Assembly (NCBI GenBank): GCA_018873225.1
Contig: JAEILZ010000004.1
Coordinates: 1,302,001-1,366,000 of the forward strand
Direction of reading: 5' to 3'
Length of the DNA stretch: 64,000 bases
From: [Phialemoniopsis] sp. UDSM-2020
Taxonomy: Eukaryota; Ascomycota; Sordariomycetes; Thyridiales; Thyridiaceae
This document shows, piece after piece, positions 1 through 64,000 of this stretch. The position numbers were made by a program, and so were the translations under genes. The notes under the pieces were generated by a model, which did not search any database, was not told the DNA's origin, and saw only the letters and a list, made by a program, of their open reading frames with translations. Numbering within the stretch: the stretch's first letter is position 1; every line of letters begins with the position of its first letter.

Positions 1-1
1 G

Positions 2-133
2 ACTGTGTCTGTGCTGCTCATCGTCTGGCCCCGGGGCGGCATATACGTGGTTGCCTACGGGGACAACGGCGCAATGGACAAGTCGCAGCTTCTTTTGGGG
101 GGTTGCTGTGATCCCCGGCTGCGTGATAGATGA
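2..133 (+). CDS. possible 3' tail of a gene entering from the left
   Basis: An open frame runs from the left edge to a TGA at 131-133 (43 codons). It contains a short hydrophobic stretch followed by polar residues. It could be the C-terminal end of a protein that begins outside the window. No family is recognised and the piece is too short to judge, so this may equally be chance. Confidence 0.15.
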   Translation, partial: TVSVLLIVWPRGGIYVVAYGDNGAMDKSQLLLGGCCDPRLRDR

Positions 134-929
134 TTCTAAGTCGCGGCGACTCCCTCCTCTCTCTCCGAAAAATGGTGTTGTTGACGCAGGTAGCTCAGGA
201 GGCCTCACCTCAATACGAGCGAAGATATGAGACTGGGGGTACGTTGGTGTTTTGGCGGGCGGATCCTCTATCTACTCGGGTCTATCGGTCGCTAGCAGGA
301 GCCGACCAGAGCTGTTGTGATCTTCGCAACATGCGGGGCGACCGTCGATTGTCGCACGTCGAGGGATGTTATCTTTGTCTTTGGGATCTATAATTGAGGT
401 CTATTTCAGTTCCCGCACAAGTTGCGGTTTATTCCGTCGGATTTGGAGGGGGAGGGGAAAGACGATTGAAGGTGGTTTCGATTTACAGTTTGAGGGTACC
501 TCGCGAGGTGGATGATGGCATGAAGCTACCGCCCGTACGACAGAGCCAATGACGGGAGTTTCTTTAGCACGGATGGGGGGAGGTGACGGAATCGCGCGGT
601 GGAGTTGGCGGCCCTATTGGGCGAGCTTTACGGCACTCAACGGACGTTTGGTACCACTAACTTGGGACGGGATCGCGCTATCGTGCCTGGACCCCAGAAG
701 GGGCGGGAGGCCTAAATTGGGTGAGGATAGGCCATCACTGGCCGCCACCTCAGCCCTACGGGTCTGGGCAAGGAAGCAGACGCTTCGCCTTGCCTTGCCC
801 TTTTGCCTCTGTCTTACTGCTCAGCCTGGCACAGCATGATAAAGTAGATCGTGAAACTTGGGAAGATCCCTCCAAATGGTATATATTACACTAAAGTACT
901 TTATACAATGCCATGGAGTACTGCATGTC
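134..929. other. intergenic, no gene recognised
   Basis: About 0.8 kb with only short open frames (for example 130-393 and 549-839 on the plus strand) that show no family resemblance and no splice partners. It lies beyond the 3' end of the MTQ1-like gene and may hold 3' UTR. Confidence 0.5.
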
Positions 930-2036
930 TCACTTCCACAAGATGAACACTGCCCGCCCATGCCCACTGCCTCGGACAGGAACACTCACCCCGTCCACCT
1001 CTTCAAAAAGACCCTTCCCTACTTCTGGCGGCATGTCAGGCCAGTCCCTCCAGATCTCAATGCTAGTATTTCTGTACACATCGCCGTGATTACCCAGCGC
1101 AAGACCCACCACTCTGCGCGCCTGCTCCATGTCTCCAACCTCGCACAGCATCACCCGGGGCCGTACCACGGCACCCACCTCCAGCAGGCGGGCGTAAAAC
1201 ACATCTTCAGGCTGGCAGTGCTCGTAGCCCGCCCGCGGGAGCGGCACCTGCGCGAGCTTCGGCTCAAAGTTCCGGACCGACCGCGCCGTGTCGCGGGCGA
1301 AGCCGTCGCGCGAGATGTAAGGAGGGTTGCAGGTGATGACGTCCCACCTCTGCGACTGCTGGTCCGAGACATCGTCCCAGGCTGAGGAGAACATGTCTCC
1401 CAGAACAAAGTTGAGGGTCTTGGCCGGCGGCGTCTGTGGCTCGAGCAAGCCGGCTTGCACGTTGTGCCGGATGTTATCTCTAGCAAGCGAGACGGCCTGT
1501 GGGGAGATGTCTACGCCTGCGACGTGTAGCTCTTTGAAGGACGCTTGGAGCATCGAGTACAGGAGCAAGGCTATACATCCCGTGCCCGTGCAAAAGTCAA
1601 CGACGTTGAGCTTGTCGGGCTGTATCCCCGACTTGTCTGACAGTAGTTCGCTCTTGATCAACCCGGCCAGCTGTGTGGTGTAAGCCTCTGGCTCCGGCCT
1701 GTTCGTACATGTCAGCTACAAGTTTTTGGTAGCGACCTTTAAATACAGTACCAACCTGGGGATCAGCACACCCGGTCTGCATTTGATGTCAAGGTCCCCG
1801 AACGGCTGCGTCCCAAGCACATATTGCAGCGGCACTCCTCTGCCTCGCTGTCGACAGAGCCCTGCAATTCGCTCTTCAAGTGATGGTGTGGTCGCTGGCT
1901 CAGCGCGCGCAGACTCCCGGATCCATCGCAGCTCGTTCAGGGCTGACGGCAAGTCTCTGCAGACTGGCAAGAGAGTGGCGACATGGGGTGAGATATTGTA
2001 TGCCTTTCTGATCAAGGAAGGGCTCAGTCTCGGCAT
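930..2036 (-). CDS. MTQ1: mitochondrial release-factor glutamine methyltransferase (HemK/PrmC family)
   Basis: Two exons, complement(1756..2036) and complement(930..1698), joined over a 57-nt GT..AG intron, give 349 aa. The join restores the family motif around the LIPRPE segment. An S-adenosylmethionine-binding Rossmann region follows (DFCTGTGCIALLL), and the diagnostic NPPY motif lies near residues 218-221. Known family role: N5-methylation of the glutamine in the GGQ motif of peptide-chain release factors; the fungal Mtq1 form acts on the mitochondrial factor. The start at 2036 is the first in-frame ATG. The frame stays open upstream to a TTG at 2237, but that extension runs into the edge of a transposable element and is not believed. 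A short upstream exon cannot be excluded. Confidence 0.88.
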
Positions 2037-2229
2037 GAAGTCTGGAAAGTCGTTGCTAAGTTTGAATGTAATCTTTCGCAGATCGATGTGGGTTTCACGT
2101 GGTGAGTAGTGGTAGTACTTGTAGATGTTGGTTGCTGTAGATTTTTTAAGGGTTAGGGAACATGACTTGGCATTGATGGCCAGAGCTTCTGCTTGTGAGA
2201 CAACTCGCACTAAGCCACATCGTAGCAAC

Positions 2230-2403
2230 GACGTCAAGTGGGTGACAGATTAGTTGACGGTTTGCCTTCTCAACCTACCTCAATCCCTAACTGATCACCC
2301 AGGATTATCCCACTACCAAAGCGCATATGGATCATCCAGCTTGTTAGTAAATAGGTAGAGGTTGATCCTAAACCGTCGACCTTTCTGGCCCCCACTTGGA
2401 CGT
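2230..2403. mobile_element. MITE copy 1, 164 bp, with terminal inverted repeats and 5-bp target duplication
   Basis: The element spans 2235-2398. Its ends are a 29-bp inverted repeat (2235-2263 against 2370-2398, 23 of 29 positions matching by eye) starting CAAGTGGG and ending CCCACTTG. It is flanked by the direct repeat GACGT at 2230-2234 and 2399-2403. It has no coding capacity. A second copy at 61410-61574 aligns along its whole length, and a degraded one lies near 47054-47188. It sits just 5' of the MTQ1-like gene. Confidence 0.85.
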
Positions 2404-2526
2404 CTGAACGAAATATACAGAAAGAGCATACACTTTGCAGAATCGATCGACAAGACTTATTTGATGTTATACAATCATTAGGTCATATTCGTCACCTAGA
2501 GTCGGGTATCTCTATATCTTTACACT

Positions 2527-5473
2527 TTAGAATACAAAGTTTACAAGTTTGCCGTCCCGGACCACAATTGTCTTCTTAGCGGCCTTGATATCCCCCTGAG
2601 AACCAGCCAACTTGGTCTGGCCCTCTTCGGTCTTCAAAATCTCCTTGACGACCCATTCCTTCAGCTCCTCACCCTTAAGCTTAGGAGGACGCGGGATGTC
2701 GACGGCGAAACGCAGCTTTCCATTGACCTGGACAGCGCAGGTCTGTGACCTCGGCTGTAAGAACGGCAAGGTCCCATCGGTGACCGGGAAGGTTGCTGCC
2801 TGGAAGAGGGATTGGCTGGAAGGGTGAAGAATGCTCCAGCACTCTTCGCAGAAAGCTGGTGTGATGGGAGCGAGTAGGCGGAGGAGCACCGAAAGAGTCT
2901 CGGCCCGCACCGCCGTGTGGGCGAGCTCATTGTTGGCAAGAGAGTTTGTCAAACTCATGAGATCCGAGACCACCGTGTTCAGAGAATACACTTTGTCGTA
3001 AGACCCCGTCACAGACTCGATCGTCTTTTGTACATCGCGCCAGAGAGATGAGTCGGCATCCCATTGCCCGAGCTGTTCCTCGCTCATTGAAGCAGCTTGC
3101 TTAGATTGCTCTTCAAAGTACGATCGGGTGTCTAGTTGTTTTTGGCCGTTGACCTTCGCTGCAACGACCATGTCATGGATGCGACCAAGCCACCTGGTAA
3201 CACCTGATATCTTCTCCTCGTCCCAGTTGACCACGTCGTTCACTGGTGCCTGGAAGAGCATGTGTGCTCTCGTGGCATCGGCACCGTACTTGCCAATGAA
3301 CGCTGTCGGGTCGACACCGTTGTACTTGGACTTGGACATCTTCTCATATGTGACTGTGGCAGCTTCTCCCGTGGCAACCACCCTTGGGTTTGATGGTTCA
3401 GAGAGATCAACTTCGTCGGGCTTCAGAAAGCGACCGTTTGAGGGGTTGATGTAGGTTTTGCCGTGCACCATTCCTTGCGTGATCAGTCTCTTGAATGGCT
3501 CCTGGATAGCCGAGTCATTGCTTGAGCCCTCCATGAGCGAAGATGACATGAGAGCTTTGTAGACGAAACGAGCATAGAGTAGATGGAGAATGGCGTGTTC
3601 AATCCCGCCAACATACAGATCGACAGGTAGCAGAGACTTGGCCTTGTCGACAGAGAAAGGCACGGCCTCATTGTGGGGATCAACGAAGCGCATGTAGTAC
3701 CAGCTTGAATCAACGAATGTGTCCATGGTATCCGTATCACGCTTTGCAGCACCACCGCACTTGGGGCAGCTTGTGTTGACCCACTCGTGCGCCGTTTCGA
3801 GCGGGTTGCCAGGCTTATGGTCGGCCCAGTGGCCCTCGACTTCCGGTAATTGAACCGGCAGCTGCTCGTCAGGCACCGGCACCGGTCCGCAAGCGTTGCA
3901 GTGAACAATCGGAATGGGCGTACCCCAATACCGTTGACGGCTTACAAGCCAGTCTCTTAGTCGCCACTTCTCCACAGGCTTCGCGAGCTCGGCGGCTTCC
4001 AGCATAGACAGAAGCATCTGACCAGCCTCCTTTGACGACTTGCCTTTGAAGGGGCCGCTGTGTGCCGTCATGATCCCGTGGTCAATGAAAGGTTCGTTCA
4101 TCATCGCAGTCGTGGACTCGTCTTCCGAAGCCGCTAGAACAACGCGAATGGGCTGGTCATAGTGATGCTCCTTCCAGAAAGCATGATCACGCAGATCATG
4201 ACCAGGTACTCCCATGACAGCTCCTTCTCCGTAGTCTCCGAGGACATATGGTGCGACATAGACAGGCAGAGATTGTTTGGTGGCTTCTGGACTCTCGTCG
4301 TGGTACGCAAGCGGGTTGATAGCCCGCAGATGGGGAATCAGATAGCCTACTTTACTGTCTGGTGGTAGCCCCGGGAGGGTATCAAGAAAAGCCTGGAGCT
4401 CAGGGTCCTTCCTGGCCATACTGACAACGGAAGGATGAGTCGCAGCCAGAGCGATATACTGGACACCAAAGAGGGTGTCAGGACGTGTCGTGTAGACCTC
4501 GATAGACGAACTCATCTCGTGATCATACACAAGTAGAGGAAACTTGACCAGTGCGCCAGTGGATTTGCCGAGCCAGTTGTGCTGCATGGCCAGGACTCGT
4601 TCAGGCCAAGCGTCGTCCTTGGAGAGGTCATCCAATCCTGAGAGGAGAGCTTCACGGAATTCCGAGATGCGCAGAAACCACTGCTGGAGAACGCGCTTCT
4701 CAACCTTGGCTCCAGAACGCCACGAGCAACCATTCGCATCGACCTGCTCATTTGCCAGAACTGTCTGGTCGACAGGGTCGTAGTTGACCTCCGCCTCCGC
4801 TTGGTAGGCCAAACCCTTCTCATGCAGCAGGAGAAAAATCTTTTGGGTGTGTTTGTAGAACTCGGGATCGCAAGTAGACAGTTCCTAGCGAGCAACAAGT
4901 TAGCTTCGCAAATGTACGACAAATTATAACAGTACATACTCGAGACCAGTCCCAGCTACCATTCATTATTTGCAGTTGGTCTTTCATGCGAGCGATGTTG
5001 TCTTTGGTCCAAGAACTCGGGTTGATACCCCTCTCAATAGCTGCGTTCTCTGCTGGCAGCCCAAAAGAGTCCCAGCCCATGGGTAGGACGACGTGATGTC
5101 CTTGAAGCTTGCGAAAGCGAGCTAGTACGTCAGCAATGGTGTAAACGCGCACATGGCCAATGTGTAGCGAGCCGGACGGGTATGGGAACATGGGAAGGAC
5201 ATAGGTGCTGTCCTGTCCGGTGCTGGCCTCTGTCGTCGACGAATTGCTATCTTTTGACCATGCATCGCGCCACTTGCGATCAAGAGCAGGCAGATCGAGC
5301 TTGATATCGGCGAAGTAACGTTGGTAGACGCGTGGGCGAAGTGCTGCGCCGATGTTTATCGGAGCCGACCTGAAGCACGTCCATCGTGAGTTTGAAGCTC
5401 TGCTAAGCAAAACCTGTGGTATGCGCAGAGCAGGCGACGAAGGACCCATGAGTTTCCCATAGGTTGAAGACAT
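2527..5473 (-). CDS. NAM2: leucyl-tRNA synthetase, mitochondrial
   Basis: Exons complement(4940..5473) and complement(2527..4884), with a 55-nt intron that has a GCTAAC branch site, give 963 aa. This is a class I synthetase of the bacterial/organellar LeuRS type. HIGH lies at residues 104-107 and KMSKS at about 693-697. An editing (CP1) domain lies between them, and a CxxCG zinc-type pair precedes the [16 protein letters not shown] segment. A C-terminal anticodon-binding region follows. The first ~50 residues are rich in Ser and Arg and poor in acidic residues, as expected for a mitochondrial presequence. The start at 5473 is chosen because it begins this presequence; the frame is open further upstream. 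It charges leucine onto mitochondrial tRNA; in yeast the orthologue also helps group I intron splicing, which is not shown here. Confidence 0.95.
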
Positions 5474-6645
5474 GGCGATCACATTGTTCCAGCTCGGAGT
5501 GGGAGAGGAACTGCAATTGTGAAGTGAGGAGTTGAGAATTTGCCGATGATGAGTGAGCTCATGCCATATTTTTTTGAAGCTGTCGTTCTTAGCCGGCCCT
5601 CCAGCGCGATTTGTGGGCCAGACAGTGGGGCCGGGACCTGACAGCACGCATTGGCAGGGGTAGCTTAGCTCTGAATAAAGTGCCCCATGATGCTATTTGG
5701 GGGCGAGTGAGGGGAAGATCGAAAAAAGGGGTCTCGTGCCGCATGCAAATCGGGAAAAGAGCTGTTGACCTCAACGCCACCAGTGGGCACTTCGCTCAGT
5801 GCTGGGATCGTCGCGCGTGTTTCATCCAGTACACATTTCTTTTGTCAAGACTCTGCCGTGCTCAATCTACTTCCACTTAGGCGGACCAACCGAGAGAAAA
5901 CATGACTAAGGTCTATGATGGTATGACGCAATCGCCTGTAACTGTGAATGTAGGAGCTTCTCTTTGAACGGCCAAGAATCACCAAGGGATTCTAAAAGTC
6001 CAGATGTCATCACATGGATGGGATCGCCCAGCTGGCTGCTTTGCAAATGAGCTTGGGGCACACGATGGCTGCCGCGTGGAGTAATTCAATTCCCTTCCTA
6101 GCTGTGACCAACAAATCTCTTTACCACTGTACCTTATTTCAAGGGTCAAGTAAACATGAAAGTAGACCTTGGTTGAAACTATTCAGATGAGAGCTTAGAT
6201 CCTTATTTGACTTGAGAAGGATTACTAACATCTCCTACCTCGTAATGCCTGAATCGAACCAACGAACGTGACGAGACGTGATCTTCAAGAACATCGTACG
6301 CTGCGGGCACCAAACATGTCACTATTAAACGAACAATCGATTGGAGGATACCTCTCCCAAGAGTCGTACAGACAGGGGCGCAGCGTCCGGAGTCGTTGTC
6401 AGCCTTGTCAACATTGCATGTTGAGGTCAGCCTGCTCAGACAGAAGATCGATGCCTAACTGTTTTTTCTTTTTTCTTTTACCGCAGTCACAGTTTCCAAA
6501 AGCCCTTCTAGAGATCTATTCTATGTTAGGGTTATTCAGAAACCAGAAACAATCGCTCAGTTTCGTTTGATCTGAACTGGCCAGCTTGACCACCATTTCC
6601 AGAATCGACGACACGGGTCAGATCTGCAGCTGCCCTGTAAAAGCC
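5474..6645. other. divergent intergenic region
   Basis: About 1.2 kb between the 5' ends of the LeuRS gene (minus) and the HeLo gene (plus). It should hold both promoters. Open frames here (for example 5611-5880 and 6268-6570) look like chance. A B-box-like string near 6251-6261 has no matching tRNA arms. Confidence 0.5.
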
Positions 6646-7503
6646 ATGGCAGAGGTATTCGGCATTGTGACTGGCGCTGCGAGTATCGCAACCCTCTTCA
6701 ACCATTGCGTCGAATGCTTTGAGTATATCCAGCTCGGCCGTCACTTCGGGAGCGACTTTCAGAAGTGTCAGCTGAGGCTCGACGTAGCTAAGTCGCGTCT
6801 CAGCAGATGGGGCGAGGCTGTTACTATCAGGGGCAGCTCTCGCTTTGCCGCGGGTTCACCAGCTGAACGCGAGATGGAGCTCGTGCGGCAGATTCTTGAA
6901 GAAACCCTGGACCTTTTTCGAGCGGCATACAAGAAGTCTCGACGATACGAATCGACGGCGAAGCCGCAGGACTTGGGCCGGTACGAGGAAAAAGATATGT
7001 CACCGATCCCCAAGGAGTTACACGACCGATTCAAGCTTCTCGCTCAGGCAAGACACAAAGATATGAACATAGTCAAGAAGACTGCATGGGCTTTATACGA
7101 CAAAAAGGATTTCGATAGGATTCTGGAACAGATCGCAAGCTTTATAGCCGACCTAGAGAATATATTCCCGGTCGACGGAACCTGTTACCAGCTAGCACGA
7201 ATGGAGATCGATGGAGTTGAGGAGGAGTCGAGCTTGGCAACACTCAAAGAAGCGATCGGTGATGTGGACAAGGCTCTGCTTGATGCTACGACACGAAAGT
7301 TGCAGAAACTCGCCGGTACAAATACTGTCGGTCATCTCAAGGTCGCCAATATGGCCAATGTGCAAATTGGTAACGAGTATAGCGAGGCTATAATGCTCCA
7401 TGGTATTGCTGTTACGGACAGGACCGTGAATTCGGCAGGAATAGTGGAAGCTACAGATTCTTCCAGAGTTCAAATCGGAAGTAGATTTGGTGTGCGATTC
7501 TAG
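6646..7503 (+). CDS. HET-s-like HeLo-domain cell-death effector with C-terminal prion-forming domain
   Basis: Single exon, 285 aa. The N-terminal ~220 residues match the all-helical HeLo domain of Podospora HET-s/HET-S. They begin with a hydrophobic stretch (GIVTGAASIATLF) followed by the conserved FEYIQLGRHFG and AKSRLSRWGEAV segments. Residue 33 is His. The last ~60 residues hold two pseudo-repeats in the register of the HET-s beta-solenoid: R1 at 226-248 (N226, L231, V239, I241, G242, N243, Y245) and R2 at 262-285 (N262, V267, V275, I277, G278, F281), joined by a 13-residue linker. In the known system, amyloid folding of this tail exposes the HeLo domain, which damages membranes and kills the cell. 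The next gene downstream is an NLR with a matching motif. The start is the ATG opening the conserved N-terminus. R2 ends about four residues earlier than in HET-s. Function is inferred from the family. Confidence 0.93.
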   Translation: MAEVFGIVTGAASIATLFNHCVECFEYIQLGRHFGSDFQKCQLRLDVAKSRLSRWGEAVTIRGSSRFAAGSPAEREMELVRQILEETLDLFRAAYKKSRRYESTAKPQDLGRYEEKDMSPIPKELHDRFKLLAQARHKDMNIVKKTAWALYDKKDFDRILEQIASFIADLENIFPVDGTCYQLARMEIDGVEEESSLATLKEAIGDVDKALLDATTRKLQKLAGTNTVGHLKVANMANVQIGNEYSEAIMLHGIAVTDRTVNSAGIVEATDSSRVQIGSRFGVRF

Positions 7504-8258
7504 GGCGATGCAAATGGAATCGATCAATTGCTTGGGGCTCCGCGAAAATGTAGCTGGCCATCTCGACATGAGCTTGCTGGGGTTGACGGCAGTGAGAGGA
7601 AACGAGACCTCCGCAATGTTGCAAATCTCGTATGACAGCAACACCCCCTTCCTTTTTTTCTTCTTCTTCTTCTTTCGGGTAAGCTTGTAGCGTATAAGTC
7701 TGGAGGGCCCGTACTTTACGAAGCACATACACAGCTGTGGCGTTCTGACCACGTGGTTTTGATTATTGCTGCTATGTTGACGTTTATGGCATCTCTCCAA
7801 CTTGACTTACCATTGGCTTGCTTAGAGTTCAGCTCTATGCAGACCTGATAGACCAAAGTTTAAACCTCGATATTTCCAGGGCCGAATTGCGATTCGAACA
7901 ACCTTCAGTTAAGATCAGATAATTCAAGCTAACAAGAGTTCAGAGCTCTTCTCATGCAATTGTCGTCGTCAAGAGCACCAGATCGACAGAGATTATATCA
8001 GATTGAACATTGCACTCTACGAAATTCTTGCCACTGTGGTGGTCAGCGATGTACGACGTCAATATGCTGAGTTGCCTCAGGCGGCCATATGGCACACTTC
8101 AGCCTGACAAAATTGCTTGATCACCCTCCTGCTGTTCATCTGTAGAGATTTCCCACAAAGCCGAAGCTATAGGCTCAGGCTACACAACACATTACTGGAG
8201 GGAATTCAGAACTGTATCTATATTCTCAGATGTGATTACTGATAAATGTACAGGCAAT
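7504..8258. other. intergenic between HeLo effector and NLR
   Basis: About 0.75 kb between two genes on the same strand. It includes a pyrimidine-rich run with TTC repeats near 7650-7675. It probably contains the effector's 3' UTR and the NLR promoter. An unseen 5' exon of the NLR could lie here; the sequence just before 8253 ends in TACAG, a usable acceptor. Confidence 0.45.
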
Positions 8259-11200
8259 ATGGATGCCCACCCCAGTGTGGAAAGCTGGGGGCGACCCAGC
8301 CAGCCCCCAGCAAACGCATGTCCTAGATTTTGTGAGGCCAGCAACCTTGAGTACGCGGACAATGGTATTGCTTCATATATTCCCCGAGATTCAAACAGCA
8401 TACACAGTGTACAGACCAACGGGAGGTCCTCTGTTCATGTGGGCAACATTACATATAACTGCAATACAACGCCTCCCGGAGGACGAGCATTGTCGTTCAA
8501 TGACGATTGGAAGAAGAGACTTCTCGACTCACTCAGGTTCGACCAGGATGACACTCGCCGTGACACAGTCGATTCGGCAATTCCCGGTACCTGTAAATGG
8601 TTGCTTAAGAGCAAGGCTTATCAGGATTGGCTAGATCTAGCCCAACTCAAGGAGCATAATGGCTTCTTGTGGGTAAAGGGGAAACCTGGGGCGGGAAAGT
8701 CAACTTTGATGAAGCTTGCTCTCTCTGAAGCAGAGAAGAAATACAAATACTCAACCACGGTCGTCATCAGCTTCTTCTTCAACGCCCGAGGTAATGATAT
8801 GGAAAAGTCTACCGCCGGCATGTATAGGTCTCTGCTTTGGAGGCTTCTCGAAAACAACCTAGATCTTCATGCGGTTCTTGACGTTGCTAAAAGGAGATCC
8901 TGGATCCGAGATGAAAGCTACCAATGGACAATCGAGCGGCTGAAAGAACTATTCATGGATACGATTCAATGCTTGGGATCGCAGCCTTGCCTTTGCTTCG
9001 TGGATGCTCTGGATGAGTGTAACGACACAGAGATTAGGGATATGCTGTCCTTCTTTGAAGATATCTGTGAGCAGGCAATGGAGAATGGAATTCAATTTCG
9101 AGTTTACTTCTCAAGCAGGCATTACCCAAACCTCGGCGTGAAACATCACATCGCTCTGGTCCTCGAAAATGAAGAGGGGCACAAAGACGATATCTCGAAG
9201 TATATCAAACAAAAGCTAGACATTGGAAAGAGCGCAGTAGCTGAGCTCATCCGGGAAGAACTCCAAACAAAGTCACGCGGTGTGTTTCTATGGGTTGCTC
9301 TAGTGGTCGGAATTCTGAGTAAGGACTACACGAAGGGCAAGGTCAAAGAACTGCAACAAAAACTCGACGAGATACCCGGTAACCTGCACAGCCTATTCTA
9401 CCGAATCCTAACACGAGACGAGAATGATAGACACAAGCTCATTCTTTGCATTCAATGGATGCTTTTTGCGAGACAACCACTGACACCGGAGCAACTTTAC
9501 TTTGCCGTACAGTCGGGGGTCGATCAACATCAATTATCAGACTGGGACCCCACCGAGATCACTGAAACGAATATCTGGGAATCTCTGCTTGACTCTTCCA
9601 AGGGACTCGTCGAACTTACCCAGTCCAAAGTCAAGAAGACCGTGCAATTCATTCACGAGTCAGTCAGAGATTATCTCCTCAAAGACAACGGGCTCCACGA
9701 GATCTGGCCTGATACGAGAGACAATTTTTTGGGTCACAGTCATGACAGGCTGAAGCACTGTTGTGCCACATTTATGAGGCTTGACATTTCCCGCGTACTG
9801 GATCTTAGCAAACGACTCCCGCAAGCAAAGTCGGGCGAGGCTGCAGCCATCCGCCGGCAAGCTGACAAGAATTTCCCGTTCATGGAGTATGCTACGCAAA
9901 ATATTCTATACCATGCCGACTTAGCACAAAGTGCGAGTGTTCCTCAAGACACCTTCCTTAGGGACTTTCCGCTTGAACTCTGGATCAAGCTGAGTAACTT
10001 GTTCGAAAAGCATGAGGTGCGACGGTATACACCAAACGCGAAACTTCTCTACATATCGGCAGAGCGAAACCTGCACCGTCTCATCGCCATTCATCCGTCT
10101 GCCCTCTCGTATCTCTATATAGGGGACGAGCGTTACGGTCCGCCCCTATTTGCGGCCCTCGCAACCGGCAGCAATGAAGCCGCAAAAGAATTTCTGAAAG
10201 CCGAAATAGAAGCGAGGGCTGCCGATGATATTTCCAGACACTTGTGCAGTCTAATTCTACGAAGCGATGACGCATGGCCCATCTTCAAGCGTGACTTCAC
10301 GTTCTCAAGAAGTAAGAGTGTCGAATCATATTTAAAGGAGCATAGCAGCACCCTTTTGCACGCCTTGTCTTTCATCAACAATCACAATGTCTATACGCAG
10401 GACAGACGAACATTATTGCCCCAAGCCTTTGTCAATATGTGTGACGGGAATGGCCGAACGGCGTTGTCTTATGCCGCTGAACGGGGGGATGAAGTTACTG
10501 CCAGGCTCCTCATTGAAACGGGAAAGCCCAATCCCGACATCGTGGATAATAGCGGCCGGACAGCACTGCATTATGCTGCCCTCGAAAGCCATGAGGGTAT
10601 GATTAGGCTTCTTGTTGAGATGGGAAAATCCAATGTCAACGGGCAGTATCATCACGGTCAGACCGCATTGCTTTACGCCTCTATCGAGGGGAATGTAGAT
10701 GCTGTCAGGATGCTTATTGAGATAGGCAGGGCCAATGTTGATATACCGGACAACAACGGCCGGACAGCATTATCTCACGTTGTCGCCTGGGGTCACACAG
10801 CTACTGCTGAGCTTCTCATTGAAAAGAGTGAGGTCGATCTTAGCATGCCGGACGACAACGGCCGGCCCGCCTTATCGCATGTCGCTGGCAGCCTCACCAC
10901 GAATGAGGCTACCATCAAGTTGCTACTGAAAGCATGCAAGGACGATATTGATACAATAGACAAGGATGGCCGTACAGCATTGTCACATGCTGCGTACTGG
11001 GGTTGTACCGATACTGTCGGCCTGCTCCTGGAGATCGGTGAGGCCAATGTCGACGTACAAAATAAGGATGGATGGACAGCGTTGTTCCATGCAGCCACGA
11101 GTCATGAAACAAAGGAGTCTACTATCAGAATGCTCCTCGGTATAGGCAAAGCCAGTGTCGATATACGAGACAAGGATGGCCGAACAGCTTTCATCCACGC

Positions 11201-11663
11201 AATCAAGAGTCAACAACCAAATGAAGCGATCTTGAGACTCCTCACAAACAAGGCTAATATTGACCTGCAAGATTATTTTGGTTCGACAGCGCTGATGTAT
11301 AGCGTTTGCAACGATTTCTGCAGGATCGAGACTGCAAGTCTGCTCCTTGAGATGGGGGCCGATGTCGACATGCAAGATTATCGTGGCTGGACAGTCTTGA
11401 TGCATATCATGTATTCGGAGCATAGGAGCGAAACTGTTAGGCTGATTCTTGAGCGCGGAGCCAATCCTGATATGCAAGACAATTTTGGCTGGACAGCCCT
11501 GATACACGCTGTTTTCCGGACGAGGGAGGATTTTGTCAAGCTGCTCGTGGAGGTGGGCAAGGCCAATGTTGACATACGAGATATCCACGGCAGAACAGCG
11601 TTGGCGTTCGCTACTTCCAGAAAGTGGCTTAGCGGGACATGCATCAAACTCTTACACTCGTGA
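8259..11663 (+). CDS. NLR receptor: HET-s-type amyloid motif, NACHT ATPase, ankyrin repeats
   Basis: Single exon, 1134 aa from the first in-frame ATG (the frame is open from a GTG at 8232). Residues 46-68 form a motif that aligns without gaps to the R1 and R2 repeats of the upstream HeLo protein (N46, S47, V51, S57, V59, V61, G62, N63). The NACHT domain follows, with Walker A GKPGAGKST at 141-149 and Walker B CLCFVDALDECND at 244-256. A helical region ends in the QFIHESVRDYLL segment typical of fungal NACHT-ankyrin proteins. Residues 729-1134 hold about eleven and a half ankyrin repeats. Family knowledge: such NLRs oligomerise on ligand binding, and their N-terminal motif templates the partner's amyloid fold. 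The immediate upstream neighbour is that partner. A missing 5' exon is possible because the motif begins 45 residues in. Confidence 0.92.
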   Translation: MDAHPSVESWGRPSQPPANACPRFCEASNLEYADNGIASYIPRDSNSIHSVQTNGRSSVHVGNITYNCNTTPPGGRALSFNDDWKKRLLDSLRFDQDDTRRDTVDSAIPGTCKWLLKSKAYQDWLDLAQLKEHNGFLWVKGKPGAGKSTLMKLALSEAEKKYKYSTTVVISFFFNARGNDMEKSTAGMYRSLLWRLLENNLDLHAVLDVAKRRSWIRDESYQWTIERLKELFMDTIQCLGSQPCLCFVDALDECNDTEIRDMLSFFEDICEQAMENGIQFRVYFSSRHYPNLGVKHHIALVLENEEGHKDDISKYIKQKLDIGKSAVAELIREELQTKSRGVFLWVALVVGILSKDYTKGKVKELQQKLDEIPGNLHSLFYRILTRDENDRHKLILCIQWMLFARQPLTPEQLYFAVQSGVDQHQLSDWDPTEITETNIWESLLDSSKGLVELTQSKVKKTVQFIHESVRDYLLKDNGLHEIWPDTRDNFLGHSHDRLKHCCATFMRLDISRVLDLSKRLPQAKSGEAAAIRRQADKNFPFMEYATQNILYHADLAQSASVPQDTFLRDFPLELWIKLSNLFEKHEVRRYTPNAKLLYISAERNLHRLIAIHPSALSYLYIGDERYGPPLFAALATGSNEAAKEFLKAEIEARAADDISRHLCSLILRSDDAWPIFKRDFTFSRSKSVESYLKEHSSTLLHALSFINNHNVYTQDRRTLLPQAFVNMCDGNGRTALSYAAERGDEVTARLLIETGKPNPDIVDNSGRTALHYAALESHEGMIRLLVEMGKSNVNGQYHHGQTALLYASIEGNVDAVRMLIEIGRANVDIPDNNGRTALSHVVAWGHTATAELLIEKSEVDLSMPDDNGRPALSHVAGSLTTNEATIKLLLKACKDDIDTIDKDGRTALSHAAYWGCTDTVGLLLEIGEANVDVQNKDGWTALFHAATSHETKESTIRMLLGIGKASVDIRDKDGRTAFIHAIKSQQPNEAILRLLTNKANIDLQDYFGSTALMYSVCNDFCRIETASLLLEMGADVDMQDYRGWTVLMHIMYSEHRSETVRLILERGANPDMQDNFGWTALIHAVFRTREDFVKLLVEVGKANVDIRDIHGRTALAFATSRKWLSGTCIKLLHS
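10443..11660 (+). repeat. ankyrin repeat array inside the NLR gene
   Basis: About eleven full repeats and one partial repeat of roughly 33-36 codons, each with a DG(R/W)TAL-type start and a LLxEIGxAxVDI-type end. Several units still share DNA-level stretches (for example near 10961 and 11171, or 10749 and 10853). This points to past duplication within the array. Confidence 0.9.
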
Positions 11664-12776
11664 GAGTTTGTTTTTACTGATGCTGGTCTTGGTCTCTGAA
11701 CACTGCGAGAGCCTCGAGGCAAAGCATAACCCTAGAGCACACGAAAGAGTAGCACACATGTCATCTCGTCGGTCAAAGCCATGATCCTCATACATTGCCT
11801 GAGGGCCGTGAAGACGTGTCGAAAACGTCGAATCAGCCTTCTATCTGCCTTCTACCAGGCTTCTGATAACATACCGAGCAATGAAAACATCGGTAGCGGA
11901 CATCTCATCGCGGGCTCACCTAGGAGTAGGCTGGATCATGAGGGTCAGCAGTAATGGATCGTACGGATGGCACACCAGGAGGAAAGAGGACTTGTCGAGC
12001 AAGCGAGCTCCGTTTGGCATTTTGAGTCATTAACCTAGGCCAAAGATAGATGCAATTCAGAGGCAGTGTGTTCCAGAAGGGCCAACGCGACACGTTTGAT
12101 TACATGACTGAATGGTACGATCACTGTCGTGGTAGTTTGCAGCGTTTGTTTCAGCATTGCCACCTGATAGTTACTTACTTTGGGACCATGTTTTCATGAG
12201 GCCTCTTGGAGCTTCCGCCTTGCAGCCTGCCTTTAGCTCTCGTCAACAGGTCGGGAAATTTAATTTAATCGCAGATTGATACCTGTCATATGCCATTCCA
12301 AGCAACAAATAAAGGGAGATTGGCCCCTTGTTCTTGGCACTAGGCTTGCGCACTGACCACGAGTCTAAGTTTATTTGACCAAGCAAAGACTTGGAAAACA
12401 TCATCGTTGAAACAAGCCTTGGTCCAAGTGTACAGGGTCACTTCTCCTTTCTCCATAACTAAATCTCCCTATTTTCCAACTTATAATTCGTGACTGTGGC
12501 CGGCATTTCACATCACTACCGTCGCTTTATACTCGTACAGAGCCTTTAATCGCTTCTTCAATCCCAATCTTTCTGAGTTGTGCTGGCAACACGTTGTACT
12601 GGTTCCCCTCCCGTCTGCCTTACATCATAGCTCTGCATAGCGCACCGTTTTCTCGACGCCCCAGACATGTGCTGAACAACACGACGAAGCCAGCGACCCT
12701 TAAAAACTCCCTGAAACTGGTTGCCGACTGTGACTTTCGTCTTTGATACCCCCTCGGTAGTCGACAGCCGTTTCCA
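11664..12776. other. intergenic, no gene recognised
   Basis: About 1.1 kb between the NLR stop and the permease start. The last few hundred bases are rich in C and T, as in a 5' UTR and promoter of a filamentous ascomycete gene. No repeat or RNA gene was recognised. Confidence 0.5.
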
Positions 12777-14703
12777 ATGGCTCCTCTTTATTCCTCCAAC
12801 CTCCAAGCGAACACTCGCGACTCATTGGAGCTCGCCTCCCTCGCCAGTTCCAGCCAAATAGGCCCTGGCACGGCAGACACCGATTCTCGCCCCAGTATCT
12901 CATCTTCGCGACGGCTCTCGCTCGAACAAGACGATCCTCTCGATTCTCACAACCCCGCCTCGAATGCGCGACCCAACTACGGCCACGGCCGGTCCTTCTC
13001 GGTATCATCGGGCTTCGACATCGCGGCCAACCTTTTCCCCCTCTCATCCACAACTGCTGGCGGATATGCGCCGATTGGCGCGCCGACATCAGCCGCACAA
13101 CCGAATGGAGGGCTGGGTGGCGGATCATTAGAGAAACACAAGACGCTGACCTACCTTAATGGTCTCTCCCTGATCATTGGCATCATTATTGGCTCTGGGA
13201 TCTTCTCTGCGCCGAGTCAGGTCAACTCCAATGTCGGGTCGCCAGGAGCAGCTCTGATAGTCTGGGTTATCGCTGGCATCCTGGCCTGGACTGGGGCAAG
13301 CAGCTACGCGGAGCTTGGAGGTGCCATACCATTAAATGGCGGTGCGCAGGTCTACCTCGCCAAAATCATCGGCGAGCTTGCGGGCTTTCTGTTCACTTGG
13401 GTCGCTGTACTGGTTTTGAAACCAGGTAGCGCCGCCATCATTGCCATCATCATGGGGGAGTACTTGGTCAGAGCTTTCATTGGTGCTGAGGCAGAGACGA
13501 TCAATCCCTGGATCAATAAGTCTGTCGCAATAGTCGGACTTCTTGTCGTCACTTTTGTCAACTGTGTCTCGACACGGCTGAGCACCCGGGTCAACGACAT
13601 GCTCATGTTCTTGAAGTTCATCGCGCTGATCGGCGTCACGGTGACGGGTATCGTCGTGGCGATCACGGGGCACTCCTTTTCAGGGACGGCAAATTCAGAC
13701 TGGAAGAACCACGAATGGTTTGAAGGGACGAACAAGAACCTGTCCGGCTGGGCCGTGGCGCTGTATGCAGGCCTCTGGGCCTACGATGGTTGGGACAATG
13801 TACGTATACGACAATTCTACTTTGCTGATGCTCTCCGATTGCTAATACGTGCCCTAGACCAACTTCGTTGTCGGCGAGTTTCGCAACCCCAGCAGAGATC
13901 TGCCTCGTGTTATTCATACCGCGATGCCTTCCGTCATCGTGTGCTACGTCATGGCGAATGTGGCATACTTCCTAGTCCTGCCTTTTGCGAGCATAAATAC
14001 CACTAACACTGTTGCCGTGATGTTTGGCAATAAGGTATTTGGGCCTGTTGGCTCGCTTGTATTTGCCCTCATTGTCAGCGCGTCCTGTTTTGGTGCGCTC
14101 AATAGCTCGACTTTCACATTTGGACGCCTTACTTATGTGGCCGGCCGTGAAGGGTACTTCCCTTCGATGCTTGGACGCATTGGCCTGTCCGCAAACTCGA
14201 TGGAGCGGGCTTCACTGAGCTCAACGCGGACGCGCAACTGGTTTTCAAAGAGACTGTCCAACTTGGTCGCCGATGAGGAGACTGGTCTCTTTTTCACCCC
14301 TATTTACGCGCTTGTCTTGAACGCTCTTCTGATGATTGCCTATGTGGTCGTCGGCGAATTTGGAACTCTTGTTACGTTCTACGGAGTTGCTGGATACACA
14401 TTCTACTTCCTCACGGTACTTGGTTTGATCATCCTCCGAGTCAAGGAACCTCACCTGGAACGACCATACAAGACGTGGATCACGACACCGATCATCTTCT
14501 GCTGCGTCAGCCTGTTTCTCTTGAGCCGGACACTCTTCGCCCAGCCTATACAGACCCTGATAGTGGTGGCATTTGTTGTTGCCGGCATACCAGTCTTCTT
14601 CTGGCGCATCAGAGGGCGGGATCGGCCAGCAAAGCGAGAGATGGGCGAGTCTGGTGAGGGATCAAGCTGGTGGAAGTTTTGGCAGAGCTCAAATAGGCAC
14701 TAG
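12777..14703 (+). CDS. amino-acid permease of the LAT / Mup1-like type (APC superfamily)
   Basis: Exons 12777..13799 and 13858..14703 (58-nt intron, phase 0) give 622 aa. A polar, Ser-rich N-terminal tail of about 120 residues precedes the first membrane helix, which holds the APC signature IIGSGIF. About twelve hydrophobic segments follow. The exon join restores WAYDGWDNTNFVVGEFRNP, a well-conserved LAT-family stretch. The C-terminus is short and charged. Expected role: plasma-membrane uptake of neutral amino acids, perhaps methionine as in yeast Mup1. The substrate cannot be read from sequence. The long N-terminal tail may carry sites for regulated endocytosis; this is inference. Confidence 0.88.
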
Positions 14704-15099
14704 ATGCCACAAGTCTCAGCATAACGCTGATATTGGCTAGAACTGATGAAGTAAAAATTAAATATAATACAAAACAATATTCAAAGCATCTGACGTGCCT
14801 TCTCTAAAGATCTACGCTCTCGTAAAGCACAGTGGGTGGAGTCGGAAGCTGGTCCAGTGAGCGTTACCCCGAAGCTCTTCGTAATGAGGCTCGAACCGGG
14901 TCTAGCCGCTGCCAATTAGTGTCATTCTCCAGGGGTCTTTGCGCGAATGACGCAACTAAAATTATCAATCGCCCTCGGATCTCCGAGCGACGCTGATGTC
15001 CAGACATCAGAAATGCGCCGGGGAAGGAAAACTACCCAGCTTCATGTCCAGGGCGAGGTAGAGTCCTGCGGATGAGGTGAATCTGTCAACGGTTCATTT
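14704..15099. other. short intergenic region
   Basis: About 0.4 kb between two plus-strand genes: permease 3' UTR and AIM32 promoter. An A/T-rich stretch after 14750 fits a polyadenylation region. Confidence 0.5.
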
Positions 15100-16214
15100 A
15101 TGTCTCGAGCGCCCTTCTCGAAAGTCTTGCGCGCCCTCGCCCGCAACGGCTGGGCGGCGCAGAGGAGGCCGTACTCGAGTCGCAAAGCAGCGCCGCCCTT
15201 CCCGACGGTCCAGAGCTGCCCGCAGCCGACATGCGATTGTGCGGCAACACCGCCGATGCCCGACGGGCTGGAGATTGACCACAAGGGTATACTGAACGGC
15301 AACATCACGAGCTATTTCGAACATGTGCTCATATGTACGGGGAGAACGGACTGGCCCTCGAGGATAGAGGAGGAGAACAGCGGCGACAACCTCGCGGCGG
15401 ACCTGAAGGAGCTCTTTGGTCGGGGAGGTGTGTATAGCGATGTAAGTCTTCTCTCCCATCGTTGTGCAACCAAGAGCCAAGACTAACCAAGAGCCAGCCG
15501 TACCACAATGTGTCCACCCTAAACTCGTCCTTCCCCTCCTCAATACCCAAGCGCTCCGAGCTGCAGACCACCTCGGTCTACCTCCTCCCCAGCTTCAAAT
15601 ATGTGCCCTTCCTGCCGCGCATCTCGTTCGACAGCGTCGAGGCCCTGGCCAAGGGCTTCCTGCTCCCCGAGAAGCTACACCCGGCGCACGACGGCCTCTC
15701 GCCCATACACCGCGACCGCCTCACCCGCAAAGCTGCGTACCAGGAGCTCCTGTGGGGCGTGCGCGACGTACGCGACATTATGGTGCTCGTGTGCGGGCAC
15801 GGCGGGCGCGACATGCGCTGCGGCGTCATGGCGCCCGTCCTGGAAGCCGAGTTCGAGAGGCAGCTGCCGGCCGCTGGGGTGGAGGTGCTGCACGGGCCGG
15901 TCGAGGCCGAGACACCCGAGGGCTTGATCGAGGGGCCGACAACGGCGGAGGCAGCTGCGCAGACGGCGCGCATTGGTGCGATTAGCCATATTGGCGGGCA
16001 CAAGTATGCGGGCAATGTGATTATTTATTTACCTCCGAATATGAAGACGGAGGACGGCCGGCCGCATCCCCTGGCCGGCCACGGCATTTGGTATGGAAGG
16101 GTAGAACCTAGACATGTGGAGGGCGTTATACGAGAAACGATCAAGAAGGGCCACATCATTGTCGAGCTGTTTAGAGGTGGTATAGATCCGCAGCGCAAGA
16201 TACTGAGGTTATAG
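15100..16214 (+). CDS. AIM32: thioredoxin-like [2Fe-2S] ferredoxin, Aim32 family
   Basis: Exons 15100..15441 and 15498..16214 (56-nt intron with GACTAAC branch site, phase 0) give 352 aa. The N-terminus (RALARNGWAAQRRPYSSRK) is a typical mitochondrial presequence. The segment HVLICTGRTDWPSRIE is characteristic of the sucrase/ferredoxin-like Aim32/Apd1 group. The conserved C-terminal part contains VCGHGGRDMRCG and SHIGGHKYAGN, which supply Cys and His residues for the Fe-S cluster. Yeast Aim32 is a mitochondrial redox protein linked to protein import. The role here is inferred from the family. Confidence 0.88.
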
Positions 16215-16496
16215 ATGTGGTTGGAACTTAGAGCAGCAACGGCATTGTACTATAGAAAAAGGGCTGCACTCGAGGAGCCGTGTATAGATTACATAATCTC
16301 ACATTCATGAATGAAGAATTCAAGAACATCACAAGTTTGCATTGAAAAGTTGATGTTTGAGTGGTTGACATCGCGGTCCCACGTGATCACGCGACGCTTT
16401 ACTGACAGCGTCATCCCGCACCTTGATTTTTTTTCCGGACGACTTCAGCACACTGTAGAAACGCTGAGCTGGGCAGTCGGCGGCAAATTCTTCGCC

Positions 16497-18053
16497 ATGA
16501 ATGGGACATCGGCGGCAAGAGACGCCATATCCAATATGTCTCGTCTAGTACCGCGCGGAAATTGTATGATTAGGTCGGTTTCTCGAGTTGGTCCAAGACA
16601 GCAAGGACTTATAAAAGGCGTCCTCCGGAGAAGGCCAGTTCACGCTTCTGCGCCCAGGATAAGATCACAATATTTCTCAACTACGCCAAGGACAAATGCA
16701 CCCGACTCCAAGGCCGACGCGACGTCAGAGCCCAAGGGGAACAAGGAACAGAAATCTTCACACCCGCCCAAACCCCAGAACCCCAAAAAGCCCAAACGGG
16801 GCCGAAACACCATCCTCTTCCTCCTCTCCGCAGTAGCCATAGTCGGCATAGCTGGGACCGGCTTCGAAGACCAGCCAGGTCTGCCCCCTTCCTCGGCGCA
16901 GAGCCTCCTCGCCCGCTTTCTCTACGGCCAGCCCCTCAACCAGGAGCGCTTCGTCCCCTTCACCATCGTCGACCGCGAGCAGGTCTCGCCCACGGCCTTT
17001 GTCATCACCGTCCGCCCCAAGCACACCCTCTCCTCCTCCACGAGTTGGCTCGCTGGCGGTGCCCTGCACCCCAACGTAGGCGTCATCCGGGATGCCTGGC
17101 GCCATGGCCTCTGGGCCGTCGAGATCAAGCAGCCCCAGCTCCAGGTCGCGCGTGACTACACGCCGCTGCCGCCGCGCAGGGGGTGCGCCGAGGCGGAGCT
17201 GGAAAGGGGCGACCTGCGGTTTCTTATTAGGCGGATGCCGCGCGGCGAGGTGTCGTCGTACCTGTCGGGTCTGCCCGTCGGCGCCGACGTCGAGCTACGC
17301 GGGCCGCACTACGGGTTCGACCTCGCGGCACGCATGGGCCTTGACGACGACCGGGGAGAGCCGCCGGCACGTGCGGTCTTCCTGGCCGGCGGGACGGGCA
17401 TTGCGCCTGCGCTCCAGGCAGTTAGGGCGATTCTGGGTCGGGAGGAGGGCGTCGTGCAGGCGGACACGGGGAACGGCCATCAAGGGGCTGGGCCTGTGGT
17501 GGATGTGTTCTGGGCGAATCGTGTGCGGGCGGACTGTGTGGGCTGCGGCGATGGCCTCCTAGCGACTTCTAAGGCGGCGACGGCGGCTGGCGACGGCATG
17601 AATGCTCCGACCGAGCCGCTGCCCGGGTCGATCATGGACCAGCTGCGCGAGATGAAGGCGCAGTACGGCGACCGGCTCAATTTGCGGTGCTTCGTGGACG
17701 AGGAGCGGAACTTCATCGGCGCCAAGGACGTTACGGCGACCCTGCAGCCACAGCAAAAGAAAGCCAAGAGGGCTGCTGGGGAGGCGCCCGACTGTCGGTA
17801 TCACGATGGGAAGATACTGGAGTGGACCGATACGGATGTGTTGAGGGCAACTGACGGCGAGGGCAGAGCCTGCGCATGTGATGGGAAGAACTTGGCGATT
17901 GTGTCGGGACCGGATGGTTTCATCCAGGCCTTTGCTGGACCCAAACGATGGGCTCATGGCAAGGAGCTGCAGGGCCAGGTCGGAGGCGTGTTGGGCGATG
18001 TGAAGAGAAGATACCCTGATTTACTGAAGGACTGGCTTGTACTGAAGCTATAG
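16497..18053 (+). CDS. CYC2: mitochondrial FAD-dependent oxidoreductase, Cyc2-like
   Basis: Single exon, 518 aa from the ATG at 16497 (a second ATG at 16536 is equally possible; the frame is open upstream to 16311). The Arg/Ser-rich N-terminus is a mitochondrial presequence. It is followed by a Lys/Pro-rich stretch and one hydrophobic helix (ILFLLSAVAIVGIAG) that would anchor the protein in the inner membrane. A ferredoxin-reductase-type FAD domain carries RDYTPLPP near residue 219. The NAD-binding part has GGTGIAP near 298, and a CxxC-containing insertion (DCVGCGDG) is present. In yeast, Cyc2 helps reduce haem for attachment to cytochrome c. It ends convergent with NEO1. Confidence 0.78.
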   Translation: MNGTSAARDAISNMSRLVPRGNCMIRSVSRVGPRQQGLIKGVLRRRPVHASAPRIRSQYFSTTPRTNAPDSKADATSEPKGNKEQKSSHPPKPQNPKKPKRGRNTILFLLSAVAIVGIAGTGFEDQPGLPPSSAQSLLARFLYGQPLNQERFVPFTIVDREQVSPTAFVITVRPKHTLSSSTSWLAGGALHPNVGVIRDAWRHGLWAVEIKQPQLQVARDYTPLPPRRGCAEAELERGDLRFLIRRMPRGEVSSYLSGLPVGADVELRGPHYGFDLAARMGLDDDRGEPPARAVFLAGGTGIAPALQAVRAILGREEGVVQADTGNGHQGAGPVVDVFWANRVRADCVGCGDGLLATSKAATAAGDGMNAPTEPLPGSIMDQLREMKAQYGDRLNLRCFVDEERNFIGAKDVTATLQPQQKKAKRAAGEAPDCRYHDGKILEWTDTDVLRATDGEGRACACDGKNLAIVSGPDGFIQAFAGPKRWAHGKELQGQVGGVLGDVKRRYPDLLKDWLVLKL

Positions 18054-18241
18054 ACTGTATAACATCATGATGTATAATAATACGTATATCACGTAGAGCT
18101 TTGCAGCCTTCTTGAGCTGGATAGGAGGTTTGGAGAATTGTAACATAAAATAAGCAGCTAGAGATAGACCACTGCATCCCTCTTGATATTCCCTTTAAAC
18201 GCCTAGCTATGCTACATTATCGTCTAGGTCTAGATGACTCA

Positions 18242-21200
18242 TCATATGCTCTGGACCTTTCTATACGCCGGGGGCCTCATGGTCCTCCTGATTAACTTTC
18301 CAGCATACGGTGGTATCAACGATATCGACCCAATAGCAAGAACTCGCCAAACAAAGCCCCTAGAAGAAACATTAGTACTGATTCATATGTCGAGAGAGTC
18401 TTATTCATATAGAGCGGCCACTTACCAAGTAATGACAAATTCAAGGTCGAAATACCCGCCAAGGAAAGGCACAGATCCCGCGAACAGCAAGAATGTCCCG
18501 ACGATGCAGATGATCATAACCGGGTGCCAGGTCGTGATCTCGATGGCCACCATGAGCAGTTCGTTGAGCACAAGGACCGTGTAGCTGACCGCCACCATGC
18601 GTTTGCCATCAACCTCCGTGAAGATCTGTGACAGACCCTGGATCATGCCGCCCTGGTAGATAGACACCAAGACCCAGATGAAGAAGGTGCGGTAGGAGAG
18701 CGAGCGGCCAAGAGTAAGCTCCTTGTACAGTTCCGGATAGAGGTTCGCCACATTCTCGTCGACGTCCTTGTCGAGCACGAGCGACAACACCGGCATGGCC
18801 GTGTAGACGGTCGCATACCCGACGAGCAGCCAATCCTTGTACAGGCCCTCGGGCTCGAACTTGATGGCGATGCTGTACATGGTCTGGCACACGGCGATGA
18901 TGAGACCACGGTGAATGACAAACTGGGCGAGCTTGGCGCTGCGCTTGTAGCTGTTCCTGCCGTGCCACACGAGCAGCTTGGTGAGGTGGTGGAACTGCTC
19001 GATGGAGAAGTCGGCGGCCAGGGAGGCCTGGCGGCCCTCCTTGCCCACGATACCAACACCCACGTCGGCGGCCTGGATCATTGATACGTCATTGCCACCG
19101 TCGCCGATGCAGCAGACACGCTTCTTGGTGTACTCCTTGATGAGTTTCGCCACCTCGGCTTTCTGGGTAGGCGAGCATCGACAGGCCACAACGGTGGGCA
19201 GCTGGACGGCTACCGAGATGAACTCTGTGCGGAAGTGGGTCAGGAACAGGGCGAGACTCTCGCCGTCTATGAGAAGACAAGAGTCCGTCTTGGTGCGGAG
19301 GAAGTCAAGATGGTCTTGGGCATTATCCTTCCGCTTCAGCTTCGCAACGGTGTAGATGTACTGGCCGCGAGCCACCAGCTTGGAGCTTACTGCGACACAG
19401 CGCGCCGTCTCGACCTTGTCGCCTGTCAACATCCAAATCTTGATGCCGGCATTGCGAAGCAGTTCCAAAGACGGCTTGACGTCCCGCTGCAGCTTGTCCT
19501 CGACTCCCGTGACGCCCAACAGCTCCAAATCATTCTCCAAATATTGCGAGACTACGCGTTGCATGCCCGCATCGCGCCCAGCAATCGCGAGCGAGGCTTC
19601 TTGGTAGCTGGAGGAGAACTCCTGGTACTGCTGTGGGGACAGCTTCTTGCGGCCGACCACCAACGTTCTCAAACCCTCTCGCGCCATATTTGAGGTCTCC
19701 TCGTCGAGCCAGTCATTGGACGCAACAATAGAGCCCATGACCGTGTCGGCACCCTTTTGGTAGAACCAGATTTCACCATTGCTGAGAGGCGGGTTGGTCT
19801 CGGTGGTCTTTTGGCAAAACTGGACAATGATGCCCATGCGCTTGCCTTCCGAAGTGAAAGGGAAAACATCGAGAATCCTGACCTGAACAACAGGCCTGCC
19901 AGTCTCTGGCGATTCCAAGATCATCCCCTTCCGGTCACGGTACGCTAATCGCAGACCGACTGCTTCTGTCCATCGTACAATTGCGATTTCGTCAGGGGAG
20001 GAAGCCTGATACGATGTGACCATTTGCCCATCCTCTTCGTCCACCGTCGGGGTGACATTATGACATAGCGCAAGAGCTAGGACAACATCTCGGACGCGAG
20101 AGCCGATCTCGCGACGTTGCCTTGTGGCTCCGACGCTGGTAGTGTTGGTGACTGATGACGGTGTCACCAAGGTGGTATTAGCGGATGGATCCGTGGATGG
20201 TGGGATATGGAACCCCTGCTTGACATAGGTAACCACCTCGTCCATGGCCTCGTTGGCATAGGAGACGGTGCCGACATGGATCTTCTTCATTTCCATCTCG
20301 TTTTGCGTAAGCGTACCGGTCTTATCACTCAGCAGGTACTCAATTCGCCCAAGGTCCTCGGGAATCGTGCTAGTGCGCACAACAGCCCCCGGAATGCCGG
20401 GATCCCTTTGTATGAACCAAGAATAGACGCTCTTGCCTAGATCTAGATTGACTCGTAGACTGATGGGAACAATCGTCGAGAACAACACGAGGAACCGCAT
20501 GATCTTGACATACCACACGTTGCCTTCCGTGTTGCCGAAACCTTCCAACGCGACCAGAATGACTGATAGTGCCAACGTCAACGCGCAAAGAATTTTCGTT
20601 AGAGAATTGATCTCATATTCTAAGAGACCGGTCTTTGACCGTGAAGGCGCAGTCGATAGAGCCGATCGAGTCTGTGGTCCTGTATATATGATCATTGCCA
20701 GAGCAGCCGCGTGCGAGGCGATGATAGTGTTGGCCCAGGCAGTGTTGTCAATGGACAACGGGGCCGTGTTGGACTGGTCATCGTGGCTTGGCAGGCTTGC
20801 CGTGTTGTCCATAGCATCTTCCCTCGAAGAGAGGAGTTCTATTGTGCCCGCAAACTCGTTCACCTTCCTGTCTGGCTTGCCTCCAGTGACACGCAGTCGT
20901 ACGAGCTCCTCGGTGGACAAGTTCTGTGACAGTGGTGAAGCAAGGCGCAGCTTCCAGTCTGTCTCGCCGTCTAGTTGATCTGTCCTGATAAAAACTTCTC
21001 CGCTAGGACCAGAGGTATCATCGGCTTTGGACCCTACATCCTTGGCTTTTCCAGCTCGGCCTTGACTGTCCGCTCCTTCTTCAACATGGTCAAGCAGGAG
21101 AGGCTCGCTTTGCTGCGGTGGTTCTTCTACAGCAGGAGCAGCAGCATGGCTGGTGTCTTGGGAAATACACTTCAAGATGATGACGTCGGCAGGCACTCTC

Positions 21201-22255
21201 TGGCCCTTGGTCAGTTTAAGAACATCGCCGACTTTGAGGTCTCGCGACTTCTTTGCAATTTCAACGACTGATGAAGCAGGACGCCTGCGGACACCGTCGC
21301 TCTCGGCCTGCTCCTCCTCCTCCTGGATGTCTGATAGCCTGTCGGTCTGCTGAGCGGGCCGCTTCTTTCCTTTCGGGAGAGATGCCGACTTCAGCTTCTT
21401 TTGCGGACGATACCTCTGTGCTGAGCTGCCTGGTTCGTTAAATTGGAGAACGGTATAAGCCTCGGCGTTGGCTTCGTTGTCGCGTTTCCGCCTCTCAATG
21501 TCATCGTACGCTTCCTTGCCCAGGGTGATGACCAGTACGAATGCCAGAGGAGCGATGTAGGTAGATAGATAGCCAATCCGGAGCTGTGGGATGGCCTGGG
21601 AGAGGGCGACGAGGAGAAAGTACATGTTGAAGAAGAAGGAGAATTCGTTATAAAGCGTGACCGGTAAGAACGAAAAGGCTGTATACTTGGCGTTGGACAC
21701 CAGGTTTGGTGGATATCGTTTTGATTGGGCTGACCCCACGGCAACAAGCCTTGACGATGAGGGATCATTATCTTCCTTATCCTGCTCGCTGTCACTATTG
21801 TCGTCGTTGTTATTTGCGCTGGCGGAGGACATGAAGCTCGGCAACCGCAAGCCGCTCGCAAAAGACCGCCGCCTGCGGGAGCCTCCCTCGTTTAGCAGGG
21901 GGGCGTCATCCCCATCACTTGGTCTCCCGTCCAAGTGGCTGGACGAGGGCCCATCCCCATCGCTCAACAGACCTCGCGCATCTTCGTCGAGGCCATCCCG
22001 GCCGTGGCCGAGCTCTCCATAGCCCCGTGTCCGGTTGCCCGCCCGTCGCAATCCACCCATGCGAAGATTGCGCAACGCTATTCGCGGGGCCTTGTGCTCT
22101 GCGGCTTCCTGGTTCTGGCCTAGAAGGCCGGACCTCCGGGGCTGGCTGGTGGTCTTGGGGTCAAGCTCCTCAAGGTCGATTTCAAGATCGGAGTCGGAGT
22201 CGGCGGAAGGGGAATCGGGAGGGTCGGCGGGCTCGTAAGACGCTGGAGAAGGCAT
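18242..22255 (-). CDS. NEO1: P4-type ATPase (phospholipid flippase), Neo1 family
   Basis: Exons complement(18426..22255) and complement(18242..18359) give 1315 aa. The large frame seems to stop at 18422, but GTAAGT overlaps that point. A 66-nt intron with ACTAAT branch site leads to a final exon ending PPAYRKVQSI, matching the family C-terminus. Features: an acidic, Ser-rich N-terminal tail, DGET in the actuator domain, the DKTGTLT phosphorylation motif with Asp644, and GDGGNDVSM in the hinge. Ten membrane helices are expected, as in the family. Neo1 flips phospholipids in Golgi/endosomal membranes and works without a Cdc50 subunit. The first ATG in frame is at 22255; a short upstream exon is possible because codons before it look coding-like back to a TAA. 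Confidence 0.92.
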
Positions 22256-23340
22256 CCCGGAATGGGCAGAAGCCCCGATAGCTGGGGGTTCCGCGCGTAT
22301 GGAGTTGCGATGGCCCAAGTCGTTCAATTACTGCGTGTGCGGCTCCGTGGTGTCGTGACTTGAGCACATGATCCTCACCGAGACTGATAAAGAACACGCC
22401 TATATCGTGGTTATGCGCAGTCCACTAACCGGGAAAACAGGGCGAAGGCATGTAGAGCGCAGCAGTCAATGATTAAAAGTGTACGGAGTCCTTCATCCGT
22501 GTTTGCTGCAGCTGTGGGATTTGTCGACTTGAAATGGACAGATTCAAGCTTCGGGGACGGTATGGTTGAGCACATGCAGTCAAGGGCACACGAGCCAGAT
22601 TTACCGTCACTCAAGCCGGCTGCCTGCCATGCAAGTTGAGACAGGGGCGTCGCGGCGCGCTAGGATGTCTAGGGATTACGTCGAGTCTTCCAAATGTTCC
22701 CAGGGTTGGTTGCATGCAGCATCGAAATGAATGATCCCTGTAGATCCTGGTACTGCCAAATATAACTCGACTTGATGCAGGCGTGCGGATGCGTGGCCTG
22801 ATCAGGTACCAGGCTAGTGCAGTGTACGCCAAGTCCCCACACGAGCCACTATGACGGGCACCGGAGCACGGAGCTTACAGCAGGTGAGGACAGCTATGGC
22901 GTTTCTGGACCAGCGCTACGGCTCGCTGTTTCTTGGACCCCCCAGCAAGGGCCTTGATCCATCATTGATCCTCAAAGGAGAGAGACAGAACGATCTAGTG
23001 CTGGTGTAATTTCATCATCTGCGAAACTTTTCCAAAACCTCTTCGCCTCATATCCCCTGGGTAATCCTAGGCCATCGCACTGACTTCCTTCATTCTTCTT
23101 CTTCGTGAAGCGTGCGTTGTAAATGGCGAATTAATCTTTTGAGTCCTTGTGTACACGTAAGTTTTCTACTCCCTGCTGCGTCTCTGGCGCATCTTGTCTT
23201 GCAAGGCCAATGCTCCGGACCTGCCGTCCCCTGCCCCTTTCGCGCTGCGATCCAACTAACGCATGTCTTATCAGTAGCTTTTGTCTTCTTGTTTTCTCTA
23301 TTGATTACACCACGACTCTACATCGGAAGTGCATCACAGC
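22256..23340. other. divergent promoter region of NEO1 and SEC16
   Basis: About 1.1 kb between two 5' ends. Nothing coding was recognised apart from a possible upstream NEO1 exon and the SEC16 leader. Confidence 0.5.
23157..23274 (+). other. probable intron in the SEC16 5' leader
   Basis: A GTAAGT donor at 23157, an AACTAAC branch-like site near 23253-23259 and a TTATCAG acceptor ending at 23274 lie 66 bases before the SEC16 start. The upstream ATGs that this would remove or retain could affect translation. Seen as splice signals only. Confidence 0.5.
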
Positions 23341-26300
23341 ATGTCTTCGGACGTGCCCTCTGCGGCATGGCATCCTGCCTTGATGCCCCATACACCTGCC
23401 GATCTTGTACGAGCCACAGACATATCGACAACTGAAGAGGTCGATGTACCCACGATTCCCGCGGAAGCAATCACGAATGGCATTGCGCAAGAATCAGAAA
23501 CGAAACCTGACGTCGATGATGGACAAGCACCTGAACAACACCAGAAACCGGCCGGCGAAGATTGGTTCCCCGAGTACGAGTCCGCAAGCCCTTGGCTCGA
23601 TCAGCCCTCTGATCAGGCGGCTCCCTTGAGCGAGACCACTGCTGAGGCGCCCGCGGAACAGGAGCAGGATGTAGAAGACGAGGTCTTTACCTCTTCTACT
23701 GCAGCGAAACATGCCAGCACCATCTCGTTCGCACGAACCGTCTCACATGATGTCAACTTCGACGGCGACGACGAGGACCCGGAATGGAATCTGTCCAGGA
23801 CGGATACCGATCCTTTCAAATTCATGCCTCCCTTCGATCGCACGAACTCGTTCCCTCCTGTCCCTCCAGCTGCTCAGGAACCCGTCAGCGACGTACATCA
23901 CTCTCTGCCTTCAACTCAGGCAGAGGATCTGATGAATGAGATTGAGGAGGATGTGGCACTCTCGCAGGGATCGCCACAACAAGCAGACCACGTTTCACAG
24001 TATACCGGCGCGGGAGCTGATCAATCGGGAGCAGGCTATCCAGAGGCTCAGCATAGTCTTGGTGGTGACCTCGAAGACCATGCCGAGGATCCGTCCGATG
24101 CTCGCTATACTGAGGGTCTTCCTCTGATCTCACAGGAAGCTGATACTGCTGACGCACCAATCGAAGGCGCAGCTCATGGCGATCCTTTTGCAGAGGTCAA
24201 TGGTGCTGAAGAAGATGACTTCTTCAACAATATTGGCGCTGGAGAGGAGTCGATTGCTGACGCAGAAATCCCCGAGGCCCAGCCACTTGAGCGGAAGTCG
24301 ACAATGCAGGTCATTGACTCTATGAACTTTGAGGCCCCAGGCAGGCACGACACGGGTTTGGAAGACATGACAGAGGAAACCGAGCCAGTGGATGATGAAG
24401 TGCATATCAATGCTACACCGGGTGCTGAGACTGCAGAGCATGCCCCTGTAGCAACGGAGGAAGCCCCTGAAGGCGGCGATCTTGCCGCCAAATGGGCTGC
24501 TGCTTTTGCTGGTGATGATGATGAAGACGACTTTCTTCTCGAAGAGAACTCTGCGGAGCCGAAGGCACTTGATCCTGCTGCGTTCTTTGGAGACGACGAG
24601 GAGGGCTTCCTTGACGACACCGAGGACCAACAACCTGCAGCTTCTCTGGCCGGAGTACCAAGCACGCCGAACAACACAGCTGCACCAACAGGATCTCGCT
24701 ACGTTCCCACCGGCGCCGCACCCACGCCGTCTCAAGCGCCAAACTCTTATTACCCCAACACCGCGGCGCAGATAATACAACCGTCTACGCCTTTTGGATA
24801 TGGTGCCCCGTCACCAGCATCTCCGGCGTTTCCCGCGGCCGGCTATCAAACAGCAGATGCTGCTCGCCCAGAGCCCAACAAAGCGCAGAGTTTCGCCGAT
24901 AAGTCCAAGGGAGGTTACCATTCGCCGTATGACCTGCCAATGGATGTCGTGAAACCTAGGAAGCGCCAGAGCATGCAGCATCTGTCTGGTGCTCCAGTCA
25001 ATGCTGCACCGCCTCCAATGGCACCTCCACCCAGAAGCTCTAGCATGCAGAGTCCAACTCGCGCCTTCTCTTCCAATTCCATGTCACCTCCGGGCTCAAG
25101 CCATGGCGGACAACCTCCTGTGGGTTCCCGCCCTTCGGCAGATGCGAAGAAGCACAAGGAAAGCTTTTTCGAGGAGTTGCCAATGTCGTCGAAACCGCGA
25201 CCTGCATCTCGGCATAGCCATACAAGCCAGCCTTCACCAGCTCTCAGCAGCCCATATGGCAATCTTCCATCCCCAGCTCAAGGACCACCTCAACAATTAC
25301 ATCAGCTCCAGCCCAGTCCTCTAGAGCCTCCTCTGATTTCGCCGCCTCCGCCTCAGCAGGTACATAATCAAGCCCCTGGATCACATCTTGTCCCTCCTGA
25401 GCGAGTCAGCCCCTACGCACCTCTTCAACCCGGCAGTAGCGCACAGCCGAACATCCCACCCGTTGCGAGCAACACAAGATATTCCCCGGCACCTCCGCCT
25501 CTCACCCATGCCCATACTACGCCTTCTGCTCCACCTTCGAGCCGTTATTCACCGGCGCCTTCTTCACGAGCTACCTCGGGCGGCTACGGTGCTGCTCCTC
25601 CCTCTATTCTTCCCCATCAACCCCGGACATCCAGCCCTCTGGCACATTTCGAGATTTCTAGCGACCGGGCATCGCGGCCTCTGCACACTAGCCACAGTGA
25701 TAGCCATGTTGAGCAGCGGCGTAGCAGCTCGTCAATGTACGAGTCTAGGCTGAATCGAGTACCCTCGCTTCCGCCAACACGTGAAGTTGACGAGGAAGAT
25801 CCTGGTCGTCGACCCACTGGTCAGAACGGGCCTCCTCAACAGCAGACGATGCCATATATGCCGCGACACACGCCGCCTCCTCAAGTGCCAAACTCACAAG
25901 CTACACTCTCACCCCCGAAGCGTATGTCCAGTTACACGCCTCAACCACAGCCGTCCTACGGTGCCCAGCAACCTGAATTTGCCCCACCACCTCGATCGCA
26001 GACCCAGTCTCCGGGTTCGCTGTATGGCAACCGTACAGGTGGCAAGCAGTCCGAACCAGTGCCGCGTCCTTCATCAGTTCATGATCCAACATCTCCGCGA
26101 AGCAGTGTTCCACCTCTCGCTTCGGAGGTTACCCCTGTGAGCACGAGGCCAAGTAGACCTCGCGGCTTCTCGCAAAACCTCAATATGGTGCCTCCTACCG
26201 ATGGCCGCGAGCATGATCCTTTACAGAGATGGAAGGGGTGCCCGATCATCTCGTGGGGCGTTGGAGGTGCGCTGGTAACATCGTTTCCGAAAGACATTCC

Positions 26301-29300
26301 TCGTTATGGTATGAATCACGCATTGCCCATGATCATTCGGAGCCCTGGACAGGTCAAAGTGAAAAGTATCAAGGAGATCGAGCCGCTGGAGGAACGGCTT
26401 ACCAAGTTCCCCGGGCCACTCAAGGGCAAGTCGAAGAAGAAAGAGGTTCTGGGCTGGTTGAGTGCTGGCATTGAAACGTTAGAGCGAAGCGCCCCACGTC
26501 CAGGTTTTCAGTCGTACCAGTCTCATGAAGACAAGCGCGCCGCGGAGCGTATTCTGCTTTGGAAGGTTCTCCGCCTATTGGTCGAGTTCGATGGAACTCT
26601 GGAAGGCAGCCCGGCGGTCGAAAAGGCTGTGCGTGACGTACTCGTTCCTTCAAGCGACGTCGTGGATGTCACTGCCACGTACCATGCTGGTATCAATGGC
26701 AGTGGCGCTACGCATTCTGCTCTCACTCAAATGACTCCCGACGCTGTCGACTCGTCAGCCATGGAGCAGATCCGAACCAGTCTCCTTGCAGGTGACCGGG
26801 AGAAGGCTGTCTGGGATGCTGCTGATAAGCGATTGTGGGGACATGCATTCCTCATTGCCAGCTCGGCTTCTCAAGAGCTTTACAAGAAGGTGACGCAAGA
26901 GTTTGTGCGCAAAGAGATCAACTATCCGGGTCACCAGAATGAGTCCATCGGGGCTCTTTACGAAGTTCTTTCTGGAAACCACGAGGAATGTGTCGACGAG
27001 CTGGTCCCAGTTCACGCTCGTGCTGGCTTGCAGCTGATGGCGACCAATCCCACTTCGGCCACATCGAAAGACTCTCTGGATGGTCTTGACAAGTGGCGTG
27101 AAACTCTGGGTCTAGTCATGAGCAACAGGAGTCCCAACGACACAGGTGCTTTGTGTGCGATGGGTACTCTCCTGTCAGGTTACGGTCGTGCAGAAGCCGC
27201 GCATATTTGTTTCCTCTTCGCCCGTGATGTCTCTGTGTTTGGTGGATTGGATGATCCCCAGGCGAACTTCGTGCTAGTTGGGTCCGACCACAGGAGACAG
27301 GTCGACCAATTTGCGAAGGAGATCGAGCCTCTCCTCCTCAGCGAGGTGTACGAGTATGGTCTTTCTCTGGCTGGTGGCCTGAATGCCGCCACAGGCAACC
27401 CACACCTGGCAGCCTACAAACTACAACACGCTATCTCACTGGCGGAGTATGGCTTCAGAGATAAGGCTTTGCAGTATTGCGATGCTATCATGAATTCCAT
27501 TACCGCCCAGACGAGGCGCTCGGCTTACCACCACGCCGTTCTGGAGGGTGCCGTGGAAGACCTCTACAAGAGACTTAAGCAAGCGCCCAAGGGCGAGTCA
27601 AACTCCTGGATCCCAAAGCCGAGCATGAATAAGGTATCTGACTCGATGTGGAACCGCTTCAACAAGTTTGTTGCTGGTGACGAGGCAGAAGGGGCCGCAG
27701 GTGGCACGACTGGGGAAGGCATGGAGTCAGGTCCGTTTGCACGGATCCCCGGCGGAACGCCTACTATTAGTCGGCCAGCTTCCTCGGCCGGTGCTACAGG
27801 CATGGAAATGTTCGGCACTCAGGCTCAAAACAATGCCAACCCGTACGCGGCCGCCCAGTCAAGCGCCCCTGTGGCGCCTCCTCCGGCCCCTACGAGAGCC
27901 GGTTCTCGGTATGCTCCGTCTACGGGCCCAGCTCCTGCCACTCACGAGCCTGGCTCAGCATACACGCCGGCTGGTAGGTCATCGATGGAACGGTCATCGG
28001 GCGAGTACAACCGAAGCTCATATGAACTGCCTCGCCGTTCAGGAGAGTACAGCCCTGGCTATGCCGCCCCGAATGGCAGTGTGCCATCGCCAGGCTACCC
28101 CCAGCAGCCAGCACAAGCCCCTCAGCACTCACCCTATGCACCTTCAACACAGCCGGATGCGCCCGCACAACAGCAAGTCCAGCCAGAGTACCCTAGCTAC
28201 AACGCTGATTCGGCCACGAACGGATCTCCTTACGCACCTGCCCCCATGGTGGAGGTCAGCCCTGCCAAGGTAGAGGAGGACAAGCCAGTGGACACAGGCT
28301 ACCAACCACCATCGTACGGCTACGAACCCCCATCAATGAATGCCTCGTATGAGCCGCCGTCTCTTGTAACCAACGAGCAGCAGCCTGAAGCCGCGGCCAC
28401 GTCTGGCGGATATGAGCCCCCTTCATTCCAACCTTATGGCTACGAACCTCCATCTTACAACCCCGAGCCTGACGCTGCTTCTGACGACGAGGACAAATCT
28501 AAGAAGCCCAAGAAGAGTTTCATGGACGATGACGAGGATGATATCCCTGCCCTCAAACCTCAGGAGAAGTCCAAGGAGGAGAAGGATCGAGAGAACGCCG
28601 AGCTGTTCCGCAAAGTGGCCGAAGAGGACGGTAAGATAATACAATCTCATTACATAGACTTCATGGACACCATACTAATACATTCCTTTTTCACAGCCAA
28701 ACGCGCCGAGGCCGAGAAAGCAGCAAAGGGAAAGAAGGGCTGGGGCATCACTTCGTGGTGGGGCAGCAGCGGCGTCAAGAAGGAGACGTCACCGTCGCCA
28801 GACCCCAACAAGCCGATTCGCGCCAACCTCGGCGAGAAGAGCAGCTTCTACTTTGACCCGGAAATCAAGCGCTGGGTCAACAAGAACGCGCCGGCAGAGG
28901 ACAACGCCGCCAAGAAGGCTACTCCGCCGCCCCCACGGTCGGCACCGCGGTCCGCCACCAACACGCCACCACCTCCGGGCGCAGGACCGCCACCAGCGGC
29001 CAGCGCGCCGCCTATGGGTCCCTCCGGCCTGCCGCCCTCGGCGTCTGTGCCTAACCTCGCTGGCACGCTGCCGCCCAGGAGTAGTGGCAGCGACGGCAGC
29101 GGAGGACCGCCTCCACCTGGCGGGCCTGTCGCCATGCTGCGGTCGGGCTCGAGCGGTGGTGGTGCCACACCTCCGCCTAGCCGACCGGCTACGAGCATGA
29201 GCAACGCCAGCAGCATTGACGACCTGCTCAGTGCGGCCGGGCCGAGGAAGCCTGGCGCCAAGAAGGGCCGGAAGTCGGGCCGTTACGTTGACGTTATGGC

Positions 29301-29307
29301 CAAGTAA
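23341..29307 (+). CDS. SEC16: COPII coat assembly protein Sec16
   Basis: Exons 23341..28630 and 28697..29307 give 1966 aa. The 66-nt intron (GTAAGA donor, ACTAAT branch site, TTCACAG acceptor) is in frame and has no stop. Layout: a long acidic N-terminal region, Pro/Ser-rich linkers, the Sec16 central conserved domain from about residue 955 to 1420 (beginning GREHDPLQRWKGCPIISWG), a second Pro-rich stretch, several YEPPS repeats coded at about 28300-28460, a charged helix with GKKGWGITSWWG, and a Gly/Pro-rich tail. Sec16 is the scaffold of ER exit sites: the central domain binds Sec13 and the tail contacts Sec23. The start is the second of two near ATGs (the other is 23329); both give the same frame. 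Confidence 0.93.
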   Translation: MSSDVPSAAWHPALMPHTPADLVRATDISTTEEVDVPTIPAEAITNGIAQESETKPDVDDGQAPEQHQKPAGEDWFPEYESASPWLDQPSDQAAPLSETTAEAPAEQEQDVEDEVFTSSTAAKHASTISFARTVSHDVNFDGDDEDPEWNLSRTDTDPFKFMPPFDRTNSFPPVPPAAQEPVSDVHHSLPSTQAEDLMNEIEEDVALSQGSPQQADHVSQYTGAGADQSGAGYPEAQHSLGGDLEDHAEDPSDARYTEGLPLISQEADTADAPIEGAAHGDPFAEVNGAEEDDFFNNIGAGEESIADAEIPEAQPLERKSTMQVIDSMNFEAPGRHDTGLEDMTEETEPVDDEVHINATPGAETAEHAPVATEEAPEGGDLAAKWAAAFAGDDDEDDFLLEENSAEPKALDPAAFFGDDEEGFLDDTEDQQPAASLAGVPSTPNNTAAPTGSRYVPTGAAPTPSQAPNSYYPNTAAQIIQPSTPFGYGAPSPASPAFPAAGYQTADAARPEPNKAQSFADKSKGGYHSPYDLPMDVVKPRKRQSMQHLSGAPVNAAPPPMAPPPRSSSMQSPTRAFSSNSMSPPGSSHGGQPPVGSRPSADAKKHKESFFEELPMSSKPRPASRHSHTSQPSPALSSPYGNLPSPAQGPPQQLHQLQPSPLEPPLISPPPPQQVHNQAPGSHLVPPERVSPYAPLQPGSSAQPNIPPVASNTRYSPAPPPLTHAHTTPSAPPSSRYSPAPSSRATSGGYGAAPPSILPHQPRTSSPLAHFEISSDRASRPLHTSHSDSHVEQRRSSSSMYESRLNRVPSLPPTREVDEEDPGRRPTGQNGPPQQQTMPYMPRHTPPPQVPNSQATLSPPKRMSSYTPQPQPSYGAQQPEFAPPPRSQTQSPGSLYGNRTGGKQSEPVPRPSSVHDPTSPRSSVPPLASEVTPVSTRPSRPRGFSQNLNMVPPTDGREHDPLQRWKGCPIISWGVGGALVTSFPKDIPRYGMNHALPMIIRSPGQVKVKSIKEIEPLEERLTKFPGPLKGKSKKKEVLGWLSAGIETLERSAPRPGFQSYQSHEDKRAAERILLWKVLRLLVEFDGTLEGSPAVEKAVRDVLVPSSDVVDVTATYHAGINGSGATHSALTQMTPDAVDSSAMEQIRTSLLAGDREKAVWDAADKRLWGHAFLIASSASQELYKKVTQEFVRKEINYPGHQNESIGALYEVLSGNHEECVDELVPVHARAGLQLMATNPTSATSKDSLDGLDKWRETLGLVMSNRSPNDTGALCAMGTLLSGYGRAEAAHICFLFARDVSVFGGLDDPQANFVLVGSDHRRQVDQFAKEIEPLLLSEVYEYGLSLAGGLNAATGNPHLAAYKLQHAISLAEYGFRDKALQYCDAIMNSITAQTRRSAYHHAVLEGAVEDLYKRLKQAPKGESNSWIPKPSMNKVSDSMWNRFNKFVAGDEAEGAAGGTTGEGMESGPFARIPGGTPTISRPASSAGATGMEMFGTQAQNNANPYAAAQSSAPVAPPPAPTRAGSRYAPSTGPAPATHEPGSAYTPAGRSSMERSSGEYNRSSYELPRRSGEYSPGYAAPNGSVPSPGYPQQPAQAPQHSPYAPSTQPDAPAQQQVQPEYPSYNADSATNGSPYAPAPMVEVSPAKVEEDKPVDTGYQPPSYGYEPPSMNASYEPPSLVTNEQQPEAAATSGGYEPPSFQPYGYEPPSYNPEPDAASDDEDKSKKPKKSFMDDDEDDIPALKPQEKSKEEKDRENAELFRKVAEEDGKIIQSHYIDFMDTILIHSFFTAKRAEAEKAAKGKKGWGITSWWGSSGVKKETSPSPDPNKPIRANLGEKSSFYFDPEIKRWVNKNAPAEDNAAKKATPPPPRSAPRSATNTPPPPGAGPPPAASAPPMGPSGLPPSASVPNLAGTLPPRSSGSDGSGGPPPPGGPVAMLRSGSSGGGATPPPSRPATSMSNASSIDDLLSAAGPRKPGAKKGRKSGRYVDVMAK

Positions 29308-29697
29308 GAGGGATGGGCATGCCCACTACGACATGGACGGAAACGATAGACAAACGAAAGGAGTTTGTGGTATTCATATTGAGGTTTCGGGTGAGGAAGA
29401 AAACGAGATGAATGTGTCGATGAGAGAAGGGCATGATATGCCTCTTGTCTTCTTTTTCCGGTTTCTTGTATCATAGAAAGGACGAACAACTTTATTATAA
29501 CCCTTAAGCATCATTGTAATATACGATATCCCCCCTGTCTTCTCATCAGAAGGGGTGCGACCTCTTTCAGACGCTCAAAACTCTATTGTACCATATGCCT
29601 AGCGAGATATACACGTGTCCAAGCTCATTTGGTTCTGCCATAACGCCAATATCCGTACATTCCACCAGGATTGCAAACGATGTCTTTTGAAGATTGG
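29308..29697. other. convergent 3' region
   Basis: About 0.4 kb between the stops of SEC16 and HUS1. It is A/T-rich around 29480-29530, in keeping with two polyadenylation zones. No other signal was seen. Confidence 0.5.
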
Positions 29698-30993
29698 TCA
29701 AGCGCTGAAAGACGAGACATAATACTAAGATTTCAAAGTTAGTATCACGGGGCTCTACGGACAGTCTCCTGCTCCCACTCACAGTAACGACACTATCGTC
29801 CGCCGCAGCGTCGTCGTACTGCGGGACGTAGACGTAGAGGATCAGGGCGTGGTCGTCGGCGAAGCAGGCGATGACCCTGCCCTCGAGGCGGCCGACGCTC
29901 AGGACGCGGCTCCAGTCCTTGCCGTCGACGCGCACCGTGGCCCACTTGTCCGGGCCGGCCTCGCGGAAGCGCGTGCTCGGGTGCTCCTCGAGCGGCATGG
30001 CGAGCTGCGCCGGGTCGAGCTCCGGGTTCTCGAGCGAGTCCCACACGCTCTCGATGTCGAGCGTGTCGGTCGCGATGCGCAGGCGCAGGCTGCCGTGCAT
30101 GTTGGCCGAGAGCTCGAGCTTGGGCGACGAGGCCGACGTCGACGCCGATGCGGTCCGGCCACCGGAGGCGCCGCCGCCGGAGCCCGAGGACGAGGTCGTC
30201 GAGGCGAGCTTGGTGAAGCGGTCCGAGATGGCCTTGAGCTGTAGTAAAGGTGGGAGCTGGATGTGCACGTCGGGCTCGCGGACCTTGGGCTGCATAATCG
30301 TCTCGACGGTCTCGGGGTGCAGGACGCGCACGGGAATGTCCTGCGTGATGACCTTTTCGTGCTCGCGCTTCATGGTCAGCTCGAGGGATTCTTGCTGGAA
30401 GACGCCGTCGTCGAAGGGGTCGTCGTTGTCGGGGTGCCCGCTGCTGAAACCACCTCCGCCCGGTCTGTTGTTGCAACCGCCGGCACCTCCAGGTTTCTCG
30501 TTTGTGTTTGTGTGGATGGTCATGCTGAGCATGGGAACGCCGTCGCGCTTGGTCAGGCGCAGGTTGGCCTCGGTGGCGTTGATGGCGGAGCGCAGGGCGC
30601 GCTGGAGGGGGCCTAGAGGCAGCTCGAGGTTGATCGTGTTGCCGTCCTCGGCGGACTGGATGTGGTAGTTGTCGAAGAGGACGTCCATGGACAGGGATCT
30701 GCGTCAGAGGGCACATCATGGTCAGCACAGGGACGGTAGCATCGATGGGCCAAGGAGGACTGCGCTCACGCCCAGACTTGGGACCCGGTGTCCGGGATGA
30801 CGGTGAAGCGTGCCGTCTCATCGTCTAGACGAACCCATGCGATCTTCTCCAGTGAGTTGAGTGCGGCAGTAAGTTCTATATTGGAAAGCAGTGTGTCAGT
30901 GTCTGGGGTCGCTCTTGCGGCTAGAGTACATATAGAATGTCGTTGCTAACTTGAAAAGGTGCGGACATTCTTCAGCTCCGTCTTGAACCGCAT
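29698..30993 (-). CDS. hus1: DNA-damage checkpoint clamp subunit Hus1
   Basis: Four exons, complement(30951..30993), (30770..30875), (29783..30698) and (29698..29724), give 363 aa. The introns are 75, 71 and 58 nt. The spliced start MRFKTELKNVRTFSKL and the segment KIAWVRLDDETARFTVIPD are clear Hus1 signatures. The last, 27-nt exon supplies TYYVSSFSA, the family-like C-terminus, and is invisible without splicing. A Gly/Ser-rich insertion near the middle is typical of low-complexity loops in fungal orthologues. Hus1 forms the PCNA-like 9-1-1 ring with Rad9 and Rad1, is loaded at DNA damage and activates the ATR-type kinase. Neighbouring genes are unrelated. Confidence 0.9.
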
Positions 30994-31554
30994 TTTGACT
31001 GATGTGTATACGCGTCGATCGACTTCATAGTCCCGACATTAAAGTTTGAACATGCGAATGACAAGTGTGCGTTGCGTTTCGCGTCGATGAGAAGTCGACT
31101 TTACAGGGCAGTGCGCGCGCGCAAAAGAAGCCGCGATGATGAATTGCTTTAATCAATGTCAAATGCAGGCTACCGAGTCCTCTGAAATAATGCGGGGTAT
31201 CCTAGTACATTTGGAGTAAGATCCCGCCTGAAACCCCGCTGATGCCGCTAGCCAGACCCTGTACAAGTAAAGCGTGCCTAAAAAGAATACCCCACCAGAC
31301 CTCGAGCTCCATGTCTCGCGATGTGCCAAAGCTACCCCAAGCAAGCTTTCTCAAGCTCGGCTATGCCCGTTATGACGAAATGTACCCGGATGGAGGGAGG
31401 GATTCGCGAGTTCTTGAAGGTGTTCAGATGGTGGATGTTCTGATATATCGGCCTTCTATAGATTGAAATCCTTTGATAGAGGTCGTCCTGATCCGGGTCA
31501 CTGGGCATGGGCCACAAATGGTATGAATACAAGTTGCGAGCCGTCCGCTGAGCA
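30994..31554. other. intergenic, no gene recognised
   Basis: About 0.56 kb between the HUS1 start and the 3' end of the RING gene (both minus strand). It should contain the HUS1 promoter. Short frames at 31159-31344 and 31242-31466 overlap each other and show no family features. Confidence 0.5.
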
Positions 31555-32157
31555 TCAAAAAGTATTAAAGATTACCGGCGGGGTTTCCGTCTCCGGCTCT
31601 TGCATTGACCACCATCGCGCAAAGCTGTAGATATTGACGTCTCTGAGCTGTTGCCAGTAGACATCTTCTGCTCTCTGCCTGCTGACGCCGTTTCTGGCGA
31701 AGCAGGCGGCCAACATCCGGAACCTGAGGCGGTCGCATACAAGTCTGGCGCTACACCAGAACCTCTTGTTGCAGTACTTGCATGGTGACTGCAGACTCCT
31801 GCCTCTCCAAGCCACCGCTGTCTTCTTCCGGGTAGGGAAGGGTATCCTCTTGTTTGGGTCCTTGTATGTCCCCGTCCGGGGTCCCCGGGCTAGCTTGGGG
31901 AGGACGGGATGCCCGCAGATATGGGCCATGTCGTGGCGGCAGACTGGGCAAACCGGCTTGTCTGTCATCCCAAACCACTTCTTGATGCACTGGGCCCCGA
32001 ACCAGTGACCGCACGGCAGGCTGGCCCATTGCTCCACGACGCCCGACGACGTCTCGTTGCCCACCGTGTCCTGGCAGATGGGACATATCGAGTCGTCTAG
32101 CACGGTGGCAGTCGCGGAGATTTTGTGGTAAGGACTACGGCCCTTTGATTTCCCCAT
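31555..32157 (-). CDS. small RING-finger protein, probable E3 ubiquitin ligase
   Basis: Single exon, 200 aa from MGKSKGRSPY; the frame is open upstream to 32421, but the ATG at 32157 follows a typical leader. A RING domain is visible: CPICQD, then CGHWFGAQCIKKWF, then CPVCRHD, giving the C3HC4/H2-type ligand order. The C-terminal half holds further Cys residues (PCKYCNKRFWC) and a basic helical region, but no second domain is recognised. By analogy it would act with an E2 enzyme in ubiquitin transfer; the target is unknown. It looks lineage-restricted, but this could not be tested. Confidence 0.75.
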   Translation of the reverse strand: MGKSKGRSPYHKISATATVLDDSICPICQDTVGNETSSGVVEQWASLPCGHWFGAQCIKKWFGMTDKPVCPVCRHDMAHICGHPVLPKLARGPRTGTYKDPNKRIPFPTRKKTAVAWRGRSLQSPCKYCNKRFWCSARLVCDRLRFRMLAACFARNGVSRQRAEDVYWQQLRDVNIYSFARWWSMQEPETETPPVIFNTF

Positions 32158-32806
32158 GGTCTCGTCCTTGGGAAGAGATGGTTGGGGAATTATCGAATGG
32201 GCCCGATGTTGGTGTCGAGGTTTGGATGATATCGGAGGGCAGCTGATTAGGGATGTAGGCAGCTGCCCACACGAGAGAGGGCACTGCCGTGGGGTTGTAG
32301 GACTACAGCTACCTCTCGCATGGGACTCACGCAAGTTTGAAGGAAACTGTTCGTGGTCCCAAGAAGAAGGCTTTCTTCGCCCTGATATATATATGACACC
32401 TATGAATTGCAAGGGGAGCACAGTGGGTTAGTTTTCCAGTCCCTTGGTGGCGTGCGCGTGAGGTCTAAAGAGCGCGTTTACTGGCTTTCGAAGCAGCTTA
32501 TTATGTCATCCGTGCCCAAGGTTGTCATGTCAGGCTGAACGCTCGTTGAAGAGACGTGATGGGCTACAAAGAACAAGTGCCAAAACAATGACAATACCAT
32601 GGTATTGGCTTTCACGGATCCGCGTGGACTCGGCACCAACCTGAGGACTACCTATAAGTCGGTAGGCATGTTCAAAGGGAGCAGCAATACAAACTCAAAC
32701 TGTACACGCTTCACAGATGTGATAAATGCCACGTATATGCCGATGTATTAGGAAGTGAAAAATGCATGGTCGCTTGCCCCTTTTTCGCAGAGTCGCACGA
32801 AGCTGG
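32158..32806. other. intergenic, no gene recognised
   Basis: About 0.65 kb between the RING gene start and the 3' end of the next minus-strand gene. It holds the RING promoter. Nothing else was recognised. Confidence 0.5.
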
Positions 32807-33376
32807 TCACCTTCTCGGCTCGTCATCGTCATCGCTATCGTCCATGAAGCCTTGTTCCAGACTGCAACATCGAGGTTAGTCCTAATTCGCAAGGTCTAGA
32901 CAGCACACCGTAGACTTACTCTCTACTAAGCCTTCGCGTGTGGTCTGGCTGGTCTGCTCGTTGTCGCAAGCTATCAGTGACAACATCCGCGAGTTCCTCG
33001 CCTTCTTCCTCGTTGATCTCGATGTCCGCATGGTCCGCAACGACTAATCGTTCGTGCAGTCGTTGTCGCCATGTCGACGGCACCACCATCCGGGCCATGG
33101 CGTGTTGTATCCTCTCTCGAAACGATGACGTGTGGTTCGACAGGCTATCGACCGGCAGGTAATGGCTGTACCGTGTCCTGTAATGTTGCCAGACGGGAAT
33201 GATCAGGTACGTCAACAGCAAGAAGACCAGTAAGGCGATGATGGCCGGGATAATGAGCGTCTAGGTAGCAGTTAGCGAGGAGTTCAATCGCTGAAGAAGA
33301 TTGTCCGGATCTCTAGTTGTTGCGGCGTTTGCGCGCAATGGCATCGTACCTTGATGACGGAGAATGTGCCCGCCAT
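32807..33376 (-). CDS. small single-pass membrane protein, unknown function
   Basis: Three exons, complement(33350..33376), (32920..33260) and (32807..32861), joined over 89- and 58-nt introns, give 140 aa. After a nine-residue first exon (MAGTFSVIK) comes one strong membrane helix (LIIPAIIALLVFLLLTYLIIPVW shown only in part by positions 10-32). A basic, mostly polar domain follows, and the tail is very acidic (FMDDSDDDDEPRR). All three joins keep frame, and the second intron has an ACTAAC branch site, so the model is likely real. No family is recognised. The topology suggests a short N-terminus and a cytosolic C-terminal domain. Confidence 0.7.
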
Positions 33377-35594
33377 GGTGCCGACAGGAGCGAACTGTCC
33401 AAACCGAGCGATGCGCTGTTCTGATCGCGGGATTCTCTGTCGGACTGTCTACAGTAGCAAGACAAGAAAGACCCTAATACTGCCCTGCACTCGGGCACGA
33501 AGCGACAACGCAAGAGCCGCAAATGCCTTGTGGCAGGAAGATGTGTCGAAAAAGAGGCCTACGCAATCTATCCGGGCTGGGAGGTGACAAGTGGAGAGAG
33601 TGCCAGGAACCCGGCTCACAGCGGCCCAGCCGGGCGAGCCGGGGTACCAATTTAGCGCAACTTGTCAGCAGTAGATCCTCCCCGCGACTCATTTCACGAC
33701 AGCAATTCGGCGTCCTTGTAAGACAGGGCAGACATGCTCATTTTCACGAGGCCATACTTCATGCGAAACGTCCGCATCTCGTCAAGAATCCAATGACGAG
33801 AAGTATCCGTTCTTATCGAAGAGTAAGCTACTTAGTATATAGATAGATCATGACTAGGAAGAGAGATCTGATCTCAGCAACCAAGACTAAATAGGCCACC
33901 TACCTGGTCCGAAGTGCATTGTCATGGTATTACTGGTATCATGGGTTTGGACGGCTATTGGCAATAGAGGTGTTGCGACTTGTGAATCGAGTCAAGAGAC
34001 GAGAGCGAACGAGTGCCACGTACAGCGTGTTGGTGCTTCAGCAGTCAAGAGTCGAGAGTATTTCTAAATTGTGTAAGTAGTTCTGTTGCGGAGCAATTTA
34101 CCCGTCAGTCCAACTGAGATGAAACTCCATCACCAATGTTACCTAACTACTTGTGAGGCAATCTACGCAACAATCATTTCACAACGGCTGGTATGGGTGA
34201 CAAATGCCTCAAGATATGCCCGAGTTATCAATGTAAAGACATCTTGCAACTCCTTTAAAGTAGGTTATTTACGCATGAGAAATGGCCGCGCCCAGGCTTG
34301 GATTTTCAGAGGTGGTGGTGGGAGCATATCGAGTCGGGTTTAGCTTCGTACATTTGATGTAGCTGAGGAGGGGTCTGTGGCATCAGCCTGATGAACGGCT
34401 GGGCTGGCGACTAAGGCAAGTATGTTTTCTTCTTTCTATCCTTGTGTCGTTTTGAGCCTCCTCAAGACCTGTTCTAGCGAATATGGTGCAGATCCTAGCC
34501 GAGAAAAGTTCAAGGTTGTCATTTTCAAGATAGCCGAGTCCTCAAGTAGGCAATGACTGCAATGTTTTCGATCTCAAAAACTGAAGCTCGTCAATAGCAA
34601 GGGAGGACAAGTTGGTGACGGTTCCAATGGTGTTTCTACCCATGTGTCAGGGGTCTCGACTAAGCCCGTTTCAGAATAAACAGGGAGGGCCGCCCCTACT
34701 GGCCGCATAGTTGGCCACTTTGTTCGGAGCGACTCCGTTGGGGGGTGGATCGACGGGCTTTTGTGCCACATGGGCCATGTACATGAACTGTGTTAGAGAT
34801 GTGCTCGTGCGAGCTTTGCACAAAACATATGCACGGAAGAGGCTTGCAGTTGGCAAAGAGACGATATGTTCTCAGAATACTTTCGAATAACCCTAGAGAC
34901 TAATACACACATATACAATAAGTGGAATTCCTGGCACAAGAGCTCTTTGTTGAAGGACTTGCCATATTCTTAAAGGAGTGGTACCACCCTTTTTTTTCGT
35001 ATTTCCCCCACGGCCCGTTCTGGTAAGTAGTGTTTGTATCTGCGGTACCGTTTTAGTAGGGCCCAGTACCTTTTAGTCGCAGCCCAGCACATGCAGTTTC
35101 TCGACACGCGCCGCCGCCGTGAGAGCAGCGCTTATCAAATAATTAATCGACCCTTCTCGCATCATCACCCCTGACGATTCGAACTGTTGACCAACATATT
35201 CGGAATTCGAATTGTAAGCCCATCTCGTCCATTTCCCCATTTCTGGTCTTGACAAAGACGGTGTTTGGTGCTCTCAAAGACCTTTATCCACTTGCTAAAC
35301 AGCTCCTAATTCATGCAAACAGTCGCGACTGACCCCCCCGGCGAATCGACGCTTCCAGATCGACCCTGCCGGCCAAGGGTATGATGCGACGAGCCTTGGA
35401 CCTGAGACATCCGACACTTTGAGATCGTTTCTCTCCTCGCTCTCGACAAATCCTCTTCATATTTCCCAAGTAAAACGAGCTTTTCGGGAGCAGCAGCCTC
35501 CACACAGCAAACGACCTGCGAGAGAGCAACTGGCACACCTCCCGATTGAACACGAGGCCGCGGTGCCGGGTGTTTCAAACATCCCGCCGTCACC
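33377..35594. other. gene-poor stretch before the formin
   Basis: About 2.2 kb without a convincing gene. Frames such as 33523-33846 and 34086-34343 (plus) show no family features. The part from about 35280 on is C-rich and probably formin 5' UTR. The segment 33830-35000 is richer in A and T. No tRNA, repeat or transposase remnant was recognised. Confidence 0.45.
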
Positions 35595-38500
35595 ATGTCC
35601 TACGCCGACAAATCTAGGCAGTCCTCTGGCGGCAAGACCTCTTTCTTCTCCAGAGGCAGAAATAAGGCCGACAAGAGGCAAACCAGTGACGAAGGCCGAC
35701 AGCTAGGAGCCCATGACGCCGCTAGCTTCATGAGCTCGGGATCGCGTGCTTCGCGACACGCCAGAGAATCATCAATCATCTCGATTGACCGTCCTGAAAC
35801 CCCCGAGTCTGGTTACAACATGTCCGCTGGTGCTATGTCCACCATCCCATACGAGAACACAACCGACCGAAGATCGCCCATCCCCGTGGACTATCTTCCC
35901 AAGCAGGATCAGTTGCTGCTGGGTCGCGAACCTTTACCGCACCAACTAAACAAGTCTCCTAGTGATTTCCACCAGTACCCGAGCTTCGACCCTTCCGCCA
36001 TGTATAGTACTGCTGGCTCTCATATGTCAGGAGTCCGACCTTCCCCCGCTGCTTCCAATATGACGATGGCGTCAACGGGGCGACAGACGCAGCTCCAGCA
36101 ATGGGGCCCCCCCCGGGAAAGTGGCTACGCGGGATCTCACAGCTCGAGATACAACTCCTACCAGCCTTCTGGGGGACGAAATTCCATGGACCAGTCCAGT
36201 GTGTTTTCAGGTAATGCGCAAACCCCGCCCCGAGACACTGCAACCAAACACTCATCAAAAGTAGCACTCCCAAGTGCCTCATCACTGAGCTCCTATTCAT
36301 CCCACTCCAATAGAGACTCGCATCGCCTAACTAAATTCCCAGGCGGCGGCGGCGGTTTTCAACAGGGAGGCGGTGGCCATGACGGGTTCAACTTTGTCAA
36401 GCCCGAGGATGACAACATCATCGACCAGATGTTTCTAGCACTAATGCAGAAGCGAGGGTGGCACAACCTACCGGAGCAGGCGCGGCGTCAGATGCTTGCT
36501 TACCCGTCGGCCAAGAAATGGACTTTGATCTATCAAGACCGACTTACCGAATGGCAGGGAGAACAGAGGCGGCGGCAGACCGCCAAACCGGGGCAATATC
36601 AGAACTTCGATGTCACCACCTATTCCGACGAAGAGGGGTCTCCCGAATGGTACGTTAGGAAAGTCATGGATAACAGCCTCGACACGAAAGGTCTCGGAAG
36701 TCTCGAAGTCAACCTCCGAACCCAGCAAATCGGCTGGGTCAAGAGGTTTATCGAATGCCAGGGCCAGGTCGCCTTGACGAATGTTCTTCTCAAGATCAAT
36801 CGAAAGACGGCTTTGGGGCCGGCTGCCCCTGAGAGTGGCAAGGGCGACAAGAACCTGGATCGGGAGTACGACATTGTGAAATGTCTTAAGGCTCTGATGA
36901 ACAATAAGTTTGGTGCAGATGATGCTCTTACCCATCAACAGGTCATTGTTGCTCTGGCCACTTCCCTCATATCACCCCGGCTCACCACACGGAAATTGGT
37001 CAGCGAAGTTCTGACCTTCCTCTGTCATTGGGGAGAAGGCAATGGGCACTACAAGGTCCTTCAGGGCATGGACTCTGTCAAGAGTCAGCAGTCTGAGAAT
37101 GGACGCTTCGACGCCTGGATGCGCTTGGTTGAGGTGACTCTGGATGGCCGCGGCAAGATGGGCAGTCTTGTCGGTGCCAGCGACGAGGTGCGCAGCGGAG
37201 GTATCGGCATGGAGAACCTGCTGATGGAGTATGCGGTGGCGACCATGATTCTCATCAACATGATCGTCGACGCTCCGGAAAAGGACCTCCAGCTCCGGAT
37301 CCATATCCGGGCGCAGTTCCAGGCTTGCGGATTCAAGCGGATCCTCACAAAGATGGAGGCTTTCCAGTACGATCTCCTGAACAAGCAGATCGAAAAGTAC
37401 CGGGGCAATGAAGCCATCGATTATGAGGATATGCTGGAGCGGGACAACAGTAGCATAAAGGATAGCATCGACGGCGAGGTGAAGGATCTCACAGATCCAG
37501 TCCAGATTGTGGATGCGATCCAGCAGCGCCTTCGCGGCAGCAGGACTCAGGACTACTTCATCTCTGCGCTTCAGCACTTGCTCTTGATCAGGGACAACGA
37601 TGGCGAGGAGCGGCTGCGCATGTTCCAGCTAGTAGATTCCATGCTGAGCTATGTGGCCATGGACCGGCGGCTGCCGGACATGGATCTCAAGCAAAGTCTG
37701 AACTTCACCGTTCAGAGCCTACTTGATAAGTTGCACACCGACTCCGAGGCAAGACAAGCGCTCGATGAGGCTCTGGAGTCCAGGCAGATAGCCGAGGCTG
37801 CTATGGCCGAGCGCGATGATATGCGCGCGAAGCTTGAACTGGGTGCTGATGGACTCGTGGCCAAACTCCAGAAGCAGCTTGACGAGCAGTCCAGGTTCAT
37901 CGAGGCTCAGAGAAGGCAAGCCGAGGGCCTGAAATCCGAGCTGGATAATCTGCAGACGCTACGTGCCAAAGAGGCTCAAAGAAACGAGCTCGAGACCAGA
38001 GAGTTGTATCTCATGCTCCGTGATGCCCAGGACGTTGCTGCCTCCAATGCTGTTAAGGGCAGCAAGGCAGGCGAAGGAAATCCTGCGCAGATGCAAGGCA
38101 TTCTGGACCGTGATAGACTCATGGAACGGTTGCAGATGCAGATTGAGCGCCAAAAGACTCAGTACAAGCTGGAAGGTCGGGTCTGGGGCGATAATGCTGG
38201 GCCGTCTGACAGATTGCGAGCCCTCAGAGAGGAAATGGACGGATACGGTGGCGCTGAAGCCGGCCTGGCGACACCGCCCCGCGACTTCACCAACAGCATG
38301 CTGGGTAGCGTTCGTCGACAAACCAAGATACCTCGGAAGCCGGTCAATTCCCAAGGCGAGCCTGTCGAGGGTGTTGTGGCTGAAGAGACCGATGAGCTCA
38401 CCGACGAAGACGGCGTTGTCTACGAGAAGCCTCGTATGGTAGAGATAAGACGACCGGTCATGGACCCCAAGCAACAGACTGGCCTCCTCAACGAGATCAC

Positions 38501-40884
38501 CGGGACGGTCAAGAAGTACGATGCCAGCGATGATGAGGGAGACGGTGTCACCACCGGCCCCACACATCCGAGCCTCGAATCCCAAGCGCCGATCACGCCG
38601 GGCGATACCGAGACGCCCAAGATCGAGATCACGGGTGCCGGAGCTCCGCCTCCGCCTCCTCCCCCTCCGCCTATGCCTGGCCAGCTTCCTGGAGCTCCTC
38701 CGCCGCCTCCACCCCCACCACCTCCTCCTGGAATGCTCTCCCCGGCATCCGCTGCTGGAGGCCCACCACCACCACCGCCTCCGCCTCCGCCGCCAATGCC
38801 TGGCCAATTGCTTGGCGCCGCTCCTCCACCTCCTCCACCGCCTCCTCCTATGCCAGGGGCAGGTGGCATGCCTCCACCCCCGCCCCCTATGCCCGGAAAG
38901 ATGTCGGGCCACTTCTTGTCCCAACAGGAAAGTTTCACTGCGGCACCAACTATCGGCCTACCTGTTGTGCGGCCTAAGAAGAAGCTCAAGGCTCTTCATT
39001 GGGAGAAGGTGGATACTCCTCTGACCACTCACTGGGCTGCTCATGCACCATCGGCCGAAGAGCGCGAGGAGAAGTATATGGAGTTGAGTCGCAAGGGCAT
39101 TCTCGATGAAGTCGAGAAGCTCTTCATGGCTAAGGAGATCAAGAAACTTGGCCAGGGAGGCGCGAAGAAGGATGACAAGAAACAGATCATCTCAAGTGAC
39201 CTGCGTAAAGCTTTCGGTAAGTCTTATTGTGAACCCATGCATCCACGTTTCAAGTGCCTGACCAGTGCTTCTAGAAATTGCTCTTGCCAAGTTCTCGCAA
39301 TATTCTGTCGAGAAAGTTGTGCAGATGATCATCCATTGCGACAAGGATGTGCTCGACAACAACGTTGTCATGGACTTCTTGCAAAAGGATGATCTCTGCA
39401 ATATTCCTGACAACACAACCAAGCTCATGGCACCCTACAGCAAAGACTGGACTGGCCCAAAGGCCAGCGAGGAGTCTCGTGAGCAGGATCCCTCCGAGCT
39501 TACTCGACAGGATCAGATCTATCTGCAAACCGCCTTCGAGCTGCATCACTACTGGAAGAGCAGGATGAGAGCTTTGGCCCTGACCCGCAGCTTCGAGCCG
39601 GACTATGAGGAGATTTCTGACAAGATCCGCCACGTCATGACAGTTTCCGAGTCCCTGAGAGACTCAGTCTCCTTGATGAACGTCTTGGGTCTCATTTTGG
39701 ACATTGGTAATTACATGAACGACGCCAACAAGCAGGCGCGCGGCTTCAAGCTCAGCTCGCTAGCACGCCTTGGCATGGTCAAGGACGACAAGAACGAGTC
39801 GACGCTTGCGGATCTTGTTGAGCGTATAGTCCGCCAACAGTACCCCGAATGGGATGTATTTGCCAGCGACATTGGCGGAGTACTCACAGCACAGAAGATC
39901 AACATCGAGCAGCTGCAGACCGATGCCAAGAAATACATCGAGAACATTCGCAACGTGCAAATGTCACTCGACAGCGGCAACTTGTCTGACCCCAAGAAAT
40001 TCCATCCTCAAGACCGCGTCTCGCAGGTCGTGCAGCGGTGCATGAAGGATGCCAGGCGCAAGGCCGAACAGATGGAGCTGTACCTTGAGGAGATGATGCG
40101 AACGTACAATGACATAATGGTGTTCTACGGCGAAGACCCAGCCGACGAGAACGCCAGGCGAGACTTCTTTGCCAAGCTCGCACTGTTCGTCAGCGAGTGG
40201 AAGAGGTCGCACGAGAAGAATGTCAAGCTTGAGGAGACCAGGAAGCGCAACGAGGCCAGCATGAAGAGGAAGCACGCCCAACTCAAGGTCGCCGGCGGCG
40301 GTATGGACGGCGCTCTACCTAGTCCAACGAGCACGGGGGCCATGGACAGCCTGCTCGAGAAGCTGCGTGCTGCGGCGCCGCAGACAAGAGACCAAAGAGA
40401 CAGAAGGCGGAGAGCGCGCCTCAAGGACCGCCACCAAGTGCGTATCGCCTCGGGCCAAAAGATCCCGGATCTCAACGAGATCCCCGAGATCGAGTCGGGT
40501 CTACCAAGCGCCAAGAGCACCGAGTCTGGCCGCACCGACGAGGACGGCAATATGCTCAGCCCAGGCCTGGCATCGCCCAAGGAGGGCGAGGAAGACGATC
40601 TTGCCCAGAGGGCGGCCCTGCTCCTGCAGGGCATGCGCGCCGGCGAAGACGGCGCGGACGAGGGCGACGAAGAGAAGAGAGAGAGCCTGCGGAAAGTGAG
40701 GAGGCAGACGGCCGAGGAAGAGAGGAAGGCCCGGAGAAGAAGGATGAGAGACAACAAAGCGGCGTCTAGCCAGGCAGGTGATGGCGATGGGGAAGCTGAG
40801 CCGGCCAAGGATACGAATGGGGAGGCCGCCGAGGGAGATGTACCAACACCTACTGCGGAGGAGACGCCTGCCAACGCGGACTAA
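35595..40884 (+). CDS. sepA: formin, Bni1/SepA type (cytokinesis protein sepA)
   Basis: Exons 35595..39216 and 39275..40884 (58-nt intron inside FH2) give 1743 aa. Order: Ser-rich N-terminus; GTPase-binding/FH3 region from about 269 (DDNIIDQMFLALMQKRGW) to about 700; coiled coil at about 725-800; FH1 at about 1015-1102 with five polyproline runs; FH2 at about 1125-1530 beginning KKLKALHWEKVD; and a basic tail with a DAD-like stretch (LLLQGMRAG followed by RRQTAEEERKARRRR). Such formins are opened by Rho-family GTPases and nucleate unbranched actin for septation and tip growth, with profilin-actin delivered by FH1. The start ATG has a good context (CACCATGTC). Confidence 0.95.
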
Positions 40885-41762
40885 GCATTCAGGCCTCGCA
40901 TCCCGAGCCTCTAGGCGCGTGTGTTGTTTTGTTGGTGAAGAAGCATTTAAAATACCATACTTAATGTCTATACTTCTTCTAGAGAGATGAGAAAGGGGGA
41001 GGGATTGTAAGACGGGTAGAGGATGAGGACGATAGCATCTGCATAACGACATGACTGCATAATAGGAGCGTCAATGGAGGTTTTGAAGGAGCTTGTAACG
41101 AGAGTCTCGAGTGTCCACTCATTGCAAATATTGTGTTGTCCGGTTCATTCCATCTGAAGTGTTCACGAGAAGCATGGCTACCTTGAGTTATGCTTGGCAC
41201 GCAACTTGAAGTTATTCCCACTCCATTTGCATACCTCTTACACCATTTATCATCACCTTTGAACGTATCATGGAATATATCCTCCAACCAGAGATGCATC
41301 CGCATCAACAACGCCCGAGTTCTCTAACCCGACCTTTGAAATTAGCCGCGAGATCATCCCCTCGAGCAAGACCATATTTTCCCCACTCCAACCACACTTA
41401 TTGAACTGCCATGATGCAGGAACCCCTCATCTTCTCATCCCATTGTCAAATCATCCACCTCCCGCACGCCCAAACACACCCCCACACACCATTGTAGCAA
41501 GTATGGCAGGTAGACAGTTTCTAAGAGAAAGAGGAGAGACTGTGTGTAGCTCCCCGTTTGTGGTCTTATAATAACCATCCTGCCCGTCCTCGGTCTTTGC
41601 TCTTCAACAGCACTTCGTTTCTTTTCGTGAATCGTCCAGTGATTTTCTAATAAGACCAAGACTGAGTTTCCTGTCTCGGTCTATCTTACTCATTCTCGTG
41701 CTGTGAACAATCCTCGCTCTATAACATAACTTATACAAACGGCGCCCCCCTTTCGACAAACC
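40885..41762. other. intergenic, no gene recognised
   Basis: About 0.9 kb between two plus-strand genes: formin 3' UTR and the promoter/5' UTR of the DUF2264 gene. It becomes C/T-rich from about 41340. Nothing else was recognised. Confidence 0.5.
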
Positions 41763-44130
41763 ATGACGCAGGACGCCACCACAGGCATGGTCCTGGGCTA
41801 CGACGCCGTGCACCCCTTCGCCAAGGTCGACCTGACCGACCGCGCCTCGGTCCAGGAGCTCCTGCGCGCCCTGCTCGACCCGCTCGAGCCCTTCTTCTCG
41901 CCCGCCAAGGCCCGCGTGCGCGTCCCCGGCGCCACGGCCGTGCGGTTCGACCAGGCCGCCTCCGAGGTCGAGGGGATATGCCGGCCCCTGTGGGGGCTCG
42001 CGTGCCTGCTCGCCGGCGGCGGCGAGTACAGGGGCACCGCGTGGTGGGTGGAGGGCCTCAAGGCTGGGACGGACCCGGAGTCGCCTGAGTACTGGGGTTA
42101 TCCTAGGGACAATGACCAGAGGATGGTGGAGATGTGTCCACTTGGTGAGTAGAATGGGGATGACCTGGGCGTGGGAGAAGGGGGATGGTTGTGCTGATGT
42201 GTGTGTGGTTTATAGGTTTCGCACTGGCGGTAGCCCCTGTGTTCTGGGATTCTTTGAGTGAGAAGGAGAGGACGAACGTGGAGAATTGGCTGGGCAACTC
42301 TATCAACGAGAAGAAGTAGGTGTTGTGTCATTATATAAGGGGGATATCTGTGTCTGATATGACATTAACACGCGGACAGCATGCCAAACACAAACTGGCT
42401 ATGGTTCCGAGTCTTTGCCAATCTCGGCCTCAAGAAGAACGGCGGCAAATTCTCCCAGGAGAGACTCGACAGCGACATCGAGCACCTCAACACCTTTTAC
42501 CGTGGCGACGGCTGGTCCAACGATGGCCCCGAGGGCATTCACCGTTGAGTCCTCCCTTTATATCTTATTTCACATCCAAACCCCTGACTTACTGACACCC
42601 GCTTACACAGAAATGGACTACTACTCCTCGAGCTTCGCCATCCACTTCCTGCAGCTCCTCTACGCCAACCTCGCAGGGGAAGACGAGCCCCAGCGCGCCG
42701 CCGAGTTCAGGGAGCGCGCGGCGCTGGCGGCGCTCGACCTCGCGCACTACTACGACCGCGAGGGCCGCGCCATCCCCTTCGGCCGCAGCGTCGGCTACCG
42801 GTTCGCCATGTGCTCCTTCTGGGGCGCGCTCGCCTACGGAGGGGTCGACCTGCCGGCCCCCTTGACCTGGGGCATGGTCAAGGGCATCGTGATGCGGCAC
42901 CTGCGCTGGTGGCAGACGCAAGGGGACATGTGGAGCGCCGCGGGGACGCTGACGGTCGGGTACTCGTATCCGAACATGTATGTAAGTACTTATCGAGGGG
43001 TGCTCCCTTTTTGACCCGAGACGGGCTTCAAGTCTTGTCCCTCAGGGGTAGGGGGTAGACACCGTGAGTGCTGACAATGATGTACTGTAGATGGCAGAGA
43101 ACTACAACAGCCCCGGCAGTCCGGTAAGTCTGGTAAACCTCTGAATCACAAAGATCCAGAAACTGACCACAGGATACAGTACTGGGCCTGTCTAGCCTTC
43201 ATATGCCTCGCCGTCCCCGAGACGCACCCCTTCTGGACCTCCCCGGAGGAGTCGCAGTGGGACGTCATCCCGCCCACAAAGTCCCTCCGGCACCCGGGCC
43301 ACATCACGAGCTACCTAGGCGGGCACTGCATGCTCCTCTCCTCGGGCCAGGCCTGCGGCTACCCGATGAAGGGCACCCACGCCAAATACGGCGCCTTCGC
43401 CTACTCCTCCGCCTACGCCTACTCCGCTCCGCCGGGGCTCTTCACGCTCGAGCAGTACGCCCTGGCCTCGCAGCTCGGCCTATCCGACGACGGCGGCGAC
43501 TACTGGAAGACGCGGCGCCTGTGCGAGTACGCGGGCATCGAGGACCGCGATAACGGACCAGTGCTGGTCTCGGTCTGGCGGCCCTTCGCGGACGTCAAAG
43601 TCAAGACGTACCTCGTCCCGCCGGCAGAGGCCACGCCGAACTGGCACCTGCGCGCGCACCGCATCGAGGCCGGGCGCGAGGTCATGACGGCCGACGGCGC
43701 CTTCGCCATCCGCAACGTCGACTCGCGCACGGGGCGGTACCTCGAGCCGTACGACCCCGAGCGGTGCGAAGGGTCCAGCCCGCGCATCATCGGCAACTAC
43801 GACACCAACACGCCCGAGGGGTGGACGAGCGGGCAAGACGGCGCGTTCGCCGTGTCGGTGGGCGCCGTGGGCATACGCGCGCTCGAGAGCCAGGACACGG
43901 GGCGGCAGGCGATGCTGGTCAACGCGGACCCCAACTCGAACCTCGTGGAGAGCCGGACGACGATCCCGACGCTGCAGCACACGGTTCCCCAGGGCGGGGA
44001 CGTGTGGTACGTGTCGGCCATATACGCCAAGCCGTCCGGGCAGGGGGTGGCCAAGGAGACGTACCTGGACGGGTGGGAGAAGGTGCCTGAGATCCCTGGG
44101 TGGTTGAGGGAGGAGATGGGTGGTTCGTAA
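41763..44130 (+). CDS. DUF2264-domain protein
   Basis: Six exons, 41763..42144, 42216..42315, 42380..42543, 42611..42981, 43091..43123 and 43180..44130, give 666 aa; every junction keeps frame. The fifth exon is only 33 nt. Conserved blocks include [54 protein letters not shown] and [19 protein letters not shown], which follow the DUF2264 pattern. The family is thought to have an alpha/alpha-barrel resembling polysaccharide-degrading enzymes, but no reaction is established. There is no signal peptide, so the protein is probably intracellular. Confidence 0.85.
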
Positions 44131-44518
44131 AATGCGTACGAGTGAGAGACCTGGGGATGCAATTTCTACGATATAGTGCGTTGCTGTTGGTATTGGCTTG
44201 TCTCGGGTGGTGGTAGGCTTACCAAAAGGCCAATAGTCGAGAGTCCGCGACCGAAACCAGGTTTCGGACTCTCACGCCGTCTGCCGTACGACTCGAGATC
44301 TCCTGTTACATTTCACCGTTGTCAGTGTAACCACCATGATGAGAAAATGACAACGGCTCGATCCTCATGTGCTGTATTCCCCATGGCAGGTAACCCGATC
44401 GAAGAAAACTACGCAAGATTCTATTGTGCCTGTGCTTGGTTATCTCTATTCATGTCTGCGATCTATGGTAGCTCAACCCACACTTGCAACACCCCTGTTG
44501 CCCATGCATACGCATACT
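44131..44518. other. convergent 3' region
   Basis: About 0.4 kb between the stops of the DUF2264 and CLPTM1-family genes. Apart from the inverted repeat at 44239-44273, nothing was recognised. Confidence 0.5.
44239..44273. repeat. interrupted palindrome
   Basis: GAGAGTCCG (44239-44247) and GAAACC (44253-44258) pair with GGTTTCGGACTCTC (44260-44273). Five unpaired bases lie between the left-arm parts and one base between the arms. It lies just after the DUF2264 stop and could act in 3'-end formation or be a DNA-level footprint. The one-base loop makes a tight RNA hairpin unlikely without opening the central pairs. Confidence 0.5.
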
Positions 44519-46580
44519 TCACTTTCTCTTGGTGGCACCGGAGCCGGCACTGGCGCCCGTGGCCTTCTGACCTGCAGCACCGACCTTCTTGGGCTCGATC
44601 GCCACCTGCTCCTTCTTCTCGGCCTCCTTGACCTCCTCGACCACGTCATCCTCACCGCCCTGGCCAAACTCGTTGACACGAGTGTAGTCAGTCTTGTAGG
44701 CCCAGCGCTGGTACAGGTAGATGAAGAAGATGATATCGTCACGGAAGGTGGCGAGGCGGTGCAGGAAGGGCATCTTGATGGTGAAGGCGAACAGGTCGTC
44801 AATGAAGGTGTTGAGGAACTTGTACATCATGGCCTTGGCGGGCATGTGGGCGATACTCTTGAGACGGTAGTTGATGTAGAGCGATGGTACCATCATGAGG
44901 AAGCCGTAGGCGTAGACCGAGCCGACAAGAGTGGTGATGATGTAGCTGTACCACGACTTGTGGCTGTCGTAGTAGAGGGAGTAGATGGCGTACGCGATGA
45001 GAAGGGGGACGCCAGCAATGTACATGTACTTGAATGCAATCTCATCGTACTCCTTGGTCTTCTCTTCGGTCTCGGTGAGCTTGTGCTTATCCTCGAGACT
45101 GACGCGGTACGGTATAATGGACCCCGGCGGAGCAGGTCGTAAGCGGATATTGACAACCGTCGTCACCTTCCAAAGCTCGATAAGAATACCAATGACCTGT
45201 TGACCGAGAATCATCCAGGAGGTGTTCTGGGAGTTATCGAACAGGTAGAGGAAGATGATGGTCTGCATAAAGACATTGGCGAGGATGGAGCGGACTGAGA
45301 TACCAACATTGTCCTTCTTCTTGCGGTAGTGGGCAATGTCTGAGCCGAAGGCCAGAGTCTCAAGAATCAAGTGGGCAACAGTGGCAAAGGCCGTGACACC
45401 GAGAAGGATGGGGTTGGTGTCAAGGAAAATCTCCTTGATCATCTGGATCTCGCTGCCATCACCGCCACCAGGCGTAGAACCACCAAAGGCGGCCTGGCGG
45501 GCAGTCTCACGCCCACTAGCCTCAATGGAGGACATTATCTTGAACTTCCACTCGGCCATGTTGTTCAGGTCGATGTGCAGAGGCAGAGTGGTGACAGTGT
45601 CGTTCAGCAGGGTCATGTGGGAGTTCAACTGCCAGAAGGTGTTGACGAAGAGGATGGGGTAGTACCACGAGTTCTGGCCCGAGCCGTCGCGAGCACCAGT
45701 GGGCTCGAGGTGGATGAACTGGCGCACAGCGGGGTGGCTTTGGGGATACTGGACGACGCCGGTGCTGGGGATGAAGGACAGGGTGGTGTTCGGGTGGTAG
45801 TAATTGGCGACGGTGGGACCCGAGGACTGCTCTTCCTCTTCCTTTTCGGCTTCCTCGGCCTCGGTGGCATTTTTGCTTCCCAGCAAGTTCCTGGTCTTGG
45901 CAACCTTCTTCTTGGGGATGTACTGCGTCAGGGGGTAGCCAAAGTAACAGGCCTTGGAGGGATCGAAGTCTGAGCTGGTGGGATCCATGTTGCTGCCGGC
46001 GAGCCCAATGTAGAAGTGGCCCCAGAGAGTCCCGTTGTTCTGCACCTCCTTGGGCACCTTGATAGTGGTGTCAAAAGCACGCTTGTCCTTCCAGTCACCA
46101 ATGCCAAAGCTCTTCTCGTTGAACACGACAGGGTCGGCGGGTCCGTTGGCCCAGGGAGCTGGGATGACAGAAGGCGAGACGGTGATGATGATGTCGACCT
46201 TGCTGTCATCGGGCCACATGGGAGCAAGACGCTGGGGGATGGGGTTGTACTGAGCGCCCTCGTCGAGCTGCTGCGGCCGGAGCAAATATGGTGGGATGTC
46301 TGCGGTATTCGCGGGGACCTGCACGACGTTGCCCGAGGCATCCTGGGTGGTCGTCGTCTGTGGCTTTTGGGGCATGAACTGTTTCATGAGAAACTGCATG
46401 CCGACGTACATGGCTACCATCTGAAAGATTGTGTACATCATCGACTTGCCCCCCTAAATGGCGCAGACGTTGGTCAGCCGTTTGGAGATTCTCCTGCATG
46501 GCGGAGGCGAGGGTAAGACCTACCTGCTCCTCGCGCTGGGCGGCGGGCGCATTGCCCGCGCCAGTGGCTTCGGCCGGCAT
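44519..46580 (-). CDS. CLPTM1-family multipass membrane protein
   Basis: Exons complement(46524..46580) and complement(44519..46453) (70-nt intron) give 663 aa. The first exon codes 19 residues ending QREEQ. The second begins GGKSMMYTIFQMVAMYVGMQF, an N-terminal membrane helix. A large lumenal domain follows, then several C-terminal helices with conserved stretches such as WMILGQQVIGILIELWKVTT and the YRVSLEDKHKLTETEEKTKEYDE region. The tail is Lys-rich. Human CLPTM1 and its fungal relatives sit in the ER; related proteins act in receptor trafficking and in lipid scrambling. The exact role in fungi is not established. Confidence 0.9.
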
Positions 46581-48079
46581 GTTGTCGCTGTGATTTGTAG
46601 GATCTGTTGATCCAACCGGCGTAGGAATACGAGTTTATGGCGGGTTTTGGAGTTGTCGCCGACGTGGTTGGAGACGAAGAAGGCCAGGTCTCCGCGAGTG
46701 TGTGTGTGGTGTGGATATCGTGCCTCAATCTGGCTCCGATATTGCGCCTTTGAAAAAAGCTTAGTCCCCAAATTTTAGCGCCTGCCGCTTGGGGCAGCTC
46801 AGCGGTGCTTTCTCCGCTCTTCGGCGCTGGGCGGCGTGCCGGCCACTCTCCTCCGGGGAATTAAAGCCTCCAAGATAGCGGAACAGTCGGCGAATCAGCG
46901 CTCGGTGGTTGCGCACCTGCGTTGCTTGTTGGGAGGTTGCTGTCGGCTCCGATCCTGTTGAAAGATCTCACATTACGACTCTAATAACTAGGTGATCGAT
47001 CCATTTACTGGATCGGAGGGTCTGAGAGTGACTGTCCCATCCAGCTAGACCTTCAAGAATGACACGCAGACAGCACAGGTACCTCACTTCTGAACTGATC
47101 ACTGAGAATTATCCCACTGTCTAAGCGTACGTAGAGCAGCTGAGCTCTACACACACCAGGTGTCAACTAACCACTGATACCCGCCAATCGGCCCTCGTTG
47201 TTCGGGCCAACCTGCGTACGACGTGCTACCGACTCCCAAGAGGTCTCACCCCGAAGTAGCCCCTTCTCCCTCTCTCTCTCCTCTAGGAACAAGACACGAT
47301 CACCCACCCCCAAAAGTGACACAAAGCAGTCTTGCATTAACTTATGTGATCCAACGGTTTTCCTTCATGAGCTTTTGTATGCATGTATGTACGTGCGTTG
47401 TCGCGCTCACCGGGTAGCGGGATGCATACCGGAGGGGCAAGGAGGCGGATAAGAGCCCTGGCAATCCGGGCGCGTTGTATCCATTGATGTCATGGAATAG
47501 TTACAGGAGGGTCCCGGCGGTTCTAGCGTAGGCAAACAGCAATTGGATGCACTGTAGTGGTCACAAGATGCCCGCGTGGCGGACCCCCTGTCCCCCACTA
47601 AGATCCAGGAACCGCCCACTAATCAGAGCCGCTCGTTGCGGGCGCCGAATGACACATGCTAGCTCTTTTTCTCTCTTGTTGGATCCAAAGACACATCACG
47701 GTGGACAGGCGCATCGGTGTCATTATTTGCATCAAGTGAACATTATAAAAGGGATTGGTGTCTCCTAGTCTTGTTCTCCGGCTTCACTTGTTTCCTCTCT
47801 CTTGTTGGGCTTTTGGCAATCGCTACGCGCTCATTCTTATCACACGCACCAACAACTGGTTTGACCTGGTTCTCTTATACGGAGAAACCACTCACATACG
47901 CAGGCTCACACTCAGCTTGTCACCGCTCATTCTCACGTCACTGCACAAGTCGTGAAGAGACGTGGTTTTCGTTTGTATAAAGACGAGCAGATTTCTCTTA
48001 TACTCTTTCCTCTCCAGATCTCTAGACTCCTACGTGGTCTGCCAGAAAACACCACCAGATACAGTGAACAACCGCCACC
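46581..48079. other. divergent intergenic region
   Basis: About 1.5 kb between the CLPTM1-family gene (minus) and the LOG-family gene (plus). It contains a degraded MITE copy at about 47054-47188. The last few hundred bases are C/T-rich, as in a 5' UTR. Short frames here have no family resemblance. Confidence 0.5.
47054..47188. mobile_element. degraded MITE copy 3
   Basis: The core from GTACCTCAC (about 47079) through AACTGATCACTGAG and ATTATCCCACT aligns to the middle of copy 1. The right part (GTCAACTAACCACTGATACCC, near 47162-47182) resembles the terminal inverted repeat of the family. The left end is eroded, starting perhaps at CAAGAATGAC. No target duplication is visible, so the limits are approximate. 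Confidence 0.6.
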
Positions 48080-48907
48080 ATGGAATCCGGCGGCGCCTCC
48101 CCGATTCCCACCATGCCCGTCTCACGGGACAGCAACACGCCCTCCAACCTCAACCCCAACGCCGTCCCGCGCACAAAGATCTGCGTCTTCTGCGGCGCCT
48201 CCCCGGGCAACAACCCGGTGCACATGGAGTCGGCAAGGAAGCTAGCCAAAGTCATGGCCGACAACAACATCGCCCTAGGTAAAGCTCACTCTTCTCTCCT
48301 CCCCATGAGACAACAAGACTGACTCATGAGAACAGTCTACGGCGGTGGAACAGTAGGCCTCATGGGCGAGGTAGCCAAGACGCTCGTCTCCCTGTCCGGC
48401 CCGGACGCCGTCCACGGCATCATCCCCGAGGCCCTCGTCAAGTTCGAGCGGGACCCCGAGTTCACCTCGACGTCGGCCTCGGCGACGGGCGCCAAGAACG
48501 GCACGGGCGGCGTGCTCGCCGTGCCCGAGGAGAGCATGTACGGCCGCACCACCGTCGTGCACGACATGCACACGCGCAAGCAGATGATGGCCCAGGAGGT
48601 CCTGGCCGGCGGGCCCGGCAGCGGCTTCATCGCCCTGCCCGGCGGCTACGGCACCATGGAGGAGCTGCTCGAGATCGCCACGTGGAACCAGCTCGGCATC
48701 CACAATAGGGGCATCGTGGTGCTCAACGTGGCCGGCTTCTACGACGGCATCCTCAACTGGATCAAGCAGAGCGTGCAGGAGGGCTTCATCCGCGCCGGCA
48801 ACGCCGACATCATCGTCGAGGCCAAGACGGCCGAGGGCGCCATCCAGGCCCTGCGGGACTACAAGGTGTCCTCGTCGGTGTACAAGCTGGCATGGGGAAA
48901 GGAGTAG
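48080..48907 (+). CDS. LOG-family protein (cytokinin riboside monophosphate phosphoribohydrolase-like)
   Basis: Exons 48080..48278 and 48336..48907 (57-nt intron) give 256 aa. The Rossmann-like fold shows KICVFCGASPGNNP at the start of the domain and VYGGGTVGLMGEVA across the exon join. LPGGYGTMEELLE is the PGGxGTxxE active-site motif, and the conserved Arg before it is in MHTRKQMM. In plants and some fungi, LOG enzymes release free cytokinin bases by cleaving the ribose 5'-phosphate; older databases call the family lysine decarboxylase, which is misleading. Substrate and role here are not shown by sequence. About 45 N-terminal residues are disordered. Confidence 0.88.
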
Positions 48908-49159
48908 AACCTCTTGCATTCAAGGTCCATATCTAGAATCCATTTCGTAGTTGTATCACTAGTAATAATACAGGTCCTGCATCCTCTCTCTCATTCATGA
49001 GGTATCCATCTAGTCAATGCCGTAATCCCAGTCGCCAGGCCGTGGGGTTCTGTCTCCGTCGTGGGCTCGCGGCGTGGAATCCCCGTCATCAACCGTGGTA
49101 TCTCCGTCAGTAATGTCGGACATGCCATCTTCGTCTCCGGGCAGTTTGGTTCCTCGACT

Positions 49160-50098
49160 CTAGCTATCCACCTCCATGCCCTCCTCCGCCGTCTCGGCAC
49201 CGCCGCTGCCCTCCTTGTCGTCGGCCACGCTGTCTATCCAGTCCTTGACGTCCTGCCCGTCGTGCACCTTGAAAGGTTGGACGTGCTTCTTCTTGCCGTC
49301 CTCGCTCTGCACAAGACCCACGACACCGACACTCGTGTTCTCGATCGTCAGCTCGCGGTCCTGGACCAGGCTCTCCTTGAGCGCGCGCAGGCCGTGGCGG
49401 ATGAGCTCCTCGCGGTCGCAGTCGGCAAACTTGTCAATGTTGCGCTCCAGGTAGGTGCGGGCCATCTGGGAGCGCGCGCCAATGGCAAAGGCGACCATCT
49501 CCTCGGTCATACCGGAAGGCTGGAACTCGAACAGGTGCGGGCCTCGTTCATCGACACCCGCGACGAGCAGGCCGACGCCGTAGGGGCGCTTGCCGTAGTG
49601 TTGGGTGTTGATCTGGGCCTTCTCGCCGATCAGGTCGACGAGGGTGCGGACGGGCATGGAGCGGCCGTAGGTCAGGCGGTGGCCGAGGCACTGCTGCTTC
49701 ATGAAGTTGGACAGGACGCGCGCATCTGAGGTGAGGCCGGCGATGGCGATGCCGGCGTGCTCGTCGACGGGGAACAGCTTCTTTTGGTATGATGACAATT
49801 CTTCGGCATTTCTCTGTGTAGATAAGCGTCGTAATTAGCGTCTGATTCCCAGCTGGTGCAAGAGGTAGCAGATGGGATCTACCTTGATTGCTGCCAGAAC
49901 GGCGTGTGTCTTGCTGGCGATACCCACCACCACCGAACCCTGCTTCACTGCCTCCGCCGCATACTCAACCTGGAATATTCGGCCCTGCGGTGAGCTATCC
50001 CTCTGTTAGCGCATGCGAAAGCGAAGAAGGGAGTCGATTATCGGGAGGGCGGATGCTTACAATGTGACGGAGTCGTTATCGTAGTTGTTCCTGAACAT
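49160..50098 (-). CDS. PRE5: 20S proteasome subunit alpha-6
   Basis: Exons complement(50061..50098), (49883..49994) and (49160..49813) with 66- and 69-nt introns give 267 aa. The spliced N-terminus [28 protein letters not shown] carries the alpha-subunit signature. [24 protein letters not shown] follows across the second join and matches alpha-6 (yeast Pre5, human PSMA1). The C-terminal tail is acidic (EEGMEVDS). The subunit belongs to the outer ring that gates the 20S core and is not itself catalytic. Confidence 0.94.
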
Positions 50099-50778
50099 GA
50101 TGGCGGTAACGAGCCGTGCTCAAGACGTGTTGGGACTGGCTCAGTCGTGCAGTTGAGGGTGAGTTTTAGGTGAGTGTCGTTCTCTGAAATGATGCCCAGC
50201 TAGACGACAATTAGATCAGAAGAAGTGGTAGATTATGGTTGATGTGTATGAACCTTGTGCTTGACCAGAGTATCGCAGGAAGGCACGTAAGGTTGTCCGG
50301 CGTAGGCAGCTCCAAGCTTCGTACCTGCCGCGCTAAAAAGAGGCCCCAGCTTGAGCAAATCCACTGGGCGGCGTAAAAAGGTACGTACCGTTTTGGGGCT
50401 GACTGGACCAAAAAGTCGCCCAAAAGAAGCGCCGGAATCCGATCTGCCTCTCTGAACATGAAGTGCGCACTGACCACTTTTTCCCAAGCAAGTGTAGCCT
50501 CTCGAAGCTTGGCTGATCCACCGCATCATACCAGGCCCAACTGCACCGGCTGAAGCACCAGAGTGGGAACCGCCTCGAGGCTGACGACAATCCCGCCATC
50601 ACCACCACCTTGCTCCTAGCACTCCTCACCACAACACCCAGGCGACCACAACGAAATCAATACGTTCTGCAAATAAGAGCCCTCTCCTTCTAAGCTCTCC
50701 GGCCGTCGAACCCAGCGCAAGCGCTCTTCCACACCGTGAACCCCCCACCGGTCCGGGTGACCCCCCCAACCACCCACC
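50099..50778. other. divergent promoter region
   Basis: About 0.7 kb between the 5' ends of PRE5 and VPS55. No repeat or RNA gene was recognised. C-rich sequence before 50779 fits a leader. Confidence 0.5.
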
Positions 50779-51259
50779 ATGCCCGGCATCAAGACCATCA
50801 TCGCCCTCTCCTTCGTCCTCGCCGTCGGCTTCCTCCTCGTCATCCTCTCGTGCGCCCTGTGGAAGGTCTACTACCCGCTCCTCGTCGTCGCCACCTACGT
50901 GATCGCCCCGCTGCCCAACTGGATCTGCGGCCGCGTCTCCAACCCGGACGACTTTGTCGAGAGCGGCTCCAGCTCGGCCGTCCTCGACCTCGGGCGCTTC
51001 CTGACGGGCTTCTTTGTCGTCATGGGCATTGGTGAGTCTTTTACATGGAGGATTCAGGGATTACCTGCGCATTCCTCCTATTTGGTCATGCATACGATTT
51101 GCTAACATCATTTTCCCTTCTACAGCGCTACCAATCGTCCTTGCGCATTCGAACCTTATCCAGACCGGCGCCATGGTCATGTCGGTCGTGGGCGGCCTCC
51201 TCATCTACGGCACCATCATCAGCTTCGGCATGTTCTTCCAGGAAGACCAGGAGTTCTAG
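50779..51259 (+). CDS. VPS55: endosomal sorting protein Vps55
   Basis: Exons 50779..51031 and 51126..51259 (94-nt intron) give 128 aa, the usual family size. Four hydrophobic helices are visible (IIALSFVLAVGFLLVILSC; PLLVVATYVIAPL; a third around LTGFFVVMGIALPIVL; a fourth around MVMSVVGGLLIYGTIISFG), with the conserved PNWICGR between helices 2 and 3. Vps55 and its partner Vps68 act in transport from late endosome to vacuole; the animal relatives are LEPROT/OB-RGRP. Confidence 0.93.
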
Positions 51260-51638
51260 ACGAGAAAGCGTGACGATGATGTAATGTGTGTCAGGGTTGG
51301 GCTATGGTAGCTGGTGGTATGAAAGGGGCATATACCTCTGTGAGCACTGAGCATGGACTTCGGGGGAGTCGGCTTGTATGAATTCGCAAAGTTCGTTTGT
51401 AAACCAGCGTGGCATCGGCATTTGTCCCGGGACTGGGTTTCACGGTCTGGACTAGGTCATATATCTTTTTGAAAGTTGAGAATTGCATCTATTTGAATTG
51501 TCTATTTGTGTCATTGCCTCCTCTTTCGGGACAACTCCGTTGAGTATCATTTCCGAGACGCCGCGCTTTGCCGCCAGGTACGTTGAGTAAACCTGGATGA
51601 TGCCCAAAGATCAATAAGAAAAAGGAAGGGAGGGCCAC
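51260..51638. other. convergent 3' region
   Basis: About 0.4 kb between the VPS55 stop and the ADC synthase stop. No structure stood out. Confidence 0.5.
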
Positions 51639-54092
51639 TCAGGAGAAGATGCTCAGTGGCCCACCGAGCTTGGTAAACATCTCCTCCGTCTCCCCCTCGG
51701 GCGTGCTGAGGATCGTCACAGCACCGCCGGCACCGATATGCCACACCTCCTTATCGTCCTCGGCATCGTCATTCTCATCATCCCACCGAAACATGCTCCT
51801 GATAGTCACGCTCCAGTCTCCACGACCAGACACGCACATGTACCCAACAACGCCGGAGTACAGGCTCCTCTCCCGCCGGCCCTCGATCTCCTGCAAGATC
51901 TCGCAGCTCCTCTTCTTTGGCGCCCCCGTCATGCTCCCAGGTGGCAAGCTGGCCGCTAGCACGTCGAGCCCCGTATGCTGCCCACCCTCGGGTAGTCTGC
52001 CCTCCACGACAGTGATCATAGTGAACACGCTCTGATACTCCTCGACCACAAGCAGATCCGGCACCGCCACCCTGCCCGCACCACACACACCGTGCAGATC
52101 GTGCCGCACCAGGTCCACAATCATGAGGTTCTCGGCCTCCTCCTTGGGCACGTGCAGAATAGCCTCGGCCTGCGCGAGCGTAGCGGCGTCCGCCGACTTG
52201 CGCACCGTGCCCTTCATGGGCTTCATCGAGCACATTCCCTCTCGATCATACTGCAGAAAGCGCTCGGGTGAGCTGCTGACGAGCGTGGCAGCGCCAAGCC
52301 GGATGTATGAGGCCATGGGCGCGGGCTGCATGGTACGCAGGGTGCGATAGAGGTCCCACGAGTCGTCTGCTGATTTGACCTTCTGTAGGCTCTTGTGCGA
52401 ACCGTTCGTTTGCGAGACCGCAGTTGTCGGTTGGCTGCGCCGCGGTCGCGTGATGGTTGTTTGGTCAGTGAGACATAGCTCGTATGAATCGCCGGCGGCT
52501 ATGAACTCCTGGCAAATCTTGACCTTGTCTTCATACTCGTCTGCAGCAGGGGCGCGGACTAGGCTACCAGGGAACGTCCTGGGCGAGCCAGATGGGGCTT
52601 TCGCGGCAGTATTCCAGGTCGGGGAGGCCTCGAGTTTGGCGATTGTTGCGTCGATCCAATCTCTTTGCTTGCAAGAACGAGGCCGGAGCTCTTGCACGTG
52701 AACCAGACCTCTGACATGATCAATGACGATGCTCCTCGTGACCCAGGCTAAGCAGACATCAGGTCGTCGGTGGCCTCTGTTTTCCGCAAGTCGCACGCCG
52801 ATCCCAGATAGACCCTGCTCATAGGTAATGTAGCCCATGAAGCCCCCCAAGAACGGCGAGTCGGGTAGATCTTGACCCGAGATACGGCGAGCTTCGTGAA
52901 ATTCAGCCAGCAGTTGCCATATGCTGCCACCGACAGGCAGTCCCACCCTCTCCATGGCGCCAGGGGAGTAGAAAGCCGAGTCCGCCGGAACTCTCACATC
53001 CGCAAAGCTGTCACCAGTGTGGTACTCGACTCGCAAAGCCTCAGAGACGTCCATGGCGATGATGCTGTATTTGCCGCGCACATCCACCCCGCTCGTCCAC
53101 GGTACCGACGCATTCGCCGAGTCCAGTATGATGTGCTCGCCATGGCCCGAACCGAGAACCTCGACAAAGTCCGGCGCATGTAGCTCTCCCGAGAGCACGA
53201 TGGTCTTGGAGAAGAACTCGCAGTCGCGGCCAGCCTCCCTCCACGCACCGCTCTGCAAACCATTGTGCCCGTTCGAGTGGCCCTCATGCAATTTGGACAG
53301 CAGGCTCGGCCACGTAGCGCTCCGAGCCAACAGGTGCTCGCCCGTAGCGACGCTCCTGCCCTGCCTCAAGTTCCACGCCATCGCCTCCCGGAACCAATTC
53401 CGCACGACCTTGTGCCCCTCGTGGTCGGTGCACACCGACTCCGGGTGATACTGCAGGCCCCAGTACGGCCGGCGCGCATGCTTGACCGCCATGAGGATCC
53501 GCTCCTTGCCTTCACCACCCCTCTCCTCCTCGACCCAGGCCAGCGGTATCACCTCCGGACACTGCGGTAGCGACGCCCACCGCTGGGCCTTCCATTCCGT
53601 CTGCGCTAGGCCATCCTGCCCGACGTTGGCGCACAGGCTGTGGTACAGAGTCGCTTTGAACTCACCCACGCCGGCAAAGATGTTGCCAGGTCCCCCCTCG
53701 CCCCGGTGGTCCACTCGCCGGACCATGCCATGCAGGCCGCGCCGGAGCCTCCGGATCGCGCCGCCGCACGACGAGACCAGGCACTGAAAACCAAGACAGA
53801 TCCCCAGCACAGGAATCACGTCCGCCTCGGGCAAGCTCCATAGAGACCTCATGAGGCCGACATCCTCCTCGTTGTCGGGCGAGCCCGGCCCGGGCCCGCA
53901 GACGACGGCATCATAGTGCCCTAGTTCCCGGCGCAGATCCTCCGCGAAAGTGGGCGACGCCGGGTTCAGTAGCGGGCTGTCGATCGGTAAGACGAAGACA
54001 TCAACCTCGAGCTCCGTCGCCAAGAGCGAGGTGATGTTGTTAGAAAAGGAGTCGTAGGCGTCGAGGAAGAGGATCCGCCGCCGTGGAACCAT
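51639..54092 (-). CDS. ABZ1: aminodeoxychorismate synthase, fused PabA-PabB
   Basis: Single exon, 817 aa from MVPRRRILFLDAYDSFSNN. The N-terminal glutamine amidotransferase has GICLGFQ with nucleophile Cys99, and QYHPES with His216 and Glu218 completing the triad. The C-terminal chorismate-binding domain shows MKPMKGTVRK and PPGSMTGAPK, the usual active-site segments, and ends IGAGGAVT-type. Reaction: chorismate plus glutamine to 4-amino-4-deoxychorismate, the first step to p-aminobenzoate and folate. The PMKGT form (Lys in place of Ala/Ile-Lys context) supports the PABA rather than anthranilate branch. The frame is open 20 codons further upstream, but the chosen Met opens the conserved domain. 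Confidence 0.93.
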   Translation of the reverse strand: MVPRRRILFLDAYDSFSNNITSLLATELEVDVFVLPIDSPLLNPASPTFAEDLRRELGHYDAVVCGPGPGSPDNEEDVGLMRSLWSLPEADVIPVLGICLGFQCLVSSCGGAIRRLRRGLHGMVRRVDHRGEGGPGNIFAGVGEFKATLYHSLCANVGQDGLAQTEWKAQRWASLPQCPEVIPLAWVEEERGGEGKERILMAVKHARRPYWGLQYHPESVCTDHEGHKVVRNWFREAMAWNLRQGRSVATGEHLLARSATWPSLLSKLHEGHSNGHNGLQSGAWREAGRDCEFFSKTIVLSGELHAPDFVEVLGSGHGEHIILDSANASVPWTSGVDVRGKYSIIAMDVSEALRVEYHTGDSFADVRVPADSAFYSPGAMERVGLPVGGSIWQLLAEFHEARRISGQDLPDSPFLGGFMGYITYEQGLSGIGVRLAENRGHRRPDVCLAWVTRSIVIDHVRGLVHVQELRPRSCKQRDWIDATIAKLEASPTWNTAAKAPSGSPRTFPGSLVRAPAADEYEDKVKICQEFIAAGDSYELCLTDQTTITRPRRSQPTTAVSQTNGSHKSLQKVKSADDSWDLYRTLRTMQPAPMASYIRLGAATLVSSSPERFLQYDREGMCSMKPMKGTVRKSADAATLAQAEAILHVPKEEAENLMIVDLVRHDLHGVCGAGRVAVPDLLVVEEYQSVFTMITVVEGRLPEGGQHTGLDVLAASLPPGSMTGAPKKRSCEILQEIEGRRERSLYSGVVGYMCVSGRGDWSVTIRSMFRWDDENDDAEDDKEVWHIGAGGAVTILSTPEGETEEMFTKLGGPLSIFS

Positions 54093-54646
54093 GGCTGTGG
54101 TGTGGTAGTGCCCAGTCCACTTCTGGCGGCGTCTAGAGGGCAAAGCGCACAACTGCCGATCCGATTTACCGGCAGTTCTCTCTCAATGCATGACAGGGAG
54201 TGGTAGTGAGAAGGGGGGAAGAGCCAATCCCATAACACCAAATCCTGTATTGGTGAAAGTAAGAGGAAAGACCCTTGCTCTATTTAGTTGAGCTTCGAGC
54301 AATTCATGTCAATGACTTCAAAGTGAAAGTGACGTGAGTCGAATGTAAGGGGATTGGAGTGTCCCGAAAATTTTGTCGGTGACTTACGGCAGTAATCGGG
54401 TCCAGAACCAGCGGTCTGTCTCCCGCAAACTTTGTGGCGGCTTTGGGTCTTTTCGAGGACTTCAAAGTTCACTAGAAATAAGCAGTGTCTTACTAAAGCG
54501 CCGTCCCGATCCGATGGTGTGTACCTTAAATATTGCGTGAATTGTGACAAACGGCGGCTATCGCCGGGGTCCATCCATAATACATCTGAATGCTATGCCT
54601 CAGTATGCGCCTAGTTCTATGCGTGCTGTCTCTCTGATCATCAAAA
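54093..54646. other. intergenic, no gene recognised
   Basis: About 0.55 kb between the ADC synthase start and the 3' end of TRS120 (both minus). Only short chance frames are present. Confidence 0.5.
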
Positions 54647-57600
54647 TCACTCCCGGTCTCTGGCCATCAAAAGGCAAGGCTGTCTAGAATGCCACACCCG
54701 CCTCTCCTTGGCCCCCAGCGCCGCGTCCATCATCGTCTCCGTCTCGGACCTGGGGCGTGTAGACTGTCTCCTCTTCTCTTCCTCCGTCCGGGGTATCCAG
54801 AGCCGCGTCTCCTCCACCGACGCCGTGATTTCAAACTCGCCTCTGCACAGGACCGTCATGCCGATAGTTACGTCCGTGCTACTCTTGGGCTGGAGCAAGG
54901 GTAGGGTCTGCTGCATTATCCCATTCCATGCGATTTTCCGCGTGAAATCCAGCGCAACATTGAGTGGCCGGTGGCAGAGCGCCGGGATGAGTCGCACAGT
55001 TGGGTAGATAGGCTGCTCCGTCCGGTTCGTGACGCGTACTTTGAATTGCGAAAATTCGTCCACGTATGCCACGCTCTTGCCAGAGGGGTCTTGCGTGGGG
55101 TTGTCACCAACCGAGATGTCGATGCCAACTTCATCGATTTTGATGGCCTCGATCATTGGCGCTGTCAGCCTCATGCTTCTAAGCTCAACGCTTCCAGTTC
55201 TGTTGGCCCCAGAAGTCGTCCTCCAGGCGCCCTTGAGAGTGTCCAGAATCCTCTCCCGGTACCAGAACGCCTCCCGATTGGCTCGCTCCATGTCAGGAGA
55301 GATCTTGCCGGTGCTGACCACAAATTGCCGTTGTCGCGAAGGGTTCAAGGCCGGGATAGGAGCATGCGGATCTTCCAAGTAAATCCGCTTCAGGGGCATC
55401 ATGACCCGGCTTGAGTTTCCGGGTAGGATATGCTCCTCGACCACAGCACCACCTTCTCCCTCAAGTTGGACATGCATGTTACTAGGCCATGCATTGCGCA
55501 AATCGAGCAGCAAAAGACAGTAATCCTCAGCACTGAAATCTCGGGCTTCGCCGTCCTTGTAGCCGCCACGAGCCCACAGTGGACGCGGAATACTACCGTG
55601 CAACGGCAGAACATCCATCCTGGACACCTCCACACTTGCATTAACAGTGATAGTAAGCTGCAACGACACTTGGCGCGTATAAAACTTGGTCGTAGAAAGC
55701 TCATCTGGTGACATGCCCAGGTAAGCATAGTCGACCTGTATGACACCATTCGTGAGACCAGGCTTGCCGAGAATTTCGAATTCGAAGGTAGCCGCCTCGC
55801 CAGGTCCGATGAACCTCTTCCTCTCCTTGCCTTTACGGATACGCAGTGCTTGTTTCTTGGCCAGGATAAGCTCGTACTCATACAGCTCGGCGGGCGTTGC
55901 GTCACGCTTGCCCAGAGCCGTCTGCAATGGTTCCTGGGTCGAGTCGCGGAACGAGAAGAGCAGAAAATCAGCCGGAGTTGTCTTGGACAAGTTCTGCAGC
56001 GTGACGGAGAACACTTGTCGCTCGCCCTCCAGGATCATAACCGAAGACTGGGCGAGGGTCGTGGACTTCACCACTACTGTCGGCTGCTCGGCAATGACAT
56101 TCAGACTCAAGTGCTCCGTCTTCAGTGGCACGCCAGCGGAAGCAGGAGATGAAAGCTCTCGATCAAGAGAAGCAAGCCCGATCGCCTTGACTTTGGTCGA
56201 CTTCTCCGGGGCCCATGCTTGGGGGAAGATTGGGAAGCGGCGCTCTCGGCAGCCACGTACTTTGATGATAGCCCCTGTGACGTGCAAGGATCCCGCTGCC
56301 TTTGGTGTGCCAGAGATCTTGAGGAGCTGGGTGCGGTAAGCCCCGATGATTGTGCTCTCGACTGCTGATTCAAATTCGACCCCTTCAGTACATAATCGTA
56401 CACTCTCCACGTCTACCTCGATTTCGAAAGGATTTTGCAAGGTCAACTTGAATACGGCAGCCTCCTCGGCCACCAGGGTCTGGCTCTGAGCTGCCCTGCT
56501 CGGTGGCTTAAGAAAAGGGTTGTGGATGAAAGGATCGACATCTTGCGACGTTCTTGCGGTCGAGGCTCCCGCTAGTTCACTCTTCTTATGTTCCACTGGA
56601 GTGCGCACAGCAGGGAGAGGTTCAAGCTTGACCCCCCTTACCAGGAACTCGTCCCAGTATTCCGCAGTCAGGTGGCCAAGTCCCAATCTTTTGGAAAGGT
56701 TCGATGTCTTGGATATGTTTGTAGCCAGCCGGACTTGCTCGTCTCTGCTGATAGCGGGGGAGGCATCTTCGCGGCGCGGCCCTGGAGCGACACCGCTACC
56801 TGCAGTTCTCAGCAAGTCGCTCGAAAACTTCAACACGCCCTGAAAGTCAGGAAGGGCCTCAGAGAAGTTGATGCAAGCACGAAGGATGTTGATCTTGACG
56901 CTGCGCATGCCAAAGGCTCGGGCAATCGATTGCCGCTGTATCCTCGTGATGGCTGACGCATCAGAGTCGTCATCTGTGATAGCTCCTGCATCGTACTCAA
57001 TAACACCATATGTCTTCAGGAGAAGTCCGAGGAAGGCGTCCATGCCCATCTCTGTGTCGCCTTCGCCCAATTGCAGCGCGGCTGAGCCACTCCCCTGCCC
57101 TCCGGCGCCGAGGTTGTTCAATGAGACAAGACCAGCAGCAGGATGAATGCCGACTTCAGCTGCACCTCTAGTCCGTGCTTCAGCCAGACCTCCAATCAAT
57201 ATAGATACAAGCTCGCGAACGACCATGGCCTTCTTTCTTTGAAAGCCGAGGACATTGAGCACCGAAGCAATACCGCTCAGTATCACAATGCGGTCGACAG
57301 TAGTCAGCAGCTCACTTGCCGAGATAGGGAATGCTTTGAAAAGCATATTCACGATGCTCGTCCGTGTTGGAACAACCGACACCCGTGGCGAGGTCGTCAA
57401 CTGCTTTGCTGGGTACTGGTCGAAGATGACCATCTTCAGGAAGTCTTCACCCAGTCTACCATCAGCGATATGAAGTGCTGACAATATCTTGCAGAATCTG
57501 ATTGTGGTCTCTGACAATGGGAGAGGCGGTAGGTGTTCCGCAGATATCCTCGAGTATAGCGCCAGATTCCGTTCTAGTAAGTCTGGCAGAATGAGTTGCA

Positions 57601-58998
57601 AATTGCGAAGCCACTTTGGTTGCTCTGGGTCCATCTTTTCTGCCTCTTGGAGCTGTGTCGCAGATGGTATGGGCTTGTCTGCTGGCGGAAGACATACGGT
57701 CGGGATCTGAAACTCGATGCCTTTCCATCCAAGCAGGAAGAGACAGATGACAATCAGTTCGAGAGCCTTGCCGTGCCAGAGATGATCGTTAATGGATTTT
57801 GCCACGGCAGCTCCTTCAATCAGCTCCTTCAGAGCATCGGTCCACCGGCCTGCTTGCAGGTAGAGCGATCCCATTACGATCAAGACTCTCCCTTTTCCCT
57901 TGTTCCTCCACCTTTCGTTTAGACCGCCCGGCCCAAATCCTTGGACTGTAACACGATCTTGGCTCTGCGTTCTGAAACCCTCTTCCGTCATCGGGCGTGA
58001 CGGAGCACCGTGCTCCGGACTTGAGGGCTCCGCGCTCGTGCCATTGCTCATATCATCGAAGGTTGTCGGCGGGTTGGAAAGACCACTCTTCACGGGAGTG
58101 GACGGTCTTCCCGGCGATGAGTTGGTTGAGCCAAATGGCGCGCCCTTTGGAGGCACAGGCATGGACATGCGATGGTCCGCAACCCCGCTCGCTGAGCTTG
58201 ACCGGGTGTTAGTCGGAAGGCTGTGTTGCGAGTTGCGCCTTGACAAGCCCGCGTCTTCTGCCTGCCAGGCCTTGCCATTGAGGTGACGAACTGACGAAGA
58301 CTGTCCCGGCGACTCAATAAAGGACAAAGCTTCAAATGACTTTGCCAGCGTAGTCATCTCCGCTAGGAGAAGTGACGATATGTCGCAGACCAGCGTTTTC
58401 ATGGTGGTTCTCTTGCACTTCTCGGGCGGAGGGACAGTATACAAGCCCTCAGGTATGTTTATAGGGTTGTCTGCCGGTGGCTCATAGTCGAATATTACGA
58501 GTTGGTGCACTAGCACCTTGGGATAGGTATCTCGGAGCTCCTCGAGATCCTGGTCGAGGTTGCGGATATTTCTTTCTTCTGTCGACCGCCCGCTGCTAGA
58601 ATGCCTCTTGCTGAAAGTTGAGCTTCCCAGTTCTGCGCCATCTGCCACCGCGATCACAACGAGGGGTTCTCTGTAGAGGTCAAAAGGCGATAGCGCAAGG
58701 TGCGAAGGCGGCGGGAGGTGGGTCACGAGCTCGTAGAATATCGCGCCGTCCGGGAAGGCCAAGGGCGAAAACATGTCTAGAAGATGTGCTGTTAGCTTCC
58801 ATAGCACAAGCCGTGATGTCAGGAGAGCATACTTCGGTTTGGCCGCCCGTCGGGGGTGATGTCGCAGAGGTGCACGACATGTTCGCTGTTGAGCCTCTCG
58901 AGGAAGGCAGCGAAGCGCGGCTGCTTGATACGGCCTACTGGGAGGACGAGTGCCTTGACCCTCGCCGGGGCGATGGGTAGGAGAGGGTCTGCACTCAT
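54647..58998 (-). CDS. TRS120: TRAPP II complex subunit Trs120
   Basis: Exons complement(58833..58998) and complement(54647..58776) (56-nt intron with GCTAACAG branch site) give 1431 aa. The first exon codes MSADPLLPIAPARVKALVLP and leads into the conserved start of the second (MFSPLAFPDGAIFYELVTH). The N-terminal half has the helical repeat region with KGRVLIVMGSLYLQAGRWTDALKEL. The C-terminal half is beta-rich, as in the family's Ig-like domains. Trs120 is a TRAPP II-specific subunit, which promotes Rab11/Ypt31 activation at the late Golgi; in Aspergillus it is needed for hyphal growth (HypB/HypA-group phenotypes). The Ser/Pro-rich stretch near residues 220-350 is likely disordered. Confidence 0.92.
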
Positions 58999-59674
58999 AT
59001 TTGTATGACAGCGAGCATTCCGTCCGGGGCTGCGTAGCTCATGCGCAAGATCGCATCATAGACGGTGAGAGCAAGGGAGGTGGTGAGTATTAGGGGTTTG
59101 ACTTGTATTCGTCGGCGGTTTTGAAGTAGTCCGAAAAGACGAATGAGATACCCTCGAAGCTTGTAATGGCGACTTGACGTGTTCGTATGTCCTAAGCGCT
59201 GGCTTGGTCCCAGTCAAACTTATTCGTCTCGCCGTGCCGCAGCTTGTTTGTTGCTTGTTGGCTTCTCGACAATCGAGAATGCGACGGATGATGACCTTAG
59301 GTTCCCCTTCCCTGTCAAGGTACAAGGGGCAGCTCTTGGAGTGGCCCGAGCGTTACCAGCTGTTTCAGGCGGGCGATCCCATTTGTGGCGGCCGGAAACA
59401 GTGGGGTGCTCACCTGAACCCCAGCTTCACAGCGGGGTGTGCTTGCTTGAACCCTGCTGTAGCCTAATTAATTTGAAGTGCAGGTTCTGGATTATCATGT
59501 GCCTCACTTTCGATAAGCACGAGGATCCTTGTTACACGAAGTCAAGGAGAAGATGTATAAGAAGTTCATAGTCAATGCTTCCTTCATCATCAAGATAGGG
59601 TCCTTCCAAGTTTGTAGTATTTTACTGTGCGCTCCAAATAGCAGTACATGATGACACCAAGGAGATATACCGCC
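58999..59674. other. intergenic, no gene recognised
   Basis: About 0.7 kb holding the TRS120 promoter and the 3' UTR of the SDR-like gene. Plus-strand frames at 59174-59571 overlap each other and have no family features. Confidence 0.5.
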
Positions 59675-60961
59675 TCATCCAGATACAGACCCAGCCGTGT
59701 CCCCGGCCGCCGCCACACTCCCAGGCTTTGGAAAGTCGTCCTCCTCCAGCGGCTCAGGCTTCACATCACTCGGGAAGATGTCCACCGCCAGGCTCGACTC
59801 CACAAAGTCCTCGAGCTCTTCCGTCACCGTCTTCAACTTCTCCTTGACGGCGACGCTCCCCTCGAACCCGACGATGTGCCGCGCGGGAGGGTTCTCATGG
59901 CCTCCGATCGCCGTCAGCGCGTGCACCGTCTCCATGACGAGCTTGTCGACGGCCGCGGCGGGGAGCTTGGGGTACCGCGAGATGATCCTGTCGCCGGCGG
60001 CCTCCGGGTCCGGCACGGTGGTGTCCGGGTGGGCGTTGAGCACGTGGGCGTAGATGTCGCGGATGTTGGGCGCCGGGTTGATCTCGCCGTCGTAGTAGGG
60101 CAGCTGGGGCGCGATGACGATCTTGTGTGTGAGGCTCTGCACCTCCTTGCTCGGCTGCACGATCGTCACCTTGATGTTAAAAGGCGCGATCTCATAGGCC
60201 AGCGAGTCGCAGAACCCCTCGAGCGCCCACGTCGCCGCCGTGTACATGGGCATGCCCGGCGTGCCGATGTGCCCGCCGATGCTGGTCAGCGCCATGATGT
60301 GGCCCGTGTGCTGGGCGCGCAGCTGCGGCAGGGCGGCCTTGATGAAGTTGACCTGGGAGAAGAAGATGGTTTCAAACTGATCCCGCACCAGATTCGACGT
60401 AGCTGGTGATGTTGACAGCTCTTCCACCGTGCCGATGACCGCTACATGTAGATTAGTATCATATTTGTCGGTATATCTGATTCATCGGATGGGCGACTAC
60501 CATACCCTCGTACTTGCAGCAGAGCAAGATATCAATGCGGCCAAACACCTGTACTGCCTCGGCCACGGCGGCGCCAGCCTGGCCCATCACGCGCCCGTCA
60601 CACCGAATGCCGCGGATGCGATCTTTCCATCCCTCTCTGTCCTTGCGGTTGCTCTTACACTCATTGATGAGCTCTCTGAACTCTGCGCTGCGATCGTCAT
60701 GCTCAATCTCATGCGGCGGCAGGCAAGCGACGACGTAGTCGCCATGCGCCAGCAGCAGGCGCACAAGGCGCACGATGAGCGGGGACAGCGACTGCGTCAA
60801 GAACCATGTCCTCGGCGAGTTGTGGGTTGCTAACGACTCATCGTTAGTGAGATCTCGGATGAATTGAGGCAAGCAAGTGTACAAAACGTACGAAAAGAGG
60901 CGGCAGGGTTCGCATGAGCATGCCGTGACGGTACTGCTTCTGGGTTTTTGCGGTCCGCCAT
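59675..60961 (-). CDS. short-chain dehydrogenase-fold protein lacking catalytic motifs (probable pseudoenzyme)
   Basis: Exons complement(60892..60961), (60506..60829) and (59675..60441), with 62- and 64-nt introns, give 386 aa. The overall order is that of an SDR: RTWFLT strand, GDYVVACLP, GRIDILLCC, FFSQVNFIKAALPQLR, GHIMALTSIGGHIGTPG, then MYTAATWALEGFCDSLAYE. The glycine-rich cofactor motif TGxxxGxG is replaced by TQSLSPLI (35-42). NNAG is replaced by CCKY (127-130), and the catalytic Lys of YxxxK is Thr202 (Tyr198 is kept). Neighbouring conserved positions are intact, so this is not random decay. A binding or regulatory role, or an unusual reaction, is possible. The C-terminal 120 residues are acidic and outside the usual fold. 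Confidence 0.82.
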
Positions 60962-62088
60962 AGTTTAATCCTGGTGTAAGTCGAGGCCGCAGCTACATCT
61001 TCGTCCTCGAGACGAAACGACGTAGGTTCTTCTCAATGAGCAAAGGCGACAGAATAAGAGTGCGTCTGTCAAAATTTGCGATGAAGAAGTATATGCGATA
61101 GACAGCATTGGATTGGGATGAGAAGATGCATCAGGAACTTTAATGGTTACATTCTGGCTGGTTCAATTGCCGGCTCACCACTAGCGATACCCACTGCCCC
61201 GGCAGATCTGAGCGCGAAATCGCGAGCCACCCGTGTAAGTCGTCCCCATATCGATATCACTTGATACTGCACCGAAAAGGTGACAAAATAATAGACGAAA
61301 ATACCGCGGTGACTTCAGGTATACCATCGCAACTCCTTTGCTTTTCAGGTGAGATATCATTTCTGAGGCAGTTATAGGATCCCTTTCAATCGTGTCAATA
61401 TTACGGAGGCAAAAGGATGACAGATTAGTTCACGGTCTGCCTTCTCGGTGTACCTCAGCTCATAAATGATTATCCAGGATATCCCACTAACTAAACGCAA
61501 ATGCATCATTTGACGTGTTAAACAATCCGGGAAGAGGTTGTTGCCAAACCGTCAACCTTTCTGACACCCACTTGGGAGGCCAGGGTCTACTTGTTAATCT
61601 TCTTGCTTGGTCGGTAAATAACAGCACCTTCTTGACATCAATAGCACGTCTTGCCATACTCGAGGCCGAAACTTTGGAAACCCAAAGGGTACAAAATGCA
61701 AGACATAGCAACAACGTGCCTCCCTAGCCAATGTATAGCTGGCTTTGTTGCTCGTCGCTCTTCCCACCTACTTGCGTCGAGGCAGGGCTCTGGACAGACT
61801 TACTCTTACCTTGGCGAGCATCGTCAACACAATGTTCAGAACGGTAGGAAGGCATGTCTGGAGGCTTAGGAAACGAGGCGAGGAAGAACAACTCTGTCTC
61901 AGGACTCTCAGTGTTTCCCTGAAGGCCTCTTTTATACGTCCACACGCCCACAGCCTACACAAAATCCATTTTCCCCTTCACTGCATCCTAACACCACGAG
62001 CACCTGATATCTTCTGAATCACAGCCTTAATCAACAATCCTATATCGAAATCGAGAACACACCCTCGCAGCAGCGGGCATTGATAGCC
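60962..62088. other. divergent intergenic region with a MITE
   Basis: About 1.1 kb between the SDR-like gene and the next plus-strand gene. It contains MITE copy 2 at 61410-61574. The remainder shows nothing recognisable. Confidence 0.5.
61405..61579. mobile_element. MITE copy 2, 165 bp, with terminal inverted repeats and 5-bp target duplication
   Basis: The element spans 61410-61574. Its terminal repeats are 61410-61438 and 61546-61574 (about 20 of 29 positions matching), and the direct repeat GGAGG flanks it at 61405-61409 and 61575-61579. It aligns end to end with copy 1, including GACAGATTAGTT, GATTATCCAGGAT and the CCCACTTG end. It has no coding capacity. Confidence 0.85.
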
Positions 62089-63315
62089 ATGGCAGAAACA
62101 CCAGACTCAAAGCTCTCGCCACTGGCTGACACGTTCGTGCCCCAGCAAGCGCAGCCTAGCTCTGCCCAGGACACAAGCATGGAGTCTCCAGTTCCGTTCT
62201 CACAGACTGTACCAGAATCCTTACGCGGACTGTTCGATATGCCAGAACAAGATGATGCTGATGGCGCAACTACACACGAGGGAGGTATCCCGAGGACTCA
62301 GCATCAAACCACGGCACATGATGCCACGCCTACACACCCAGAAGCCACGGGAGAATACACTGCTTCGCCGCTCAACGTCTGGATGCAAGAACAAGAGAAT
62401 CGCACTTTCAACTGGAACTCAAGTAGCGAACATGGAACCGAGTCTTCCCGAGCTCCACTGGGGGCCGCATCAGAACACGACCGCGCAGGTCTTTCCCAGT
62501 CTGATCCAGGGCAGCATGGCCACGACGACGAGATCACGTCCCAGATGAATGCACTGTTGATCGATTCACACAATGCAGAAGATGCACATGTCCCTGTTTC
62601 GGCTCGGGCAAGGCTCGAGCCACTGCGAGACCATCTCGGCGGTCTTCTGGATTTTGTCCACGTTCTCAATGCCACCCCGTACACCCCGGCCCAGGGACAA
62701 GAGCAATGGGACCTGGTACGCGCCATCGCACACAAACTACTTGTGGAGTTCGGGGACAAGTACGAAGCTCTTGAACAACGGGGCCATGTGGAGTATGTAT
62801 TGCCCTCTTTCCCGTTCCTGCTTTTTGAAAAAGAAATAGAGGAAGGACCGAAGGGCTGAGACATGATTAATTTGACATGAAATAGAATCCATAACGAGCG
62901 GACAAGGAATATCAACTCGCACGGGCTCCATCTCGGAAGGGAAATCGTCCCCTTGAGAGACGTCTGGACCGCCGCGACCATCCAGGGCTTCCCCCTTAAT
63001 GCCCAAGCCATATACGAGCTCGATGGTAAGTGCCCCCAGGGTTTAGGCTGTGGGATAGCCCTCCCCAGGCAGTGGGATAGCCCTTCGCAGGCAGTGGGAT
63101 AGCCCGTCGTTGGCAGTGTCAGCTAATTATTTCGTTTCTTAGCCCAAAACTGTGTGCGAATTCTCAAATCCCTCGACCAGTACAACGGACCAGAGGGGGG
63201 GATATGGACATTGCGTGAAGCAGTTCGAAACGCAATATATCATCCGAGAGTGATGTGGGGCGACGTACACGAAGCAATCCCAGCTGCAACAAGCCCAGTT
63301 GCTGGGCCATCATGA
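62089..63315 (+). CDS. unrecognised protein, 338 aa
   Basis: Exons 62089..62792, 62886..63025 and 63143..63315, with introns of 93 and 117 nt, give 338 aa; both joins keep frame and have clear GT..AG ends. The N-terminal ~160 residues are Ser/Thr/Gln/Pro-rich and probably disordered. The C-terminal ~180 are folded-looking, with a helical start (LEPLRDHLGGLLDFVHVLNA) and later NGPEGGIWTLREAVRNAIYH. No family is recognised and no signal or membrane segment is seen. The first exon read through its intron would end after 257 residues, so the spliced form is preferred. The second intron contains a 22-bp tandem repeat. Confidence 0.65.
63047..63112 (+). repeat. 22-bp minisatellite inside an intron
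   Basis: Three near-identical 22-bp units (63047-63068, 63069-63090, 63091-63112), each with GTGGGATAGCCC, followed by a partial fourth (GCAGTG). The first two units end in CAG and so add acceptor-like sites within the second intron of the host gene. Confidence 0.9.
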
Positions 63316-63742
63316 GCTCTGCCAGCAACTACAGTGTTTGGACATGGTATGAAAGTCGTTCGGGGCTTACAAGCGTTTGATTTTCCCGACTGTATGTCGT
63401 AATGACAGACACATTCGTTTTTGCATATTTCTAGATCTTAGTATCAGCGAAGATTTGGGTCACAAGCGAGAGCGTTACACTTATACACATCTCTAGGATA
63501 GCAGGACCATGAATAAAGTTTTACTGTTTTGTTCAATTTTTACGCTAAAAAGGAGCAAATATGATATACAACAAAGTCCCGTGCCCATGCTACTGAAATT
63601 TGCTGCATGAAAAGCAACGACGGCATGTTGATACCCGCCAGAAGAGGTCGTTCTCTCTCAGGGGAAGACGCAACATGACATTAAAACTGCCCCTTTCCTT
63701 TCTCCCTTCTCCCGGCTAAATCACCGACCATACAGCAAACAT
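63316..63742. other. convergent 3' region
   Basis: About 0.43 kb between two stops. It is A/T-rich near 63500-63560, as expected for polyadenylation zones. Confidence 0.5.
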
Positions 63743-64000
63743 TTACTGGCCGGCCTTGATCTTCTCACGCTCACCGTAGGCGCGGGTGGCGTAGTCGCCG
63801 CCGTGGACGATGAGGTCCTCGGGACGGTAGTCGAAGCGGCCGCTCAGGTAGCTGTCGAGGATGGCCTTGGTGCCGTCGGCGTAGCGCTTCTGGGCGTCGA
63901 GCGAGGTGCCCGACATGTGGGGCACCATGGCGTTGCCGCCGCCGTACTGGTTCTTCGCGTAGCGCAGGACGTGGTCCTTGGGCGCCGGCTGGGGGAACCA
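63743..64000 (-). CDS. NAD-dependent formate dehydrogenase, C-terminal part (gene continues past the window)
   Basis: The last 85 codons and the stop are present; the 5' part lies beyond the right edge. The piece starts [10 protein letters not shown] and contains [20 protein letters not shown], diagnostic of NAD-dependent formate dehydrogenase. The Gln of the first motif and the His of PHxSG are the known active-site pair. The C-terminus ends [11 protein letters not shown]. It oxidises formate to CO2 with reduction of NAD+, in the cytosol (some fungi also have a mitochondrial form). Compared with bacterial enzymes, about five extra residues separate the two motifs. Confidence 0.93.

Follow-up and report, generated by a model that had tools for sequence, protein, structure and literature searches.

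A candidate HET-S/NWD2-type effector and NLR pair with an ankyrin sensor, and a second, decayed-looking pair in the same genome

Does a HeLo-domain gene lying next to an NLR gene, in a 64-kb stretch of genomic DNA that we analysed as a whole (hereafter the window), belong to a two-gene cell-death system of the HET-S/NWD2 or HRAM1 type, within the canonical HET-s motif subfamily? We consider this very probable. The two genes lie as an initial annotation had placed them, on the same strand, with the NLR gene downstream of the effector gene and a spacing of 755 bp, and the start and stop positions (effector: ATG 6646 to TAG 7503, 285 aa; NLR: ATG 8259 to TGA 11663, 1134 aa) bear out those coordinates. 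The housekeeping flanks that had been claimed are also there, namely a LeuRS gene upstream on the opposite strand and an amino-acid permease gene downstream. The genome carrying the window comprises 44.18 Mb in 11 contigs. The features of the pair are as follows:

6646..7503, forward strand: effector gene, HET-S-like; one open exon, open reading frame of 310 aa from stop to stop; PF14479 and PF11558 above cut-off
6661..7245, forward strand: HeLo domain (aa 6-200); PF14479
7297..7491, forward strand: prion-forming-type region (aa 218-282); PF11558, phmmer, and model strands in two rungs
7321..7383, forward strand: repeat r1 (aa 226-246); 34.9 bits on the combined r1 and r2 matrix
7429..7491, forward strand: repeat r2 (aa 262-282); 43.4 bits on the combined r1 and r2 matrix
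8259..11663, forward strand: NLR sensor gene, NACHT-ankyrin; one open exon, reading frame open over 1180 aa; PF24883 and ankyrin families
8394..8456, forward strand: NLR motif r0, aa 46-66; 13.5 bits; best of the four places listed for PF17108 in the genome, below cut-off
8586..9119, forward strand: NACHT-type NTPase domain (aa 110-287); PF24883, E 1.2e-31; Walker A at aa 141, Walker B-like motif at aa 246
10419..11660, forward strand: ankyrin sensor, starting near aa 735 and modelled as twelve helix pairs; Pfam, AlphaFold2 model and Foldseek

The effector had been described as a HeLo protein with a two-repeat motif at its C-terminus, and both parts were recovered over their curated Pfam cut-offs (PF14479 HeLo, E 4.1e-49; PF11558 HET-s_218-289, E 2.4e-18). 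Its HeLo fold matches 2wvo and is about 50% identical to Podospora anserina HET-S over this domain; H33 and E86 are present, and position 23 is E. The closest named relatives among the matches listed are Colletotrichum and Microdochium proteins named het-s type (55-56% identity). From residue 218 on, the phmmer alignment with 2kj3/2mus runs without gaps, and in the model of the effector the strands of this region are arranged in two rungs. Motif position 1 (N226, N262) and position 17 (G242, G278) are kept in both repeats, ladder position 18 is N in r1 and r0 and S in r2 (S279), and G at arch position 10 occurs in r0 but in neither r1 nor r2; the ladder positions of all three motifs are nearly charge-free. 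None of the three inter-repeat salt-bridge pairs of HET-s was found in the window effector, where the corresponding residues are G-G, A-T, and M-S. All three pairs are also absent in 18 of the 120 listed homologues, and excerpts of PMC4518210 report charge pairs at varying positions across the HET-s family. Inter-repeat salt bridges are a variable trait of this family and no requirement for membership.

The downstream gene had been called a NACHT-ankyrin protein, which is what its domains indicate: PF24883 is joined by a Walker A motif (GKPGAGKS) and, from about aa 719, by ankyrin families with E values down to 7.9e-68 (Pfam). The AlphaFold2 model of the NLR (pLDDT 75.6, pTM 0.50) had ankyrin structures as its best Foldseek matches, for example 5y4f_A (TMt 0.82); residues 1-77, a tail predicted as disordered within which r0 falls, have a pLDDT below 50. 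The NLR has no effector domain itself: no N-terminal domain scored over its Pfam cut-off. WD repeats, on which a strict definition of NWD2 rests, are not found in the window NLR, whose C-terminal repeats are ankyrin. We also considered an array of highly alike ankyrin repeats and rejected it, as no tandem array lies inside the NLR gene and the one row listed falls outside it. The three closest paralogues in the same genome are all NACHT-ankyrin proteins (C4, 47%; C1, 45%; C7, 42% identity), and the closest of them (L054, C4 4167982-4169868) is a PNP_UDP-NACHT-ankyrin protein. In the three paralogue loci as fetched, no r0 motif was found (best score -5.2 bits). A paralogue with a PNP_UDP N-terminus points to one NACHT-ankyrin chassis carrying different front ends and, since the paralogues are without the motif, r0 appears to occupy the place of another front end.

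The link between the two genes is the shared motif. For its statistics we derived a 21-column matrix from the 120 listed effector homologues, using 117 segments for r1 and 117 for r2; the window protein and three gapped rows for each repeat were left out, and duplicates were collapsed. Across the six frames of the window, only r2, r1, and r0 exceeded 3 bits. When residues 1-100 of the NLR were shuffled, 0 of 20,000 shuffles reached the 13.5 bits of r0 (maximum 10.7). The motif was not found in the first 200 residues of NLR relatives (the 120 listed of 3471 found; best -5.0, median -24.4 bits), and among fetched loci totalling about 150 kb, with some overlap, only the window and a second HET-S locus scored above 0. 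A PF17108 search of the genome listed four places, the best of which was the window r0, at 19.6 bits and under the cut-off of 24.3 bits (E 0.07); the third was the r2 of the window effector itself, and the r0 of the second locus was not among the four. When the genome was searched with each r0 in a 31-residue stretch, the query matched only itself, so that the two r0 motifs are linked through the profile only, and a protein search with NLR residues 40-125, limited in sensitivity, gave 0 matches at E 0.001 among 39 candidates. The matching motif that had been claimed for the N-terminus of the NLR is present, but it lies at aa 46-66 and not at the extreme N-terminus. By the rule given in part of PMC9815663, which accepts NLR motifs up to position 150, a start at aa 46 is not unusual. 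With one charged residue, His excluded, the window r0 also agrees with the low charge of NLR motifs reported in excerpts of PMC4344463.

PF11558 matches two loci in the genome, the window and C10. At C10 332093-337461 (L013 2093-7461), a HET-S-like gene is divergent from a NACHT-WD NLR gene, which is the layout of het-S and nwd2 in P. anserina. Both pairs combine a PF11558 effector with an r0-bearing NLR. Unlike the window pair, the second pair is divergent, has WD repeats, bears its r0 at aa 3-23 (22.8 bits), and consists of genes that are apparently interrupted: PF14479 and PF11558 are over cut-off in two pieces of the effector, the reading of which is broken by a 169-bp segment of a genomic repeat family, and the NLR has an in-frame TAG within its NACHT domain and a change of frame before the WD part. 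Judged by the stop and frame change in the NLR and the insert in the effector, the second pair looks decayed, although the insert may be spliced as an intron. This resembles the situation described for P. anserina het-s strains in excerpts of PMC4344463, in which nwd2 is a pseudogene with a transposon scar. The repeat element measures 164-165 bp, has terminal inverted repeats (CAAGTGGGTG/CACCCACTTG), is flanked at both ends by 5-bp direct repeats in 19 of 21 aligned copies, and is MITE-like; its family counts at least 40 near-full-length places, query included, at 83% identity or above (40 of 236 candidates scored). Copies of it lie at 2238-2397 of the window (reverse strand) and at L013 2587-2746 (reverse strand).

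Between the two effectors, identity is 49% in one of their two parts and 40% in the other. In a tree of 61 rows built on residues from about 126 on, in which 59 of the 120 homologues listed joined the window protein and the second effector's second piece, both fall into one 9-row clade (98/91) with Colletotrichum and Microdochium proteins, each on a long branch. A recent duplication of the two pairs is unsupported, given these identities and the long branches. In the genome as a whole there are 11 HeLo matches, three of which belong to the two pairs; for five of the other eight, a same-strand NACHT match lies no more than 0.3 kb away, and four of these five share one open frame with it, as all-in-one HeLo-NLRs. 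The genome is also rich in NLRs, with 117 PF24883 matches counted at exon level; some are parts of a single gene.

That wealth of NLRs is what could make the window pair a product of chance, a HeLo gene that happens to sit next to an NLR of no relation to it, whose motif resembles the repeats by accident. We hold this to be vanishingly improbable: by our own estimate roughly 1 in 200 loci should have an NLR no more than 1 kb away, yet this holds for both PF11558 loci, and r0 is present in each of these NLRs. The adjacency at two loci, the r0 in both NLRs, the shuffles, and the PF17108 result lead us to reject it, and the low motif scores of the listed NLR relatives point the same way. Decay of the window pair itself, with frames still open but motifs drifted and signalling lost, has somewhat more to be said for it, and we still judge it improbable. 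On most matrices the scores of the window motifs are lower than those of the corresponding second-locus motifs (r1 matrix: r1 34.2 vs. 47.5 bits; r2 matrix: r2 46.0 vs. 56.1 bits; combined matrix: r0 13.5 vs. 22.8 bits), the window repeats have no salt-bridge pair, and the effector branch is long. However, the r2 matrix favours the window r0 (8.5 vs. 2.9 bits), the NACHT motifs are kept, and the 855 coding bases of the effector and 3402 of the NLR are free of stops, while the other two frames contain many (11 and 11 in the effector, 34 and 76 in the NLR). A strong RIP-like skew of the pair was not found in comparison with the rest of the window.

A further reading concerns the partner of the NLR. 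Over 21 residues, the window r0 shares 4 identities with its own r1 and 6 with its own r2, and 6 and 7 with r1 and r2 of the second locus; the BLOSUM62 sums are 20 and 18 for its own r1 and r2, against 21, 32, and 39 for r1, r2, and r0 of the second locus. Excerpts of PMC4518210 present the resemblance of r0 to its cognate repeats as a trend and not as a rule, and neither measure showed this trend for the window pair. Simple pair-specific coevolution of the motifs is thus unsupported, as r0 is nearer to r2 of the second effector than to its own repeats. These sums would suit a shared network, in which the HET-S-like proteins of both loci, or chiefly that of C10, receive the signal of the window NLR. 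We regard this as unlikely, if marginally less so than decay, because adjacency favours the neighbouring effector, the differences in score over 21 residues are small, and the second effector gene is split by the repeat element and perhaps yields no full protein.

We therefore return to the reading of a HET-S/NWD2-type pair. The initial annotation had proposed that the pair is complete and possibly functional, a HET-S/NLR amyloid system whose sensor domain differs, and as far as sequence and predicted structure can tell, this proposal fits the tests of domains, motif, adjacency, open frames, and predicted folds. By analogy with the steps described for P. anserina in parts of PMC3321046, PMC4344463, and PMC3531502, a ligand would bind the ankyrin repeats and open the NLR, the NACHT domains would oligomerise, and the r0 tails would stack into a beta-solenoid amyloid. 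This amyloid would template the r1 and r2 repeats in the effector, whose HeLo domain, so activated, would free its N-terminal helix and permeabilise the cell membrane. The pair probably serves immunity or the recognition of non-self.

The window pair shares with P. anserina HET-S/NWD2 a HeLo effector with r1 and r2 beside a NACHT NLR that carries one r0 copy and lacks an effector domain. It differs in having ankyrin instead of WD repeats, genes on the same strand instead of divergent ones, an r0 further from the N-terminus (aa 46-66, against 3-23), and repeats without salt-bridge pairs. The novelty that had been implied for this arrangement did not hold up. Excerpts of PMC4344463 mention NWD2 homologues with ankyrin repeats in certain cases, which resemble the window NLR in having ankyrin for WD (a likeness by description alone); of the 55 genomes in which they report HET-S homologues, 46 have a motif-bearing STAND gene next to the homologue. 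Both same-strand and divergent pairs are described in part of PMC3321046, and prion-like motifs on NACHT-WD, NACHT-ANK, and NB-ARC-TPR proteins in part of PMC4986451. Since ankyrin-bearing homologues and both orientations have been published, the window pair adds to a known kind, and the mechanism itself is not new. The sesA/sesB/HET-eN cluster of Nectria haematococca (sigma), as presented in PMC3321046, likewise sets a NACHT-ankyrin NLR beside effectors that share an amyloid-type motif, but differs from the window pair in its sigma motif and its other effector domains. A genome search with PF17106 (sigma) at E 0.01 gave 0 matches, with a control that was silent as well, and thus says nothing on absence.

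A change of sensor in this lineage, in which the NACHT-WD/HET-S pair on C10 decays and the ankyrin pair stays open, maybe as a separate seeding channel, is a tentative idea that we think rather doubtful. The window pair would represent a well-preserved case with an ankyrin sensor, in a family that keeps the amyloid link and in which the sensor can be exchanged. With a canonical WD pair in apparent decay in the same genome, sensor exchange and the specificity of seeding become testable.
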